NCBI RefSeq assembly: GCF_021513215.1 | Contig: NZ_CP090975.1 | Coordinates: 117,501 to 181,500 of the forward strand | Source of the DNA: Suttonella sp. R2A3 | GTDB lineage: Bacteria; Pseudomonadota; Gammaproteobacteria; Cardiobacteriales; Cardiobacteriaceae | Direction of reading: 5' to 3' | Length of the DNA stretch: 64,000 nt | Shown here: positions 1 to 64,000 of the stretch, piece by piece | Numbering within the stretch: position 1 is the stretch's first letter | How the letters are laid out: each line of letters starts with the position of its first letter | Translations under genes and position numbers: made by a program | Notes under the pieces: generated by a model | Seen by the model: the letters and a program-made list of their open reading frames with translations, nothing else | What the model was told of the DNA's origin: nothing | The model's database searches: none

Positions 1-1437
<1,437 letters not shown>

Positions 1438-1489
1438 CAACGCTCAAGTTATCTTAAGACGATTTAGAAGAGATATTGAATGTTTCTTG

Positions 1490-1533
1490 AGTACTGGATG
1501 GGAAAACGGAGCTAAGGCTCTATATCCAGTACT
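1490..1533 (+). other. Hairpin in the 23S-5S spacer
   Basis: A perfect 10-base inverted repeat, AGTACTGGAT at 1490-1499 and ATCCAGTACT at 1524-1533, lies in the spacer between 23S and 5S rRNA. It could fold in the precursor as an RNase processing site. No tRNA gene is present in this spacer. Confidence 0.5.
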
Positions 1534-1546
1534 GACAACCGGTTTT

Positions 1547-1662
1547 CCTGATGGCCATAGAGCTGTGGTCCCACCTGAATCCATGCCGAACTCAGTAGTG
1601 AAACGCAGCATCGCCGATGGTAGTGTGGGGTCTCCCCATGTGAGAGTAGGTCACCATCAGGG
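1547..1662 (+). rRNA. 5S ribosomal RNA
   Basis: The sequence has the 5S signature: CCTGATGGCC at the 5' side pairs with the GGTCACCATCAGG 3' side, and conserved loop text CCATGCCGAACTCAG lies between them. It follows the 23S gene by about 110 bases with no tRNA between, and is followed directly by a terminator, so it ends the rRNA operon. Ends may be off by a few bases. Confidence 0.95.
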
Positions 1663-1670
1663 TTTAACAC

Positions 1671-1703
1671 AAGCCCCTAGTAGCAATACTAGGGGCTTTT
1701 TTA
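1671..1703 (+). terminator. Rho-independent terminator of the rRNA operon
   Basis: The stem AGCCCCTAGTA / TACTAGGGGCT with loop GCAA is followed by a run of T. It sits 9 bases after the 5S gene. Confidence 0.9.
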
Positions 1704-2040
1704 ATGCCTGAGATAAAGATTTATAGGTTTTAATTGCTGTTTTTTTCACCAACATTAATGAAATGTTAGAATAAGAAACCTAATGCTGATGCTGTTTATG
1801 CATAAATAAGGTGTGTCTCTTAATTGAAGAATCCAGCGAGAATCGTGTCATTTATGGAGTTTAACTATCTGAATATTAGCCACTATTTGTTATATAAAAT
1901 ATTCACAAGCCAACGATTGATATCTATATACTATTCTAATATAAAAGAAATATTTAAAAATGTATAAATTAGATTTATAGTAAATTATTTTATAATAGGC
2001 TTGTGGTATGGCCACATTTCATAAAAATAAGGAGATTATT
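1704..2040. other. AT-rich intergenic region of about 340 bases
   Basis: The region is very AT-rich and has no convincing open frame or RNA gene. Its right end holds a perfect TATAAT at 1991-1996, a probable -10 box for the following small gene. No good -35 match is seen (TTAGAT at 1969-1974 is weak). Confidence 0.6.
1991..1996 (+). promoter_or_regulatory. -10 box upstream of the ComEA-like gene
   Basis: TATAAT lies 44 bases before the ATG at 2041. The -35 region is weak, so only the -10 element is claimed. Confidence 0.45.
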
Positions 2041-2334
2041 ATGAAATTGAAAAAACTGTTGATCTTATTCGTTGCCTTATTATTATCGGCAGCTTCACTA
2101 GCGAAAGTTAATATCAATACCGCAAATGTTGATGAACTTTCTGCCTTATCTGGCATAGGAGAGGCTAAAGCGATGGCGATTATTGACTATCGGGAAGCTA
2201 ATGGTGATTTTTCTGCTGTTGATGAATTGGTTAATGTCAAAGGCATCGGCCAAGGAACCTTAGATAAATTAAAAGATGACCTGTCCGTTACGGGCAAAAC
2301 GGATTTATCTGATGTTGAACATTTATCCCAATAA
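2041..2334 (+). CDS. Secreted ComEA-like helix-hairpin-helix DNA-binding protein
   Basis: This 97-residue protein has a signal peptide (charged MKLKK, then a hydrophobic stretch to about residue 20 ending in ASLA). A tandem helix-hairpin-helix domain follows: NINTAN at about 23-28, then the hairpins LSGIGEAKA and VKGIGQGTL. This is the short form of ComEA, which binds incoming double-stranded DNA in the periplasm during natural transformation. I chose ATG 2041 because AAGGAG lies 7 bases upstream and the signal peptide starts there; an in-frame ATG at 2008 has no such support. The gene stands alone between two terminators. Similar small proteins exist in non-competent bacteria, so the competence role is inferred. 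Confidence 0.85.
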   Translation: MKLKKLLILFVALLLSAASLAKVNINTANVDELSALSGIGEAKAMAIIDYREANGDFSAVDELVNVKGIGQGTLDKLKDDLSVTGKTDLSDVEHLSQ

Positions 2335-2340
2335 TGAGTA

Positions 2341-2366
2341 AAAGGCTGCGATCTCCGCAGCCTTTT
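2341..2366 (+). terminator. Rho-independent terminator
   Basis: Stem AAAGGCTGCG / CGCAGCCTTT with loop ATCTC, then TT. It ends the ComEA-like transcription unit and could act in both directions. Confidence 0.85.
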
Positions 2367-2475
2367 AGACGTTAGATAGGAGATCATTCGTCTTTCAAAC
2401 ATTTGTTGGACATTTCTTAGTGAATGCTTATAATAAACGGTAGCTAACAAGTGGCTTATTTAAAGGAGCATAGGT

Positions 2476-2904
2476 ATGAAAAAACGTTGGTTATTAGGTT
2501 TGGGTTCTCTCTTGAGTTCCGCACTTTGGGCAGCTTCGCCGGTTGGTGTTTGGCAAACCTTTGATGAAGATAGCGGTGAGAAAAAGTCCGAAGTGGAGAT
2601 TATTGAGCTTTCAAGTGGTGAGCTTGCCGGCAAAATTTTGCTGCTAAACCAAAAGCCGGGTGCACTGTGTGTCGAATGTAAGGGCAGCAAGAAAGATCAA
2701 CCTATCGAAGGGATGACCGTTATTTGGGGTTTGCAACCCGATGGCGAGAATGAATGGACTGATGGTGAAGTGCTCGATCCCGCTAATGGCAAAACGTATA
2801 ACTTAAAAATCGAGTTATCCGAAGACGGTAATACGATGGATCTACGTGGTTATGTTGGCGTTTCTCTTTTGGGACGGACACAAACCTGGAAGCGTATAAA
2901 ATAA
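2476..2904 (+). CDS. DUF2147 family periplasmic protein
   Basis: The product is 142 residues, with a signal peptide ending near residue 19 (ALWAAS). The mature part fits the DUF2147 family: an N-terminal PVGVWQTFDEDSGEKKS, a middle CVECKGSKKDQPIEGM with two cysteines, then WTDGEVLDPANGKTY and a C-terminal GYVGVSLLGRTQTWKR. Family members are small exported beta-rich proteins of unknown function. AAAGGAG lies 8 bases before the ATG. It forms a single-gene unit with a terminator after it. Confidence 0.85.
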   Translation: MKKRWLLGLGSLLSSALWAASPVGVWQTFDEDSGEKKSEVEIIELSSGELAGKILLLNQKPGALCVECKGSKKDQPIEGMTVIWGLQPDGENEWTDGEVLDPANGKTYNLKIELSEDGNTMDLRGYVGVSLLGRTQTWKRIK

Positions 2905-2926
2905 TCTCGTACGTCAATGATCTAAT

Positions 2927-2951
2927 AAATCCGCCTTAATGGCGGATTTTT
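2927..2951 (+). terminator. Rho-independent terminator
   Basis: Stem AAATCCGCC / GGCGGATTT with loop TTAAT, followed by T residues, just after the DUF2147 gene. Confidence 0.85.
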
Positions 2952-3062
2952 AGTTTTAGAAAGAAAACACAATGCTTTATGATGTGTGACGTGTGGATTT
3001 TTTTGCGCAGCGACGCAAAGATAATATATGGTCACAGCACAGAAGAATGGTTTATTTTGCGT

Positions 3063-3068
3063 TATAAT
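3063..3068 (+). promoter_or_regulatory. -10 box upstream of yajC
   Basis: A perfect TATAAT lies 30 bases before the yajC start. No -35 box at proper spacing is obvious. The start itself is preceded by a strong AGGAGG at about 3088-3093. Confidence 0.45.
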
Positions 3069-3097
3069 GCACGCTTTATTTTGATTAGGAGGAAACG

Positions 3098-3457
3098 ATG
3101 TTATTTATTCAATCAGCTTATGCTCAAGATGCGGCAGCACCTGCTGGCGGCGGTATGATTCAATTGGTTCTAATGGTTGGCCTGTTTGCGATTATTTGGT
3201 TTTTGATGATTCGCCCTCAGCAAAAGCGCATGAAAGAACATAAAAAAATGGTAGAAGCCTTAGCTAAAGGCGATGAAGTGATTACTGGTGGTGGTTTGAT
3301 GGGGCGTGTGATTGCGCTTGACGGTCAAGCAATCGATTTAGAAATTGCCAAGAATACGGTTGTTCGCCTGCAGCGTAACTTTGTTACCCAGGTTTTGCCT
3401 AAAGGCAGCTTGAAAGGCGCGTTGACTAGCGAAGTTGCGGAAGCTAGCGAAGAATAA
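3098..3457 (+). CDS. yajC: Preprotein translocase subunit YajC
   Basis: This 119-residue protein is an accessory subunit of the SecDF-YajC complex in the inner membrane. It has one membrane segment at about residues 22-39 (MIQLVLMVGLFAIIWFLMI), followed by the family mark RPQQKRMKEHKKM. A small cytoplasmic domain with GDEVITGGGLMGRV comes next. The length is close to the usual 110. secD and secF follow, the standard order, although the tgt and queA genes that often precede yajC are absent here. Confidence 0.96.
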   Translation: MLFIQSAYAQDAAAPAGGGMIQLVLMVGLFAIIWFLMIRPQQKRMKEHKKMVEALAKGDEVITGGGLMGRVIALDGQAIDLEIAKNTVVRLQRNFVTQVLPKGSLKGALTSEVAEASEE

Positions 3458-3465
3458 TTGCCATT

Positions 3466-3482
3466 GCCGCACTTAGTGCGGC
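3466..3482 (+). terminator. Weak hairpin between yajC and secD
   Basis: GCCGCAC / GTGCGGC with loop TTA, followed by TTCATTT. The T tract is imperfect, so it may attenuate rather than stop transcription. A second hairpin, AGGAGC / GCTCCT, follows at about 3492-3505. Confidence 0.4.
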
Positions 3483-3529
3483 TTCATTTCGTAGGAGCTT
3501 GCTCCTGCCTGATTTTTGTGGAATAACCC

Positions 3530-5389
3530 ATGCCTAAACCTTTTGCCCTTTGGAAATATGCCCTGATTGCGGTGGTATTGGCTGCGGGGCTGATTTTTGC
3601 TTTACCGAATTGGTATGGCAAATCGCCCGCTGTACAAATGCAGTTTGAATCGTTGGACGTGGCGAGTGCCGCTGCAACTGAAGTAAACAATGCGCTTGCT
3701 GAGGCTAATTTAAACCCGGTTCGCTGGGAACAAAAAGATAAGAGTCTGAATTTGCTGTTTGCCGATACGGACCAGCAAATTGCCGCCAAAGACCTATTAA
3801 CACCAGCTTATCCTGATGCTGTGGTGGCGATTAACTTACTCTCTGATGCGCCGCAATGGATGCAATCGTTCGGTTTGGATCCGATGAGCCTGGGCCTGGA
3901 TTTACGCGGCGGGGTATCTTTCCTGCTGCAAGTCGATACTCAGCAATTATTCGAACGTAAGAGCGCCGAGCTTATTGATCTGACGACGTCAACGTTAAGT
4001 GATCAAGGGTTGTCTTATCTGCGCGCTGAGGCGAGTGAGCAAGGTGGGGCATTGCTATTATTTGCCAGTGAAGATGAACGTAATGCTGCTCAAGATGCGA
4101 TTTTTAGCATTGTGCCGAATACGGTTGAGCGCTTAAATACCACCCAACAGGGGCAATACGGCATACAACTACGCTACACTGACGAAGGGATTGCTGCGGC
4201 GAAACGTAAAGCAGCTGAACAAAACCGCATGCAAATGTCTGGGCGTGTTGATAGTTTAGGGGTTGCAGAGCCATCGATCCAAGTGGTTGGCGATGATCGG
4301 GTATTAATCCAGTTGCCAGGGATTCAAGATGTTGCTGCGGCGAAAGAGATACTTGGTTCAACCGCAACCCTAGAGTTTTATTTAGTCGACGAAAAAGGCG
4401 ATGTTAACCAAGCTGTACGTAGTGGCCGTGCGCCTTTTGGTACCAAACTCGCCTATTTTGAAGACGGACAACCCATACTACTCAAGCGTCGGGTGATAAT
4501 GAGTGGTGAGCATATTGTTGACGCGAGTGCGAGTTACGGGCAAGAAGGGTTGCCGCAAGTCAATGTGGTGCTCGATTCTGCCGGTGGCGCGATTATGTCG
4601 AACGTGACCCGCGATAATATCAATAAGCCGATGGCGACGATGTACGTTGAGTTTGTCCCGGAAACGGTAGCTGGTGAGGATGGCGAGACAACCACGCAAA
4701 TGAGTAAACGCGAGTTCGTGGTTAATTCAGCGACCATTCGTGGCCAATTCTCAAAGAATTTCCAGATTACCGGGGTGGAACCGATCACGCGTGCACGTAA
4801 ACTTGCGGCAACACTGCGTGCTGGTTCGTTAACCACGCCAGTGTATATCGTTGAAGAGCGAACAATTGGCCCGAGCGCGGGTAAGCAAAATATCGAACAA
4901 GGTACACAAGCCTCTATTCTGGGTTTGTTACTGGTGGCGGTCTTTATGCTCCTTTATTACCGCAAACTCGGTGTTTTCGCCGATATTGCGCTAACCGCGA
5001 ATATCATTTTGTTGATTGCGCTGATGTCGGTACTTGGTGCAACGCTAACTTTGCCAGGGATTGCCGGGATTATCTTAACCCTTGGGATGGCGGTTGATGC
5101 CAACGTGCTGATTTATGAGCGTATTCGTGAAGAGCTTCATAGTGGCCTGGCGGTGCGTGAGGCGGTACGTAGTGGTTTTGACAATGCGTTTTCAACCATT
5201 GTTGATGCGAACGTAACGACGTTAATCGTCGCGATATTGCTGTTTAGCTTTGGTGCAGGTCCAATTAAAGGCTTTGCGGTGACGTTATCAGTTGGGGTGC
5301 TTACCTCAATGTTTTCTGCGATTTATGTCACACGTGCACTCATTGAGTGGTTCTTGCTGCGTCGTGAGCAGCCGAAGTTGAAGATGTGA
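3530..5389 (+). CDS. secD: Protein translocase subunit SecD
   Basis: The 619-residue membrane protein uses the proton gradient to help pull secreted proteins out of the SecYEG channel. It has an N-terminal membrane segment at about 8-26. A large periplasmic region follows, with the P1 domain and the family signature LGLDLRGGVSFLLQVD (near residue 121). Five C-terminal membrane segments run from about residue 460, with GMAVDANVLIYERIREE in the core. Length matches gammaproteobacterial SecD (about 615). secF begins 7 bases after the stop. Confidence 0.97.
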   Translation: MPKPFALWKYALIAVVLAAGLIFALPNWYGKSPAVQMQFESLDVASAAATEVNNALAEANLNPVRWEQKDKSLNLLFADTDQQIAAKDLLTPAYPDAVVAINLLSDAPQWMQSFGLDPMSLGLDLRGGVSFLLQVDTQQLFERKSAELIDLTTSTLSDQGLSYLRAEASEQGGALLLFASEDERNAAQDAIFSIVPNTVERLNTTQQGQYGIQLRYTDEGIAAAKRKAAEQNRMQMSGRVDSLGVAEPSIQVVGDDRVLIQLPGIQDVAAAKEILGSTATLEFYLVDEKGDVNQAVRSGRAPFGTKLAYFEDGQPILLKRRVIMSGEHIVDASASYGQEGLPQVNVVLDSAGGAIMSNVTRDNINKPMATMYVEFVPETVAGEDGETTTQMSKREFVVNSATIRGQFSKNFQITGVEPITRARKLAATLRAGSLTTPVYIVEERTIGPSAGKQNIEQGTQASILGLLLVAVFMLLYYRKLGVFADIALTANIILLIALMSVLGATLTLPGIAGIILTLGMAVDANVLIYERIREELHSGLAVREAVRSGFDNAFSTIVDANVTTLIVAILLFSFGAGPIKGFAVTLSVGVLTSMFSAIYVTRALIEWFLLRREQPKLKM

Positions 5390-5396
5390 GGCAGCC

Positions 5397-6317
5397 ATGA
5401 GATTGAAACTTCCTTTTATAAACTTTATGAACCACGCCAACAAAGGGCTGTGGTTCTCATTGGCGCTGACAACGACTTGTGTGGTGCTGATTTTCTTGCG
5501 TGGCTTTAACTTTGGCTTAGAGTTTACTGGTGGGGCGACGATTGAGTTAAATTACCCACAGGTGGCTAATATTGCTGAAATTCGTCAAACAGTGGATCAG
5601 ATTCACCCCGATGCCAGTGTGGTGCAATACGGTTCGTCGCGCGATGTGCAAATCCGTTTTGCCGAGAAAGAAGGGATCAGCAGCGATGACATGATGGGTG
5701 ATATTGTTGCTGAGTTGCGTAGTGCTGAGCCTGAGGTTCGTTTGGTTGGCCAATCCAAAATCGGTGGTCAATATAAAACAGAGCTAATTGAAAAAGGGAT
5801 TACCGCATTTATTTTTGCCACCATCGGGATGATTTTATACTTGAGTTTACGTTTTGAGTGGAAATTCGCCGTGGGCGCTGTACTTGCGCAGGTGCATGAC
5901 GTGATTGTGACCGCTGGGTTGTTTGCGCTCACCCAATGGACGTTTGACCTAACAGTACTTGCTGCATTGCTCGCGGTGTTAGGTTATTCAGTCAACGATA
6001 CGGTGGTGGTTTATGACCGTATTCGTGAGAATTTCCGCAATCATGGCAATGAAACACCGCGCTCGTTGATTGATCTCTCGATTAACCAAACTCTTGCACG
6101 TACTGTTGTTACCGGTTTAACGACGCTACTTGCCGTCGTCGCGCTGCTTATTTTTGGTGGTGAAACCCTATTTGGTTTTTCAGCGGCAATGATTTTCGGG
6201 GTCGTCTTTGGTACGTATTCATCGATTTTTGTGGCGAGTTCTCTGGTCGATCGTCTCGGCGTGAAACACGTCGATTTATTGCCTAAAGAAAAAGAAGCGG
6301 TTGATGAACTTCCATGA
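5397..6317 (+). CDS. secF: Protein translocase subunit SecF
   Basis: The 306-residue partner of SecD has one N-terminal membrane segment (about 16-34). FGLEFTGGATIEL follows, the SecF counterpart of the SecD periplasmic motif. A cluster of membrane segments from about residue 130 contains GYSVNDTVVVYDRIREN, the conserved SecF core. Length is normal (E. coli about 320). It closes the yajC-secD-secF operon and overlaps the next gene by four bases. Confidence 0.97.
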   Translation: MRLKLPFINFMNHANKGLWFSLALTTTCVVLIFLRGFNFGLEFTGGATIELNYPQVANIAEIRQTVDQIHPDASVVQYGSSRDVQIRFAEKEGISSDDMMGDIVAELRSAEPEVRLVGQSKIGGQYKTELIEKGITAFIFATIGMILYLSLRFEWKFAVGAVLAQVHDVIVTAGLFALTQWTFDLTVLAALLAVLGYSVNDTVVVYDRIRENFRNHGNETPRSLIDLSINQTLARTVVTGLTTLLAVVALLIFGGETLFGFSAAMIFGVVFGTYSSIFVASSLVDRLGVKHVDLLPKEKEAVDELP

Positions 6318-7213
6318 CGCAATCTTTTAACCGTGGACACTTGGCGCTGCTATCAACAGCAGCGCTCTTTGGTTTGGCGTTTATTTTTCAACGCCATGCT
6401 GCCCAACATGTCGCGCCTTTGTGGTTTATGAGTTGGCGCTTTAGTCTAGGTACGATTGCTTTAGGTATTTTTTGGTGGTGGCTACACCGTCGCAATCCAC
6501 GTGGCGATTATGGCCGCTGGGTCTTTTATGGCACAGTCAGTGGGTTGTTGATGTTTGCCGGTATGATGGCCCAGCAATGGGGACTGGCGCATACCACCGC
6601 TGGTAAATCAGGGTTTTTAACCGGCCTATATGTGGTGCTGGTGCCAATCATTGGCTTGCTGTTTGGACTGCGTGCGGGTAAAGCAACCGCACTAGCGGTA
6701 CTTTTGGCCGCTGTAGGACTCTATTTCTTTGCCGATATTCGTAGCGCTAGCAGTGCGCTTAATTGGAATATTGGTGATAGCGTTACCCTGCTCGGAACGT
6801 TGTGTTGGGCGCTACAAGTGCTATGGACAGCGGTTGCGGTGCGCCATAGCGATGTACTGGCTTTTTCATTAATGCAGTTACTGGTGGTGGCTATACTCAG
6901 CATTCTCGGCAGTATCGCCCAGGAAGGGGTGATCGTGCTGTTTTCAAGCGAACTGTTAGGCATCACTTTTTGGGATATCGTCTTTACCGGGATTGGTTCT
7001 TCAGCAATCGCCTTTTTCTTGCAAGCCGTCGGCCAGCGACGTGTGCTGGCAACCCATGCAGCGATCATCTTGTCATTAGAGGCTGTTTTTGCCTTACTCT
7101 TCGGTTGGTTTTTCTTACATGAAGCGGTTACTATGATGATGCTCTTTGGCTGTGCGTTCATGTTTGCTGCAATGCTCAGCGCACAGTTTGACGATCTGGG
7201 CAGTCACTCTTAA
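6314..7213 (+). CDS. DMT superfamily (EamA) transporter
   Basis: The product has 299 residues and about ten hydrophobic helices in two similar halves, the EamA architecture of drug/metabolite exporters. The first half shows ALFGLAFIFQRHAAQH and WRFSLGTIALGIF; the second shows LGTLCWALQVLWTAVAVRH and LEAVFALLFGWFFLHE, a typical end-of-family motif. The substrate cannot be told from sequence. The ATG overlaps the secF stop by four bases (ATGA), so it is probably co-transcribed with sec, an unusual companion. Confidence 0.88.
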   Translation: MTQSFNRGHLALLSTAALFGLAFIFQRHAAQHVAPLWFMSWRFSLGTIALGIFWWWLHRRNPRGDYGRWVFYGTVSGLLMFAGMMAQQWGLAHTTAGKSGFLTGLYVVLVPIIGLLFGLRAGKATALAVLLAAVGLYFFADIRSASSALNWNIGDSVTLLGTLCWALQVLWTAVAVRHSDVLAFSLMQLLVVAILSILGSIAQEGVIVLFSSELLGITFWDIVFTGIGSSAIAFFLQAVGQRRVLATHAAIILSLEAVFALLFGWFFLHEAVTMMMLFGCAFMFAAMLSAQFDDLGSHS

Positions 7214-7323
7214 CGAACCGACATTAGCCTGTGCTGGGCAACATTGTTATCTTATGGTGGTCAATGGCTGCTTTTATACGCTAAGCCGCCATTGACTGAT
7301 ATTTTGCTGACTTTGTTGATCTC

Positions 7324-9012
7324 ATGACCTCGATACGCGCACAATTAACCAGTCTATTACACCCTCAGCGCCGCCAGCTGCATGTAGCACTTGGGTTAGG
7401 CTTATTAAGCGCTGTGGTGATGATCATCAACAATGCGCTACTGGCAACACTTTTTGCGCGCTGGCTACAGCTTTCCGCTGGCAGTGGCCAACCTCAAGCC
7501 TATCAAGCAGCCTTCTTGGCGCTCATACCTTTTATCGCATTGTGTGTTTTATTACGCCCGATGTTAACTTGGCTTAAAGAGCACTTGTTGCAACAGGTGA
7601 GTTTGACAGTCCGTCAATCACTACGTGTACGTTTATTAGCCGCACTGGCAACGCTTGGTCCTGCCCGGCGTTATTTAGGTAGCGATGGAGAGTTATCGAG
7701 CCAGGTGATTGATCAGGTTGATGGGCTCGATGGCTACATCAGTCGCTATTATGTGCAGCAGCGTTTGGTGGTGTTTGTTCCATTAATGATTGTTGCGGCG
7801 GTGAGTTGGTACAGTGTGTTGGCGGCTGTTTTGCTTTTATTAACAGCGCCACTAGTGCCACTATTTATGGTGCTATTAGGACGCGCTGCGGCGAATAAGA
7901 ACCGTGCGCAGTTTCAAGCGTTGGCGCGCCTAAGTGGTCAATACCTGGATTGGTTGCGTGGGCTGCCGACCTTACGGCGTTTACAGGCTGTTGGGCAAGT
8001 GCAACACAGTATCAATGAGGGTGCGCAGCATTATCGTCAGCGCACAATGGCGGTGTTGCGGTTAGCGTTTCTATCTTCAGCAGTGTTGGAATTATTTGCT
8101 GCTTTATCGATCGCCTTGGTCGCGGTCTATCTTGGTTTAGGATTGATTGGCGTTTTACCTTGGGCAAAAGGCGATGTGCCGGTTGCTTATCAAGGTGCGC
8201 TGTTTATCTTGTTATTAGCGCCAGAATTTTACCAACCCTTACGTCAATTAGGCGCTGATTATCACGATAAAGCAAAGGCGGAAGCAGCGATTGAGGCATT
8301 ATCCCCTTTATTAGCGCTAGATTTAGCAGAAGATGGTGGTGAAAAAAGCGTCTTAAACTCATCACCTGGCATCATCGTAGATAATTTGTCGATGGTTGCA
8401 CCAGATGGTCGCACACGCCTACATACCTGCAGTTTTACGGTAAAACCTGGTGAGCGAATTGCGCTAAGTGGGGCGAGTGGGGTTGGGAAATCGAGTGTAT
8501 TACAAGCGTTGCTCGGCTTTGCGCCTTATAGCGGGGAGATTGTTATTGGCGGTCATTCACTCGCCAATCTCAATAAAACGCATTGGCGTAGCTATGTCGC
8601 TTATTTAGCACAACAGGCGCCAATTATGCCGATAAGTATCGCAGAAAACTTACGACTTGCTGCAGCGCAGGCTAGTGATGCACAATTAAACGATGTCTTA
8701 GAACAGGTTGGTTTGTTAGGCGTTGTACAGGCTTTACCACAAGGAATAGAGACGCCATTAGGCGAGCGTGGTCAAGGTTTATCGGGTGGGCAATTACAGC
8801 GTTTGGCGCTGGCACAACTGCTGTTGCGTAATACGCCAATCTGGTTGCTTGATGAACCCACTGCCCATCTCGATCCGTCAATGGCAGTACAAATCTTGGC
8901 GCTCATTGGTAAGCTTAGCGTGGGCAAAACGCTCATACTGGTTAGTCATGACGCGCAACAGGCTACTTGGTTAGATCGTGTACACCATCTTGTGGAGCGT
9001 GATCGTGAATAA
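7324..9012 (+). CDS. cydD: Thiol reductant ABC exporter subunit CydD
   Basis: The 562-residue protein has six membrane segments followed by an ATPase domain. Walker A is GASGVGKSS (about residue 383), the signature is LSGGQLQR and Walker B is IWLLDEPTAHLD. CydDC is a heterodimer that exports glutathione and cysteine to the periplasm and is needed to assemble cytochrome bd. Placement directly ahead of cydC and cydAB separates it from other ABC exporters. An inverted repeat, GTCAATGGC / GCCATTGAC, lies in the 110-base gap upstream (about 7260-7297). Confidence 0.93.
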   Translation: MTSIRAQLTSLLHPQRRQLHVALGLGLLSAVVMIINNALLATLFARWLQLSAGSGQPQAYQAAFLALIPFIALCVLLRPMLTWLKEHLLQQVSLTVRQSLRVRLLAALATLGPARRYLGSDGELSSQVIDQVDGLDGYISRYYVQQRLVVFVPLMIVAAVSWYSVLAAVLLLLTAPLVPLFMVLLGRAAANKNRAQFQALARLSGQYLDWLRGLPTLRRLQAVGQVQHSINEGAQHYRQRTMAVLRLAFLSSAVLELFAALSIALVAVYLGLGLIGVLPWAKGDVPVAYQGALFILLLAPEFYQPLRQLGADYHDKAKAEAAIEALSPLLALDLAEDGGEKSVLNSSPGIIVDNLSMVAPDGRTRLHTCSFTVKPGERIALSGASGVGKSSVLQALLGFAPYSGEIVIGGHSLANLNKTHWRSYVAYLAQQAPIMPISIAENLRLAAAQASDAQLNDVLEQVGLLGVVQALPQGIETPLGERGQGLSGGQLQRLALAQLLLRNTPIWLLDEPTAHLDPSMAVQILALIGKLSVGKTLILVSHDAQQATWLDRVHHLVERDRE

Positions 9013-10666
9013 GCGCTTATTTGACGCTCAAGGACGACTCTCATTAGTTGGATTGTGGCGCACGCGTCGGCGAGCCTGGTTGCTGGCATTCCTCATAGGA
9101 TTATCGGCACTACTTGCCAGCGTCGGTTTGCTCGCGTTATCGGGTTGGTTTATCAGCGCGGCTGGATTAGCCGGAGTTGTTGCATTGAGTACAGCGTATA
9201 CTTTTAACTACTTTACTCCAGCCGCGATCATCCGATTTTTAGCGATTGTGCGTACGGTAGGGCGTTATGGCGAACGACTGGCCTCACACAATGCGGCGTT
9301 GGCTGTTCTTGCTGATTTGCGCGCTGGTCTGTTTGCACGCCTGGCAGGTAGCACCAAACCTAGCGTATTACGCAGCGAGCAACACATGCATCGCCTGACC
9401 ACGGATATTGATACACTGAATGAATGGCCACTCGCCTTATTATTGCCGTGGCTGTGGGGCGTGTGTTTTATCGTGATCTGGTTGGTGGTGCTGCTGTGGG
9501 TCGCACCGAGCTTACTTTTATGGACGCTACCCCCTTTGCTACTGGCTGGGGTATTCCTTCCATTAGTGGGTCTAAGTTTAGGCATGGTTTCTGCGCGCAG
9601 ACAAGCAGAGTACGCAGAACAGCGGCGACTGGCGTTATTAAACCCACTGAGCTGCTTAACTGCCTTGCTACAGTGGGGGCGTTGGCAAGAATATGCAAAC
9701 CATTTCCGCACACAAGATCAGCGCCATAACGAAGAACTGCTGCGGGCACAACACTGGGCATCAGCGTTACAAATGTTGCAACAGTTTGCTTTGGCGAGTG
9801 TGTTCATTATATTGCTTTATCGCGGTGGACTACTGCTGAGTACGGATGATTTGAGTGTCGCTTGGTTGTTGGCACTCATCCTGGCTGTTTTTGGGCTGGC
9901 GGAAATATTGTTGCCACTTAGTGCAAAAATGCAAGCTTTGGGCAATACGACGGCTGCAAGAGAGCGCTTAAATGCCCTATTGCCGAAAGCAGGCGCTAGT
10001 GAGAAGCCGCAGCGTTACATGCTGCCAACAAAAGATTTAGCCCTTACATTGAATCAGTTGAGCGCACGTCAACCACAAGCACTGAGTGGGCCGAATGATA
10101 TCAGCGTTGCGTTACACTCAGGTGAGGTATTAATCATCCAAGGTCCGTCGGGTGCTGGTAAAACGACTTTACTTCAGGTGCTTGCTGGTGAGTTAGACCG
10201 CTGCGCTGGATCGATGTTCGTCAATAACCAACCTTATGAATACTATGATTGGACAGGGAAAATTGGCTATTTAACCCAGTACTGGGATGTGTTTGATCTC
10301 ACGCTTGCAGAAAATCTGCGCTTAGGTCATGCCGATGCAGATGATCAATCGCTTGAGTACGTGTTAGCGCAGGTAGGTTTACTTGAATGGGCGCAGGCAC
10401 AACCTCAAGGGCTGAATACACCATTAGGTGAATATGGTGCAGCGGTTTCTGGTGGACAGGCGCGACGGATTGCGTTGGCAAGGCTACTGCTTAAACCGTA
10501 CCCACTGCTGTTGCTTGATGAACCTTTTGCCGGACTTGATCCTCGGCAACGACAGAGGGTTTATGAACAGCTCCGCAGCCATCAACGACACGGACTTTTG
10601 GTGATCGTTAGTCATCACCCGCTTGATTGGGGTGACGGGGTGAAAATGATTAACGTTACGCCATAA
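9005..10666 (+). CDS. cydC: Thiol reductant ABC exporter subunit CydC
   Basis: The 553-residue half-transporter has N-terminal membrane helices and a C-terminal ATPase: Walker A GPSGAGKTT, signature VSGGQARR, Walker B LLLLDEPFAGLD. I chose GTG 9005, which overlaps the cydD stop by eight bases. GGAG lies about 7 bases before it, and the protein then begins VNKRLFDAQGRL. A start further upstream would add unrelated residues coded within cydD. It pairs with CydD; the overlap suggests translational coupling. Confidence 0.92.
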   Translation: MNKRLFDAQGRLSLVGLWRTRRRAWLLAFLIGLSALLASVGLLALSGWFISAAGLAGVVALSTAYTFNYFTPAAIIRFLAIVRTVGRYGERLASHNAALAVLADLRAGLFARLAGSTKPSVLRSEQHMHRLTTDIDTLNEWPLALLLPWLWGVCFIVIWLVVLLWVAPSLLLWTLPPLLLAGVFLPLVGLSLGMVSARRQAEYAEQRRLALLNPLSCLTALLQWGRWQEYANHFRTQDQRHNEELLRAQHWASALQMLQQFALASVFIILLYRGGLLLSTDDLSVAWLLALILAVFGLAEILLPLSAKMQALGNTTAARERLNALLPKAGASEKPQRYMLPTKDLALTLNQLSARQPQALSGPNDISVALHSGEVLIIQGPSGAGKTTLLQVLAGELDRCAGSMFVNNQPYEYYDWTGKIGYLTQYWDVFDLTLAENLRLGHADADDQSLEYVLAQVGLLEWAQAQPQGLNTPLGEYGAAVSGGQARRIALARLLLKPYPLLLLDEPFAGLDPRQRQRVYEQLRSHQRHGLLVIVSHHPLDWGDGVKMINVTP

Positions 10667-10689
10667 ATAGATCATTGTCTTACTAAAGA

Positions 10690-10718
10690 TTGTTATTCAT
10701 ATATATAAAAAGTAATAT
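10690..10718 (+). promoter_or_regulatory. Candidate sigma-70 promoter for cydABX
   Basis: TTGTTA at 10690-10695 and TAATAT at 10713-10718 are separated by 17 bases in the AT-rich gap before cydA. cyd operons are usually controlled by oxygen regulators, but no clear ArcA or FNR site can be read here. Confidence 0.45.
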
Positions 10719-10767
10719 GTATTAACTCACCTTGAGCCATCTTTTTTACGCACTATCGGGGCTGGTT

Positions 10768-12312
10768 ATGGATTTCATTGAACTCTCGCGCCTGCAATTC
10801 GCGCTCACCGCGTTGTATCATTTTCTTTTTGTACCACTCACTTTGGGCTTGAGCTGGATTCTGGTGATTATGGAGTCGGTGTATGTAATGACCGGCAAAG
10901 TTATCTACCGCGACATGACCCAGTTCTGGGGTAAACTGTTCGGGATTAACTTCGTCCTTGGTGTAACCACCGGTCTGACCATGGAGTTTCAATTTGGCAC
11001 CAACTGGTCGTATTATTCATCGTATGTCGGCGATATCTTCGGTGCACCACTGGCCATCGAAGGGTTGATGGCGTTTTTCCTCGAAGCCACTTTTGTTGGT
11101 TTGTTCTTCTTTGGTTGGGATAGATTGTCGCGCCGCCAGCATTTAGTGATCACGATGTTGGTCGCTCTGGGCACGAATTTATCGGCGGTGTGGATTCTGG
11201 TGGCCAATGGCTGGATGCAAAACCCGATTGGTGCGGCATTTAACCCAGAGACCATGCGTATGGAGATGACCAGCTTTGCTGAGGTGGTTTTTAACCCTGA
11301 GGCGCAAAATAAGTTTGTGCACACCGTTTCGGCCGGTTATGTTTGTGCGTCGATGTTCGTTTTATCGGTTTCCTCGTATTACTTACTGCGTCGGCGCAAT
11401 GTGGCGTTTGCCAAGAAAAGTTTTCGTATAGGCGCCGCATTTGGTCTGGCCTCAATTTTATCGGTGATTGTGCTGGGCGATGAATCAGGCTACAGCATCG
11501 GTAAAGCACAACAAACCAAAATTGCCACACTGGAAGCGATGTGGGAAACCGAGCCGCCACCAGCAGCATTCAACCTGTTTGCCATTCCCAATGAAGCAGA
11601 GATGAAGAATGATTTTGCTATTTCTATTCCATGGTTGATGGGGATTATCGGCACACGTTCGCTGGATACGCCGATTCCAGGAATTAAAGAAATTATCGAG
11701 TTTAATGAACAACGCATTCGCAATGGACAAAAGGCGGTGGTGGCTTTAGATCGTTTGCGCGAAGATCGCAGTGATTCGCAAGCTAAGGAACAACTGGCTG
11801 CATACCAAGAAGATCTTGGCTTTGGTTTATTGTTGAAATCCTATGTTGACGATGTATCGCAGGCTAGTGACGCGGATATAGCACTTGCAGCAAGACAGTC
11901 TGTGCCACGAGTGGCGCCGATGTTTTGGACGTTCCGCATTATGGTCGTGCTAGGCTTTGTGATGTTGTTACTCATTTTTTGGGCATTTTTGAACTCGGTA
12001 AAAGGGCGTTTTACCAGTCGTCCACGAATGCTACGAACGTTGCTTTGGTCCTTGCCACTACCGTGGATTGCTATTGAATGTGGTTGGTTTGTCGCTGAAT
12101 ATGGGCGACAACCGTGGACGGTCTATGGCGTTCTGCCGACACCACTATCCGCATCATCGCTATCTGAAGCCACACTATGGGGTTCGATGGCTGGGTTTAT
12201 TGGTTTTTATACGATTCTCGCGATTGTTGAAATCTATCTAATGCAGCGTTTTATCCGCCAAGGTCCCGGTAGCTTGGGTACTGGGCGTTATGACCGCGAA
12301 GCACATCATTAA
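10768..12312 (+). CDS. cydA: Cytochrome bd ubiquinol oxidase subunit I
   Basis: The 514-residue subunit carries hemes b558, b595 and d and oxidises quinol. The N-terminus MDFIELSRLQFALTALYHF contains the conserved early histidine that ligates heme, followed by FLFVPLTLG. The Q-loop motif GDESGYSIGKAQQTKIA matches the quinol-binding region, and the long insert after it resembles the E. coli type. I chose ATG 10768 because family proteins begin at this MDFIELSR; an in-frame TTG at 10732 would add 12 unrelated residues. cydB follows after 11 bases. Confidence 0.95.
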   Translation: MDFIELSRLQFALTALYHFLFVPLTLGLSWILVIMESVYVMTGKVIYRDMTQFWGKLFGINFVLGVTTGLTMEFQFGTNWSYYSSYVGDIFGAPLAIEGLMAFFLEATFVGLFFFGWDRLSRRQHLVITMLVALGTNLSAVWILVANGWMQNPIGAAFNPETMRMEMTSFAEVVFNPEAQNKFVHTVSAGYVCASMFVLSVSSYYLLRRRNVAFAKKSFRIGAAFGLASILSVIVLGDESGYSIGKAQQTKIATLEAMWETEPPPAAFNLFAIPNEAEMKNDFAISIPWLMGIIGTRSLDTPIPGIKEIIEFNEQRIRNGQKAVVALDRLREDRSDSQAKEQLAAYQEDLGFGLLLKSYVDDVSQASDADIALAARQSVPRVAPMFWTFRIMVVLGFVMLLLIFWAFLNSVKGRFTSRPRMLRTLLWSLPLPWIAIECGWFVAEYGRQPWTVYGVLPTPLSASSLSEATLWGSMAGFIGFYTILAIVEIYLMQRFIRQGPGSLGTGRYDREAHH

Positions 12313-12323
12313 AGGAGCAGAAC

Positions 12324-13469
12324 ATGGAATTCTTTGATTATCCGACGATGAAAGTGATTTGGTGGTTGTTGATTGGTGCCTTGTTGATAGGTTTTGCGAT
12401 CATGGATGGTCACGATATGGGGATTGGCAGTTTGTTGCCGTTTGTTGGTAAAACCGATAGTGAGCGACGGGTGATTATCAACAGCATCGGGGTACACTGG
12501 GAAGGCAATCAAGTGTGGTTTATTACCGGTGGGGGTGCGATTTTTGCCGCATTACCACTGGTTTACGCCAGCGCATTTTCCGGCTTTTATTGGGCGATGC
12601 TTGCTGTGCTGTGGGCGCTATTTTTCCGCCCGGTAGGGTTTAAGTATCGCAGCATGATTCAACATGACTTATGGCGGCGAACCTGGGATTGGTTGCTGTT
12701 TGTTGGCTCGTTTGTACCGGCGTTGATTTTTGGCGTGGCGATGGGTAATTTACTGCTCGGTGTCCCGTTTCATTTTGATAACGACCTGCGCTCATTTTAT
12801 ACCGGATCGTTTTGGGCATTACTCAACCCGTTTGCGTTGCTCTGTGGTGTCGTTTCTGCGGCAATGCTGGTGTTTCACGGTGGTATTTATCTGATGCATC
12901 GCACTGAAGATGCGGTCTACGCGCGTACGCGGCAGACTCTCGTCTATAGCGCGGCAGCCACTTTAATTGCTTTTACGCTTGCCGGTCTATGGGTGGCTTT
13001 TGTCCTGCAAGGCTATGTGATTACTTCGATGATTGATCCAGCAATGGCGCCTGATCCACTCACAAAAGCGGTCACCAGGGCCGGCGGCGCGTGGCTCAAT
13101 AATTATCAACATTATCCGCTGACCATCTCGGTGCCGCTGTTGGGTTATTTGGGGATTCTCGCGGCGCTGTTTTTAGCGCGTACCGGACGTACCTTGCTCG
13201 GCTTTGTGTGTTCATCGTTTGGGCTGCTCGGGATTATCGGCACAGTGGGTGTCTCGATGTTCCCATTTATTATGCCTTCGAGCAGTGACCCAGGTTCGAG
13301 CCTGACCGTCTGGGATAGTACATCGAGCCATTTAACCTTGACGATCATGCTGGTGGTCACGGTAATATTTTTACCGATTGTCACAATATATACCGGCTGG
13401 GCGTTTGCTGTGATGCGTGGCAAAGTCACTGAAGCGTATATTCGTGAAAACGAACATCAATCCTATTAG
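12324..13469 (+). CDS. cydB: Cytochrome bd ubiquinol oxidase subunit II
   Basis: The 381-residue, eight- to nine-helix subunit of cytochrome bd begins MEFFDYPTMKVIWWLLIG and shows the family mark DGHDMGIGSLLPFVG near residue 29. The stretch NSIGVHWEGNQVW follows near residue 58. Length is as in E. coli (379). It is preceded by AAAGGAG and followed 8 bases later by cydX. Confidence 0.96.
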   Translation: MEFFDYPTMKVIWWLLIGALLIGFAIMDGHDMGIGSLLPFVGKTDSERRVIINSIGVHWEGNQVWFITGGGAIFAALPLVYASAFSGFYWAMLAVLWALFFRPVGFKYRSMIQHDLWRRTWDWLLFVGSFVPALIFGVAMGNLLLGVPFHFDNDLRSFYTGSFWALLNPFALLCGVVSAAMLVFHGGIYLMHRTEDAVYARTRQTLVYSAAATLIAFTLAGLWVAFVLQGYVITSMIDPAMAPDPLTKAVTRAGGAWLNNYQHYPLTISVPLLGYLGILAALFLARTGRTLLGFVCSSFGLLGIIGTVGVSMFPFIMPSSSDPGSSLTVWDSTSSHLTLTIMLVVTVIFLPIVTIYTGWAFAVMRGKVTEAYIRENEHQSY

Positions 13470-13477
13470 GAGGAGAT

Positions 13478-13597
13478 ATGTGGTATTTTTCCTGGATTTT
13501 AGGCTTGGGTTTTGCGGTGATGCTCGCCATTTTGAACGCACTGTGGGGCGAATTCGAACAAGACCGAATCGATCGCTTTGACGAGCCTGAAGAATAA
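13478..13597 (+). CDS. cydX: Cytochrome bd small subunit CydX
   Basis: This 39-residue open frame begins MWYFSWILGLGFAVMLAIL and ends in an acidic tail, FDEPEE. It has one membrane helix. MWYFSW at the start and the NALWGE motif after the helix are hallmarks of CydX, which stabilises the heme groups of cytochrome bd. A strong AGGAGG lies just upstream, 8 bases from cydB. It is short enough to be missed by ordinary gene callers. Confidence 0.93.
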   Translation: MWYFSWILGLGFAVMLAILNALWGEFEQDRIDRFDEPEE

Positions 13598-13647
13598 AAA
13601 TGCGCGGTTCAATATGGCTTTTTCTGGCCTCTGATACATCGCGATGA

Positions 13648-15106
13648 TTAAAATGTTTTCGTGAACGAAAGATAGCTTTGCCAACGATCGCGGCTATAAA
13701 ATGCTGGCATATTGCTGTCTATGTTTAGATAACTCACATTAATTTTTGGGGTGATGCCTTGCCAGTGCAAAGCGCGATGCCAAACGGTGAGTATAGCTTG
13801 GTATTCTTGATCCTGACGCCGAAAATCGTAACCGCTCCAAAAAACAGTGAATGGGTCTGGTTTTTTCTAGAAAATTACGCTGGGCATAACGCAGATTGGC
13901 ATTTGTGCTTAACCCACCAGACCATTCTTGTGACCAACCAAGACGGACGCCATAGCGCCAGGAAGACGCTTCTTTCGCCTGTAGGTCGTCATAAAGAAGA
14001 TCCACGCCACCATAGATGATGCTGGAGGCAGAGAACAAATACGCGCTGGTGAGGCTTAGTTCCTGGCTATTGCCTGCAAAGCGAGCGTTCGTATCATCAT
14101 CGTAATTCTTATGTGTCAATGTATAACGGCCAATCCATTGCTGGTGGGGTGTTATCCAAGCGCCATATTCCAAAGAGGCACCGCTTAGAGTACTGTAAAA
14201 TTCACCGCCCAAGCGATTGCGCTCGATGAATGGTGAAATCTTGAACCATTGATCAATGGTTTGGTATTGATAGCCGGCGGATAGGTGAAAGGTTTGTTCG
14301 CGATAATCTGCCTGTTTGTGGTAGTACGTATCACTAAAGTCTAAATTCAGGTGGGCATAATGATTGCCTGCAATATTAAAATTGCGTTCTGCACCAATAA
14401 AATAACGTAGCCCTGTGCCGCTTTTAGGCATGGATTCATCATTTTTACGTGCGCCATTGCTCAAAACACGAACTGGAGAAGCGTTATTGATGTTGTTATT
14501 GTGCAGGTATTCGATATTTACGTTGCTCTGCCAGCGACTTTGCCGTTCGATACGCTCAAGATGCACATTAGCAATCGCTCGCATCTCTTCGCTGATTTCA
14601 TTTGCCCTCAAGCGCTGAAATTGATCTTTGGCTGCAGCAAATTGTTTGTCCTCATAAAGCATGATTGCTAAATCCAGGCGTACATTGCTCAATTCGGGTG
14701 CTTTGGCAATAATTCGGCGGTAGGCAGTGATGGCTGATTTCTGCCGACCTTCTTGTCTGTGCAGAGCGCCTTGTGCATAATCTAGGAGAACAGGATCATA
14801 GCCCTGTATTTGTGGGTAGATAGCTAATAATGCAGTAAGCAATGGCCATTGTTGTTGTCGTAATGCCTGGTTAATCAGTTCTTCGGCTAAAGGTAAATTA
14901 TTGCGTATGTCTTGCTCGTTGATGGATGTTGCGTTGTTTTGCGTGGGTGATTGCTGTGATGAATCGGCAATGGATTGATATGGCAGATCATCAACTGCCC
15001 AAAGGTTATCTTGTTGAAAATGAGGCGTTGATGGGATGGGGATGGTAGTTTGCGCAATGCCGTTCATACTGAACAACAATACATTGAGTAATAGGAGCGT
15101 TCTCAT
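13648..15106 (-). pseudogene. Slam-type surface lipoprotein translocon, frameshifted
   Basis: As written, the frame beginning at 15106 ends at 13739 after 455 residues with an atypical tail. Removing one A from the six-A run (plus-strand T run 13861-13866) gives a 485-residue protein. It ends in TVWHRALHWQGITPKIN and RWQSYLSFTKTF, typical of a Slam (DUF560) barrel with a terminal aromatic residue. The N-terminus has a signal peptide (to about 19), then TPR-like helices at about 70-165, then beta strands. Slam moves surface lipoproteins across the outer membrane. A lipoprotein gene lies 75 bases upstream on the same strand. The indel could be a sequencing error, a real mutation or a phase switch. 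Confidence 0.85.
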
Positions 15107-15134
15107 GATTGCAGGAATATGGCTTTAGAAGGTG

Positions 15135-15165
15135 AAAAAACCACCTTGATATTACTCAAGGTGGT
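15135..15165 (-). terminator. Terminator or attenuator between the lipoprotein and slam genes
   Basis: On the minus strand the stem ACCACCTTGA / TCAAGGTGGT with loop GTAATA is followed by TTTTTT. It lies between the lipoprotein gene and slam, so it should lower slam expression relative to its client. Confidence 0.85.
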
Positions 15166-15181
15166 ATGGGTCAAATTAAGG

Positions 15182-15967
15182 TTATTCCGTTGTTTTTGTC
15201 TTCGTTTCCCCTGCAAAACTGACATCCACATATTCCCCTGTATTTTTATAGGTATATGCTGAACCGACAATTTCTTCGGCATTGGGTCCCATAAATCTAA
15301 GTGAGTATGTATCACCAATACTACCACTAAGATCAGTAAAAGAAGCGGCACCACTTATCTTAGGATGGCTGTAGTCTGAAGGGCTATTTAGATTGATTTT
15401 ACCTTCTTGTAAGACTACTGTTCCTACATCGGTTAACCCTTCTATTTTCCCCGATCCGGTTTTCTCTTTGAAATCTACTTGATAGCTAAGGCGTCCATTA
15501 TTGTGCCTGCCATCAAAAGCAATTCCTTGATAATTGAATTTTCCTTCTGAAGGTATATTTTCTTTAGGTGTATATGAATTGGACTCTCCATAAGTACGAT
15601 ATTCATCACTTGATTCAGTAGTCCCATTTATAAGATCTATCTTTTTATCAGCCAAGAGACCATAGATGGCAGAGTAGTTTTGCTTATAGATAAGCAGCGT
15701 ACCTCTAAGTTCTTCTTCTTTTCCTGCCAAGACAGAATCTGTGAATTTATGTACCTCTTGTTGTGATAGTTTAGAAATATCGATGGGTTTTCCAACCTCA
15801 TATACTTCGCCATCCAATGTGATGCGATAGTCATCATTAGTAATCTGTATCTTATTTGTCGGTTTATTGCTTACTTGCGGGATATCATTGATGTTTGAAG
15901 ATCCACCGCCTCCGCAGGCAGTCAGTACAATGGCCATAGCAATAGTTAAGGTAAGATGTTGACGCAT
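15182..15967 (-). CDS. Surface lipoprotein, probable Slam client
   Basis: The 261-residue lipoprotein has a signal ending in lipobox LTAC (cysteine at about 18). A flexible glycine/serine tether, GGGGSSN, follows. The C-terminal half is beta-rich: GKFNYQGIAFDGRH, LSYQVDFKEKTGSGKIEGL and IVGSAYTYKNTGEY. This resembles the C-terminal barrel of transferrin-binding protein B and factor H-binding protein, the usual shape of Slam clients. I chose ATG 15967 (GGAGA lies just upstream); the frame extends further only by running through a tRNA gene. The ligand is unknown. The neighbouring slam gene supports surface display. Confidence 0.82.
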   Translation of the reverse strand: MRQHLTLTIAMAIVLTACGGGGSSNINDIPQVSNKPTNKIQITNDDYRITLDGEVYEVGKPIDISKLSQQEVHKFTDSVLAGKEEELRGTLLIYKQNYSAIYGLLADKKIDLINGTTESSDEYRTYGESNSYTPKENIPSEGKFNYQGIAFDGRHNNGRLSYQVDFKEKTGSGKIEGLTDVGTVVLQEGKINLNSPSDYSHPKISGAASFTDLSGSIGDTYSLRFMGPNAEEIVGSAYTYKNTGEYVDVSFAGETKTKTTE

Positions 15968-16005
15968 CAAGTTCTCCGTATTTTTTATTAAATGTTTATT
16001 AGAAA

Positions 16006-16029
16006 ATGATAAAAATATGCTCTTATCAT
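16006..16029. promoter_or_regulatory. Inverted repeat upstream of the lipoprotein gene
   Basis: ATGATAA at 16006-16012 and TTATCAT at 16023-16029 form an exact inverted repeat with a 10-base AT-rich spacer, 39 bases upstream of the lipoprotein start. It loosely resembles half-sites of iron-regulator boxes. It could be an operator; the spacing is not that of a classical Fur box. Confidence 0.3.
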
Positions 16030-16136
16030 AATTTGCGAAATATCTGGGAATCTCGCTAGCTTTACTATATGATTGCGACTTTCGCGCTAAGGAAGAGCTG
16101 TAGTTACAAAAAATGCTAGCAAATTTGTGTAGAAAA

Positions 16137-16213
16137 TGGTCGGGGGGACAGGATTTGAACCTGCGACCCCTTGCACCCCATGCAAGTGCGCTACCAGGCT
16201 GCGCTACACCCCG
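16137..16213 (-). tRNA. tRNA-Pro (anticodon GGG)
   Basis: The minus strand folds as a cloverleaf: acceptor CGGGGTG, D-arm GCGC AGCCTGGTA GCGC, anticodon stem CTTGC / GCAAG with loop ATGGGGT (anticodon GGG), and T-arm GCAGG TTCAAAT CCTGT. Genomic CCA follows. Position 6 (T) opposes position 67 (C), a mismatch in the acceptor stem. It is transcribed away from the pgeF-like gene and toward the lipoprotein gene. Confidence 0.95.
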
Positions 16214-16249
16214 AACCAAGGCGGCGCATTATAGCGGGTTTTAGGGAAG

Positions 16250-17011
16250 ATGCAAGTTAACGAAAATCCAACATTTTATGTGTCAGCTGATTGGTCTTTA
16301 GCTGGTGTTACAGCAGGTTCGAGCAAGACACCATACCCACAAGCAGCACGTGGATTCACCCTGGCCAAGCATGCCGATTGTGGCTCAGATCAAGTGCGTG
16401 ATAATCGACTTACATTGTTAAAATGTATTGGCGCAAGTGGGCGCACGGCGATGTGGCTGTCACAAACCCATTCAGCTACCGTGATACACGATCATGAGTA
16501 TTATCCGGGTATTGAAGCCGATGCAGCGATTAGCCGTGATCCAATGATGATGCCGGTGGTGCTCACCGCAGATTGTGTGCCGATTATTCTTGCGGATACG
16601 AATCAACGCGTTGTTGCAGCCATTCATGCTGGCTGGCAAGGATTATTTAAAAAAATCATTGGCAACACGGTTACCGAGATGAATGTTGATCCTGCTTCGC
16701 TTTCTGCGTGGATTGGCCCGTGTATCAGTCAGCAGCATTATGAAATTGATGAGGCATTTTATCAGCGCTTTGTCATGCTCGATCCATATAATAGCACCTT
16801 TTTTACAGCCAGCCGCGCTGGCCATTATTTGGCTGATTTGGTTGGCATCACGCGTCGGCAACTACGCGAATGTGGCCTTGATGCGTCACATATTCACGGC
16901 GGTACGACTTGTACTTATGCCGATGCGGGTTATTTTTCGTATCGACGCGATAGCGCACAATCTGGGCGGATTGCGAATTTTATCTTTTTAGAGCAAAAGG
17001 GAACAGTATGA
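16250..17011 (+). CDS. PgeF/YfiH family multicopper-oxidase-like protein
   Basis: The 253-residue protein belongs to the YfiH (DUF152) family. Members act on purine nucleosides or edit peptidoglycan precursors (PgeF). The conserved metal and active residues are visible: QTHSATV (His), LTADCVPI (Cys), HAGWQG (His) and IGPCI. The length fits the family (about 243-260). The next gene, serA, overlaps it by four bases (ATGA). The exact substrate is not decided by the sequence. Confidence 0.88.
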   Translation: MQVNENPTFYVSADWSLAGVTAGSSKTPYPQAARGFTLAKHADCGSDQVRDNRLTLLKCIGASGRTAMWLSQTHSATVIHDHEYYPGIEADAAISRDPMMMPVVLTADCVPIILADTNQRVVAAIHAGWQGLFKKIIGNTVTEMNVDPASLSAWIGPCISQQHYEIDEAFYQRFVMLDPYNSTFFTASRAGHYLADLVGITRRQLRECGLDASHIHGGTTCTYADAGYFSYRRDSAQSGRIANFIFLEQKGTV

Positions 17012-18222
17012 ATAATAAGCAGGTACGGATTGCGTTATTGGAAAATATTCACACCAACGCAGTGACCGCACTCAAGCAATCTGGGTTTAGCGATGTTGAG
17101 TTGCTTGATACAGCTTTAGAAGAAGAGGCGCTGGCGGCAAAACTTGCTGAGGTCGATGTGATTGGAATTCGTTCGCGAACACAATTAACCCAGGCTGTGC
17201 TCGAAAAAGCTTCGCATCTTAAAGCGATAGGGTGTTTTTGTATTGGTACCAATCAGGTGGATGTTGATACCGCGCAGCGTTTAGGTATTCCGGTGTTTAA
17301 TGCACCGTATTCGAATACCCGTTCCGTTGCTGAGTTAGTGATTTGCGAAATCATCGCCTTATTGCGTGGCTTGGTGAGTAAAAGTAATGCGGTGCATCGT
17401 GGTACATGGCCAAAACAGGCACGTGGTGCGTATGAAGCGCGCGGTAAAACGCTCGGTATTATTGGCTATGGCAACATCGGTGCACAGCTTTCAGTGCTTG
17501 CAGAAAGTCTCGGGATGAAGGTGATTTATCACGATATTGTGACCAAGCTGCCGTTGGGCAATGCCAAGCAGGTAGAAGGCTTAGATGAGCTTTTGGCACA
17601 AAGTGATGTGGTGAGTCTGCATGTGCCACAACTGCCGAGCACTAAAGACTTGATTACTGCGCGCGAGTTGTATTTGATGCGCAAAGGCTCGGTACTGATT
17701 AATGCCGCGCGCGGCCATTGTGTGGTGATTGATGATTTAGCGGAAGCGCTGCGTAGCGAACATTTAGCAGGTGCGGCGATTGACGTGTTCCCAACCGAGC
17801 CAAAAAGTAACACGGAGGCGCTCGACAGTCCGTTATGTGGCTTGGAAAACGTGATTCTAACCCCGCATGTTGGCGGCTCGACTATGGAAGCACAGGCCAA
17901 TATTGGTTTGGAAGTCGCGGAGAAATTCTCGCAATTTATTGATAAGGGTACGACTGTTGGTGCGGTGAATTTTCCTGAAATTGCCCTGCCAAAACGTGAC
18001 GATACGCACCGTTTATTGCATGTTCACCATAACCGCCCGGGCGTGCTTTCAGCGATTAACCAGCTTTTTGCCGTACATAACATCAATATTGCTGCGCAAA
18101 GCTTGCTGACCAAAGGTGAGATTGGTTATTTGGTGATGGATGTTGATCAAAGCGATGCTGAAGTTGCTTTAGAACAGATCCGAGGGATTGACGGCACGAT
18201 TCGCGTGCGTTTACTCTATTGA
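17008..18222 (+). CDS. serA: D-3-phosphoglycerate dehydrogenase
   Basis: The 404-residue enzyme catalyses the first step of serine biosynthesis. The Rossmann motif LGIIGYGNIGAQLS lies near residue 150; the catalytic arginine, glutamate and histidine regions include NAARGHCVV and TPHVGGSTMEAQ. A C-terminal ACT domain from about 330 (HHNRPGVLSAIN) is the usual serine-sensing site for feedback inhibition. Length is close to E. coli SerA (410). It is coupled to genes on both sides by short overlaps. Confidence 0.95.
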   Translation: MNNKQVRIALLENIHTNAVTALKQSGFSDVELLDTALEEEALAAKLAEVDVIGIRSRTQLTQAVLEKASHLKAIGCFCIGTNQVDVDTAQRLGIPVFNAPYSNTRSVAELVICEIIALLRGLVSKSNAVHRGTWPKQARGAYEARGKTLGIIGYGNIGAQLSVLAESLGMKVIYHDIVTKLPLGNAKQVEGLDELLAQSDVVSLHVPQLPSTKDLITARELYLMRKGSVLINAARGHCVVIDDLAEALRSEHLAGAAIDVFPTEPKSNTEALDSPLCGLENVILTPHVGGSTMEAQANIGLEVAEKFSQFIDKGTTVGAVNFPEIALPKRDDTHRLLHVHHNRPGVLSAINQLFAVHNINIAAQSLLTKGEIGYLVMDVDQSDAEVALEQIRGIDGTIRVRLLY

Positions 18223-18644
18223 TGAATACTTGGATTTTATGGCGTCACGCGGAAGCAGGCTTTGCGGGTGATGATTTGGCGCGACCGTTAACTGAGCGTG
18301 GTTGGCGGCAGGCTGAAGACAGCGCGCTGTGGTTGCACGAGCAAGGTTATGAATTGCCGATAGTTTGCTCTGAAGCCACGCGCGCGCAACAAACTGCGAA
18401 TACCTACGCCTCTCCTAGTGCGACATTATCAGGCTTAAATCCTGATGGACCGCAGGATGATGTGTGGGCCGCATTGCGTGCTTTAACCGGACAAGACGTG
18501 ATTATTGTTGGACATATGCCGTGGATTAGCGAAGTGATCGCCGCGTTGTGTGATGGGCGTCCGCAAGCGGTCGGTTTAAGTCAGGTGATTGTTCTGCAAG
18601 GCGCGGATCAGCAGTGGCAAAAAGTGATCAGTTATCGCGAGTGA
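18222..18644 (+). CDS. SixA-like phosphohistidine phosphatase
   Basis: The 140-residue protein is a short histidine phosphatase: ILWRHAEAG near the start gives the catalytic RH motif, LTERGWRQAE follows, and VGHMPWISEV carries the second histidine. SixA-type enzymes remove phosphate from histidines of phosphorelay proteins. I chose ATG 18222, which overlaps the serA stop by one base; the in-frame TTG at 18219 is less likely. It is co-directional with serA and converges with yraN. Confidence 0.85.
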   Translation: MNTWILWRHAEAGFAGDDLARPLTERGWRQAEDSALWLHEQGYELPIVCSEATRAQQTANTYASPSATLSGLNPDGPQDDVWAALRALTGQDVIIVGHMPWISEVIAALCDGRPQAVGLSQVIVLQGADQQWQKVISYRE

Positions 18645-18647
18645 TGA

Positions 18648-19019
18648 TTACATCACGCCTTTAAGCCATTGAATATCAGCTTTGCGGCCGTCTATCTCGA
18701 TACACACCGCATCAAAGCGACACGGTGGCGGGTTATTGCCAAACTGTTTTTGTAGATAATCTGCGGCGCTGTTATGCCATTTACGCTGCTTGGTTGGCGT
18801 GATGGATGCTGCAGCGCTGACCTGATTGCCAGCCTTGCGTGTGCGGACTTCAATAAACACCACCGTATCACCGTCTTGGGCAATCAAATCGATCTCACCG
18901 TATCGACTGCGCACATTGTTTGCTAGTATAGCCAGGCCGTGTTTACGTAAATAACCTGCGGCGAGTCGTTCGCCGTGTTGACCACGTTGTAAGTGCTCGG
19001 CAATTTTAGAAAAAAGCAT
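18648..19019 (-). CDS. yraN: YraN family protein (UPF0102)
   Basis: The 123-residue protein has a restriction-endonuclease-like fold motif typical of YraN: GERLAAGYLRKHG, then RYGEIDLIAQDGDTVVFIEVRTRK. The family is widespread and of uncertain function. I chose ATG 19019; the frame extends upstream to 19151, but that extension runs through rsmI on the other strand. It is divergent from rsmI, and the two starts are only about 12 bases apart, so each promoter must lie inside the other gene. Confidence 0.9.
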   Translation of the reverse strand: MLFSKIAEHLQRGQHGERLAAGYLRKHGLAILANNVRSRYGEIDLIAQDGDTVVFIEVRTRKAGNQVSAAASITPTKQRKWHNSAADYLQKQFGNNPPPCRFDAVCIEIDGRKADIQWLKGVM

Positions 19020-19030
19020 AAGGAGTGTCC

Positions 19031-19867
19031 GTGTCTGGAACGTTGTATATTGTTGCCACACCCATCGGTCATTTACAAGACTTCTCGGCGCGTGCACTCG
19101 ATATTTTACATCAAGTGGATGTGATTGCCTGTGAAGATACCCGGCATTCACGACGGCTTTTAGAGAGTTATGGGATCGACCAACCGTTATTGGCGCTACA
19201 CCAGCATAATGAACATAGCGCCGCTTCAGGCTTACTTAACCGCTTAAAAGAGGGCGGCGATGTTGCATTAATCAGCGATGCTGGAACACCGCTGATTAGT
19301 GATCCCGGGCAATGGCTCACCCAGGCAGCACTCGCAGAAGGGGTTCGCGTTTCGCCAATTCCTGGCGCAAGTAGTGTGATGGCAGCTTTATCAGTGAGTG
19401 GACTGCCGGCTGATCAGTTTGTCTTTGCTGGCTTTGTGCCGAGTAAGAAAGGCGAACGCGAGCGTTTTATCGCTGATTTTGCGGCTTCATCACTCACTAC
19501 AGTGATGTTTGAAACGCCACACCGTATCGCGGCAACGTTGGCTGAATTGGCTAAGCAACTTAACGGGCAGCGCGAATTAGTGATTGCCAGAGAGTTGACC
19601 AAACAGTTTGAACAAATCGTGCGCCTGCCTTTGGCTGAAGCCGAAGCGTGGCTTGCTGAAGACAGTAATCGCAGTCGCGGTGAGTTTGTGTTGCTGCTTG
19701 CCGGCTGTTCAGGTGAACAGGTTGAAGAGGCTCAGTGGCAGGCGATGGCCGATGATTTTCACCATGCAGGATTATCCGATAAAGACAATGCGGCGTTAGT
19801 GGCGAAATACTGTAGCGTTAAGAAGAAAAAGGTCTATCAATATTTGCTCGACATATTTCGTCAGTGA
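19031..19867 (+). CDS. rsmI: 16S rRNA 2'-O-ribose C1402 methyltransferase
   Basis: The 278-residue enzyme methylates ribose at C1402 in the decoding centre. Family motifs: GTLYIVATPIGHLQDFS at the N-terminus, CEDTRHSRRLL, ISDAGTPLISDPG and PGASSVMAALSVSGL. I chose GTG 19031 because AGGAG lies at 19021-19025, at ideal spacing; a GTG at 19025 overlaps that site. It is divergent from yraN. Confidence 0.94.
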   Translation: MSGTLYIVATPIGHLQDFSARALDILHQVDVIACEDTRHSRRLLESYGIDQPLLALHQHNEHSAASGLLNRLKEGGDVALISDAGTPLISDPGQWLTQAALAEGVRVSPIPGASSVMAALSVSGLPADQFVFAGFVPSKKGERERFIADFAASSLTTVMFETPHRIAATLAELAKQLNGQRELVIARELTKQFEQIVRLPLAEAEAWLAEDSNRSRGEFVLLLAGCSGEQVEEAQWQAMADDFHHAGLSDKDNAALVAKYCSVKKKKVYQYLLDIFRQ

Positions 19868-19893
19868 GTCTGATGATTTCAGTTAAAGAATGG

Positions 19894-19922
19894 TTGACAA
19901 TGGCGCGTAGTGTCCGTATGAT
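19894..19922 (+). promoter_or_regulatory. Strong sigma-70 promoter for rpmH-rnpA
   Basis: TTGACA at 19894-19899 and TATGAT at 19917-19922 are separated by 17 bases. This is near consensus and lies 33 bases before rpmH, fitting a highly expressed ribosomal gene. Confidence 0.85.
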
Positions 19923-19955
19923 TGCGCGTTTTGCGTCCCCCAAGCGGAGAGAATC

Positions 19956-20096
19956 ATGTCTACAAAAAGAACATATCAACCAAGTAATATCAAGCGTAAG
20001 CGTACCCACGGTTTTCGTGCGCGTATGGCAACCAAAAATGGCCGTCAGGTACTAAACCGTCGTCGTGCTAAAGGCCGTCATAGCTTAACCGTGTAA
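19956..20096 (+). CDS. rpmH: 50S ribosomal protein L34
   Basis: The 46-residue frame begins [20 protein letters not shown] and ends [12 protein letters not shown], the L34 pattern. GGAGAG lies just upstream. It precedes rnpA as in most bacteria. In many gammaproteobacteria dnaA sits on the other side of rpmH; here rsmI takes that place. Confidence 0.97.
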
Positions 20097-20109
20097 TTTT
20101 TAGCGCGTG

Positions 20110-20457
20110 ATGAACCAGTCTTTCGGTAAAGACCGGCGACTGCTCACGCAAAGTGATTACACTGCTGTATTTAACGCCCCAGAAGAGCGTAGTAGCGATC
20201 GCTACTTCACTGTTTTGGGGCGTTGTCGCGAGCAAGGTATGTCACGGCTGGGTTTGGCGATTGCTAAACGCCGTATTGCACGTGCCCATGAGCGGAATCG
20301 TCTTAAGCGCCTTGTGCGCGAGAGTTTTCGCACCCATCATTTTAAAAATGACCGCTCTTTAGATGTGGTGTTGTTGGCTAAAAGCGCTGCGAAAGATGCG
20401 GATAATGCGCGATTAATAGCCTCATTAGAGCGCCATTGGCGCAAAATCAAGCTGTAA
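20110..20457 (+). CDS. rnpA: Ribonuclease P protein component
   Basis: The 115-residue basic protein binds RNase P RNA for tRNA 5' maturation. The N-terminus is FGKDRRLLTQSDYTAVF, and the conserved RNR helix AHERNRLKRLVRESFRTH is in the middle. GTG 20107 directly precedes ATG 20110 in frame; either could serve as the start. It follows rpmH by 13 bases. Confidence 0.95.
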   Translation: MNQSFGKDRRLLTQSDYTAVFNAPEERSSDRYFTVLGRCREQGMSRLGLAIAKRRIARAHERNRLKRLVRESFRTHHFKNDRSLDVVLLAKSAAKDADNARLIASLERHWRKIKL

Positions 20458-20526
20458 TGCTGAAGGAATTGGCAATCGTCATTATGTCGGTTTGTCCAAG
20501 GGCCATTAGCGCTATATAATGCCGCG

Positions 20527-20763
20527 ATGAAATGGGTCCTGATTCGCTTAATCCGACTATATCGCTTGGTGTTAAGCCCCATCATGGGGCAGCAGTGTCG
20601 TTTTGAGCCAACGTGTTCACGCTATGGCGAAGAAGCCATCGAAACGCATGGTGCGTTAAAAGGTGGTTGGCTAACGATAAAACGGATTGTAAAATGCGGC
20701 CCTTGGCATCGTGGCGGATATGATCCGGTACCTAAAAAAACTGTGGGGAAGAATGAAGAATAA
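20527..20763 (+). CDS. yidD: Membrane protein insertion efficiency factor YidD
   Basis: The 78-residue protein shows the YidD pattern [19 protein letters not shown] followed by [15 protein letters not shown], with the conserved cysteines, and ends near [13 protein letters not shown]. It has an amphipathic N-terminus and helps insertion through YidC. The gene overlaps the start of yidC by 11 bases. Confidence 0.94.
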
Positions 20764-22426
20764 TCTGAGATTGATTTTGTATGTGGTGGCTTTTGGCATC
20801 GCGTTTATTTTGTGGAATAAATGGCAATTAGCCAATCAACCTGAACCAACTGCCACACTAACCACCACGCAGCAAAGCGCAGCACCAGCAGCGGCTTCTG
20901 CAAGTGGTGAAGATGCACCGATTCCTGGCGCAGCTTCAGGTGGTGTTAATGCCGCTAATAATGCCGGCGAAGTCCCACAGCAGCAAGTAAGTTCTAACGA
21001 AGTGGTCACGGTGCAAACCGATGTGCTTAATGTGACGTTTAACTTACAAGGCGCCACCATTACCCGTGCAGAGTTGCTCGAATATCCCGCGAGTAAAAAC
21101 AGCGATCAACCACTGGCGTTGATGCGTACCGAAAACCCAGCGCGTTTTATTATGCAAAGTGGTCTGGCATCGAGTGATTCAGGTGCTGCCCCAACTCATA
21201 ATGCACTCTTTAGCGCCCAGCAAAAAACATACACTTTAAGCGATGGTCAAGACGAGCTGCGTGTGCCGTTCCAGTGGGTCAATGAGCAAGGCATTACAGT
21301 CACCAAAACCTTTATCTTCCAGCGTGGAAAATACGAAGTTGGCTTAGAGCAAAAGGTTGAGAATGGCAGTGACAGCGCTTGGCAGGGCTATCCATATCAG
21401 CAGCTTGATTTTGGTACTGCCCCACCACGTGGTGGCATTGGCCAGGTCTATACCTTTACCGGCGGGGTGATGTCGACTTCTGATGATCGTTACCGCAAAA
21501 TCGATCTCGATGATATTCGTAAAAGCAATACCGAAGTTAGCAGCAAAGATGGCTGGGTTGCGATGATCCAGCATTACTTCCTAGGTGCGCTGATTCCACC
21601 GGAAGGTAATAACAGTAATTTCTACACCCGTTATTACAATAACAACCATATCATTGGTATTTCTGGGCAAAATCACAGTGTTGCGCCAGGTGAAGAAACG
21701 CTGATGGAGAGCCGTCTCTATATTGGTCCGAAAATCCAAAGCCGTTTACAAGAAGTCGCGCCGGCACTCGATAAAACAGTCGATTATGGCTTCTTGTTTA
21801 TGATCGCGCAGCCGATGTTCTATGTGCTGAACTTTATTCATGGCATCATTGGCAACTGGGGTTGGGCGATTATCGTCATGACGCTGTTGATTAAGCTGAT
21901 GTTCTTTATGCCGTCAGCATGGGCGTATAAATCTATGGCGAAAATGCGTCGCCTGCAGCCACACATGACCCGCCTCAAAGAACGCTATGGTGATGACCGT
22001 CAAGCGATGAGCCAGGCGATGATGAAGCTCTATCGTGATGAGAAGGTGAATCCTGCAAGCGGCTGTTTACCAATGCTGTTACAGATTCCGTTCTTTATCG
22101 CCTTTTATTGGGTGTTGGTTGAGTCGGTTGAATTGCGTCAAGCGCCATGGATGATGTGGATTCAAGATCTCTCGGCGAAAGATCCGCTGTTTATTCTGCC
22201 GGTATTGAACGCCTCGTTGATGTTTTTACAGCAAAAACTCAACCCAACGCCACCGGATCCATTACAGGCAAAAATCATGATGATGTTGCCGTTGGTGTTT
22301 GGTTTTATGTTCATGTGGTTCCCGTCAGGTTTGGTATTGTACTGGACCGTGAGTAATGCGTTCTCGATTGTGCAGCAGTACATTATGAACAAGCGCTACG
22401 GTGAACCGGTCAAGAAGAAAGCATGA
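20753..22426 (+). CDS. yidC: Membrane protein insertase YidC
   Basis: The 557-residue inner-membrane insertase begins with a membrane anchor (about residues 7-24). A long periplasmic domain follows with an alanine-rich linker (about 40-85), then five C-terminal membrane segments from about 340. The core has [16 protein letters not shown]-like text near 365 and the [19 protein letters not shown] region. I chose ATG 20753; the frame runs upstream to a GTG at 20711, inside yidD, giving a charged extension without family support. Confidence 0.95.
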
Positions 22427-23763
22427 CCAACGAAGATACTATCGTTGCACTCGCTACGCCGCCTGGACAGGGCGGCGTCGCTGTTTTACGCTTAAGTGGT
22501 ACAGAAGCTTTAGCCATTGCCAAAGCGATCACAGGAAAAACTCCAGAACCTCGCTACGCAGTATTCAGCAATTTTCAAGCTGCTGATGGCGCAGTGATTG
22601 ATCAGGGCTTAGTGCTGTATTTTCGCGCACCCCATTCGTTTACTGGTGAAGATGTGGTTGAGCTGCAAGGTCATGGTGGGGTTGCGGTCACCCAAAGCCT
22701 GTTGCAAGAATGTATTAACGCTGGGGCGCGTTTGGCTGAGGCTGGTGAGTTTTCTAAACGTGCGTTCTTAAACGATAAAATCGATTTAGCACAAGCCGAA
22801 GCCATTGCTGATTTGGTCAGCGCGCGTTCACAAGCGGCAGCGCGTGCGGCCTCCCAATCCCTGCAAGGCGTTTTTTCGCAAAAGGTTGAAGCACTCGCTG
22901 AAGAATTACTCGCGCTGCGTGTTTATATTGAAGCGGCGCTCGATTTTCCAGAAGAAGAAATCGATTTTTTGACTGAAGGCGATATCGAAGGGCGTCTAAA
23001 AACCTGGGGTGCGCAGCTTGAGGAACTCATTGGTCAAACCAGTCAAGGTTGTTTACTCAATGAAGGCGTTAATATGGTATTGCTTGGTAAGCCGAATGCG
23101 GGTAAATCGAGTTTGCTCAACGCTTTGGTTGGTGAAGAACGTGCGATTGTCACCGAACATGCCGGAACCACGCGCGATATTGTTCGTGAAACGGTGGTGA
23201 TTGAAGGGATTCCAGTCAATATTCTCGATACGGCAGGGTTGCGTGAGAGCGATGATGCGATTGAGCAAGAAGGCATTCGTCGTTCGCATCAAGCGATGGC
23301 CCAAGCCGATATTGTGGTGTGGATTAGCGACGCGACAGCGCTCGATGAAGCCGCGCGTGAACAAGCGCTTGCCGATAAACCGGCGCATATTCCGGTGCTC
23401 GATGTGTATAACAAAATGGACTTATTAGATGGCGCGCAGCAAAGCGAACATACTGAGCGTCTGTATCTAGCAGCCAAAACCGGTGATGGGCTCAATGATT
23501 TTACCCGACGTGTCGCACAATTAGTGGGGAAAAATCAGCGTGAAGAAACGCTGTTTATAGCCCGTGAGCGTCACGTACGCGCCTTACAGCGAACCCAGGA
23601 ATACTACCAACACGCCTACGCACAAACGCGTGGTGCGCGCTTAGCGGAGTTGATTGCTGAAGATTTGCGTCTCGCTCATGACGCCCTTGGCGAAATTACC
23701 GGTACGGTTAGCGCTGATGATTTGCTCGGCGTTATTTTTTCATCATTTTGCATTGGGAAATAA
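22423..23763 (+). CDS. mnmE: tRNA modification GTPase MnmE
   Basis: The 446-residue protein, with MnmG, makes the cmnm5 modification on wobble uridine. Its N-terminus DTIVALATPPGQGGVAVLRLSG is the formyl-tetrahydrofolate-binding domain. The G domain (about 215-370) has GKPNAGKSSLLN, DTAGLRES and NKMD. The C-terminus ends FCIGK, holding the conserved cysteine. It overlaps yidC by four bases (ATGA), completing the rpmH-rnpA-yidD-yidC-mnmE group. Confidence 0.96.
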   Translation: MTNEDTIVALATPPGQGGVAVLRLSGTEALAIAKAITGKTPEPRYAVFSNFQAADGAVIDQGLVLYFRAPHSFTGEDVVELQGHGGVAVTQSLLQECINAGARLAEAGEFSKRAFLNDKIDLAQAEAIADLVSARSQAAARAASQSLQGVFSQKVEALAEELLALRVYIEAALDFPEEEIDFLTEGDIEGRLKTWGAQLEELIGQTSQGCLLNEGVNMVLLGKPNAGKSSLLNALVGEERAIVTEHAGTTRDIVRETVVIEGIPVNILDTAGLRESDDAIEQEGIRRSHQAMAQADIVVWISDATALDEAAREQALADKPAHIPVLDVYNKMDLLDGAQQSEHTERLYLAAKTGDGLNDFTRRVAQLVGKNQREETLFIARERHVRALQRTQEYYQHAYAQTRGARLAELIAEDLRLAHDALGEITGTVSADDLLGVIFSSFCIGK

Positions 23764-23765
23764 AA

Positions 23766-25141
23766 ATGCGCGAATCCACCACTCGACTTCATCAACCCTC
23801 ACTTACTGAGGCAGCGCTTGTCGCACTCTTTACCGTAACCACACTTTCCTTGCTCATTATTGGCACTGGCTGGGCACCACATATTGGGATTGTGGTGGTG
23901 ATGATCTGCTTATTGGTATATGGGCGAGTGCGCGCGGTTGATTATGCAGCGATGCAAAAAGCGATGGCATCGTCTTTGCTAGCGAGCGTTGGCGCACTGT
24001 ACCTCTTCTTCTTTATTGGTATTCTGGTTAGTGCTTTATTGATCAGTGGGGCGATTCCCAGCTTGATTTACTATGGTACAGAGTTGATGCACGCCAAAGT
24101 ATTTTATGTGTCGGTGTTTGTGATTACTGGCATTATTGGGGTCGCGTTAGGCAGCAGTTTGACCACAGCCGCAACATTAGGTGTGGCTTTTATGGGCATT
24201 GGTGAAGCTTTTGGGGCGAATGCCGCGATCACAGCGGGTGCCGTAGTCTCTGGTGCTTTTTTGGGCGATAAAATGTCGCCGCTATCTGATACGACAACGA
24301 TCGCCGCGGCAACGGTGGGTATTGATTTGTTCAGTCATATCCGAAATATGCTCTATACCGCCGTACCTGCGTTTGTGATCTGTTGTATCTTGTATGGCGT
24401 ATTATCACTGACAGGCGATAACCAGATTGGCGATGCGGCGAGGATTAATGAATTTCGCGCTGCACTATTAGACACAGGCCTTATTCATCCAGTTTCTTTT
24501 CTACCATTTGTCCTGTTGGTGGTATTAGCGCTGCTGCGTGTGCCAGCGGTGATGGCGATGATTTATACCTCGGTGCTGGCGATTATTATTGCCCAGTTTT
24601 TCACCTACAGCGACTGGCAACAGTACGGCACGATTTTCTTTGCTGGTTTCCAACCAGATACGGCTTGGGCACCTGATATTGTGCGGATGTTTAGTCGTGG
24701 CGGCCTGCAGAATATGTTTTTCACCCTGACTATCGTGATACTTGCGGTGAGTATGGGGGGTTATTGTTTGCACTTGGCGTTGTGCCGCGTTTGCTCGCCG
24801 CTATTGCTGCCTGGTTGACTGGGCGTTTACGCGCCACTGCAGCGGTGGCGATGACCAGCGTGGGCGTGAATGTGTTAATCGGTGAGCAATACTTGAGTAT
24901 TTTATTATCGGGCGAAACGTTTAAACCGATTTACGATCGCCTGGGGTTGGCGCGCAAGCAGCTCTCGCGTACGCTAGAAGATGCCGGAACGGTGATTAAC
25001 CCCTTGGTGCCTTGGAGTGTATGTGGCGTATTTATTGCCAACCAGCTTGAGATTAGCGTGCTGAGCTATTTACCTTACGCCTTTTTTTGCTATTTAAGTA
25101 TTCTGATTACGTTAGTATTGCCTGGTAGTCGTGAGGACTGA
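23766..25141 (+). pseudogene. NhaC-like Na+/H+ antiporter, frameshifted
   Basis: Two overlapping frames together make one NhaC family antiporter. The first (from ATG 23766) covers the N-terminal three quarters with many membrane helices and motifs GVALGSSLTTAATLGVAF and GAFLGDKMSPLSDTTTIAA. It breaks near the six-G run at 24755-24760. Adding one G gives MGGLLFALGVVPRLL and continues in the second frame to 25141, for a 458-residue product of normal family length. As written, the first frame ends at 24818. The family exchanges Na+ for H+ in the inner membrane. Sequencing error or a recent mutation are both possible. Confidence 0.82.
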
Positions 25142-26060
25142 TTTTCGCGAGCATGTGGCCAAGCGTGCGGCGTTTTTTGCTGCTATCCGCCGTTTTTTTG
25201 CCGAACGTCAGGTGCTTGAAGTCGATACCCCACATTTATCACATGCGGCAAGCACGGATGTGCATTTGCACAGTTTTCAGGTGAGCAATGACTGTTTTTT
25301 GAACACCTCACCTGAGTTTGCCATGAAGCGCCTGCTTGCAGCAGGCAGTGGGGACATTTACCAACTCGCGCATGTGTTTCGTGGTGAAGAGCAAGGTAGA
25401 CGCCATTTACCCGAATTCATGATGCTTGAATGGTATCGTGAACAGATGACGCATGAGGATTTAATCAAGGAAGTGGACGCTTTAGTGCGTGAACTCGTGC
25501 CACAGCGTAAGGCTTTGCCGTTAGTGATTAGCGCTTATGATGTGCTGTTTCGCGAGCACGTGGGGTTTGACCCATTGATTGTGGGTGATGCGGATTTAAC
25601 AGCCGCGGCTGAGCGAGTGGTTGCTGGGTGCACGCAGTGGCAACTCGAGCGTGATGGCTACCTGGACTTGCTTTTTACGCACCTGATCGAGCCACAGTTA
25701 GGCAAGGATTGCTGGCAATTTGTGGTCGATTATCCACCGAGCCAAGCGGCATTAGCAAGAATCATTACCCGCAAAGATGGACAAGTAGTCGCGGCGCGTT
25801 TTGAGCTCTACGCTGAAAGTTTGGAGCTGTGTAATGGCTATTGGGAGTTAAGCGATGCGGACGAGCAGCGCGCACGCTTTATCGCGGATAACGCCGAGCG
25901 CAAAGCTAAAGGTTTAGCGGAGATGCCGATTGATGAGGCGTTATTACACGCGCTTGACCAAGGGTTGCCCGATTGTGCTGGGGTGGCGCTTGGTGTCGAT
26001 CGATTGTTGATGCTTGCCTTGGAGGCAAAAGAGATACAATCGGTACAGTTGCTAGATTAG
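25131..26060 (+). CDS. epmA: EF-P--(R)-beta-lysine ligase
   Basis: The 309-residue class II lysyl-tRNA-synthetase-like protein lacks the anticodon-binding domain. It attaches beta-lysine to elongation factor P. Motifs: VLEVDTPHLSHAASTD, FRGEEQGRRHLPEFMMLEWYR, LELCNGYWELSD, and the class II motif 3 region CAGVALGVDRLLMLALEA. The C-terminus is about 15 residues shorter than E. coli EpmA. The GTG start overlaps the end of the antiporter gene by 11 bases. EpmB and EF-P are not in the window. Confidence 0.92.
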   Translation: MRTDFREHVAKRAAFFAAIRRFFAERQVLEVDTPHLSHAASTDVHLHSFQVSNDCFLNTSPEFAMKRLLAAGSGDIYQLAHVFRGEEQGRRHLPEFMMLEWYREQMTHEDLIKEVDALVRELVPQRKALPLVISAYDVLFREHVGFDPLIVGDADLTAAAERVVAGCTQWQLERDGYLDLLFTHLIEPQLGKDCWQFVVDYPPSQAALARIITRKDGQVVAARFELYAESLELCNGYWELSDADEQRARFIADNAERKAKGLAEMPIDEALLHALDQGLPDCAGVALGVDRLLMLALEAKEIQSVQLLD

Positions 26061-26096
26061 CGTTGTCACCGGTTTTACAAGGAAGGTCGTACGCCG

Positions 26097-26813
26097 ATGA
26101 AGATCACACCATGGTTTCTTTTGCTCGCACCCATCTTATACCTGCAAGGGAAATACGTACGCCGCGTCACACCGCAGCTCGCTGAAGCTTCTGGTGCGCG
26201 AGAGGGGCAAAGCGGCAGTGGTGAGCCGCTGTCGGTGTTAATTGTTGGTGACTCATCAGCAGTTGGGGTTGGTGTCAGTAGACAGGAAGAAGCCTTGTCT
26301 GGGCAACTTGGCTCGTTACTCGCAGAGCACTATCAAGTCAATTGGCAGGTGATCGCGCGTACCGGTAGTGATAGCCGCAGTTTACTTAAGCGATTACACA
26401 AACTCGAACCGGCGGAGATTGATGTGGTGGTTGTCGTAATTGGGGTTAACGATGTCACAGCGATGATTGATGTCTCGCTGTGGCAAGATCGACTGAAAAA
26501 AATCGTTGCCTTAATTAAGCAGCGCTGTCGAGCGAAGCTGATTATTCTCTCAGAAATCCCGCCGATGGCGCATTTTCCCGCGCTTCCCCAGCCTTTGCGT
26601 TGGTATTTGGGCCGTGAAGCGACTCGATTGAATAAAGCGAGTCGTGCATTGCTTGCGGATTATGCGGATTGTTATTTTGTGCCGCTGCCCGATTTAACCG
26701 GTTCTTCGTCTGACGCGCAGCATTATATGGCTGAAGATGGCTTTCATCCTAATGCGGCGGCTTATCGACTTTGGGCTAATGCACTCGCCGATCATATACG
26801 AACCCACCATTGA
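26097..26813 (+). CDS. SGNH/GDSL-type hydrolase
   Basis: The 238-residue protein has a single N-terminal hydrophobic segment (about 5-17). An SGNH hydrolase domain follows: GDSSAVGVG (nucleophile Ser near 53), a central glycine block, VIGVNDVTAM (Asn) and DGFHPNAAAY (catalytic Asp and His). Such enzymes are esterases or lipases; the substrate is unknown. The N-terminal segment implies membrane anchoring with the enzyme outside the cytoplasm. It is convergent with the ctp-type protease gene. Confidence 0.85.
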   Translation: MKITPWFLLLAPILYLQGKYVRRVTPQLAEASGAREGQSGSGEPLSVLIVGDSSAVGVGVSRQEEALSGQLGSLLAEHYQVNWQVIARTGSDSRSLLKRLHKLEPAEIDVVVVVIGVNDVTAMIDVSLWQDRLKKIVALIKQRCRAKLIILSEIPPMAHFPALPQPLRWYLGREATRLNKASRALLADYADCYFVPLPDLTGSSSDAQHYMAEDGFHPNAAAYRLWANALADHIRTHH

Positions 26814-26841
26814 CCGTCAGCGACTTCTTAAAACCCCTTGG

Positions 26842-28155
26842 TTAAGGTGCGCGCTTAGTGGTTTCAGTTTGGTTCTGGGCGTTAATCAGCAGAATTTTCA
26901 ATAAATTCTTCGCTTGAGTGAGTACGCTGTCGCGCTCACTCGATTTGTCAGGCGATGGGTTATCGGTGGTATTTCTTAACGGGCTTAGTGAAACATCAGG
27001 AGCGATACCACGGTCTTGTAATAGTTTGTTATCCGGGGTGAAATAATGGCCTGTGGTGAGCTTAATCGCGCCACCGTGATAGAGCGGAAACAGCGTCTGT
27101 ACGCTCCCTTTACCATAAGATGCCTCACCAACGACCATTGCGCGTTGATTTTCCTGTAAGGCCGCTGCGAGAATTTCTGCACTCGATGCGGTGCCACGGT
27201 TGATCAGGATGATGATCGGTTGACCGTCTAACACATCACCAGCTTTCGCCTCATAGCGTTGCTGTTCCATATCGTTGCGATCACGCACGGTTAGGATCAC
27301 ACCTTTTTCTAAAAACAGATCCGCGCTATCGACTGCACTGAATAAATAACCGCCAGGGTTGTCGCGTAAATCGATTAATAGGCCATCAATGGCTTGTTCA
27401 GCACGGCGCTCTTCTAAGGCGCTCTGTAAACTCTCGGTGGTATCTTCTTGGAATTGAGAGATACTGAGATAGAGCATGCCTTTTTCTAACCATTGACTGG
27501 CAATACTATTGGTATGAATCAGACGCCGGGTGAGGGTAAATGAGAGATTCTTTTTATCACGCAGCACGCCGAGGGTGATTTGCGTGCCAACGCCACCTTC
27601 TAAGCGATTCATCGCCTCTTGCAGACCGAGTTCAAAGACTGACTGGCCGCCAATGGTGGTAATCACATCACCGTTAGTGATCCCCGCTTCAGCAGCAGGA
27701 CTGTTTTTAATCGCCGCAACCACTTCTATCACGCCATCTTTTACATCGATCACAATCCCAATACCGGCATAGTTGCCATCAGTTTGGTGCTCAAAGTTGT
27801 GGTACTGATCTTTATTAAGATACTGCGAGTGTGGGTCGAGGCGCGATAACATGCCATAGATAGCGTATTCAACCAGCTGTTCGTTGCTGACGTCTTTGAC
27901 ATAGTGTTTTTTGATGTTGTCAAAAACATCAACAAAGGTGCGTAACGATTGAAAAGGGATATCACTATTATTGTTTTCTGACCCCTCAAGTGAGGTGAGG
28001 GTGATTAAATTATTGGCTGCGCCATAGGCAATATCACCAGCCGCTTCTTCTGCAGCGGAGATTGGCTCTAAAGGTTCATCAGCCGTCGGCGCGAGGTCTT
28101 GGGCGTGGACAAAACTCAGCAAAACTAAAGCAAAACTAGAGAGATAAATGCGCAT
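26842..28155 (-). CDS. C-terminal processing S41 family peptidase
   Basis: The 437-residue exported protease has a signal peptide (residues 1-18, ending VHA). A helical region follows, then a PDZ domain (about 120-195: GIGIVIDVKDGVIEV, AGITNGDVI) and an S41 catalytic domain. The last shows LIDLRDNPGGYL and the serine/lysine pair in GTASSAEILAAAL and EASYGKGSVQTLF. I prefer the start at 28155, where a clean signal peptide begins; 28191 is an alternative. CtpA-type proteases cleave envelope proteins, often wall hydrolases. Confidence 0.9.
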   Translation of the reverse strand: MRIYLSSFALVLLSFVHAQDLAPTADEPLEPISAAEEAAGDIAYGAANNLITLTSLEGSENNNSDIPFQSLRTFVDVFDNIKKHYVKDVSNEQLVEYAIYGMLSRLDPHSQYLNKDQYHNFEHQTDGNYAGIGIVIDVKDGVIEVVAAIKNSPAAEAGITNGDVITTIGGQSVFELGLQEAMNRLEGGVGTQITLGVLRDKKNLSFTLTRRLIHTNSIASQWLEKGMLYLSISQFQEDTTESLQSALEERRAEQAIDGLLIDLRDNPGGYLFSAVDSADLFLEKGVILTVRDRNDMEQQRYEAKAGDVLDGQPIIILINRGTASSAEILAAALQENQRAMVVGEASYGKGSVQTLFPLYHGGAIKLTTGHYFTPDNKLLQDRGIAPDVSLSPLRNTTDNPSPDKSSERDSVLTQAKNLLKILLINAQNQTETTKRAP

Positions 28156-28287
28156 GAATGACATCAGAGTAAAATGTAACGGGTTGAGCATAACATATTT
28201 AGCAAAAGCGTTGGCTATTAGAAAATAACGTGACGTGACGATAATAATATGGCAGTATTAATTAGTTCGACTAAAAAAGGAGCAATC

Positions 28288-29355
28288 ATGAAAAGACGTC
28301 ATTTAATTAAAGCCGGTGGGGCTGGTGCGTTGGCATTGGGTGCTTCTTCTGCAGTACGTGCGGAAGAGGAAGTATTTAATTGGAAGTTGGTGATGTCCTG
28401 GCCAAAGAAATTTCCTGGCTTGGCCACAGAAATGGATTGGTTTGTCGAACAAATTAAGCGGGTCACCAATGGTCGCTTGAATATCACCATTTATGGCGCA
28501 GGCGAATTGGTGCCGGCGTTTGAGGTGTTTAACGCGGTAAGCGACGGTACAGCGGAAATGGGGCACGGTGCGGCGTATTACTGGAAAGGTAAGATTCCTG
28601 AGGCAGAGCTATTTACCTCGGTTCCGTTTGGCCTAACCCCGGTTGAATACAATGCGTGGTTTAGCGAAGGTGATGGTCAGGATTTACTGACAGAACTTTA
28701 TAAACCGTTTGGGGTTAAACCACTGCTTGGTGGTAACTCAGACTATCAAATGGGCGGCTGGTTTAATAAAGAGATTAATTCATTAGAAGATTTACAAGGG
28801 TTGAAGATTCGTATGCCGGGGATTGGTGGCGAAGTCTTTAAACGCGCGGGCGCAACCGTTGTCTCTATGCCAGGTGGTGAGATCTTTACCTCAATGCAAA
28901 GCGGTGTGGTTGATGCCGCAGATTGGGTCGGGCCATGGAACGATCAGGCGTTTGGCTTGTATAAAGCGGCTAAATATTACTATGGTGGCTGGCAGGAGCC
29001 AGGCTCTTCGATTGACTTATTATTTAATGAAGAAGCGTGGAATAAGTTACCTGAAGACATTCAAGCACAGGTTGAGATTGTTTCTGATGCCTTAAACCAG
29101 AAAATGCTTAGCCAATTCCGTCTAAATAACGCGTCTTCATTGAAGAACTTGGTAGAAAACGAAGGTGTTGAGCTCAAATTCTTCCCGGATGATGTCGTGG
29201 CTAAGTTCAAGAGTATCACCGAAGAATACTTAACTGAATACGCGGCACAAAGTGATATGGCGAAGAAAATTGCCGATTCTTACCTCGACTTTAAAGCAAA
29301 ACAAGTGGCGCTTTCAGAAAATGAGGCGCATATTTTGCGCTATCGCCTACCTTAG
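28288..29355 (+). CDS. TRAP transporter substrate-binding protein (DctP family)
   Basis: The 355-residue periplasmic binding protein begins MKRRHLIKAGGAGALALG, a twin-arginine-like signal. The mature part shows WPKKFPGLATEMDWFVEQI, the substrate-contact region LQGLKIRMPGIGGEVFKRAG and QSGVVDAADWVGPWNDQAFG. This is the subgroup used for 2-oxoacids and related acids. The start at 28288 has AAAAGGAG just upstream. No dctQ or dctM membrane genes lie beside it, so its partner must be elsewhere. It is followed by a terminator. Confidence 0.9.
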   Translation: MKRRHLIKAGGAGALALGASSAVRAEEEVFNWKLVMSWPKKFPGLATEMDWFVEQIKRVTNGRLNITIYGAGELVPAFEVFNAVSDGTAEMGHGAAYYWKGKIPEAELFTSVPFGLTPVEYNAWFSEGDGQDLLTELYKPFGVKPLLGGNSDYQMGGWFNKEINSLEDLQGLKIRMPGIGGEVFKRAGATVVSMPGGEIFTSMQSGVVDAADWVGPWNDQAFGLYKAAKYYYGGWQEPGSSIDLLFNEEAWNKLPEDIQAQVEIVSDALNQKMLSQFRLNNASSLKNLVENEGVELKFFPDDVVAKFKSITEEYLTEYAAQSDMAKKIADSYLDFKAKQVALSENEAHILRYRLP

Positions 29356-29374
29356 TATTTTATCTTTGCATAAA

Positions 29375-29401
29375 GTCCCTGTATCGCAGGGGCCTTTTTT
29401 T
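29375..29401 (+). terminator. Rho-independent terminator
   Basis: Stem CCCTG / CAGGG with loop TATCG, followed by a long T run, after the TRAP binding protein gene. Confidence 0.8.
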
Positions 29402-29536
29402 ATGCCCATAATGATTGTATGAATAAACGATCAGTTTGAAAATAATAAACTTTTGCGTTGTGCGTTTAAGGTAAGCGTCGTCACGCAAATCAAGCGTTTT
29501 TTGCTACAGCTTGGCAACGTCTGAATACGCTATTCA

Positions 29537-29545
29537 TGATACAAT
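29537..29545 (+). promoter_or_regulatory. Candidate extended -10 promoter of aceEF
   Basis: TGATACAAT is an extended -10 (TGn plus TACAAT), about 60 bases before aceE. The -35 region is weak. A small hairpin GCCGC / GCGGC (about 29559-29570) lies in the leader. Confidence 0.4.
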
Positions 29546-29605
29546 CTGCGACTGAAAAAAGCCGCTTGCGGCGATACCGATGATTAATTAGGAGAGATAA
29601 CTGTC

Positions 29606-32266
29606 ATGGCACAAAATGAGTACAATGATATTGATCCACAAGAAACTAAAGAGTGGCTGGCCGCATTAGAGGGCGTGCTAGAGGCGGATGGCAACGAACG
29701 GGCGCATTATTTGCTCGAAACGCTGGTTGAACGCGCCAGTTTTGCGGGTATGGATTTGCCTTATAGCGCGACCACACCTTATGTTAATACCATTCCTCTA
29801 TCGCATCAATCGCCGTATCCTGGAGATACCGGTTTAGAGCATAAAATCCGCTCTTATATTCGTTGGAATGCGATTGCTATGGTAGTTAAGGCCGGCAAGA
29901 ACACCAACGTTGGTGGCCATATTGCCAGTTTTGCGTCTTCGGCAACCCTTTATGAAGTCGGACAGAATCACTTCTGGCGCGGCCAGGATGGTGAGAATGG
30001 CGGCGACTTGATCTTCTTCCAAGGCCATTCGGCACCTGGTTTTTATGCACGCGCGTTTCTTGAAGGGCGCTTAAGCGAAGAACAGCTCGATAATTATCGT
30101 CAGGAGGCGAGCGGTAAAGGCTTGTCTTCGTACCCACATCCATGGTTGATGCCGGATTTCTGGCAGTTCCCAACCGTATCGATGGGCTTGGGGCCGTTGA
30201 TGGCGATTTATCAAGCGCGCTTTATGCGTTATCTACAAAGCCGAGGTTTGATCGAGAAAACCGACCGTAAAGTGTGGGCATTTTGTGGTGATGGGGAGAT
30301 GGACGAGCTGGAATCGCGTGGTGCGATTGGCTTAGCCGGACGTGAGGACCTTAATAACCTGGTGTTCGTGATCAACTGTAACTTACAGCGTTTAGATGGT
30401 CCAGTGCGTGGTAACGGCAAAATCATCCAGGAATTAGAATCTGAATTCCGCGGCGCTGGCTGGAATGTGATCAAAGTGATTTGGGGTCATCGCTGGGATG
30501 CGCTGTTAGCTCGCGACACAGAAGGCTTGCTGCGTAAACGGATGATGGAATGCTTAGACGGCGATTATCAAACATTTAAGTCTAAAGACGGCGCCTATGT
30601 GCGTGAGTTCTTCTTTAATACCCCAGAACTGCGTGCGATGGTTGCCGATATGTCGGATCAGGATATCTGGGAACTCAATCGTGGTGGCCATGATCCGGCG
30701 AAGATCTTCGCAGCGTATAAAGAAGCGATGGAAAGTGATAAGCCAACGCTGATTTTAGCCAAAACCATCAAAGGCTACGGGATGGGCGGTACGGCTGAGG
30801 CGCAAAATATCGCTCACCAGGCGAAAAAAATGGATTTGGCACAGCTCAAACGCTTCCGTGACCGTTTCCAATTGCCATTGAGCGATGAGCAAGTAGAAAA
30901 TGTTGAGTATTTAAAGCTCGATAAGGACTCTAAAGCCTATGAGTATCTGATGGGACAGCGTAAGGCTCTAGAAGGGTTCATTCCGTCTCGTCGCACGAAA
31001 TCGGCCAGTTTGCCGATTCCAGATTTACAAGAATTTAGCGCAGTGACGGTGGCGACCAAAGAAGGCCGCGAAATCTCAACAACCATGGCCTTCGTGCGTA
31101 TTTTAGCCACTTTGCTTAAGGACAAAACGCTTGGTAAGCATATTGTGCCGATTGTACCTGATGAATCACGCACCTTTGGTATGGAAGGGATGTTCCGTCA
31201 ATACGGAATCTGGAACCCGCATGGCCAGCAATATACGCCGGCCGATGCTGAGCAATTGATGTTCTATAAAGAGTCTAAAAACGGACAGATTCTTCAAGAA
31301 GGGATTAACGAAGCGGGCGGCATGAGCGATTGGATCGCCGCGGCAACCTCGTATTCAGTACATGGCGTGCCGATGATCCCATTCTTTATTTATTATTCGA
31401 TGTTTGGTTTCCAGCGCTTTGGTGATTTAGCCTGGGCAGCAGGTGATCAGCGTGCACGCGGGTTCTTACTCGGTGGTACAGCAGGGCGTACCACACTGAA
31501 CGGTGAAGGCTTGCAACATGAAGATGGTCATAGCCATATGTATGCGGCCACGATTCCAAACTGTGTGCCTTATGATCCAACCTTTGCTTATGAAGTGGCG
31601 GTCATTGTGCGCGATGGTATGCGCCGTATGTATCAAGATCAGGAAGATGTGTATTACTATATCACGCTGCTCAATGAAAATTATGCGATGCCAGAATTAC
31701 CACAAGGCAGCGAAGAAGGTATTCTCAAAGGGATGTACCACTTCAGCGAACATAAAGGTAAAAAAGGCCATGTCCAGCTGATGGGTTCAGGCTCTATTTT
31801 GATGGAAGTGATTGAAGGCGCTAAATTATTGGCGCAAGATTGGGGCGTTGGTTCAGATATCTGGAGCGCACCATCGTTTACTTTGCTCGCTCGTGAAGGG
31901 ATGGAAGTGGAACGGTATAACCGTCTGCACCCTGTAGAAGAAGCGAAAGATGCCTACTTCACCAGCTTACTTAAAGACCGCGAGGGTCCTGTGGTTGCAG
32001 CAACCGATTATATGCGTGCTTTTGCCGAGCAAGTACGGGCTTATCTGCCTAAAGGTAAAGCGATGACGGTGCTTGGAACTGATGGCTACGGCCGTTCTGA
32101 TACCCGTAAAGCTTTGCGTTCGTTCTTTGAGGTTGATCGCCATCACGTGGTGGTTGCTGCCTTAAGTACGTTAGCTGAAGAAGGCACGATTGAAGCAGAA
32201 GTGGTCAAAAAAGCGATCGAACAATATGGCATCGAAACCGATTTGGCGATGCCAACCGTTCGCTAA
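29606..32266 (+). CDS. aceE: Pyruvate dehydrogenase E1 component (homodimeric)
   Basis: The 886-residue enzyme decarboxylates pyruvate and loads lipoyl groups of E2. The thiamine diphosphate motif starts at GDGEMDELESRGAIGLAG (near residue 228) and continues to NLVFVINCNLQRLDGPVRG. Length matches E. coli AceE (887). AGGAGAG lies upstream of the ATG. aceF follows 10 bases later, and no pdhR-like regulator gene is adjacent. Confidence 0.97.
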   Translation: MAQNEYNDIDPQETKEWLAALEGVLEADGNERAHYLLETLVERASFAGMDLPYSATTPYVNTIPLSHQSPYPGDTGLEHKIRSYIRWNAIAMVVKAGKNTNVGGHIASFASSATLYEVGQNHFWRGQDGENGGDLIFFQGHSAPGFYARAFLEGRLSEEQLDNYRQEASGKGLSSYPHPWLMPDFWQFPTVSMGLGPLMAIYQARFMRYLQSRGLIEKTDRKVWAFCGDGEMDELESRGAIGLAGREDLNNLVFVINCNLQRLDGPVRGNGKIIQELESEFRGAGWNVIKVIWGHRWDALLARDTEGLLRKRMMECLDGDYQTFKSKDGAYVREFFFNTPELRAMVADMSDQDIWELNRGGHDPAKIFAAYKEAMESDKPTLILAKTIKGYGMGGTAEAQNIAHQAKKMDLAQLKRFRDRFQLPLSDEQVENVEYLKLDKDSKAYEYLMGQRKALEGFIPSRRTKSASLPIPDLQEFSAVTVATKEGREISTTMAFVRILATLLKDKTLGKHIVPIVPDESRTFGMEGMFRQYGIWNPHGQQYTPADAEQLMFYKESKNGQILQEGINEAGGMSDWIAAATSYSVHGVPMIPFFIYYSMFGFQRFGDLAWAAGDQRARGFLLGGTAGRTTLNGEGLQHEDGHSHMYAATIPNCVPYDPTFAYEVAVIVRDGMRRMYQDQEDVYYYITLLNENYAMPELPQGSEEGILKGMYHFSEHKGKKGHVQLMGSGSILMEVIEGAKLLAQDWGVGSDIWSAPSFTLLAREGMEVERYNRLHPVEEAKDAYFTSLLKDREGPVVAATDYMRAFAEQVRAYLPKGKAMTVLGTDGYGRSDTRKALRSFFEVDRHHVVVAALSTLAEEGTIEAEVVKKAIEQYGIETDLAMPTVR

Positions 32267-32276
32267 AGGGGATTAA

Positions 32277-33872
32277 ATGATGAGTAAACAAATTTGTGTG
32301 CCAGATATTGGTGAAGATGCGGTTGATGTCATTGAGGTGTTGGTCAGCGAAGGGGAGTCGATTAGCGTTGATCAATCGTTATTAACCTTAGAGTCTGAAA
32401 AAGCATCGATGGATGTTCCGGCGGAAGCTGCTGGGACAATTACCAAGCTTTTGGTCAAAGTTGGCGATCAAGTGCGCACCGGTGATGTGATCGCTGAAAT
32501 CGATGAAGCTGGTTCAAACGCTAAAGAAAACAAACCTGCGCAAGATGCTGCTGATAAACCAGCGGCCAAATCTGCATCAGGTGGTCAATCGCACGATCTG
32601 GTCATCCCGGATATTGGTGAAGATGCGGTTGATGTGATTGAAATCAACGTGTCTGTTGGGGATCAGGTTGAGGCGGAGCAAGGTCTGATTACCTTGGAGT
32701 CTGAAAAGGCTTCTATGGATGTGCCAGCACCGCAAGCTGGTGAAATTATTGAGCTAAGCGTTAAGGTTGGCGATAAGGTTTCTAGTGGGGATGTGATTGG
32801 TAAGATTAAAGGTGCCGCGAGTGCGGATGCTCAAGCTCAAGCACCTGCTAAACAATCGACCAAACCTACACAGAGCGAATCAACGCAACAAGCACAACCT
32901 GCGCCAAGTAAGCCCGAAACACCACAACCAGCACAAGCTAAAGCGCAAAAAGTTGATGAACAAGCGTTTTCTAAAGCGCATGCCAGTCCTTCAGTGCGTC
33001 GCTTTGCGCGTGAGCTAGGCGCTGATTTGGGCGCAATTAAAGGCAGTGGCCGTAAAGGACGGATTGTTGAGCAAGATGTGAAAGACTTTATCAAGCAAGC
33101 CTTAGCCGGTGGTGGTGCGAAGGTTGCGCAAGGTAGTGGTATTCCAGCGATTCCTGCGGTGGATTTTGCCAAATTTGGTGAGGTTGAAGAGCAGAAGCTG
33201 TCACGCATTAATGTGCTCACTGGTGAGGCGATGACGCGTTGCTGGTTGAATATACCGCATGTCACCCAGCATGATTTGGCTGATATCACCGATTTGGAAG
33301 CGTTCCGTAAAGCGTTGAAATCTGAAGCCGAGAAAAAGGGCGTACGCGTGACAATGTTGGCGTTTTTGATGAAAGCGCTGGCGAAAGCGTTACAAGAACT
33401 GCCGCGCTTTAACGCATCCTTATCGCCAGACAAACAGTCGCTAATCATGAAAAAATATATTCATTTAGGGATTGCGGTTGATACACCCAATGGTCTGGTT
33501 GTGCCGGTGGTTCGTGATGTCGATAAAAAAGGGATTTATGAACTCTCCGAAGACTTGATGGCGATGAGCAAAAAAGCACGAGACGGTAAATTGAGCCCTA
33601 GCGATATGCAAGGTGCATCGATGACTATTTCCAGCCTTGGCGGAATTGGAGGTACGTACTTCACGCCGATTGTTAACGCACCAGAAGTGGCGATTTTGGG
33701 CGTCTCACGCTCAACCATGCAACCGGTGTGGAATGGTAAAGAGTTTGAACCACGCCTGATGCTGCCGTTATCACTGTCTTATGACCACCGCGTGATTGAT
33801 GGCGCACTGGCTGCACGGATGACCGTGTTGCTCGGTCAACTGTTAAGTGACATGAAACGCAGCTTGTTGTAA
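32277..33872 (+). CDS. aceF: Dihydrolipoamide acetyltransferase E2
   Basis: The 531-residue E2 core of pyruvate dehydrogenase has two lipoyl domains (about 3-77 and 104-178), each with LESEKASMDVP around the lipoylated lysine. An alanine/proline/glutamine-rich linker follows, then an E3-binding domain (ASPSVRRFARELGADLG), then the catalytic domain with SYDHRVIDGALAA. E. coli AceF has three lipoyl domains; two is common elsewhere. The E3 gene (lpd) does not follow; a terminator does. Confidence 0.96.
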   Translation: MMSKQICVPDIGEDAVDVIEVLVSEGESISVDQSLLTLESEKASMDVPAEAAGTITKLLVKVGDQVRTGDVIAEIDEAGSNAKENKPAQDAADKPAAKSASGGQSHDLVIPDIGEDAVDVIEINVSVGDQVEAEQGLITLESEKASMDVPAPQAGEIIELSVKVGDKVSSGDVIGKIKGAASADAQAQAPAKQSTKPTQSESTQQAQPAPSKPETPQPAQAKAQKVDEQAFSKAHASPSVRRFARELGADLGAIKGSGRKGRIVEQDVKDFIKQALAGGGAKVAQGSGIPAIPAVDFAKFGEVEEQKLSRINVLTGEAMTRCWLNIPHVTQHDLADITDLEAFRKALKSEAEKKGVRVTMLAFLMKALAKALQELPRFNASLSPDKQSLIMKKYIHLGIAVDTPNGLVVPVVRDVDKKGIYELSEDLMAMSKKARDGKLSPSDMQGASMTISSLGGIGGTYFTPIVNAPEVAILGVSRSTMQPVWNGKEFEPRLMLPLSLSYDHRVIDGALAARMTVLLGQLLSDMKRSLL

Positions 33873-33885
33873 GGTGTCACACCAT

Positions 33886-33919
33886 GCCTCATAGCTTACG
33901 GGCTGTGAGGCTTTTTTTA
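33886..33919 (+). terminator. Rho-independent terminator of aceEF
   Basis: GCCTCATAGC / GCTGTGAGGC with loop TTACGG, then a run of seven T. It separates aceF from argH. Confidence 0.88.
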
Positions 33920-33939
33920 TTTTTTTACTGAGTATCACA

Positions 33940-35331
33940 ATGTCTGAACACACAACCAATAGTGCCTGGGGTGGGCGTTTTCAAGAATCCACCGATGCGT
34001 TTGTTGCCGCGTTTACTGCCTCGGTTGATTTCGACCAGCAAATGGCGCAAGAAGATATCGATGGTTCATTAGCCCATGCGGCGATGTTGGTGAAACAAGG
34101 CATATTGAGCGAAGAAGAAGGTGCGCAGATTCGTAGCGGCTTAGAACAAGTTCGTTCTGAAATTGCTGCTGGAACGTTTGCCTGGTCGGTAGCGCTAGAA
34201 GATGTGCACATGAACATCGAACAGCGTTTAACCGCACTCATTGGTATAACCGGTAAAAAACTCCATACCGGTCGTTCACGCAATGATCAGGTTGCCACCG
34301 ATCTACGTTTATTCTTACGTTCGCAGATTGATGAAATCAGCGCCGAACTGGTTCGCTTGCAGCAGGGGTTGTTAGACGTTGCTGAACGTGAAGCGACCAC
34401 AATCATGCCAGGCTTTACCCATTTACAAGTCGCCCAACCGATTACCTTTGGTCACCATTTATTGGCGTGGTTTGAAATGCTCAAGCGCGATTTTGAGCGC
34501 TTACAGGATTGTCGTAAGCGCCTCAATCAATCGCCTTTAGGCGCGGCTGCGCTCGCCGGCACCACCTATCCGATTGATCGCGAGTATAGCGCGCAACTAC
34601 TTGGCTTTGATGGGGTGTGTCAAAACTCGCTCGATGCAGTTTCTGACCGTGATTTTACGATTGAATTTTGCGCCGCGGCGAGCATCACGATGATGCATTT
34701 ATCGCGTTTTTGTGAAGAACTCATTTTGTGGAACAGCAGTGCTTTTGCCTTTGTTGATATTCCGGATCGCTTTTGTACCGGTTCATCGATCATGCCGCAG
34801 AAAAAGAACCCGGATGTGCCGGAGTTGGTGCGTGGGAAAACGGGTCGGGTGTACGGACATTTATTCAGTCTGCTGACGCTGATGAAAGGGCAGCCGTTGG
34901 CGTACAACAAAGACAACCAGGAAGATAAAGAACCGGTTTTTGACACCATCACAACCTTGCGCCACTGTCTGCGCGCCTTTGCTGACATGGTGCCGATGCT
35001 GGAAACTAATGCCGAGAATATGCTGCGCGCTGCCGCACAAGGCTTCTCAACCGCTACCGATTTGGCCGATTATCTGGTCGGTAAAGGTGTGGCGTTTCGT
35101 GATGCGCATGAAGTGGTCGGTAAGTCGGTGCGGCTGGCGATTGATCGAGGCTGTGATTTGGCGGATTTGCCACTGGCCGATTTACAGGCGCTTTGTGAGT
35201 TGATTGAAGAAGATGTCTACGAGTCATTACTTTTAGAGGGCTCGGTGGCAGCGCGCAACCATATTGGCGGTACAGCACCGGAACAAGTGCGTGCGCAGGT
35301 TAAAAAGCAGCGGTCGCAATTAGCATCATAA
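33940..35331 (+). CDS. argH: Argininosuccinate lyase
   Basis: The 463-residue enzyme splits argininosuccinate to arginine and fumarate, the last step of arginine synthesis. It begins with [10 protein letters not shown] and shows [19 protein letters not shown], the family signature [16 protein letters not shown] and [16 protein letters not shown]. Length is normal. It has no other arg genes beside it. Confidence 0.96.
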
Positions 35332-35481
35332 GCGTTATATTCGCTAGTTTGAGGCTCATAATCAGAGCCCATGTGCTGAAAAATTTCGATATTATAGGCT
35401 TGTGCACGTAAAAGCTTATATCTTGCGTGCGCTTTCGTTACAATAGAGATTCTGTTTTGAGACGCGGTTAAGGGGAACACG

Positions 35482-35853
35482 ATGCGCAGTGAGCGAGTAT
35501 GGTTTAGCTTTTTTATTTTATTAGCGCTGACATTGAATGTGGGCTTTGTCTATGGCTCGATTGATAATCCTGAGCATCACGACAAGATTGAGCTCTATCT
35601 CGCGTTTGTGGTCAGTATTGTCTGTACCATTTTGAAATTCGGGGATCGCTCGCATTTAGGCGCGTTGTTGCTCGCTACCTCGCTGGTTGCCGACGTACAG
35701 CTCTTGATCGCGATTGGCGTATGGACGTTTAGCGTCGGAATGCTTGACGCCTCGACCTTATCAACGATTGTTTCGTTCACCATGGGGGCTTTAGTGGCCA
35801 ACCTGGTATCTGTTGTTCTAGTGGTTATTGAGGTGGCAACGCTTCGGCGTTAA
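35482..35853 (+). CDS. Small membrane protein (DUF6394-like) beside a K+ channel
   Basis: The 123-residue protein has about four hydrophobic segments: VWFSFFILLALTLNVGFVYG at the start, a second near 40-52, then two in the C-terminal half. SIDNPEHHDKIELY and ILKFGDRSHLGALLLATSLVADVQL stand between them. The pattern recalls DUF6394, seen next to TrkA-domain channels. Here the channel gene begins 14 bases downstream. It may be an auxiliary subunit of the channel; this is inferred from proximity. Family name from memory, function unknown. Confidence 0.7.
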   Translation: MRSERVWFSFFILLALTLNVGFVYGSIDNPEHHDKIELYLAFVVSIVCTILKFGDRSHLGALLLATSLVADVQLLIAIGVWTFSVGMLDASTLSTIVSFTMGALVANLVSVVLVVIEVATLRR

Positions 35854-35866
35854 ACGGGGTTAACTC

Positions 35867-37564
35867 GTGAACGAAATTATCTATCTCATCCTTCGCCAAG
35901 TGCGCCGCCCGGCGCTGGTAGTGCTCGGCACCTATAGCGTTGCTGTGTTGGGTATGTCGCTGATCCCGATGGTCGGTGAAGACGGCGAAATGACCTTTCT
36001 TAGCGTCTTTCAGTCGTTTTATTGGGTGAGTTATACCGCAACCACGATTGGCTATGGTGAGGTTCCGGTACCATTTTCTGACTGGCAGCGAATCTGGGTC
36101 GCCTTTAGTATCTATTACACCGTGCCAGCGTGGCTTTATGCAGCGGGGAAAATCATTGGGCTCATGCAAGATGCGACCTTTCAGCATGCGCTGGAAGAAA
36201 ACCGCTTTGCACGACGGGTGGCCAAGCAAAATAAACGCTTTGTGTTGATTTGTGGCTTTGGTGAGTCCGGACGCCGTTTGGTTGATATGTTCTTAGCCGA
36301 TGACTACGAATGTGTAGTGATTGAAAGTGATCAAAACCGGGTTAACCGTATGGCGCTCGATCCTGCATTGCACCGCGTATTAGCGATTGCAGGGGATGCT
36401 AAAAACGTTGAATTATTAGAAAAATCCGGCATTCGTTCGCCGTATTGTCGCGCAGTGATTGCGATTACAGATAATGAAGCGGTGAATATTAAAGTAGCAT
36501 TAGCTGCACGTTTATTATCGACCGATCGTTCACGCTTTAAAGTGGTGTGCCGCACGTTTACCCGTCAAGGGAGTGCTAATGCGCGCTCGTTTAATACCGA
36601 TGTAGTGCTCAATTCTAATGCCATTTTTGCCGAACGTTTGACGATTGGTTTGCGACGACCATCGATTGCGCATTTGATCGAGCTGATCCATGCTGAACCC
36701 GGTGCGCCATTTGATCCTTCACCACAACCACCAGCCGGGCGTTGGGTGCTTTGTGGTTATGATAATTTAGGGAAAACCCTCGAGCGTTATCTCGATTTTG
36801 AAGGCGTGGACAATGTGGTCATCTATGAAGATGCTAACCCGAGCGAAACACGCGTTAAGGGCACAGGGATGGAAGCGGTGACCTTGCGGGAAGCAAAAAT
36901 TGACCGGGCACAGGCGATTGTTGCCGGGCGTACCAATGATCCAGAAAATTTATCGATTGCGATGACTGCCAAAGCGATGCATCCATCGTTGTTTGTGGTG
37001 GGTAAACAGAACCGTAGTTCAGATCACCGTTTGTTTAGTGCTGCCGGCTTTGATCGGGTGATGGAAGAAGCGGATTTGATCGTCAGCAAGTGTTTTCCCG
37101 AGATTGCCCGTCCATTGCTCAGTCGGTTTTTGCTGATGGTTCGTCATCAAGATGAAGCGTGGGGTAAAAAATTACTCGAGCGTATTGCTAAACTTTCCGG
37201 TAAACACAACCCGTCGCATTATATTTTGCGGGTTGAGAATGATTATGCGCCGGCGGTTTATAGAGAGCTTGATAATGGTCATTTGTTGCGCCTACAAAGC
37301 CTGTGGATGCATCCGCACGAACCAGAAACGCTGCAAGATGCATTGCCTTTATTACTTCAGCGAGGGGATCAAAATATTTTACTGCCGAATGCAGCAACGC
37401 CATTGGAAAAAGGCGATCGGATTTTAATTGCTTATCATAAACCGATTGTGGTGCAGCGTATTCACCGTGCCACTGTTGATGAAGGCGAGCTGTATTATGC
37501 GGTACACGGTCGAGAAAAAACGCTGTCGTATGTGATGAGTTACATCATGAAGAAACTGGATTAA
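35867..37564 (+). CDS. RCK-domain potassium channel protein
   Basis: The 565-residue protein has two membrane segments flanking a pore loop with the K+ selectivity filter TATTIGYGE (about residues 55-63). Two Rossmann-like RCK (TrkA-N) units follow: FVLICGFGESGRRLVD near 124 and WVLCGYDNLGKTLERY near 290. A TrkA-C-like end (LEKGDRILIAYHK) closes the protein. It is likely a ligand-gated K+ channel, with the RCK parts binding NAD(H), nucleotides or ions. It starts with GTG at 35867. Confidence 0.9.
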   Translation: MNEIIYLILRQVRRPALVVLGTYSVAVLGMSLIPMVGEDGEMTFLSVFQSFYWVSYTATTIGYGEVPVPFSDWQRIWVAFSIYYTVPAWLYAAGKIIGLMQDATFQHALEENRFARRVAKQNKRFVLICGFGESGRRLVDMFLADDYECVVIESDQNRVNRMALDPALHRVLAIAGDAKNVELLEKSGIRSPYCRAVIAITDNEAVNIKVALAARLLSTDRSRFKVVCRTFTRQGSANARSFNTDVVLNSNAIFAERLTIGLRRPSIAHLIELIHAEPGAPFDPSPQPPAGRWVLCGYDNLGKTLERYLDFEGVDNVVIYEDANPSETRVKGTGMEAVTLREAKIDRAQAIVAGRTNDPENLSIAMTAKAMHPSLFVVGKQNRSSDHRLFSAAGFDRVMEEADLIVSKCFPEIARPLLSRFLLMVRHQDEAWGKKLLERIAKLSGKHNPSHYILRVENDYAPAVYRELDNGHLLRLQSLWMHPHEPETLQDALPLLLQRGDQNILLPNAATPLEKGDRILIAYHKPIVVQRIHRATVDEGELYYAVHGREKTLSYVMSYIMKKLD

Positions 37565-37566
37565 CG

Positions 37567-38301
37567 ATGCTTTATTATCAGGAACACGGCTCAGGGAAGC
37601 CGATATTGTTGTTACATAGCGGCGGTATGGCTGGTGAAGAATGGCAGCCACAAATACCTGCGCTGGCTAAGCGCTATCGGGTGATTGTGCCCGATTTACC
37701 CGGTCATGGGCGTTCATTGCTTAAGGATGAGCCCTTAACGATTGCGATGATGGGGCAAGCGGTTATTGAACTGTGCGATGAGCTTGGGATTGAGCAAGCG
37801 CATGTTTGTGGTTCGTCGATGGGTGGGGCGGTGGCGCTGTGGCTCGCACTCAACTATCCCGAGCGGATTAAAAAGCTGGTGATTTATCGCATCACCTACC
37901 GCAAAAACCAAGCAACCCATGCGCAAACACAGAATATGTCTGATCCAGGTTATTGGCGACAATTTGGTCTGCATAAATGGTTATCGAAGCTGCACGAACC
38001 GCAAGGTGGGGTTGATGCCTGGGAAGACGTCATTGCGCGGGTTTCCGAAGCACTCGATCCTGAAACCTCAACCCACAATCACCAGTTAGACGATTTGGCA
38101 CAGATTAGCGCACCGACGCTTTTGATTGTCGGCGATCGTGATCCTGTGGCGCCATTAGACGATGTGCTTGATATGTATCACACCATCCCTAAGGCGGGAT
38201 TGTGGGTGATGCCTTATGCTACCCATATTACCGCGAGTAATACCTGGCGTAGCGACGCATTTGCCGAAGAATGTCTGCGTTTTTTTGCCCGTGAAGAATG
38301 A
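37567..38301 (+). CDS. Alpha/beta hydrolase
   Basis: The 244-residue protein has the alpha/beta hydrolase fold: oxyanion region LLLHSGGMAGEEWQ, then VPDLPGHGRS, nucleophile elbow CGSSMGGAV (Ser near 91), acid in VGDRDPVAP, and histidine in PYATHITAS near the C-terminus. It resembles the 3-oxoadipate enol-lactonase/esterase group; the substrate is not known. It starts two bases after the channel stop and is followed closely by the sugar kinase gene, so the three are likely co-transcribed. Confidence 0.86.
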   Translation: MLYYQEHGSGKPILLLHSGGMAGEEWQPQIPALAKRYRVIVPDLPGHGRSLLKDEPLTIAMMGQAVIELCDELGIEQAHVCGSSMGGAVALWLALNYPERIKKLVIYRITYRKNQATHAQTQNMSDPGYWRQFGLHKWLSKLHEPQGGVDAWEDVIARVSEALDPETSTHNHQLDDLAQISAPTLLIVGDRDPVAPLDDVLDMYHTIPKAGLWVMPYATHITASNTWRSDAFAEECLRFFAREE

Positions 38302-38315
38302 TTTAGGGGATTTTG

Positions 38316-39260
38316 ATGAGCAAGATTATTACTGTAACACCGAATCCAGCGCTTGATTTAACCATGCATGCCAAGGGTTGGCAGCGTGGGGTTGTCAACC
38401 GTGGGCAATCGATGGATGTAACTCCGGGTGGTAAAGGGTTGACGGTGGCGATTAACCTGGCGATGGTTGGTGTGCCGTGTACGGTTACTGGCTGGATGGG
38501 GCAAAATAACGATGGCCACTTTTGCCGTGAATTCAATAAAAATGGCTTGGAAGATCAGTTTGTTCGTGTGCCGGGTGATGTACGACGTAATATCAAAATC
38601 GTCGATGAAAGTAATGGCGAAACCACCGACATTAATATGCCGGGGCACAGCGTGAGTGAAGCAGCGCGCACCTTGCTGATTGAACTCATTGACGCGATGG
38701 TCGATGAAGAAACGATTTTAGTCTATGGCGGCTCACTACCACCGGATTTAGAGAAAAGCTATTACGCAGATATGGTCAAACGCTATCATGACCGCACGCG
38801 TGCGGTGGTGGTTGATACCAGTGATGAAGCTTTAGATGAGCTGATGAAAGCCGATATTTTGCCGCAAGTGATCAAACCCAATATTCACGAGTTGGAAAAT
38901 CTAGTCGGGCGCACGTTGGAAAGCGATGCAGACATTATTGCCGAAGCTCGTCGCTTTATTGATAAAGGCGTTGAGCTCGCGGTTGTATCGTTGGGCTCGC
39001 GTGGTGCGTGGTTTGTGCGCAAAGACGAAGCGCTGCATGCGCAACCGCCTAAAGTAAAGGTTGCGAGCACTGTAGGCGCAGGGGACGCGATGGTTGCGGG
39101 CATCGTACGTGGGATAATGTTCGGACGTACGCTCGAAGAAATCGCCCGTACCTCAACCTCATACAGTGTGGCGAATATCAAAAAAGTCGGCATTTCCTTA
39201 CCGTCAATTGCCGAGATTGAAGAAATCAAGGCTAAAGTTGTGATCACCCATCAAGCATGA
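38316..39260 (+). CDS. PfkB family sugar kinase (1-phosphofructokinase-like)
   Basis: The 314-residue kinase matches the FruK/LacC/PfkB branch of the ribokinase family: TVTPNPALDLTM at the start, VTPGGKGLTVAINLA, IKPNIHELENLVG, and the ATP-site signature STVGAGDAMVAGIV with the catalytic Asp. Substrate could be fructose-1-phosphate, fructose-6-phosphate or tagatose-6-phosphate; no PTS genes are adjacent. I chose ATG 38316 with AGGGGA before it. Its last 84 bases recur, diverged, at 42262-42345. Confidence 0.88.
   Translation: MSKIITVTPNPALDLTMHAKGWQRGVVNRGQSMDVTPGGKGLTVAINLAMVGVPCTVTGWMGQNNDGHFCREFNKNGLEDQFVRVPGDVRRNIKIVDESNGETTDINMPGHSVSEAARTLLIELIDAMVDEETILVYGGSLPPDLEKSYYADMVKRYHDRTRAVVVDTSDEALDELMKADILPQVIKPNIHELENLVGRTLESDADIIAEARRFIDKGVELAVVSLGSRGAWFVRKDEALHAQPPKVKVASTVGAGDAMVAGIVRGIMFGRTLEEIARTSTSYSVANIKKVGISLPSIAEIEEIKAKVVITHQA
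39177..39260 (+). repeat. 3' end of the pfkB-family gene, left copy of a diverged direct repeat
   Basis: The last 84 bases of the kinase gene, including its stop codon, match 42262-42345 at 72 of 84 positions by my hand alignment. Most differences are synonymous, so the second copy was a coding sequence from a related allele or paralog. Confidence 0.85.
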
Positions 39261-39352
39261 TCCTATAGGGACCAGCTTGCTTCGCGCGTTGGCGTTCAAA
39301 AACGCCGCGAAAGGTGAATTTTATCGCAAGCCGAAGATGACATATTCAGCAA

Positions 39353-39708
39353 AGCGCCTGCAGACGCCAGCCTTGTTCGGTGGCGAGCGAACGATTAGTC
39401 AGTTCGAGGTTCTTAAGAAATAAGTCATCGTGTGACACGACAAGTCACGTACCCTGGTAACTGCGCAACATGCTCTCCAATGCTTCTGTGGAAGGTAGAT
39501 CAAGGTGGTTGTTCGGTTCGTCAAACAACAGCAGTTGCGGTGGCGACTCGTCATAGAGTATGCAGGCAAGGGCGCCTTTTAAACGTTCGCCGCCGCTTAA
39601 CAGAACACTTGGTGTGGTCACAATTTGTGCGTTAAGACCAAGTTGCGCCAGGCGCATGTACAAATTCGCTTCGCTGGCTTGACCATAGGCGAACACCGCC
39701 GTCACGAC
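39353..39708 (-). pseudogene. Remnant of an ABC-F ATPase gene
   Basis: The minus strand encodes the C-terminal part of an ABC-F protein: LSGGERLKGALACILY (signature), LLLFDEPNNHLDLP (Walker B and D-loop), then ESMLRSYQGT. A TGA stop follows, then in the same frame LVVSHDDLFLKNLELTNR (H-switch). The first half of the protein, including Walker A of this domain, is missing; the frame starts abruptly near 39708. It is thus truncated at the 5' end and interrupted by a stop. Intact ABC-F proteins act on ribosomes. It lies between the kinase gene and the autotransporter and looks like debris. Confidence 0.82.
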
Positions 39709-39732
39709 ATATAAGATAACATCTGGAAAATA

Positions 39733-39761
39733 TTGGATTTATTTAAATCAATTACTATGAT
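39733..39761 (+). promoter_or_regulatory. Sigma-70 promoter of the autotransporter gene
   Basis: TTGGAT at 39733-39738 and TATGAT at 39756-39761 are separated by 17 bases. This lies 75 bases before the start codon. Confidence 0.65.
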
Positions 39762-39792
39762 AAAGTGGTTGTAAAAGCATTGGGCAACAATT

Positions 39793-39812
39793 GTGTTAAT
39801 TCACGTTAACAC
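39793..39812. promoter_or_regulatory. Inverted repeat in the autotransporter leader
   Basis: GTGTTAA / TTAACAC with a six-base spacer, between the promoter and the ribosome binding site. It could be an operator or a leader hairpin. Confidence 0.4.
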
Positions 39813-39835
39813 TTAAACACATGGAAGTGGAGCCG

Positions 39836-42172
39836 ATGAGTAAAATTTTATACCTTTCTTCGATAGCTGATTGTCATAAATGTTATTTATTACGATACAG
39901 AAGGCCCTTATTGGCTTCAGCGATTGCTGTGGCCTGTTTGGGTTTTAGCGCCACAACCTTAGCTGATACTATCATTAATTCAGACCAGACTGGTAATATT
40001 GCCTATGGTGTGCTAGTAAACACCGGAAACGCTGCCGCCACCGGCGGTGTGGTAGACATACAAAGCGGTGGGATTATAAAAAGAGCTTACGGTGGGTTTT
40101 CTTTTTACGGTTATGCCAGTGATAACAGTGTCACTGTCTCCGGTGGTACGGTAAATGAAATTGCTTACGGTGGGTATTCTCAAGACAATGATACCGTGAA
40201 AAACAGTGCCACTGTCTCTGGTGGTATGGTACAAAATCATGTTTATGGCGGGTATTCTGATGGCAATGGTAATGCCACCGATAACAGTGTCACTGTCTCC
40301 GGTGGTACGGTAAAAAAAAGTGCTTACGGTGGGTATTCTCTACGCGGTGGAGCCGTGAAAAACAGTGTCACTGTCTCTGGTGGTACGGTAGACGCTAGTA
40401 TTTTAGGCGCGTATGCCCGTGGCGATGTCACCGATAATACGGTCACCGTCTCTAGTGGTACGGTAGGTGGTAATGTTGTCGGTGGGGATTCTTTTCACGA
40501 ATTCGCCAACAATAACAGCGTCATTGTCTCCGGTGGTGCGGTAGAAGGTTTTGTTTGGGGTGGGTATTCTATTGCTGGTTCTGCCAATAACAGCGTCACT
40601 ATCTCTGGTGGTGAGGTAGGTGGAGGGCATCTTGGTGATAAGGTTTACGGCGGGTATTCTGTTAATGGCAATGCCAGTAATAACAGCGTTACTATCTCCG
40701 GTGGTGCGGTAGATGTTAAGTTTGTTTATGGTGGGGTATCTCATGATGGAGATAACACCGACAATACCATCACCATTAAAAAAGGCAGCACGGGCAATCC
40801 AACTTTTGGTGTAAATACTGTTCTCTATGGTGGGTATAATTCGAATATCTACAGCACAAACGAAGTTACAAAGGGCAATACGCTGAATCTACACACCACC
40901 GGTATTGAGGTAAAAAACATTGCTAACTTTGAAAACCTGCATTTTTATGTACAAAAAGACACAGCAAATGGTGCCACGTTTTTAACCCTGAGTGATACGT
41001 CAGATACCGATATCACAGGCAGCAAAGTCGGCATAGGCATTGAAGGCAGTGATACCGTGCTGAAGAAAGGCGATAAAGTCGTGCTTATCCATAAAAGCGA
41101 TGCCACAGGTACATTATTAACCGATGCGGATACGCCCAATACCGTTACTGCCATGCAGGGTATTGCTGTGGGATATGATTTCACCATTACAAAACCAGAC
41201 GATCAAACCTTGATTGCTACCTTATCTAAAGCACCTACCGGAGTTAATCCACAAGTCAAATCTTTGCTTGAAGCCCGTTTAGCTGCGGTTGAAACGATTA
41301 ATCGCGGGGGTGATCTTGCCAACGGTAAAGGCATGAGTAACCTGATCGAAATCACACAAGACGATGGAGTGAAGCTTTTTGCTGTTGTAGGTGGCGATAA
41401 GACCCGCACTAATACAGGCTCGCATATTGATGTCAACAGTGCCCATCTCTTACTCGGTGCCGGCACAGGCATTGCCAACAGCAGTGGCACCCTTATGATC
41501 AGTGGCTTTGCTGAATACGGTAAAGGCAACTACGACAGCTATAACGACTTTGCTAATCGTCCCAACGTTCATGCCAGTGGCGACACTCAATATTATGGGC
41601 TGGGCATGTTGGCAAAACAGCAATTCGACAATGATTGGTTTATTGACGCAGGTCTGCGGGTTGGTAAAAGCAAACTGGATTATTTTAGTGCCGATCTGGT
41701 TGATGCCTCAGGAACCCCCACGACCTTTGATGATAAATCCACCTACATTAGTGCAAATATTGGTGTGGGCAAAACCTTTGCCATGGATAAGAAAAACAGA
41801 CTAACCCCTTATGTGAATTTGTTTTACACGAATTATGGCAGTCTGAATAAAAAGATTGCCGGCTCGACCTTTAGTTTTGCAAATATCACTTCACTACGCA
41901 GTCAATTGGGGGCACGTTATCAATATGCCATTAGTGAAAAGAGCCAGGTTTATGCCAATGCTGCCTGGGAACACGAATTCCGAGGCACTGCCAAAGGGAA
42001 GGTTTTGGGTTTTGCTATGCCGGAGCCGACCTTAAAAGGCAGCAGTGGATTAATTGGCGCAGGATTTAATTTACAACCCAATGAGAACTTATCTATTAAT
42101 TTAGGTGCCCAAGGCAGTTTTGGTAACCGCCGGGGCGTTTCTGCGGTTGGTAAATTTGTGTATTCGTTATAA
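39836..42172 (+). CDS. Type Va autotransporter with YGGYS repeats
   Basis: The 778-residue protein has a long signal region (charged YRRP near 27, then a hydrophobic stretch ending TTLA at about 49). The passenger consists of imperfect repeats of NSVTVSGGTV and YGGYS at intervals of about 25-33 residues (about 75-320), then a linker region. A C-terminal autotransporter beta-barrel of about 270 residues follows, beginning near SNLIEITQDDGVKLFAV and ending GKFVYSL. The passenger should form a beta-helix on the surface, perhaps as an adhesin. I chose ATG 39836 for its GGAG; 39821 is possible. The island position suggests acquisition. Confidence 0.88.
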   Translation: MSKILYLSSIADCHKCYLLRYRRPLLASAIAVACLGFSATTLADTIINSDQTGNIAYGVLVNTGNAAATGGVVDIQSGGIIKRAYGGFSFYGYASDNSVTVSGGTVNEIAYGGYSQDNDTVKNSATVSGGMVQNHVYGGYSDGNGNATDNSVTVSGGTVKKSAYGGYSLRGGAVKNSVTVSGGTVDASILGAYARGDVTDNTVTVSSGTVGGNVVGGDSFHEFANNNSVIVSGGAVEGFVWGGYSIAGSANNSVTISGGEVGGGHLGDKVYGGYSVNGNASNNSVTISGGAVDVKFVYGGVSHDGDNTDNTITIKKGSTGNPTFGVNTVLYGGYNSNIYSTNEVTKGNTLNLHTTGIEVKNIANFENLHFYVQKDTANGATFLTLSDTSDTDITGSKVGIGIEGSDTVLKKGDKVVLIHKSDATGTLLTDADTPNTVTAMQGIAVGYDFTITKPDDQTLIATLSKAPTGVNPQVKSLLEARLAAVETINRGGDLANGKGMSNLIEITQDDGVKLFAVVGGDKTRTNTGSHIDVNSAHLLLGAGTGIANSSGTLMISGFAEYGKGNYDSYNDFANRPNVHASGDTQYYGLGMLAKQQFDNDWFIDAGLRVGKSKLDYFSADLVDASGTPTTFDDKSTYISANIGVGKTFAMDKKNRLTPYVNLFYTNYGSLNKKIAGSTFSFANITSLRSQLGARYQYAISEKSQVYANAAWEHEFRGTAKGKVLGFAMPEPTLKGSSGLIGAGFNLQPNENLSINLGAQGSFGNRRGVSAVGKFVYSL
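40090..40800 (+). repeat. Degenerate coding repeats of the autotransporter passenger
   Basis: At least eight copies of a unit related to AACAGTGTCACTGTCTC and GGTGGTACGGTA, followed by text coding YGGYS, occur at about 75-100-base spacing. A ninth copy is decayed. Several neighbouring units are near identical at DNA level, so copy number could change by recombination. Confidence 0.8.
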
Positions 42173-42190
42173 CGGAACAATCAACCGCAA

Positions 42191-42230
42191 ATTTACCCCA
42201 CGTTGTGATGTATAACAACGTGGGGTAAAT
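42191..42230. terminator. Long perfect inverted repeat after the autotransporter
   Basis: ATTTACCCCACGTTGT / ACAACGTGGGGTAAAT, 16 bases each, with an eight-base loop. There is no T run, so it may terminate weakly, protect the mRNA end, or serve another role. Confidence 0.5.
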
Positions 42231-42261
42231 ATCTATAACACCCTTAGATAATATAAGATTT

Positions 42262-42345
42262 ATCGAAAAAGAGGGTATCTCTCTGCCGTCAATTGCCGAG
42301 ATCGAAGAGATCAAGGCTAAAGTTGTGATCACCCATCAAGGCTGA
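42262..42345 (+). pseudogene. Duplicate 3' end of the pfkB-family gene (right copy)
   Basis: In frame this stretch reads IEKEGISLPSIAEIEEIKAK then VVITHQG and a stop, matching the end of the kinase 3 kb to the left. Homology begins abruptly at 42262 and ends with the stop codon at 42345. It has no start and is not expressed as a gene. It marks the right edge of the accessory insert. Confidence 0.85.
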
Positions 42346-42375
42346 GGGTTCTTTTAGCTTCAGCCTATGATCTAC

Positions 42376-42762
42376 TTAGCGTGGGGGAATACACCCGCCA
42401 ACGCGAACTTCATCGCTGTAGGCTTTGCCTAGCGCGGCATAATACCCATTGCTGTAAAACCCGGTTTGTCCATCGCTATAGATGATCGGGTTAGTGCTTG
42501 CCTGGCGTTTGAGTACGTACTCACGCTGCTGGTGAACGACGATGAGCTGCTGCGCGTTACTATCCTGGTAGCGGGTGCGTAAGGTTTCACCACGTGGACA
42601 TTGCCACTGGCTCCACTTGCTCGCACTGATTGGTAAATTGACGCTGGGTAGTTGGGCAATCGCTGCTTGATCGCTAACCTGCGCGATGCGTGAAGGCTGA
42701 GGTGCGCTCGAGCAGGCAGCAAGCAAGGCGGCAGTGAGTAATGATAGCGAAATTTTATACAT
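42376..42762 (-). CDS. MliC-like lipoprotein (putative lysozyme inhibitor)
   Basis: The 128-residue lipoprotein has signal MYKISLSLLTAALLAAC with lipobox LAAC. Its mature part resembles MliC/PliC: WQCPRGETLRTRYQDS, VVHQQREYVLKRQ, YSDGQTGFYSNG and a final GGC. MliC inhibits C-type lysozyme at the outer membrane. I chose ATG 42762; the frame continues to 42780 but the signal peptide begins here. The position after three lytic transglycosylases suggests inhibition of such enzymes, or protection from host lysozyme. Confidence 0.75.
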   Translation of the reverse strand: MYKISLSLLTAALLAACSSAPQPSRIAQVSDQAAIAQLPSVNLPISASKWSQWQCPRGETLRTRYQDSNAQQLIVVHQQREYVLKRQASTNPIIYSDGQTGFYSNGYYAALGKAYSDEVRVGGCIPPR

Positions 42763-42773
42763 ATCGGTCTCCG

Positions 42774-44651
42774 TTACCACGCCTGAACACGTGCGCTGCT
42801 GTAAGTGGTATAAGGGATCGCTAAGCGGTATTGATAGACTTTTTCGTATTCAAGCACGCGCTTAACATAATCACGGGTTTCGACAAAGGGAATTTGTGCG
42901 ATCCATTCATCAAGTGGCAAACCTGGGTGCCCACTGAGCCAACGGCGTGCACGATGCGGTCCGGCGTTATACGCCGCTGCCGCATAAGCAAGGTGACCAA
43001 ATTCATTCAGACGATCGCTTAAGTATTGTGTGCCAATGGTCAGATTGGTGTTCACATCCATCAGTGATTGGCTACCACTATAAGAGATACCATAGCGTCT
43101 TGCAGTATCGCGTGCTGTTGCCGGCATCACTTGCATCAGACCTAGCGCACCTGCAGGAGACTTAATAGTTGGTTGGAAAATACTTTCTTTACGAATAATC
43201 GCGTAGATCGTTGCTGGCGATAGGTTATGTTGGGTCGCTAACGCGCGAATTTTCGTTTCGTATTCCAGCGGAAAACGAGTGCTTAGCGCGTCCCAATATT
43301 TAAGGTCAGCTAAAGTCACAATCGCCTGAATGTGCCAGTTAAGGTCGCTGGCAACCATTGCAGCTTGTTGGCGCTCTTGTTCGTTTAAGCCTTTAAGCAG
43401 GCCTTGCCATTCGTTTAGCGCGCGATTATCTAAACCCATGCGCGCAAAGCTCAGCATACGCCAGGCTTCTGGTTTCGCCATCACGCGTGCACGGACGGTA
43501 GGATTGGCCGCAATCGAGCGGTCGTTAAAGGCATAAGGTTGACCGAGCTTTTCCGCAGCGAGAAAACCAAAAAAATCGCGTTGGGTGGCGGCTTTTTGAT
43601 AATGCGCGCGGCTTTGTGCGTCCTGGCCGAGGCGTTCAGAGGCTTTCCCTAACCAGTACTGTACTTCTGCTTTATTCGCCAGTGTTGGGCTAAGATTGTT
43701 GTTAAAGGTTTGTTTAATGCTCGACCAGTCGTGTTGACGCAGGAAATACGCGAGTAAATCATAGAAGGTATTATCATCATGCGAGCCTGATGGAATGCTT
43801 TGCCACGCCTTTATTGCACGCGGGTCGTCAATTTGCGCTAAGGCTCGAGTCAGGCGGTTAAACAGCTGCGCCTCAAGCTCTGCATCGCCAACCCTACTTT
43901 GAATATGGGTAAACGCCATGTTTGCCGCGCTAGCGGTGGATTTAAAGGCATCACGGCTCAAAATATAGGCGAGTGCGCTTTGTTGCCAAAATGGATTGTT
44001 AATCGCTAACGCTGCATTTGCACTATCACTGTTCGCCGCACGCATCCATTGCTGGGCCGCAGTACCTTCTGAACCACTTAGCTCATTAGCAAGATAGGTT
44101 GCCAGGGCATTGTTATTTGCGCGTGTAGCTAGGAAAAAACGTTCTTTTATTTTTTCGTTATTCAGTGCGCCGCTGCTTTTTGCCCGAGCAAATAACGGGT
44201 CACAAGCAGCGTCAATGCTTTTAGCTGATAACCATAAACTATCGAGACCATTGTAGGCTTGTTGCGTGTTGCCATTCGCAAGCTGGGCTAGGCGGTATTC
44301 ACACTCAATCGATTCATCAGCGAGATGCGGATGCCACGCGTTTATAATCGCATTATAGTTGCCTTGCTTGAGCCATAGCGGGAAAGCGTGTTCCGCGAGC
44401 CAGCCTGAATAGGGTGCATCCGGATGCTCTTTCAAAAAGGTGGATACTGCTAAATCATCGGTAAGAAAGCCTTGGTCAACTTGTTTGCGATACGCGCGGT
44501 ATTCTAGGTATGGATAGAGTGGGTGGCCGCGAAAATGATCGTATTGTGCGAGCGCTGCACCTTGTTCAATGGCTTGCTCAGCGCTAAGCAAGCGTTCCTG
44601 TGCTTGCAGTGGTAAGGCACTTGATAAAAGAAAGAAAAGCATCGCTTTCAT
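42774..44651 (-). CDS. Soluble lytic murein transglycosylase, Slt70-like
   Basis: The 625-residue exported protein has a signal peptide (residues 1-17). A long alpha-helical superhelix (about 30-460) follows, then an SLT catalytic domain. The active glutamate is in IIRKESIFQP (near residue 490); LGLMQVMPATARDTARRYG and AAYNAGPHRARRWL follow. It cleaves peptidoglycan strands to anhydro-muropeptides. The start overlaps the stop of the upstream small transglycosylase gene by four bases (ATGA). Confidence 0.92.
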   Translation of the reverse strand: MKAMLFFLLSSALPLQAQERLLSAEQAIEQGAALAQYDHFRGHPLYPYLEYRAYRKQVDQGFLTDDLAVSTFLKEHPDAPYSGWLAEHAFPLWLKQGNYNAIINAWHPHLADESIECEYRLAQLANGNTQQAYNGLDSLWLSAKSIDAACDPLFARAKSSGALNNEKIKERFFLATRANNNALATYLANELSGSEGTAAQQWMRAANSDSANAALAINNPFWQQSALAYILSRDAFKSTASAANMAFTHIQSRVGDAELEAQLFNRLTRALAQIDDPRAIKAWQSIPSGSHDDNTFYDLLAYFLRQHDWSSIKQTFNNNLSPTLANKAEVQYWLGKASERLGQDAQSRAHYQKAATQRDFFGFLAAEKLGQPYAFNDRSIAANPTVRARVMAKPEAWRMLSFARMGLDNRALNEWQGLLKGLNEQERQQAAMVASDLNWHIQAIVTLADLKYWDALSTRFPLEYETKIRALATQHNLSPATIYAIIRKESIFQPTIKSPAGALGLMQVMPATARDTARRYGISYSGSQSLMDVNTNLTIGTQYLSDRLNEFGHLAYAAAAYNAGPHRARRWLSGHPGLPLDEWIAQIPFVETRDYVKRVLEYEKVYQYRLAIPYTTYSSARVQAW

Positions 44652-45325
44652 GGTTCATCCTGAATATGGTTTTGCCAGTCAGTTGAAAATCGCTGCTGGT
44701 AGGTTTGCACAGTTTTGACGTAATGTTTGGTTTCGGGGTATGGCGGTATCGTATTTTGATACGCCTTGACGGCTCCGATGCCTGCATTATAAGCGGCTAA
44801 AGTAAGTTGTACATCGTCATTGTAGTGTTTTAACAAGACCTTAATTTGCTGGATGCCACCGTTGATATTTTCCTGTGGATCATAGGGATCTTCAATACCC
44901 AACGCGTCAACGGTGGCTGGCATTAATTGCATCAGCCCCATAGCGCCTTTTTCAGAGACCGCATCAGCATGATAGCTCGATTCTACGGTGATAATGGCAT
45001 GGAGCAGCGCGTTATCAATGCCGTGTTCAGCGCTTAAGCTATTAACCAACGCTTTATATTGGCTCATCCGCACTTTAAATGCGCCACTTGGTTCGACCAC
45101 TTGGATGGTTCTTTGTTGCTGCTGTTGTTCTTCACAGACTTGTTTGAAGATGTGTTTTTTACCCACCATGATGATGACGGCATGGCAGCTGCGTTTGGTC
45201 GGTAGCTTCTCTCCATAATCACAGGGGATCAAATGGGTTTTGCCATCTTTAACATAGCTGCCACAGCTTTCTCCGGCAAATACGGGTAAGGCAATTAAGG
45301 CGATAAATAGGGTGAGTATTCTCAT
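44648..45325 (-). CDS. Lytic transglycosylase, cysteine-bearing N-terminus
   Basis: The 225-residue exported protein has a signal peptide (to about residue 17, FAG). A short cysteine-containing domain (SCGSYV, LIPCDYG, RSCHAV, QVCEE) and a glutamine run follow, then an SLT domain. Catalytic Glu is in ITVESSYHADAVS; MGLMQLMPATVDALGI and LAAYNAGIGAVKAYQ follow. It overlaps the upstream and downstream transglycosylase genes by four bases on each side, so the three are translated in a coupled way. Confidence 0.9.
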   Translation of the reverse strand: MRILTLFIALIALPVFAGESCGSYVKDGKTHLIPCDYGEKLPTKRSCHAVIIMVGKKHIFKQVCEEQQQQQRTIQVVEPSGAFKVRMSQYKALVNSLSAEHGIDNALLHAIITVESSYHADAVSEKGAMGLMQLMPATVDALGIEDPYDPQENINGGIQQIKVLLKHYNDDVQLTLAAYNAGIGAVKAYQNTIPPYPETKHYVKTVQTYQQRFSTDWQNHIQDEP

Positions 45326-46997
45326 AAACCGACCTGCGCTGGATTAGCGCGATATTTGCCGTAGTATTGCAGTACCTTGGGCACATACGCTTTGGTCTCG
45401 ATAAATGGCGGGATTTTATACCCGTATTTGCGCACATTACCTTCACCAGCGTTATAGCCGGCAATCGCCAGCTCAAGATTACCGTTGAATTCTTTGAGTA
45501 ACCATTTTAAATACGTCGTTCCGCCGCGGATATTTTGCCCGCTATGGAAGGGGTCTGTAACATTAAAACGCGCTGCAGTGGCGGGCATTAACTGCATCAA
45601 ACCTTGCGCACCAGCGTGTGAAATCGCGCGTTGTTTATAAGCAGATTCTGCAGAAATGACCGCATGAACTAAGAAGGGATCAACGCCCACATCTGCAGCA
45701 ATTTGATTGATTTGTGCGCTAAAGCCTTGTTGTCTGGCTAAAAACGCGCCGCTGACTTTGATATTAAGGTCATCATGGACTGCTTGTGCAATCCGTCTGG
45801 CTTCGACAATCAGCGCCGGTGGACAGTCTTTTGTTGGCTCAAGATGCAATACACGGCCGTTTTCACTAGTGATTGTCCCGCCACAGCTACCAGCAGTGGC
45901 TAAATAATCCTGATCGTATGCCGCTACAGCCGCGTATTGTGTGCCGAATTGAATATCGCCCCCCGTGGAGCCTGGGCTGTAATTGTATGAATAATCCGCA
46001 CACTCAAATTCACGTTCTTGCCCACGAAAGCTCACGCTACCCGCGCCACTGCAGGTTAACCGTGGGCCAATAGTTTCTTGAATCGGACGAGCGGGGGCTA
46101 CGCTGTTTTGCGCTTGTTGGCGAAGCTGCTCGGTAACGCCGGCAAAAGAGCGTGAGAAAAACTGACAATGGTGAAAATTAGCGCGATCTGCGGCATTTAC
46201 ATAGGTTGGTAGGTTTTCATGGTCAAAACATTTGTAGATATCTGCTGGTGGTGAGTCTGTTGCTTCAACCGATGTGTTATTTGGTGCGCTATTGAGGCTG
46301 ACAGGCTGACTGGTTGAAGAGCTCTCAGCAAACGGTTGACGATCAGCTTGTGTTCTATCGCCAATGCCGCCCATATCCGTGCACTGCGCATGTGGGGCTT
46401 CGCTGGCTTCAATCAGGCTTTGCGTACCACCGTCTTGGCAGAGATAGATGCGCGTATTGCGCTTTGTGATAGCTGTCGGTTGTTCAGTTTCTGGGGGGGC
46501 TTTTGGCTGGGCTCGGCCATAAGCGCTGCAACACTCCCTCCCTTAGCACCCATTACCACACAATCCTCATTAGGCAGCTGTTTGCGTTCCACAATGCGCT
46601 GCTGACCATTCACTTCACAGGCGTAAATTTTTTGTACGTCGGCTTTATATAACGGTGTGGTTGATGGGTGGGTTGTCTGCGCAGGGTGATCGAAAGCCAG
46701 TGCCTGGGTCATATCGGCATAGTGCAGCTGAATCTTGGTAGCTGATGGCACTGGGGGGCTTGGTGGCACACTGGGGGAGGTTGGTTTTTGCGCAGATGTA
46801 GTGGTAGCGTGTGACGGCTTTTTTAGCGCATTAGCGCTATAAGGGCGACAGTTTTGATCAGTAGGGCGATTGGCGGTGTTGACCACATTATCAACACCGC
46901 TCGGGTCACTACACAGCCATAAACCGGCTGTTACATCATCAGCTAGAGCAAGCCTTGTGGTGATTAGCAAAGCCCAGCATAAGACAGTACGCACCAT
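45322..46997 (-). pseudogene. Large lytic transglycosylase with cysteine-pair repeats, frameshifted
   Basis: Two adjacent frames make one gene. The first (46997 to 46413) carries a signal peptide and the units LWLCSDPSGV and IYACEVNGQQ. The second (to 45322) carries IYKCFDHENL and a C-terminal SLT domain with ISAESAYKQRAISHAG and MQLMPATAARFNV. Adding one C to the seven-C run (plus-strand G run 46493-46499) joins them. It also reveals a further unit, IYLCQDGGTQSL, for a 558-residue protein. The units resemble DUF4124-like modules. I chose ATG 46997 for its clean signal peptide. Confidence 0.82.
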
Positions 46998-47008
46998 GAT
47001 TGGGGCGG

Positions 47009-47860
47009 TTATGACCAATCAAAAACATCAAATGTTTCGGCTTTAGACCAAGCAGAAAGCCCTTTATGCCATAGCAAATCGTGGCGGCGGAGGGTGCCAT
47101 CATCAATCAGCGCTTGTACCTCAACCGCACTGAGTGGACCTTGTTGTTGGCCACGAAAAATGCGATAAAACAATTTTTCAGGGGTGGTTTTTTGCGTAAT
47201 GACCATATGGGTTGATGCTGGCGCTGCTTCCTCACTTGCCGCATCATGATCGCTTTGTTCACGCTCATCGACCACCGCCTGGATATCTAATGACAGATTC
47301 TCCAGCGTTAACCCTTTGGGGCGAAAATAAATCGCTAAGGTATCGCGTAAAAATTGGGCAAAACGGGTGTTTTTGGCGTGTATATCCTGGCAAGGAATAC
47401 GTTGGTTACGTAAAATATGCTCAATCGCCTTGCTGAGCCAGCGTTGTAGCGATTGCTGATCACGAAATTCAGGGTCAGCCAGACAGTTTGAGGCAAATTG
47501 GTCGCAGTGACTAATCAATAGCGTGCCTTCGCCGGAAAGGGCTAGGCGCTCATTGAAGTGATCCTGATAATCGAGCTGCCACGATCCTTGATACTGAGCA
47601 CCTTCACGGATAAATAAGACCTTGGCTTTATCTTGCGCTAAGTCTTTTAATGCGTGTTCCCCAGCAGGGTAGAATTTGGCGTTATCAGCACCTTGGTCAA
47701 TCGTCGCACATTGTTTTTTGGGGACGATGAGCGTCGGTTCATAGCGCTTTAAGTTTATGGTTTGGCAAACCGCCAAATCCTCTTCGCCAAGAAAGCTTGA
47801 GAGTGGACCGTTGGTCTTTTCTCCGCGTAAGGCATTTAATAAATTCTTCCATGTAAACAT
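47009..47860 (-). CDS. SPFH/YdjI-like protein with C-terminal GYF domain
   Basis: The 283-residue protein has no signal peptide. Residues about 40-200 (TLIVPKKQCATIDQGAD, FYPAGEHALKDL, GEGTLLISHCDQF, WLSKAIEHIL) resemble the SPFH-like part of YdjI-type proteins; this is a pattern match by eye. The last 50 residues, FYRIFRGQQQGPLSAVEVQ and LLWHKGLSAWSKAE, are a GYF_2 domain, usually a protein-interaction module. It starts two bases after the telA stop. It may link TelA/XpaC to the envelope enzymes; that is inference. Confidence 0.7.
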   Translation of the reverse strand: MFTWKNLLNALRGEKTNGPLSSFLGEEDLAVCQTINLKRYEPTLIVPKKQCATIDQGADNAKFYPAGEHALKDLAQDKAKVLFIREGAQYQGSWQLDYQDHFNERLALSGEGTLLISHCDQFASNCLADPEFRDQQSLQRWLSKAIEHILRNQRIPCQDIHAKNTRFAQFLRDTLAIYFRPKGLTLENLSLDIQAVVDEREQSDHDAASEEAAPASTHMVITQKTTPEKLFYRIFRGQQQGPLSAVEVQALIDDGTLRRHDLLWHKGLSAWSKAETFDVFDWS

Positions 47861-47862
47861 AC

Positions 47863-48936
47863 TTACCTCGAAACTTGGCTGGCTTTAGTCAAACTGTCTT
47901 TTAATGCACGTTCGGCGGCATCCAATCTACCTACCGCTTCCTGGCGCTGATTGCGCGCTTGATCGTGTAAAGAAATACTTTCTTCTATGGTGTTAATCAA
48001 ATTTTGATTAGCGCGCTCAATGCTTTCAATATCAAACACACCACGTTCAATCTGTTCACGACTGCTGCGGTTAGCTTGCTGGAGATTGGTGGCATTTTTC
48101 TCAAGTAATTCGTTGGTCAAATCACTGCTGGCTTTAAGCGCATCAGCGGCATCTTGTGCGTGGTGAATCGCAATCGCTTGTGCGAGCTGCTGTCGCCAGA
48201 GTGGGACGGTGTTAATCAGGGTGGTGTTGATTTTATTCACCAAGCCTTTGTCGTTTTCTTGTAACAGGCGAATGCTTGGCAAGCCCTGCATCGCCACTTG
48301 CCGGGTAAGACGCAGGTCGTGTAGGCGGCGATCGAGTTCATCACGGCGTTCTTGATGGTCGCGTAAACGTTGTGCGGCGGCGATATCATCGCTGGCTTCA
48401 GCTTCTTCACGTAAACGCGGCAGCACAACCGTATCGCTTTTTTCAAGTGCGCTTTCGCCAGCGGCAATGTAGTGACAAAGCTCACGATAATAGTCTAAAT
48501 TCGCGTCATAAAGCGCATCTAAGGACTTTACATCCACTAATAGGGTTTGCTTTTGTTCTTCAAGATGGTTGCTGATTTGATCGATTTGATCGCTGACGGT
48601 ATCAAAACGGCTGAGAAAACGTTCAAAAGAAGCCTGTGTTTTGCCAAATAAACGGGCAAAAAAGCCCGGTTTTTTATTTAGGCCGGTTTCTTCACCTTGA
48701 AACCCGCGTAATACGCCGATCATTTTATTCAGCAATTCACCAGTCGCGCCACTGTCTTTGCTTTTTACATCAAGCAGCATTTGATCAGAAATTTCGGTGA
48801 GCTGCTTTTGTGCGTCAAAACCAAATTCAAGAATACTCTGTGTGTTGTGCAGATCAATGGTGTTTGCGATCTCACTGACCCGTGTTTGATCGAGCGTGGT
48901 CGTTTCAACTGGCTCTAGCGTGGTTTGTTCATTCAT
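47863..48936 (-). CDS. TelA family (toxic anion resistance) protein
   Basis: The 357-residue soluble protein is largely alpha-helical with extended coiled-coil character. It shows family text KKPGFFARLFGKTQASFERF, LDALYDANLDYYRELCHYI and DLRLTRQVAMQGLPSIRLLQ, with a C-terminal INTTLINTVPLWRQQLAQAI. TelA/KlaA/YaaN proteins are linked to tellurite and other envelope stresses; their biochemistry is unclear. It overlaps the xpaC-like gene by eight bases, the standard XpaC-TelA pairing. Confidence 0.9.
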   Translation of the reverse strand: MNEQTTLEPVETTTLDQTRVSEIANTIDLHNTQSILEFGFDAQKQLTEISDQMLLDVKSKDSGATGELLNKMIGVLRGFQGEETGLNKKPGFFARLFGKTQASFERFLSRFDTVSDQIDQISNHLEEQKQTLLVDVKSLDALYDANLDYYRELCHYIAAGESALEKSDTVVLPRLREEAEASDDIAAAQRLRDHQERRDELDRRLHDLRLTRQVAMQGLPSIRLLQENDKGLVNKINTTLINTVPLWRQQLAQAIAIHHAQDAADALKASSDLTNELLEKNATNLQQANRSSREQIERGVFDIESIERANQNLINTIEESISLHDQARNQRQEAVGRLDAAERALKDSLTKASQVSR

Positions 48937-49795
48937 GGTGTTTTGACTCTTTCAGTTGGTCTTGTAGTACTTGCATATGAATGTCTAAGCGGCGCTGTTG
49001 CGCGTCACTAAGGACATCATGTTTCTGATTGACTTCGTTAAGTATTGTATCTAATAACGCAGAGAATTGTTGTCGCGATTGCAGTCTTTTTTCTGAAGCG
49101 AGCAGGGTGAACTGCTCGCCGATCGTTGCTGCTTCGCGCAAATGGATCACCAGCAGCGTACGGACTTTGCGAATTTTTTCAGCACTGGGGGTGATTTCAG
49201 TGAGTAACTGCTGGCCACGTCGGGCAATTTGTTTTAAACGCATCGCTAAATAGATGCCGTTTTCGTCATCACGCAAATGTTCACCAATGCGTTGCATGCG
49301 GCGTAAATAATCTTGTGCGTTACTGAGCATCTCGCGCTGGGTTGGGGTGAGGTGATCAAGGGTTTCAGGCTCAGGCGGAGGCGCGATGCCTTCAGTGGGT
49401 TCTTGCCAGGCACCGATGATATAATTGAGGTAGTAACCAACCGCAGCCAGAGCCGCGCTAAACACACCAATCAGTGGGCTACGACGAGTGATAATCACGA
49501 CCAAGCAAAACACACCGAGCGCAACAAAGCCCATCGCCAACTGGCGCTGATCGTTATCAGCCACTTCACGGTTGTTTTTGATTAAATTATCGCGGCATTG
49601 TAGGAAATAATTACGCGTTAACACCGCACCATAGCTGATACAACCAATTACCGCGAGTAAGGCGATACTTTTTATAAACTGCCCACGCAGTAACGAAAAA
49701 GGCACAGCTAACCACAAAGGCGCTTGAAACAAAAACAAACTGCTGCCACGAAGGCTCAAATACTGTAATTTTAGATTACGAAGAAAACGTTTCAT
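48929..49795 (-). CDS. XpaC-like membrane protein
   Basis: The 288-residue protein has four hydrophobic segments in the N-terminal 130 residues. A soluble helical C-terminal part follows (YLRRMQRIGEHLRDDENG, LPKQ-like helical repeats to the end). It fits the XpaC family (5-bromo-4-chloroindolyl phosphate hydrolysis protein), whose genes usually precede telA. I chose ATG 49795, which starts KRFLRNLKLQYL; 49813 is possible. It leads the minus-strand seven-gene set. Confidence 0.8.
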   Translation of the reverse strand: MKRFLRNLKLQYLSLRGSSLFLFQAPLWLAVPFSLLRGQFIKSIALLAVIGCISYGAVLTRNYFLQCRDNLIKNNREVADNDQRQLAMGFVALGVFCLVVIITRRSPLIGVFSAALAAVGYYLNYIIGAWQEPTEGIAPPPEPETLDHLTPTQREMLSNAQDYLRRMQRIGEHLRDDENGIYLAMRLKQIARRGQQLLTEITPSAEKIRKVRTLLVIHLREAATIGEQFTLLASEKRLQSRQQFSALLDTILNEVNQKHDVLSDAQQRRLDIHMQVLQDQLKESKHHE

Positions 49796-50121
49796 ATCAA
49801 TTAAATATGGCAATGCATGAGGGAATGAAAATCACGGCCGCCAATAATAACCAACCCAATGAACGTAAAACAGGATTCATAAACTATCCAAGCAAAAACA
49901 CCATTCTAACATACGCCATTTGACGTTTATGTTTATCGTTGAATGGAGATTATGGCATAATGCGCCACGCTTGTAATCGAACAGATCTGTTTGATTGGTG
50001 CGAGTAGTTGCTTGATGGCTATTATCTTAAATAAATCCAATATATCACTAAAATCAGCTCGCCGACTTGCAAGGAAGGGGCGAAAACTATATAGTACGTA
50101 TTTAGTTCGATTTAGTGCATT
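49796..50121. other. Divergent intergenic region between the xpaC-like and suf units
   Basis: About 325 bases with no open frame that I trust. It must hold promoters for both directions. It contains the perfect palindrome AACAGATCTGTT at 49980-49991 and, near the right end, the suf promoter. Confidence 0.6.
50067..50095 (+). promoter_or_regulatory. suf operon promoter with an overlapping palindrome
   Basis: TTGCAA at 50067-50072 and TATAGT at 50090-50095 with 17-base spacing. The -10 lies within the palindrome ACTATATAGT (50086-50095), a plausible site for the Rrf2 regulator encoded next. Confidence 0.55.
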
Positions 50122-50547
50122 ATGATCCGAATTACCAGAGAAACAGAATATGCTTTTATGCTGCTAAGCATTTTGCTCGAAGGCCCTGATACCACGCTTT
50201 CAGCAACCGCATTAGCAGAAAAAACGGGCATCACGATACCGGTAACCAGCAAAGTACTTAAACGCCTCGTTAAAGAGGGGGTTTTATCGTCTTTGCGTGG
50301 TGCTTATGGCGGTTATCGTTTAGCGATTAATCCACAAAGCGTTTCTGCGCTGGATGTAGTGCATGCCATGGAGGGTAAGCCAGAGCTGGTGGAATGTGCA
50401 AACGGTGAGGTGGATTGTGTGCTAGCGCCACATTGTCGTATTAGCCCATTTTGGCATCAGCTTAATCACGATATTACGCAAATGCTTGCCGGACGCACAT
50501 TGGCAGAAATGAAAAATATGGAAAATAAAAATGTTGGGTTGTCATGA
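50122..50547 (+). CDS. Rrf2 family regulator of the SUF system
   Basis: The 141-residue protein has an N-terminal winged helix ([38 protein letters not shown] followed by AYGGYRLA). Three cysteines ([16 protein letters not shown], near 92-105) could ligate an Fe-S cluster. It fits the IscR-like SUF regulator class. Its stop overlaps the sufB start by four bases. It likely senses Fe-S status and represses its own operon. Confidence 0.92.
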
Positions 50548-51986
50548 GTAATGAACAGTTAAAACAAATTGCTGAAACCGAGTATCAATACGGTTTTGAA
50601 ACAGAAATTGACCAGGAAACGTTGCCACCAGGGCTTGATGAAGACGTTATTCGTCATATTTCAGCGATGAAAAAAGAGCCTGAATGGCTGCTTGAATGGC
50701 GCTTGAAGGCTTATGCCGCATGGCTGAAGATGGAAGAACCTGATTGGGCGCACCTCAATATCGAACCGATTGATTACCAGGCGGTGTCTTATTTTTCTAA
50801 GCCAAAATCGATTGGTGATGGGCCAAAAAGCTTGGATGAAGTTGATCCAGAATTATTGCGCACCTATGAAAAGCTTGGCATTCCTTTAGAAGAGCGAGAA
50901 ATGCTTGCTGGTGTGGCGGTTGATGCAGTATTTGATTCGGTTTCAGTAGCCACCAGTTTTAAGGAACGCTTGGCTAAAGAAGGGATTGTGTTTTGCTCGT
51001 TCTCAGAAGCGGTACAAGAGCATCCTGAACTGGTGAAAAAATACCTCGGCACGGTGGTTTCAGCACGTGATAACTACTTTGCCGCGCTCAATGCAGCCGT
51101 CTTTACCGACGGATCGTTTTGCTATATTCCACCCGGTGTACGTTGCCCGATGGAATTATCCACCTATTTCCGTATCAACGCAGCGAACACTGGGCAATTC
51201 GAACGAACGCTGATTGTGGCTGATAAGGGTTCGTATGTGTCGTATCTCGAAGGGTGCACCGCACCACAACGTGATGAAAACCAACTGCATGCTGCGGTGG
51301 TGGAAATCATGGCTTATGACGATGCAGAAGTAAAATATTCAACGGTGCAGAACTGGTATCCCGGTGATAAAAACGGCGTTGGTGGGGTTTATAACTTTGT
51401 CACTAAACGTGGCTTATGCGCTGGAGATCGCAGTAAGATTTCCTGGACTCAAGTAGAAACCGGCTCGGCGATCACTTGGAAATATCCCAGTTGCGTATTA
51501 CGCGGTGATGGTTCAGTGGGTGAGTTTTATTCGGTTGCGTTGGCGCGCGATTACCAGCAAGCCGATACCGGTTCAAAAATGATTCATATAGGCAAAAACA
51601 CCAAATCGACGATTATCTCGAAAGGGATTTCATTAGGTCATGCACAAAATGCCTATCGTGGTTTGGTGCGCATCCAACCAGGCGCTGAGAACGCGCGTAA
51701 TTTCTCACAATGTGACTCTTTGCTGATTGGTTCGGATTGTGGTGCACATACCTTCCCATATTTGATGACGCAGAATCCGACTGCGCAAGTTGAGCATGAA
51801 GCCACCACCGCAAAAATTGGTGAAGATCAGATTTTCTATTGTATGCAGCGCGGCTTGAGCGAAGAAGACGCGGTGAGTTTGATTGTCAATGGATTTTGTA
51901 AAGATGTGTACAACGAGCTTCCGATGGAGTTTGCCGTTGAGGCACAGCGTTTGATTGAATTGAAATTAGAAGGCAGCGTCGGTTAA
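50544..51986 (+). CDS. sufB: Fe-S cluster assembly scaffold SufB
   Basis: The 480-residue scaffold subunit of SufBCD shows [35 protein letters not shown], the SYLEGCTAP region with the conserved cysteine near residue 237, and [18 protein letters not shown]. It builds nascent clusters using sulfur from SufS. Length is close to E. coli SufB (495). Confidence 0.97.
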
Positions 51987-52008
51987 AACCACGCACAAGG
52001 ATATAAAA

Positions 52009-52779
52009 ATGTTAAGTATTAAGAATTTACACGTTGAAATCGAAGAAACAGGCAATAAGATTTTAAACGGGGTCAATCTTGAGATTGGCGCTGGCGAGGT
52101 GCACGCAATTATGGGACCGAATGGTTCCGGTAAATCGACGCTCGCTAATGTGATCGCGGGTCGTGAAGGGTATGTGATTACCGAAGGCAGTATCGAATAT
52201 ATGGGGCGCGACCTGCTGGAGATGGACCCTGAAGAACGCGCCTGTGCGGGGATGTTCCTGGCGTTCCAATACCCGGTAGAAATCCCTGGGGTTAGCAATA
52301 TGTATTTTCTTAAAGCGGCACTCAATGCGAAGCGTGCTTATGCTGGTGAGCCGGAAGTTGATGCGATGGAGTTCTATGAGCTGCTGCAAAAACGCATGAA
52401 AACGGTGAAAATGAATGAATCCTTTTTAAGCCGGCCGGTGAACGTTGGTTTTTCTGGTGGTGAGAAAAAGCGTAATGAAATCCTGCAAATGGCGGTATTG
52501 GAGCCAAAATTAGCAGTACTTGATGAGACTGATTCAGGGTTGGATATCGATGCGCTTAAGGTCGTTTCTGATGGCGTAAATGATTTACGTGACCCGAATC
52601 GCTCATTTTTAGTGATTACCCACTATCAGCGTTTGTTAGACCATATTGTGCCTGATGTGGTGCATGTGCTGATCAACGGACAGATTGTTGAAACTGGTGA
52701 TAAAGATCTTGCGATTGCCTTGGAAGAACGCGGATACCAAGATTTCCGCGGTGAAGAAACCGGCGCGGTGCGTTCTTAA
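52009..52779 (+). CDS. sufC: Fe-S assembly ATPase SufC
   Basis: The 256-residue ABC-type ATPase of SufBCD has Walker A GPNGSGKSTLAN, signature FSGGEKKRNEI, Walker B LAVLDETDSGLDID and the H-loop VITHYQRLL. It is soluble and drives SufB-SufD rearrangement. Length is typical (248 in E. coli). Confidence 0.97.
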   Translation: MLSIKNLHVEIEETGNKILNGVNLEIGAGEVHAIMGPNGSGKSTLANVIAGREGYVITEGSIEYMGRDLLEMDPEERACAGMFLAFQYPVEIPGVSNMYFLKAALNAKRAYAGEPEVDAMEFYELLQKRMKTVKMNESFLSRPVNVGFSGGEKKRNEILQMAVLEPKLAVLDETDSGLDIDALKVVSDGVNDLRDPNRSFLVITHYQRLLDHIVPDVVHVLINGQIVETGDKDLAIALEERGYQDFRGEETGAVRS

Positions 52780-52788
52780 GGAGGCATT

Positions 52789-53915
52789 ATGACGCAATCA
52801 CTTTTTGCCGAATTATCACCCAAATCTACTCACGACCACAGTACGGCAGCTTGGCAAACCTGGCGTGATTATGGGGCGTTGAACCGAGAAGAATCATGGC
52901 GTTGGACGCCGTTAAAAGCGCTGCGCAGTAAAGCCTGGAATTTTAGCACCGCTGATTATCAGCTAAGTGTGCCGGAAGGCGTTGAAGAAAACCTTGATCG
53001 AACCGTCAATCAAGCCTGGCTTGAGCTCGCTGATGCGCCATTTGCCGCGCTTAATATTGCGCAACTCGATGATACGCTTGAGATCAGTATTCCAGAAGGC
53101 TTTAGCTCGCAAGAAATCATCGCGCTAAATCTGAGTGAGTATCAAAAAGTGCTGCAATGTGCGCGAGTTCGGGTACGCGTTGCCCAAGATGCACAAGTTG
53201 CTTTGTGGTTAGATATGAACGTTGGCGAGCAAAGCGGGCAATGTCCGTTACTCGAAATAGATGCGGCAGCGAATAGCCAATGTGATGTTGCATTGTGGCT
53301 TAATGGTGCTGCTGAAAGTGTGCAATTAGCGAATGTGCTAGTAAGCCAACAGGCACGCTCAAATGTGCACATCAATGCGGTGATGCACAGTGGCGCGTTA
53401 GCACGCTTGGATGTGAATGCCTTTTTACACGGTGAAGAAGGGCATTTTGCCTTCGGTGGCCTGCAATGCTTAACCGGCGAGTCCGTTGGTGATTATCACG
53501 TTAATGTGCGTCATATGGCTGCGCATTGCACGAGTCAACAAGTGGTACGCGGTGCGCTTAACGATGCCTCATTTGGTATCTTCGATGGGATGATTTATGT
53601 CGCCCACGGTGCGCAAAAAACTGATGCTAAACAAGATAGCCGCTATATTTTGCAAAGTACTACCGCGAAATCACACAGTGTGCCTCGTTTGGAGATTTAT
53701 GCCGATGACGTACAATGTGCGCATGGCTCAACGGTCGGTTTTTGGATCCGGATGCGTTGTTTTACCTACAAAGCCGTGGCATCGACAAGGCAACTGCTGA
53801 AAATATGCTGATTGCGAGCTTTTTACATGAAGCGGTCGTGCTTGAGCACCGTGCGCTCGATGAGGCGATGCACAGCGCAATTAGCGAACTCTGGTCGAGG
53901 ACCGAGCATGATTGA
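52789..53915 (+). pseudogene. sufD: Fe-S assembly protein SufD, frameshifted
   Basis: The frame from 52789 reads as SufD up to HGSTVGF, then shifts into a short tail ending at 53811. Adding one T to the five-T run at 53739-53743 restores LDPDALFYLQSRGID and AENMLIASFLHEAVVLEHRA, the conserved SufD C-terminus, ending at 53915 with 375 residues. SufD partners SufB and helps supply iron. Because the operon is otherwise intact and SUF is the only Fe-S system seen here, a sequencing error is likely. The restored end overlaps sufS by eight bases. Confidence 0.9.
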
Positions 53916-55113
53916 TCTGCGTGATGAATTTCCTGTGCTCAAGCAGCGCATTCATGGTGAGCGACTGGCTTACTTAGATAGCGCGGCGAGTACACAAAAA
54001 CCACACGCAGTGATTCAAGCGATGGATGATTGCCTGCGTAACGACTACAGCAATATTCATCGTGGTGTGCATTTACTCTCACAGCGTCTCACCGCACGGT
54101 ATGAAGCGGTGCGTGATAAGGTGGCGTCTTTATTAAACGCACGCTCATCACAAGAGATTGTCTTTACCAAAGGAACAACCGACGGATTAAATCTGCTCGC
54201 AAGTAGCTTAGGACAGCTATTGCTTGAGCCTGGCGATAAAGTGTTGGTGAGTGCGATGGAGCATCATGCGAATATCGTGCCTTGGCAGATGGCTTGTGAA
54301 CGTTTTGGTGCTGAACTGGTTGTGCTGCCGATGAATGAGCGCGGTGAATTGCTTACCGAAGATTTTACCGCACTACTTGATGGGGTGAAGATTTTCAGCA
54401 TTGTTCATGTCTCGAATGTGCTTGGTACGATTAACGACATTGCGCCTTTGATTGCCCAAGCAAAAGCAGCCGGTGTGGTGAGTATTGTTGATGGTGCGCA
54501 GGCGGTGGCTCATTTGCCGGTTGACGTACAGGCGCTTGGCTGTGATGCCTATGTGTTTTCAGCGCATAAGCTTTATGGTCCGACGGGTGTTGGTGCGCTC
54601 TATGCAACCAAAGACCTGCTTGACGCGATGCCGCCGTATCAAGGCGGTGGCGATATGATTTTGTCGGTGTCGTTTGAAAAGACGCAATACGCACCACCAC
54701 CACACAAATTCGAAGCCGGCACACCGCCGATTGTTGAAGTGATCGGTATGGGCGCGGCGATTGATTGGCTAACTCAACAAGATGTGACGCGCTTGGCCAG
54801 CCATGAAGAGGCTCTGTGCGCTCAAGCTGAAGCTGCGCTAGATGCGTTGCCCGGTGTGCATATTATTGGACGTGCAGCGCATAAAGCGGCAGTCACGTCT
54901 TTTGTGTTAGATGAGGTGCATCCTCATGATGCAGGCACGGTATTTGATCAGATGGGCGTTGCCGTGCGTGTCGGGCATCATTGCGCTGAACCAGTCATGC
55001 AATTTTTTGGTATTCCGGCCACAATCCGTGCGTCTTTTGCCGCATATAACGATGAGCGGGATGTCGTGCAATTAATTGAAGCCGTCAAAGCGACGCAGGC
55101 ACTATTTGCCTGA
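53908..55113 (+). CDS. sufS: Cysteine desulfurase SufS
   Basis: The 401-residue PLP enzyme takes sulfur from cysteine. It begins MIDLRDEFPVLKQRIHGERL and shows YLDSAASTQKP, TKGTTDGLNLLA, the PLP lysine in VFSAHKLYGPTGVGAL, and the catalytic cysteine in RVGHHCAEPVMQ. I chose ATG 53908 because the family N-terminus starts here; the frame extends upstream to 53812 within sufD. It probably works with SufU next to it. Confidence 0.95.
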   Translation: MIDLRDEFPVLKQRIHGERLAYLDSAASTQKPHAVIQAMDDCLRNDYSNIHRGVHLLSQRLTARYEAVRDKVASLLNARSSQEIVFTKGTTDGLNLLASSLGQLLLEPGDKVLVSAMEHHANIVPWQMACERFGAELVVLPMNERGELLTEDFTALLDGVKIFSIVHVSNVLGTINDIAPLIAQAKAAGVVSIVDGAQAVAHLPVDVQALGCDAYVFSAHKLYGPTGVGALYATKDLLDAMPPYQGGGDMILSVSFEKTQYAPPPHKFEAGTPPIVEVIGMGAAIDWLTQQDVTRLASHEEALCAQAEAALDALPGVHIIGRAAHKAAVTSFVLDEVHPHDAGTVFDQMGVAVRVGHHCAEPVMQFFGIPATIRASFAAYNDERDVVQLIEAVKATQALFA

Positions 55114-55123
55114 TTGAGAGTTT

Positions 55124-55564
55124 ATGAATCCTTTAAAAACCCTATATCAAGAAGTGATCTTAGATCACAGTAAAAAACCCCGTCATTTTCATGCGCTTGA
55201 TCCCTGCACGCATAGCGCCACCGGGCATAATCCACTATGTGGCGATAACCTCAAAGTGTATGTGCAGCTTGAGGGCGATGTGATCGATGAGGTGAGTTTT
55301 ATTGGTGATGGTTGTGCAATCTCTAAGGCCTCAGCTTCGTTGATGACCGAGTTGGCGCGTGGTAAAACGCTCACTGAATTTCAACAGCTCTACGATCAAT
55401 TCCATGACATTGTCACCGGACAAGAACCGGTTGATATCGATATGGGTAAATTAGCGGTTTTAGTCGGTGTACGCGATTATCCTTCGCGAGTGAAATGCGC
55501 CACATTGGCTTGGCATACGTTGGATGCTGCATTGCATAAAGAAGACAGCGTCAAAACAGAGTAG
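55124..55564 (+). CDS. sufU: SufU-type sulfur acceptor
   Basis: The 146-residue IscU-like protein shows LYQEVILDHSKKPRH, NPLCGDNLKVYV (Cys), IGDGCAISKASASLM (Cys) and RVKCATLAWHTL (Cys). This arrangement, with a small insert before the last cysteine, fits SufU. It transfers sulfur from SufS. It replaces the SufE found in E. coli. Confidence 0.9.
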   Translation: MNPLKTLYQEVILDHSKKPRHFHALDPCTHSATGHNPLCGDNLKVYVQLEGDVIDEVSFIGDGCAISKASASLMTELARGKTLTEFQQLYDQFHDIVTGQEPVDIDMGKLAVLVGVRDYPSRVKCATLAWHTLDAALHKEDSVKTE

Positions 55565-55641
55565 GGCGATGAGGATACAAAATCATGCCTTTGTTAGCAG
55601 CATGCGCGTACATGTTTAGGTAAATAGTTAAAGGAACGATA

Positions 55642-55998
55642 ATGGAACTTGATGAAGTCCCCTTTCAAAAAGACGCAAATGACCCCACTTTATCGCCGAT
55701 AGAGCGCGATATGGTGTTGGCGTTAAAAGAAGTGTATGACCCAGAGATTCCTGTTGATATTTACGAGCTCGGATTGATTTACGAATTGCAATACGAGAAA
55801 AAAACAGGCGAAGCGATGGTGCGGATGACGCTGACAGCACCTGGCTGTCCGGTCGCTGGTATCATGCCCGATTGGGTGCGTGATGCTGTTGAATCGGTCG
55901 ATGGTGTGGAAAGGTGCACCGTTGAGATGGAATGGGATCCACCGTGGCGCATAGAGATGATGAGTCTACGCGCCAAAATTGAATTAAATATGATCTAA
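55642..55998 (+). CDS. sufT: SufT / MIP18 (DUF59) family protein
   Basis: The 118-residue protein has YDPEIPVDIYELGLIYEL, the DUF59 core, and TAPGCPVAGIMPDWVRDAV with a conserved cysteine. SufT proteins help load Fe-S clusters onto apo-targets. AAAGGA lies before the ATG. The 77-base gap after sufU has no clear terminator. Confidence 0.9.
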   Translation: MELDEVPFQKDANDPTLSPIERDMVLALKEVYDPEIPVDIYELGLIYELQYEKKTGEAMVRMTLTAPGCPVAGIMPDWVRDAVESVDGVERCTVEMEWDPPWRIEMMSLRAKIELNMI

Positions 55999-56008
55999 GA
56001 GGTAATCA

Positions 56009-56332
56009 ATGGATACAATCGAGCGTATCAAACAACAAATCGAACAAACCCCGGTTTTGTTATACATGAAAGGGACACCGGATTTCCCGATGTGTGGCTT
56101 TTCAGCGAAAGCTGTGGAATGTATGAAAAATGAAGGGCAACCGTTTGCCTACGTCAATATTTTGCAAGATCCAGCGATTCGTTCGGAGCTGCCAAAATAT
56201 GCTGACTGGCCAACCTTTCCGCAATTGTGGATTAATAAAGAACTGGTTGGCGGTTGTGACATCATCATCGAGATGCACGAAAACGGCGAACTGGCTGAAC
56301 TGCTTGAAGGCATTGAGTGGCCTGAGCAATAA
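56009..56332 (+). CDS. grxD: Monothiol glutaredoxin, Grx4 type
   Basis: The 107-residue protein has the CGFS active motif in FPMCGFSAKAVECM and WPTFPQLWINKELVGGCDI. These proteins carry [2Fe-2S] clusters with glutathione, and the gene sits 10 bases after sufT, so it likely acts as a cluster carrier. It ends the operon. Confidence 0.93.
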   Translation: MDTIERIKQQIEQTPVLLYMKGTPDFPMCGFSAKAVECMKNEGQPFAYVNILQDPAIRSELPKYADWPTFPQLWINKELVGGCDIIIEMHENGELAELLEGIEWPEQ

Positions 56333-56483
56333 GCACAGCGCTGAACAACGTCTTTTCGGATGGCTGGTTGGTCATTGAATGAAGCGATGCTCGCTAGGGC
56401 ATCGCTTAATCATTTCTTGCATGTCACTAAAAATAACGGTAGTTTAATGAATTCGTACTGTTAATCCGAGCAAGGAGTTAAAG

Positions 56484-57485
56484 ATGAAGAAAACACTACT
56501 AAGTTTAGCGCTATTAGCCGCTGCTAGCGCACAAGCTGGTACACTCGATGATATTAAAAAGCGCGGTGAGTTGCGCTGTGGTGTCACGCAAGCTTTGCCG
56601 GGCTTTTCAGTCGCTGATGATCAGGGTCAGTGGAAAGGGTTGGATGTGGATTATTGTCGCGCGTTGGCGGTGGCGATTTTTGATGATCCAAACAAAGTGG
56701 CATTTCGTCCGACTTCATCTAAAGAGCGTTTCTCGGTGCTACAATCCGGTGAAATCGATGTGCTAGCGCGGGTGACCACTTGGACCACTCAGCGTGATGT
56801 CGATCTTGGTTTTGATTTTATTGGCACCAACTACTACGATGGTCAAGGCTTCATGGTACGTAAAGATTTGGGCGTGAGTAGCGTTAATGAGCTCTCTGGT
56901 GCGTCGATTTGTACCAATACCGGCACCAGCACCGAAGTCAATATGTCGGATTATTTCAAATCGCATGACATGGACTACAATCCGGTGATTTTCGAAAAAT
57001 CTGAAGAAGTAAAAACAGCCTACGATAATGGTCGTTGTGATGTGTATTCTTCTGATGTGTCGGGGTTGTATGTTCAGCGTGAGCAATTACAAGACCCAAG
57101 CGCGCATATCATTCTCCCAGAAGTGATCTCGAAAGAGCCACTAGGACCAGTGGTTCGTCAAGACGACGCGCAGTTCAAAGATTTAGCGAGCTGGACACAC
57201 TTCTGTATGGTTAACGCCGAAGAAATGGGGATTACGCAAGCGAATATCAGTGAGAAACTTACGAGCGAAAATCCGAATGTGCGTCGCTTACTGGGCTTGG
57301 AAACCAATGGATCGGCCAAACTCGGCGTCGGTGAAGACTTCTGTCAGCGCATTGTCGCTAATGTGGGTAACTACGGTGAATCGTTTGCGCGCAATGTCGG
57401 TAAAGACTCACAGCTTAAAATTGAACGTGGTTTAAATAACCTATGGAGTAACGGTGGCATTATGTACGCGCCACCGCTACGTTAG
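56484..57485 (+). CDS. Polar amino-acid ABC transporter binding protein (AapJ-like)
   Basis: The 333-residue exported protein has a signal peptide (to about residue 18, SAQA). The binding-protein fold begins LDDIKKRGELRCGVTQALPG and has PTSSKERFSVLQSGEIDVLA and EVKTAYDNGRCDVYSSD. The long form matches AapJ/YhdW (general L-amino acid). Permease and ATPase genes are absent beside it. It is ended by a strong terminator. The upstream 150 bases hold AGGAG before the start. Confidence 0.9.
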   Translation: MKKTLLSLALLAAASAQAGTLDDIKKRGELRCGVTQALPGFSVADDQGQWKGLDVDYCRALAVAIFDDPNKVAFRPTSSKERFSVLQSGEIDVLARVTTWTTQRDVDLGFDFIGTNYYDGQGFMVRKDLGVSSVNELSGASICTNTGTSTEVNMSDYFKSHDMDYNPVIFEKSEEVKTAYDNGRCDVYSSDVSGLYVQREQLQDPSAHIILPEVISKEPLGPVVRQDDAQFKDLASWTHFCMVNAEEMGITQANISEKLTSENPNVRRLLGLETNGSAKLGVGEDFCQRIVANVGNYGESFARNVGKDSQLKIERGLNNLWSNGGIMYAPPLR

Positions 57486-57496
57486 TCTGTTTTAGA

Positions 57497-57534
57497 CACA
57501 AAAAAACGCCGTGTTAACCACGGCGTTTTTTGTG
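57497..57534. terminator. Bidirectional Rho-independent terminator
   Basis: AAAAAACGCCGTG / CACGGCGTTTTTT with loop TTAAC. It sits between the binding protein and the convergent homocysteine methyltransferase gene and serves both. Confidence 0.9.
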
Positions 57535-57543
57535 TCAGTAATG

Positions 57544-58590
57544 TTAGGCTTTATTGCCGTAGGCTTTGATATGTTCGGGTAAGCGTTCGTTGTTGCCGTA
57601 CATAAAGTGATTCGCCATGTTTTCACTGTAGCGACTGGCTTTGGTAGTCAGTCCTACCGCTTCAGCCACCTCACGAATATGCATCGGTGATGCCCCGCAG
57701 CATACCCCAAGATAATGGATACCCAGTGCATACGCTTCTTTAGCAAATTGACCGATTTCATAACGGTTGCAATACAGTGGATCAAGTGCGGTGGGGAATG
57801 TGCGACCGTGTGGTGAAGGGCAAGTGCAGTTGTCATGATCGGATAAATTAAAGAAGGTTGGTTCTTTATCATTAGTGCGGTATGGAATCGGCAACGCACC
57901 AACATGACATTGCACGGCTTTGCGTATTTCGCGTAAATACGGCATCATCGTTTCCGGTCCGCGGAAACAGTTCATACCGACAACATCCGCGCCACGCTGT
58001 TCGAGCTCTTTACACACATCGACAACGCTCACGCCATCACGCATTTTATTCTCTCCCATCGGCGCCACAGTAAGCACCACCGGAAGACCTGAGGCTTTGG
58101 CTGCTTCAAGGGCAGCGTAGGCTTCTTCCGCGTAATAAAACGTTTCGCCAACAATGATATCAGCGCCTTCATCAACCGCCCAACCGATCATTTCATCGAA
58201 CATCGAGCGTACTTCTTGCTGCTTGCTCTTATCGTTCGGGTCCCAGATATTGGTGTTAGAGATGTTGCCAGCAACGAGGTTTCCCGGCACACGATCAGCT
58301 ACCCGACGGGCGATTTGCAGCGCCGCGCGGTTTAAGGGCTCAAGCAAATCTTCTTTACCAATGACGCGCATTTTTTCGCGGTGACCATTATAGGTAAAGG
58401 CTTCAACGATATCAGAACCGGCGCGTTGAAAATCAATATGCAGGCTTTCTAAGGCCTCCGGATCTTCGAGTGCGACTTCAGGGACAAACTCACCAGCGGT
58501 GAGATAGCCTCTGCGCTCTAATTCAAATAAAAAACCTTCGGCACAAATGACCGGTCCTTTGTCGAGTCGTTGGGTTAGGATGTTGCTCAT
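57544..58590 (-). CDS. Homocysteine S-methyltransferase family protein (BHMT-like)
   Basis: The 348-residue zinc methyltransferase shows GPVICAEGFLFELERRGYL at the start, DIIVGETFYYAEEAYAAL, and the zinc-binding cysteines in GMNCFRGPE and LGVCCGASPMHIREV. It resembles betaine-homocysteine methyltransferase more than MmuM. It makes methionine from homocysteine with betaine or another methyl donor. The upstream region contains two palindromes. Confidence 0.85.
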   Translation of the reverse strand: MSNILTQRLDKGPVICAEGFLFELERRGYLTAGEFVPEVALEDPEALESLHIDFQRAGSDIVEAFTYNGHREKMRVIGKEDLLEPLNRAALQIARRVADRVPGNLVAGNISNTNIWDPNDKSKQQEVRSMFDEMIGWAVDEGADIIVGETFYYAEEAYAALEAAKASGLPVVLTVAPMGENKMRDGVSVVDVCKELEQRGADVVGMNCFRGPETMMPYLREIRKAVQCHVGALPIPYRTNDKEPTFFNLSDHDNCTCPSPHGRTFPTALDPLYCNRYEIGQFAKEAYALGIHYLGVCCGASPMHIREVAEAVGLTTKASRYSENMANHFMYGNNERLPEHIKAYGNKA

Positions 58591-58682
58591 TATGGTTCCT
58601 CGTTGCTAACTAAATTCCAGCGCTTGGCTGTGAGTTCAGTGTAGCGCCTGCTAGAGTGAACGCAAGATGATGATAATGGTTA

Positions 58683-58717
58683 TTTTTGCATTTAATAATG
58701 CAAAAAATTCATGAATT
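58683..58717. promoter_or_regulatory. Palindromes upstream of the homocysteine methyltransferase gene
   Basis: TTTTTGCATT / AATGCAAAAA (58683-58692 and 58697-58706) with a four-base spacer is followed directly by the perfect palindrome AATTCATGAATT at 58706-58717. They lie about 95-125 bases before the minus-strand start and may be operators. There is no known match. Confidence 0.35.
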
Positions 58718-58864
58718 GGTGGCCAGATTAGTGAGGCAGCCTCTAGTTGTTGATGATTTTTTACCATTTTATCATTCTAAAAATCGCATAAATCATCAAT
58801 AAGCGGTTTGTTTGTCGCAGCGCATGCGCTAAACTGTTTCGAGTTTGTCCGTGAAGGAGCAAGG

Positions 58865-59614
58865 ATGTTTTTACTGTTATCGAATGATGATGGTTATTTA
58901 TCGCCGGGTCTGCGCTTAATGGCTGATGCTTTGCTTGGTGAGGTTGAGCGTTTGGTGGTTATGGCGCCAGATCGTGACTGCAGCGGGGCAAGCCATTCAC
59001 TCACCTTAAAGCGCCCTTTGAACGTTAATGAACACGATGGGATCATTTATAGCGTTGATGGCACACCTTCGGACTGTGTGTATTTAGGCGTTGGTGGCTA
59101 TTTTGATGCGAAGCCGGATATGGTAATTTCCGGGATCAATCGTGGCGCAAACCTGGGCGATGATGTGATGTATTCTGGAACGGTTGCGGCAGCTTTTGAA
59201 GGGCGTCATTTAGGGCTGCCCGCTATTGCTGTCTCTTGTGATTCGCATAAACCAGAGCATTTTGCTGATGCGGCGAAAGTGGTGGTTGATCTATTCCGTC
59301 ATCTGCGAGAACACCCTTTGCCGGCGGACACGCTGTTAAACGTCAATATTCCTGACAGGGCATATGGTGATATCAAAGGGTTTCGTACCACCGTACTCGG
59401 ACAGCGTGATGCACCGGAATCGTTGATAGAAACACATGATCCGCGTGGACGTAAGCTCTTTTGGATTGGCCCGCCAGGGAAAGTTTCAGCAGGTGGCGAA
59501 GAAACGGATTTTCATGCGGTGGCTAATGGCTATGTTTCGGTCACGCCGCTGCAATTTGATTTAACCCGACATCGACAAATGCACGATGTACAACAATGGC
59601 TGGAGGGTATTTAA
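58865..59614 (+). CDS. surE: 5'/3'-nucleotidase SurE
   Basis: The 249-residue phosphatase begins MFLLLSNDDGYLSPGL with the NDDG metal site. It then shows APDRDCSGASHSLTL, GTPSDCVYLG and SGINRGANLGDDVMYSGTVAAA. It removes phosphate from nucleoside monophosphates and is linked to stationary phase. I chose ATG 58865, with AGGAG before it; the frame extends to 58808 with no family support. It overlaps the next gene by one base. Confidence 0.95.
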   Translation: MFLLLSNDDGYLSPGLRLMADALLGEVERLVVMAPDRDCSGASHSLTLKRPLNVNEHDGIIYSVDGTPSDCVYLGVGGYFDAKPDMVISGINRGANLGDDVMYSGTVAAAFEGRHLGLPAIAVSCDSHKPEHFADAAKVVVDLFRHLREHPLPADTLLNVNIPDRAYGDIKGFRTTVLGQRDAPESLIETHDPRGRKLFWIGPPGKVSAGGEETDFHAVANGYVSVTPLQFDLTRHRQMHDVQQWLEGI

Positions 59615-60324
59615 TGGCCTTAAACCGACAACAGATGAAAACGATCAAAAACATCGCGCTGATCTCTGCAGCCAGCGTATTATTTGCATGCTCCTTCACA
59701 GGAATGTCTGCATATCAGCTGCATGGCGAACGCGGTGCGTTAGCGGCTAAAGGGCAATACCTGATTAAAAAAGGCGACACCTTATTTGGTATTGCCTGGA
59801 AGCACGGTTTGGATCTGCAGGAGCTCGCTAGCTGGAACAACATCAGTAATCCAAACCGAATTCTTGCCGGCACGATGCTTCGCTTAGAGCCACCAAGAGG
59901 GGTTGAGCGCGCTAAGGTGGTGGCACCTGCGGTGACTCGGGCGGCGAAAAGTGGCTGGGTCTGGCCGACTACCGGTAACGTGGTGCGCGAATTTGCCTCT
60001 AATAAGCCTGGACATCAAGGGATTAAAATCGCTGGTGGTAAAGGTCAGCCGATTGTTGCCGCTAGTGATGGCGAAGTTGCTTATAGCGGTACTGGCCTAT
60101 CGGGCTTTGGGCGCATGGTGATCATTAAACACGACGATAAAGTCCTGTCCGCTTATGGTTATTTACAGAGCGCAAATGTGCGTGAAGGCCAGCGTGTTCG
60201 TAAAGGTGACACTATAGCAACGATGGGGATTAGCCCACAAAACATCGCAGCCTTACATTTTGAAACGCGTAAAGGTGGGCGTCCGGTAAACCCATATGGC
60301 TTTATCGGTACCAGTCAGCGCTAA
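59614..60324 (+). CDS. nlpD: NlpD-like LysM/LytM envelope protein
   Basis: The 236-residue protein has an N-terminal hydrophobic signal (with ACSF, near residue 28). A LysM domain follows (YLIKKGDTLFGIAWKHGL, WNNISNPNRILAG). The C-terminal LytM domain (HQGIKIAGGKGQPIVA; IAALHFETRKGGRPVNP) has lost the aspartate and a histidine of the M23 zinc site (HxGxK; LSAYGY where AHL is expected). This matches NlpD, an inactive activator of amidases at septation. The surE-nlpD order supports this. Confidence 0.88.
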   Translation: MALNRQQMKTIKNIALISAASVLFACSFTGMSAYQLHGERGALAAKGQYLIKKGDTLFGIAWKHGLDLQELASWNNISNPNRILAGTMLRLEPPRGVERAKVVAPAVTRAAKSGWVWPTTGNVVREFASNKPGHQGIKIAGGKGQPIVAASDGEVAYSGTGLSGFGRMVIIKHDDKVLSAYGYLQSANVREGQRVRKGDTIATMGISPQNIAALHFETRKGGRPVNPYGFIGTSQR

Positions 60325-60332
60325 GGCCGATT

Positions 60333-60953
60333 ATGGATTATCAATTTCGCGTCTTAGAGGAAAAAGAAGTCTATCGAGGCTTTTTTAAGCTCCGTCGTTA
60401 CCAGATTGATTTTGAACTCTTTCCGGGTGGTTTAAGCGGTGCGGTGATGCGCGAATGTTCTGGTAGTACCGGTTTTGTGGTTGCGGCATTGCCTTATGAT
60501 CCGCAGCGAGAAGAGTTTGTTTTTGTTGAGCAATTTCGCATTGGTGCGATGGTTGCTGGGCACCATCCCTGGCAGCTCGAAATTGTCGCTGGTTTTATGG
60601 ATAAGCCGGGTGAAACGCCAGAAGAGTGCTTACAGCGTGAGTTGAATGAAGAAATCGGTACCACCGCGCAATCATTAACCCATGTGAGCACGTATTTTAC
60701 CAGCCCTGGCGGCAGTCCTGCGCAAACGCATTTTTATTTTGCGGAAGTTGACGCCTCGCAGTGTGCAACCTATACAGGGTTACTCGAAGAGGGTGAAGAT
60801 ATTTTAGTGCACCGAGTGCCTTATCGCACCGCGTATCGCTGGCTACGTGACGGGCAGGTGAAAAATGCTACCATGATGTTGGCATTACAGGCTTTTTTAT
60901 TGCAACAAGAAGACCGCGTTGCAGCGGCATTTTCTGGGATTGATAACACATGA
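60333..60953 (+). CDS. nudF: ADP-ribose pyrophosphatase (Nudix)
   Basis: The 206-residue hydrolase has the full Nudix box GFMDKPGETPEECLQRELNE followed by EIG, with preceding WQLEIVAG. Flanking text (YQFRVLEEKEVYRGFFKLRRY and SPGGSPAQTHFYFA) fits NudF. It cleaves ADP-ribose to AMP and ribose-5-phosphate. It overlaps the following gene by four bases. Confidence 0.9.
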   Translation: MDYQFRVLEEKEVYRGFFKLRRYQIDFELFPGGLSGAVMRECSGSTGFVVAALPYDPQREEFVFVEQFRIGAMVAGHHPWQLEIVAGFMDKPGETPEECLQRELNEEIGTTAQSLTHVSTYFTSPGGSPAQTHFYFAEVDASQCATYTGLLEEGEDILVHRVPYRTAYRWLRDGQVKNATMMLALQAFLLQQEDRVAAAFSGIDNT

Positions 60954-62356
60954 ATAATCTAAAAACTGTCTTTACACTCAGCGCATTGAGTGCGGCAATG
61001 TGGCTAAGCGCCCCCGTTTTTGGCCAAGAAGCGTGTGATGATCGCGCGTTTGGTGAGCTGGTGCGTCATGATGATGTAGAAGCCCTACGCAGTTACGCTG
61101 AAGAATGTGATGTCGCGCAAAAGGATGTACGTGGGTTCTCTCTTTATGACCGAGCGCTCCTGCAGGGGAGTGAAGAAACGATTGCTTGGCTTGAATCCAA
61201 CAATCATGCAAAAAAAGGTGAGTACAGCGAGGCATTAATTAAATTGGTACAAACCGGGCTGCGCTATTTAGATATGGATGCTGGGGTGATCGACGGCGAT
61301 TTAGGCGATCAAACGCGCAGTGCGATCAAAACCTATCAGAAAAAATATGGCTTTAGCGTTGATGGAGAATTCCATCCTGCGTGGATGGCCGATTTTTACC
61401 GTCGTTTGGTGAAAAAAACCCAGCAAGGGTTAGATCAAATTGGTTTTGAGGCGGGTACACCAGACGGCATTATTGGCGATAATACGGTGAGCGCGATGCA
61501 AGGTTTTCGCCAAGAGCGCCAAATGCCAGCACCAGATTACGCTGATTTAGATGATCAGTTGATCTACCAACTGATGATGGTGCTGCACGAACATCATAAA
61601 GATGAGCTTGCCAAACGTGACGCCGAACGTAAGGCGCGACAAGTCGCACAAGAAGCGGCACGTCGTGAACAAGAAGCAAAAGCACGTGCTGAAGCGCAGC
61701 GTAAGGCAGAAGAAGAGCGCCGCGCCGCTGAGCGGGCTGCAAAAGAAGCCGAACGTGAGCGACAAGCTAATGAACAGCGTATGCAAAAAATTCGTGAAAG
61801 CGAGCTGCAATCTTCATTAAATAACGTGAATATTTTGCCAAATCAATCGAGTGTACAACAAACACAAGCGGCACGTATTGCCCAGGAAAAAGCAGCTTTA
61901 GAGGCCAGGCTGGCGGCAGAACGTGCACAGCAGGAGGCTAAGGCGAAACGTGATGCTGAAGCCGCTAAAATTGAGGAAGAGCGTGCAAAACGTGAAGCTG
62001 CAGAGGCGAAAGCCGCGCAAGAACGCGCCCAGCGTGAAGCAGAAGTGGCGCGTCAAGAAGCTGAACAGGCGCGCCGTGAAGCGCAGGCAGCGTTTACCGC
62101 AGTTAAGCGTAATGAACCGGTTAAAGTGAGTGACGATATTCAGCAAGCAACCCAGGTCCAAGGGGCGAAAACGATGGCTGGGGGGTTCCAAGAGCTCAAT
62201 GGTATTCTTCGTCACAATGGTCGTTCGTCTTGTAGCGTTAACGGGCAAAATATTGAGGCCAGTTGGTGCGAATCGGTTTATCAAGAAAGCAGCGGTAAAA
62301 ACTGTAACGTGATTTTGACCCCGTCAGGATTAGTCGTCAGCTTCTTGTGTGACTAA
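60950..62356 (+). CDS. Exported peptidoglycan-binding coiled-coil protein, unknown function
   Basis: The 468-residue protein has a signal peptide (to about residue 25, VFGQE). A short helical part follows, then two peptidoglycan-binding-like units (about 95-145: GVIDGDLGDQTRSAIKTYQKK; about 155-205: AGTPDGIIGDNTVSAMQGFR). A long charged, alanine-rich coiled coil (about 205-385) resembles TolA. The C-terminal domain of about 70 residues (QELNGILRHNGRSSCSVNGQ, ASWCESVYQESSGKNCN, VVSFLCD) has four cysteines and I do not recognise it. It likely spans the periplasm. It overlaps nudF by four bases. Confidence 0.75.
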   Translation: MNNLKTVFTLSALSAAMWLSAPVFGQEACDDRAFGELVRHDDVEALRSYAEECDVAQKDVRGFSLYDRALLQGSEETIAWLESNNHAKKGEYSEALIKLVQTGLRYLDMDAGVIDGDLGDQTRSAIKTYQKKYGFSVDGEFHPAWMADFYRRLVKKTQQGLDQIGFEAGTPDGIIGDNTVSAMQGFRQERQMPAPDYADLDDQLIYQLMMVLHEHHKDELAKRDAERKARQVAQEAARREQEAKARAEAQRKAEEERRAAERAAKEAERERQANEQRMQKIRESELQSSLNNVNILPNQSSVQQTQAARIAQEKAALEARLAAERAQQEAKAKRDAEAAKIEEERAKREAAEAKAAQERAQREAEVARQEAEQARREAQAAFTAVKRNEPVKVSDDIQQATQVQGAKTMAGGFQELNGILRHNGRSSCSVNGQNIEASWCESVYQESSGKNCNVILTPSGLVVSFLCD

Positions 62357-62578
62357 GCAAGGCGCTTGCCTATCGAATATATGGAGTAGCTGAGATATAC
62401 CTTTTAGGTTGCCTCGGCTAATCCTAAAATGGTTGTTTCTGCTCGGTGTTAGCGAACTCAGCGGTAAGTAAGTGGTGATTGCCTGTAGCGGGCTTACGAA
62501 CAATAACTTTACGATTAACGGATGGATAACACATCCACAAAACACACAAGGCTCTGTTAAAATACAGCGTTTGTAGCA

Positions 62579-63802
62579 ATGATTAAACCAGCATTTATGC
62601 CCAATCAAACCCAATTTCCCGATGCACGTGGCTACTTTGGTCGCTATGGTGGCCAATTTGTCGCAGAAACCTTAATGCAGGCTGTATTGGAATTACAGCA
62701 AGCCTATGAGCAGGCCAAGAATGAACCGGAATTCTGGCAGCAATATCGTCAGGAATTACGCGATTATGTTGGCCGTCCTTCACCGCTGTATTTTGCCGAA
62801 CGTCTAACCCAAGCTGCTGGTGGCGCGCAAATTTGGTTAAAACGCGAAGACCTTAATCATACTGGCGCGCATAAAGTGAATAACACCATTGGCCAGGCCT
62901 TACTCGCGCAACGCTTAGGCAAGCCGCGGGTAATTGCTGAAACCGGTGCGGGGCAGCATGGGGTGGCTACGGCAACTGTGGCTGCACGTCTGGGGCTAGA
63001 ATGCGTGGTGTACATGGGCGCTGATGATATAGCGCGCCAGGCGCCTAACGTCTATCGCATGAAGTTATTGGGCGCTAAGGTGGTTTCTGTCACCTCAGGA
63101 TCACGCACTTTAAAAGATGCGATGAACGAAGCGTTGCGTGATTGGGTGGCCAACGTTGATGACACGTTTTATATCATCGGTACCGTTGCCGGCCCGCACC
63201 CTTATCCGATGTTGGTGCGCGATTTTCAGAAAGTGATTGGTGAGGAAGTACGCGCCCAAGCACACGATCAATTTGGCGCGCTGCCCGATGCCTTAGTGGC
63301 TTGTGTGGGCGGTGGCTCGAATGCGATAGGGCTGTTTTATCCTTTTTATGAGGATGATGTGGCGCTTTATGGCGTTGAAGCCGGTGGACATGGTTTGGCC
63401 AGTGGTGAACATGCCGCACCTTTATCCGATGCACATACTCCGGTTGGCGTGCTTCATGGTAATCGAACGTATGTGATGAGCGATCGAGATGGACAAATTT
63501 CTGCAACCCATTCGATTTCAGCCGGCCTCGATTATCCTGGGGTTGGTCCTGAGCATGCCTGGTTAAAAGACAGTGAACGGGCGCGTTATGTCGCAGTTGA
63601 TGATCAGCAGGCGATGGACGGCTTTCATCAGCTCTGTCGCTTAGAAGGGATTATTCCTGCGTTGGAAAGTTCCCATGCGGTGGCTTATGCCATGGAACTT
63701 GCGAAAACCATGGATAAAGACCAGCGGATTGTGGTCAATCTCTCTGGCCGTGGCGATAAAGATATTAATACCGTCGCGCAGTTAGACGGCATCGAGTTGT
63801 GA
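62579..63802 (+). CDS. trpB: Tryptophan synthase beta subunit
   Basis: The 407-residue PLP enzyme condenses indole and serine. It shows [19 protein letters not shown], the PLP lysine in [51 protein letters not shown] and the end motif [10 protein letters not shown]. The start may be ATG 62579 or ATG 62597 (MPNQTQF); neither has a clear Shine-Dalgarno. The 220-base gap upstream shows no obvious leader peptide with tryptophan codons. trpA follows 6 bases after the stop. Confidence 0.96.
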
Positions 63803-63808
63803 GGCCCT

Positions 63809-64000
63809 ATGCAACGAATTGAACAACGATTTTCTGATCTACGTCATGCCGGACGTAAGGCGCTTATTCCTTACATTAGCGCTGGTGATCCGGATCCTGA
63901 TCAAACGGTTTCGGTGATGCACGCTTTAGTGGCCTCTGGTGCGGATGTGCTGGAACTCGGGATTCCCTTTTCTGATCCGGCCGCTGATGGCGAGACGATT
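63809..64000 (+). CDS. trpA: Tryptophan synthase alpha subunit, partial (cut by window end)
   Basis: The first 64 residues ([20 protein letters not shown]) continue with [11 protein letters not shown] and [17 protein letters not shown], the TrpA N-terminus with the catalytic-site PFSDPxADG motif. The frame is open at the right edge of the window. It pairs with TrpB to make tryptophan from indole-glycerol phosphate. Confidence 0.95.

Follow-up and report, generated by a model that had tools for sequence, protein, structure and literature searches.

In this study, we show that a run of minus-strand genes from Suttonella sp. R2A3 (closed genome of 1.99 Mb), located within the 64,000-nucleotide stretch of DNA analysed here (contig positions 117,501 to 181,500) and referred to as the window, is a genuine conserved operon, judged from its gene order and its overlapping or nearly touching genes. 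It is made up of a module A, encoding XpaC, TelA and an SPFH/GYF protein together with a small protein, and a module B, encoding three SLT lytic transglycosylases and an MliC lipoprotein. We regard as most useful the finding of the small membrane protein, which is linked to xpaC-telA across Proteobacteria. We put the chances about even that the two modules together form an envelope-stress operon, the individual steps of which would be those proposed below.

Gene content and conserved order

The features of the operon are listed in Table 1. The xpaC product belongs to PF10112 (32.3 bits, cut-off 29.8), and its gene lies immediately 5' of, and on a common strand with, the gene for TelA (PF05816, 350.5 bits). 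The next product carries a GYF_2 domain (38.7 bits), the SLT domains of the three transglycosylases score 102, 89 and 91 bits, and the lipoprotein matches PF09864 (28.5 bits, cut-off 22). The preliminary description had placed all the genes it named on the minus strand, which the gene calls confirmed, and the junctions are as it had given them, with an 8-base overlap between xpaC and telA, a 2-base gap between telA and the GYF gene, and ATGA overlaps among the transglycosylase genes. Its gene families and their order also hold; however, its count of seven genes had missed an eighth gene of 27 codons and the splitting of the first transglycosylase gene. Promoter and terminator scans gave nothing above chance.

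Table 1. Positions of the operon's features in the window
Feature	Position	Strand	Remarks
Small membrane protein, 27 aa (MNPVLRSLGWLLLAAVIFIPSCIAIFN)	49797..49880	-	Directly 5' of xpaC; new family
XpaC family (PF10112), 288 aa	48929..49795	-	N-terminal membrane helices; ATG start (MKRFL)
TelA (PF05816), 357 aa	47863..48936	-	Model with long helices 104-181, 185-297 and 304-356; no solved relative
SPFH/GYF protein, 283 aa	47009..47860	-	Shortened SPFH (Band 7) domain and C-terminal GYF_2 domain
First SLT lytic transglycosylase, N-terminal part	46413..46997	-	Signal peptide, cysteine-pair repeats; ended by frame change
C7 run	46493..46499	-	Within the stretch of the frame change
First SLT lytic transglycosylase, C-terminal part	45322..46374	-	Catalytic SLT domain; ORF of 350 aa, no signal peptide of its own
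Second SLT lytic transglycosylase, 225 aa	44648..45325	-	Signal peptide
Slt70-type lytic transglycosylase, 625 aa	42774..44651	-	SLT and SLT_L domains
MliC-type lysozyme-inhibitor lipoprotein, 128 aa	42376..42762	-	Lipobox LAAC

TelA is encoded by 8 of the 12 genomes of the family. A search for the gene order among relatives, which the preliminary description had proposed on the understanding that an arrangement seen in one genome only would speak against it, recovered XpaC-TelA-SPFH/GYF-LT-LT-Slt-MliC in all of these eight genomes, which represent five genera, with the exception of a single gene in G005, where the middle transglycosylase is missing from the otherwise identical order. In G001, two additional small ORFs separate slt from mliC. 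Comparing the flanking ORFs across the family turned up a single good ortholog pair, besides a weak similarity and a partial match; since the flanks are scarcely common to the relatives, the unit has outlasted its surroundings. Two genomes have retained only part of the operon: G008 has kept SPFH/GYF-LT-LT-Slt-MliC and lacks XpaC and TelA, and G009 has kept LT-LT-Slt-MliC alone. Module B hence does not depend on module A, and the fact that G008 still has the SPFH/GYF gene, XpaC and TelA being absent, argues for loss. A species tree was considered for establishing the direction of gain or loss and was given up, as the deep forks of the Slt tree could not be resolved. Two incomplete genomes of the family (72 and 78% complete) gave no match.

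Module A is widespread in Gammaproteobacteria. With the family's cut-off, TelA was found in 28 of 276 sampled gammaproteobacterial genomes and in 59 of 299 sampled genomes of the phylum. Sixty-one loci from outside the family, chosen by TelA similarity, contain XpaC-TelA, in many cases with an SPFH/GYF gene and a gene for a zinc-ribbon-like protein next in line, and no homologue of the window's transglycosylases was found in them within up to 10 kb on each side. Such loci in Methylococcales, Competibacteraceae and other groups share with the window the identical first genes in the same order, the small protein included; however, they have no SLT homologues nearby, their SPFH domain is of full length and followed by a proline-rich tail, and their fourth gene often encodes the zinc-ribbon-like protein, which is absent from the window's operon. 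Both the TelA module and a transglycosylase-Slt pair also occur in sister family f3 (G013), where they lie apart from each other. Judged from these sequence comparisons, the operon is a family-level joining of an old membrane module with a periplasmic wall module.

Two other arrangements of these gene families were encountered. The gene order differs in f4, another family of the same taxonomic order (L127, L129 and L130): telA is followed there by a gene whose XpaC-like product has about 370-430 aa. The gene before telA in L127 encodes a protein of 129 aa with a single membrane span at its N-terminus, and the three loci were found to contain no small ORF belonging to the new family. In the jumbo phage Phosso of Sinorhizobium (L196), a gene for a flotillin-like SPFH protein, one for XpaC (81 bits) and telA stand in a row, and this trio is an independent association of the same three families.

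The small membrane protein upstream of xpaC

The 27-codon ORF, which ends one base before xpaC, encodes a product with a charged N-terminus and a single membrane span. A homologous ORF occupies the same position in the other TelA-bearing members of the family and in G013, the version in G004 being more divergent and starting with GTG. Versions of 26-45 residues, for example MLEFMRKLAGFGLLTISLVYVAVRMI and MPDFLRKFIGLLLIFAAVGVASCQALVAS, were present in nearly all loci scanned, and similar ORFs precede xpaC in alphaproteobacterial loci. Counting both profiles, 96 of the 99 testable xpaC loci of Gamma- and Alphaproteobacteria, that is, those with enough upstream sequence, are preceded by a homologue. 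A profile built from 18 gammaproteobacterial seeds was searched against 44,648 six-frame peptides from 1.66 Mb of sequence; the top 89 matches all lie before xpaC, and the first off-target match has an E value of 1.3. The seeds were drawn from the same loci, so that scans of whole genomes are the more independent test. Among the 276 gammaproteobacterial genomes, 18 of 21 matches are located just upstream of telA, the other three being weak and inside long ORFs, and among the 299 genomes of the phylum this is the case for 17 of 21 matches, the other four being weak. By way of comparison, a hydrophobic small ORF of any kind stands just upstream of about 3.5% of 716 other genes, a figure obtained with a different and stricter positional rule, which recovers the small ORF in only 30 of 54 xpaC genes. 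No signal above noise was obtained with the profile in G008 and G009, which lack XpaC and TelA, and no small ORF stands just before xpaC at the Bacillus subtilis and Listeria loci. The 27-residue protein and its relatives have no match in NCBIfam and none above cut-off in Pfam. We also considered whether the protein is a lipoprotein, and this was rejected: some relatives have a lipobox-like VASC, many have no cysteine at all, and the conserved part is the membrane span.

The small ORF is a coding sequence linked to xpaC-telA. In its gammaproteobacterial core, 23 disjoint pairs gave 180 synonymous changes at 343 sites as opposed to 49 non-synonymous changes at 899 sites (pN/pS 0.10; p about 1e-57 if the changes are treated as independent); the alphaproteobacterial set, which is small and more divergent, gave a pN/pS of 0.35. 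It could be argued that the ORF is a mere leader, which couples translation to xpaC and the peptide of which has no function, as it ends so close to the xpaC start in the window and overlaps it in relatives. We regard this as improbable, given the strong selection at the protein level and the conservation of the charged N-terminus, a glycine and the membrane span; in addition, the ORF in other clades has 40-45 codons and lies some tens of bases away from xpaC. On the basis of its position and hydrophobicity, the small protein is likely to be a missing component of the XpaC/TelA system.

The membrane and wall modules compared with known systems

The SPFH domain of the GYF protein falls below the Pfam cut-off of 24 (17.8 bits), with its nearest relative in G005 reaching 25.1 bits. 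In its AlphaFold model, which has a mean pLDDT of 76.5, the protein matches prohibitin, flotillin, stomatin and HflK/C (best E value 1.3e-6, with partial TM-scores), and on the strength of this model the protein is assigned an SPFH fold. The SPFH domain is complete in relatives from outside the family, scoring 336 bits in a Methylomonas protein, whereas the window's protein is shortened and has lost their PPPLP tail. Most SPFH/GYF proteins outside the family (L025, L128 and others) end in PPPLP-type tails, which are the kind of sequence bound by GYF domains, and this suggests that these proteins may associate with themselves. TelA is modelled with very long helices at moderate confidence (pTM 0.50), and neither sequence nor fold searches found a solved relative. 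A PspA/ESCRT-III fold was considered for TelA and rejected, as the fold matches were those of generic long helices with none at E ≤ 0.001, and Pfam identified no PspA domain in any protein of the unit.

One of the closest known parallels to module A is PspA-YdjG-YdjH-YdjI of B. subtilis, in which the gene for an SPFH protein likewise accompanies those for membrane proteins and for a helical protein of the cytoplasm. There, the SPFH protein YdjI together with YdjG/H brings PspA to the membrane, and loss of YdjG/H mislocalizes the wall-synthesis machinery (PMC8581546). The SPFH gene of the window also adjoins genes for membrane-integral partners, with hydrophobic segments in XpaC and the small protein; however, TelA is not PspA, XpaC is not YdjG/H, and the GYF domain and the small protein are additional here. 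The XpaC-TelA pair itself is found in the same order in Bacillota (lmo1966-telA in Listeria, xpaC-yaaN in B. subtilis and xpaC-telA1 in Lactococcus), where, as reported, it is regulated by envelope stress and confers nisin tolerance (PMC8865564; PMC3139573). In Listeria, telA and the xpaC homologue lmo1966 are members of the LiaRS regulon and were identified as genes of nisin resistance (PMC8865564), and in Lactococcus, xpaC and telA1 are upregulated 10- and 3.4-fold, respectively, in a CesSR-related response (PMC3139573); a tie of XpaC/TelA to nisin and envelope stress is also reported in PMC12791056. The Bacillota loci examined differ from the window in that they have no SPFH/GYF gene among the annotated neighbours, no small membrane ORF just before xpaC and no attached transglycosylase genes, and their XpaC proteins have about 205-219 aa as compared with 288 aa in the window.

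In module B, all three transglycosylases have the catalytic glutamate within an ES motif (ESAY, ESSY and ESIF, read from the translations), and the SLT enzymes of all family members have AGYNAG or AAYNAG. The export signal is clear on the 225-aa and 625-aa enzymes and lies on a separate upstream ORF in the case of the first enzyme, the cysteine-pair repeats of which match no Pfam family. This first transglycosylase is intact in six relatives, as one ORF of 504-663 aa, and is divided in the window into two ORFs in different frames. The frame changes in or next to the C7 run, in the stretch where both frames are open; no other C or G run of at least 7 occurs in the window, and the whole genome has about 8. 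The split may be a sequencing error, a mutation or the result of slippage. We considered a conserved phase-variation tract; the C7 run is not shared with relatives, and phase variation is hence not claimed. In G011, both the first transglycosylase gene and the GYF gene also look broken (frame breaks at L073 7200-8100), which may be due to draft errors or to decay. The Slt70-like protein aligns over nearly its full length with solved Slt structures (E value 1.6e-80), and both it and the MliC domain resemble known family 1 lytic transglycosylases and MliC inhibitors; what differs is that three SLT genes are stably linked with mliC in one operon. The linkage of mliC to the transglycosylases holds in 10 of 10 genomes that have the latter, even where telA is lost. 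MliC is known to give lysozyme tolerance (PMC2267010), and MliC of E. coli is a weak inhibitor of lytic transglycosylases in vitro (PMC10139938).

Downstream of the operon, the last 85 bases of a fruK-like gene occur twice (39176-39260 and 42261-42345, 86% identical), flanking an autotransporter gene (39821-42172), and the second copy stops just past the mliC stop codon. From the sequence, it looks as if the autotransporter block was inserted at the end of fruK by recombination. The same block contains a short minus-strand ORF (39445-39705), which resembles an ABC-F type ATPase in the region of the signature and Walker B motifs and is probably a gene fragment, and degenerate tandem repeats of roughly 75-160 bases in the autotransporter passenger domain (40031-40713).

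Proposed mechanism and alternative explanations

According to the two-module model, module A would act at the inner membrane, where the 27-residue protein, as a subunit of the XpaC receptor, would form a membrane receptor together with XpaC, and the SPFH/GYF protein would serve as a membrane scaffold. TelA, a long helical and cytoplasmic protein, would be gathered there and, once cationic peptides have caused damage, would protect or repair the membrane, so that module A would work like PspA with YdjG/H and YdjI in B. subtilis, with TelA being no relative of PspA. Module B would act in the periplasm, where the transglycosylases would trim peptidoglycan that is damaged or unlinked, and the MliC lipoprotein would block host lysozyme and may also damp the cell's own transglycosylases. 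The two modules are not proposed to touch; they would be co-transcribed and induced by stress, because a single insult, be it lysozyme or cationic peptides, affects the membrane as well as the wall. What counts against this model is that module B persists without TelA, so that the functional link may be weak. Further points against it are that the TelA model, of moderate confidence, has no PspA-like fold, that the SPFH protein is shortened and tailless, and that one transglycosylase is frame-split in the window and another is missing in G005.

An alternative is that the modules are two independent housekeeping units, neighbours since the family ancestor, which share a promoter and have no function in common beyond envelope upkeep. 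We consider this a possible explanation, albeit a less probable one than the two-module model: it fits the survival of module B in G008 and G009, the occurrence of module A elsewhere with no homologous transglycosylases nearby and the separation of the two in f3; however, the order is kept across five genera amid changed surroundings, with genes overlapping or nearly touching, and this goes beyond what one would expect drift to preserve. The preliminary description had suggested a system that senses stress in the cell interior through TelA and GYF and remodels peptidoglycan outside, with a lipoprotein to restrain or protect. Read as a single machine, TelA and the GYF protein would register damage from within the cell and exert direct control over the transglycosylases, the lipoprotein acting as a brake. 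A conserved operon, the parts of which point to membrane and wall stress, stands; the integrated machine is not supported, as XpaC and TelA are dispensable for the transglycosylase module and no homologous transglycosylases are found near TelA outside the family. The conserved order, the constant company of MliC and the transglycosylases and the weak inhibition by MliC would suit such a machine (PMC10139938), and the last two of these lend some backing to the idea of a restraining lipoprotein. Yet there is no apparent trans-envelope link from the cytoplasmic TelA and SPFH proteins to the periplasmic enzymes, although XpaC and the small protein cross the inner membrane; a direct signal from TelA to the transglycosylases is unsupported, and we hold the single machine to be unlikely. 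Least probable is a determinant of resistance to tellurite or other toxic anions, as the TelA annotation would have it. TelA family membership, with the plasmid gene klaB as a relative, and the greater tellurite sensitivity of L. cremoris with lower telABC operon levels (PMC13109727) speak for it; however, the locus is chromosomal with wall enzymes alongside, and loss of Listeria TelA has a larger effect on nisin than on tellurite tolerance (4-fold as compared with 2-fold, a result cited in PMC12791056).

A bolder extension of the two-module model, which we put forward as speculation and think rather doubtful, is that the small protein, XpaC, TelA and the SPFH protein make up an undescribed membrane-guarding complex of Proteobacteria, a functional counterpart of PspA systems built on an unrelated helical protein, and that in this family the complex has been wired to peptidoglycan cleavage, with an MliC protein dedicated to restraining the transglycosylases of the cell itself.

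TelA and XpaC occur widely and are tied to nisin and tellurite tolerance; a protein of about 27-45 residues encoded nearly always before xpaC in Proteobacteria provides a simple genetic handle on this stress system. Whether lysozyme inhibitors regulate an organism's own wall enzymes is a question that was raised in 2008 (PMC2267010) and has been only weakly answered for E. coli (PMC10139938), and the stable pairing of mliC with transglycosylase genes in this family makes it directly testable.
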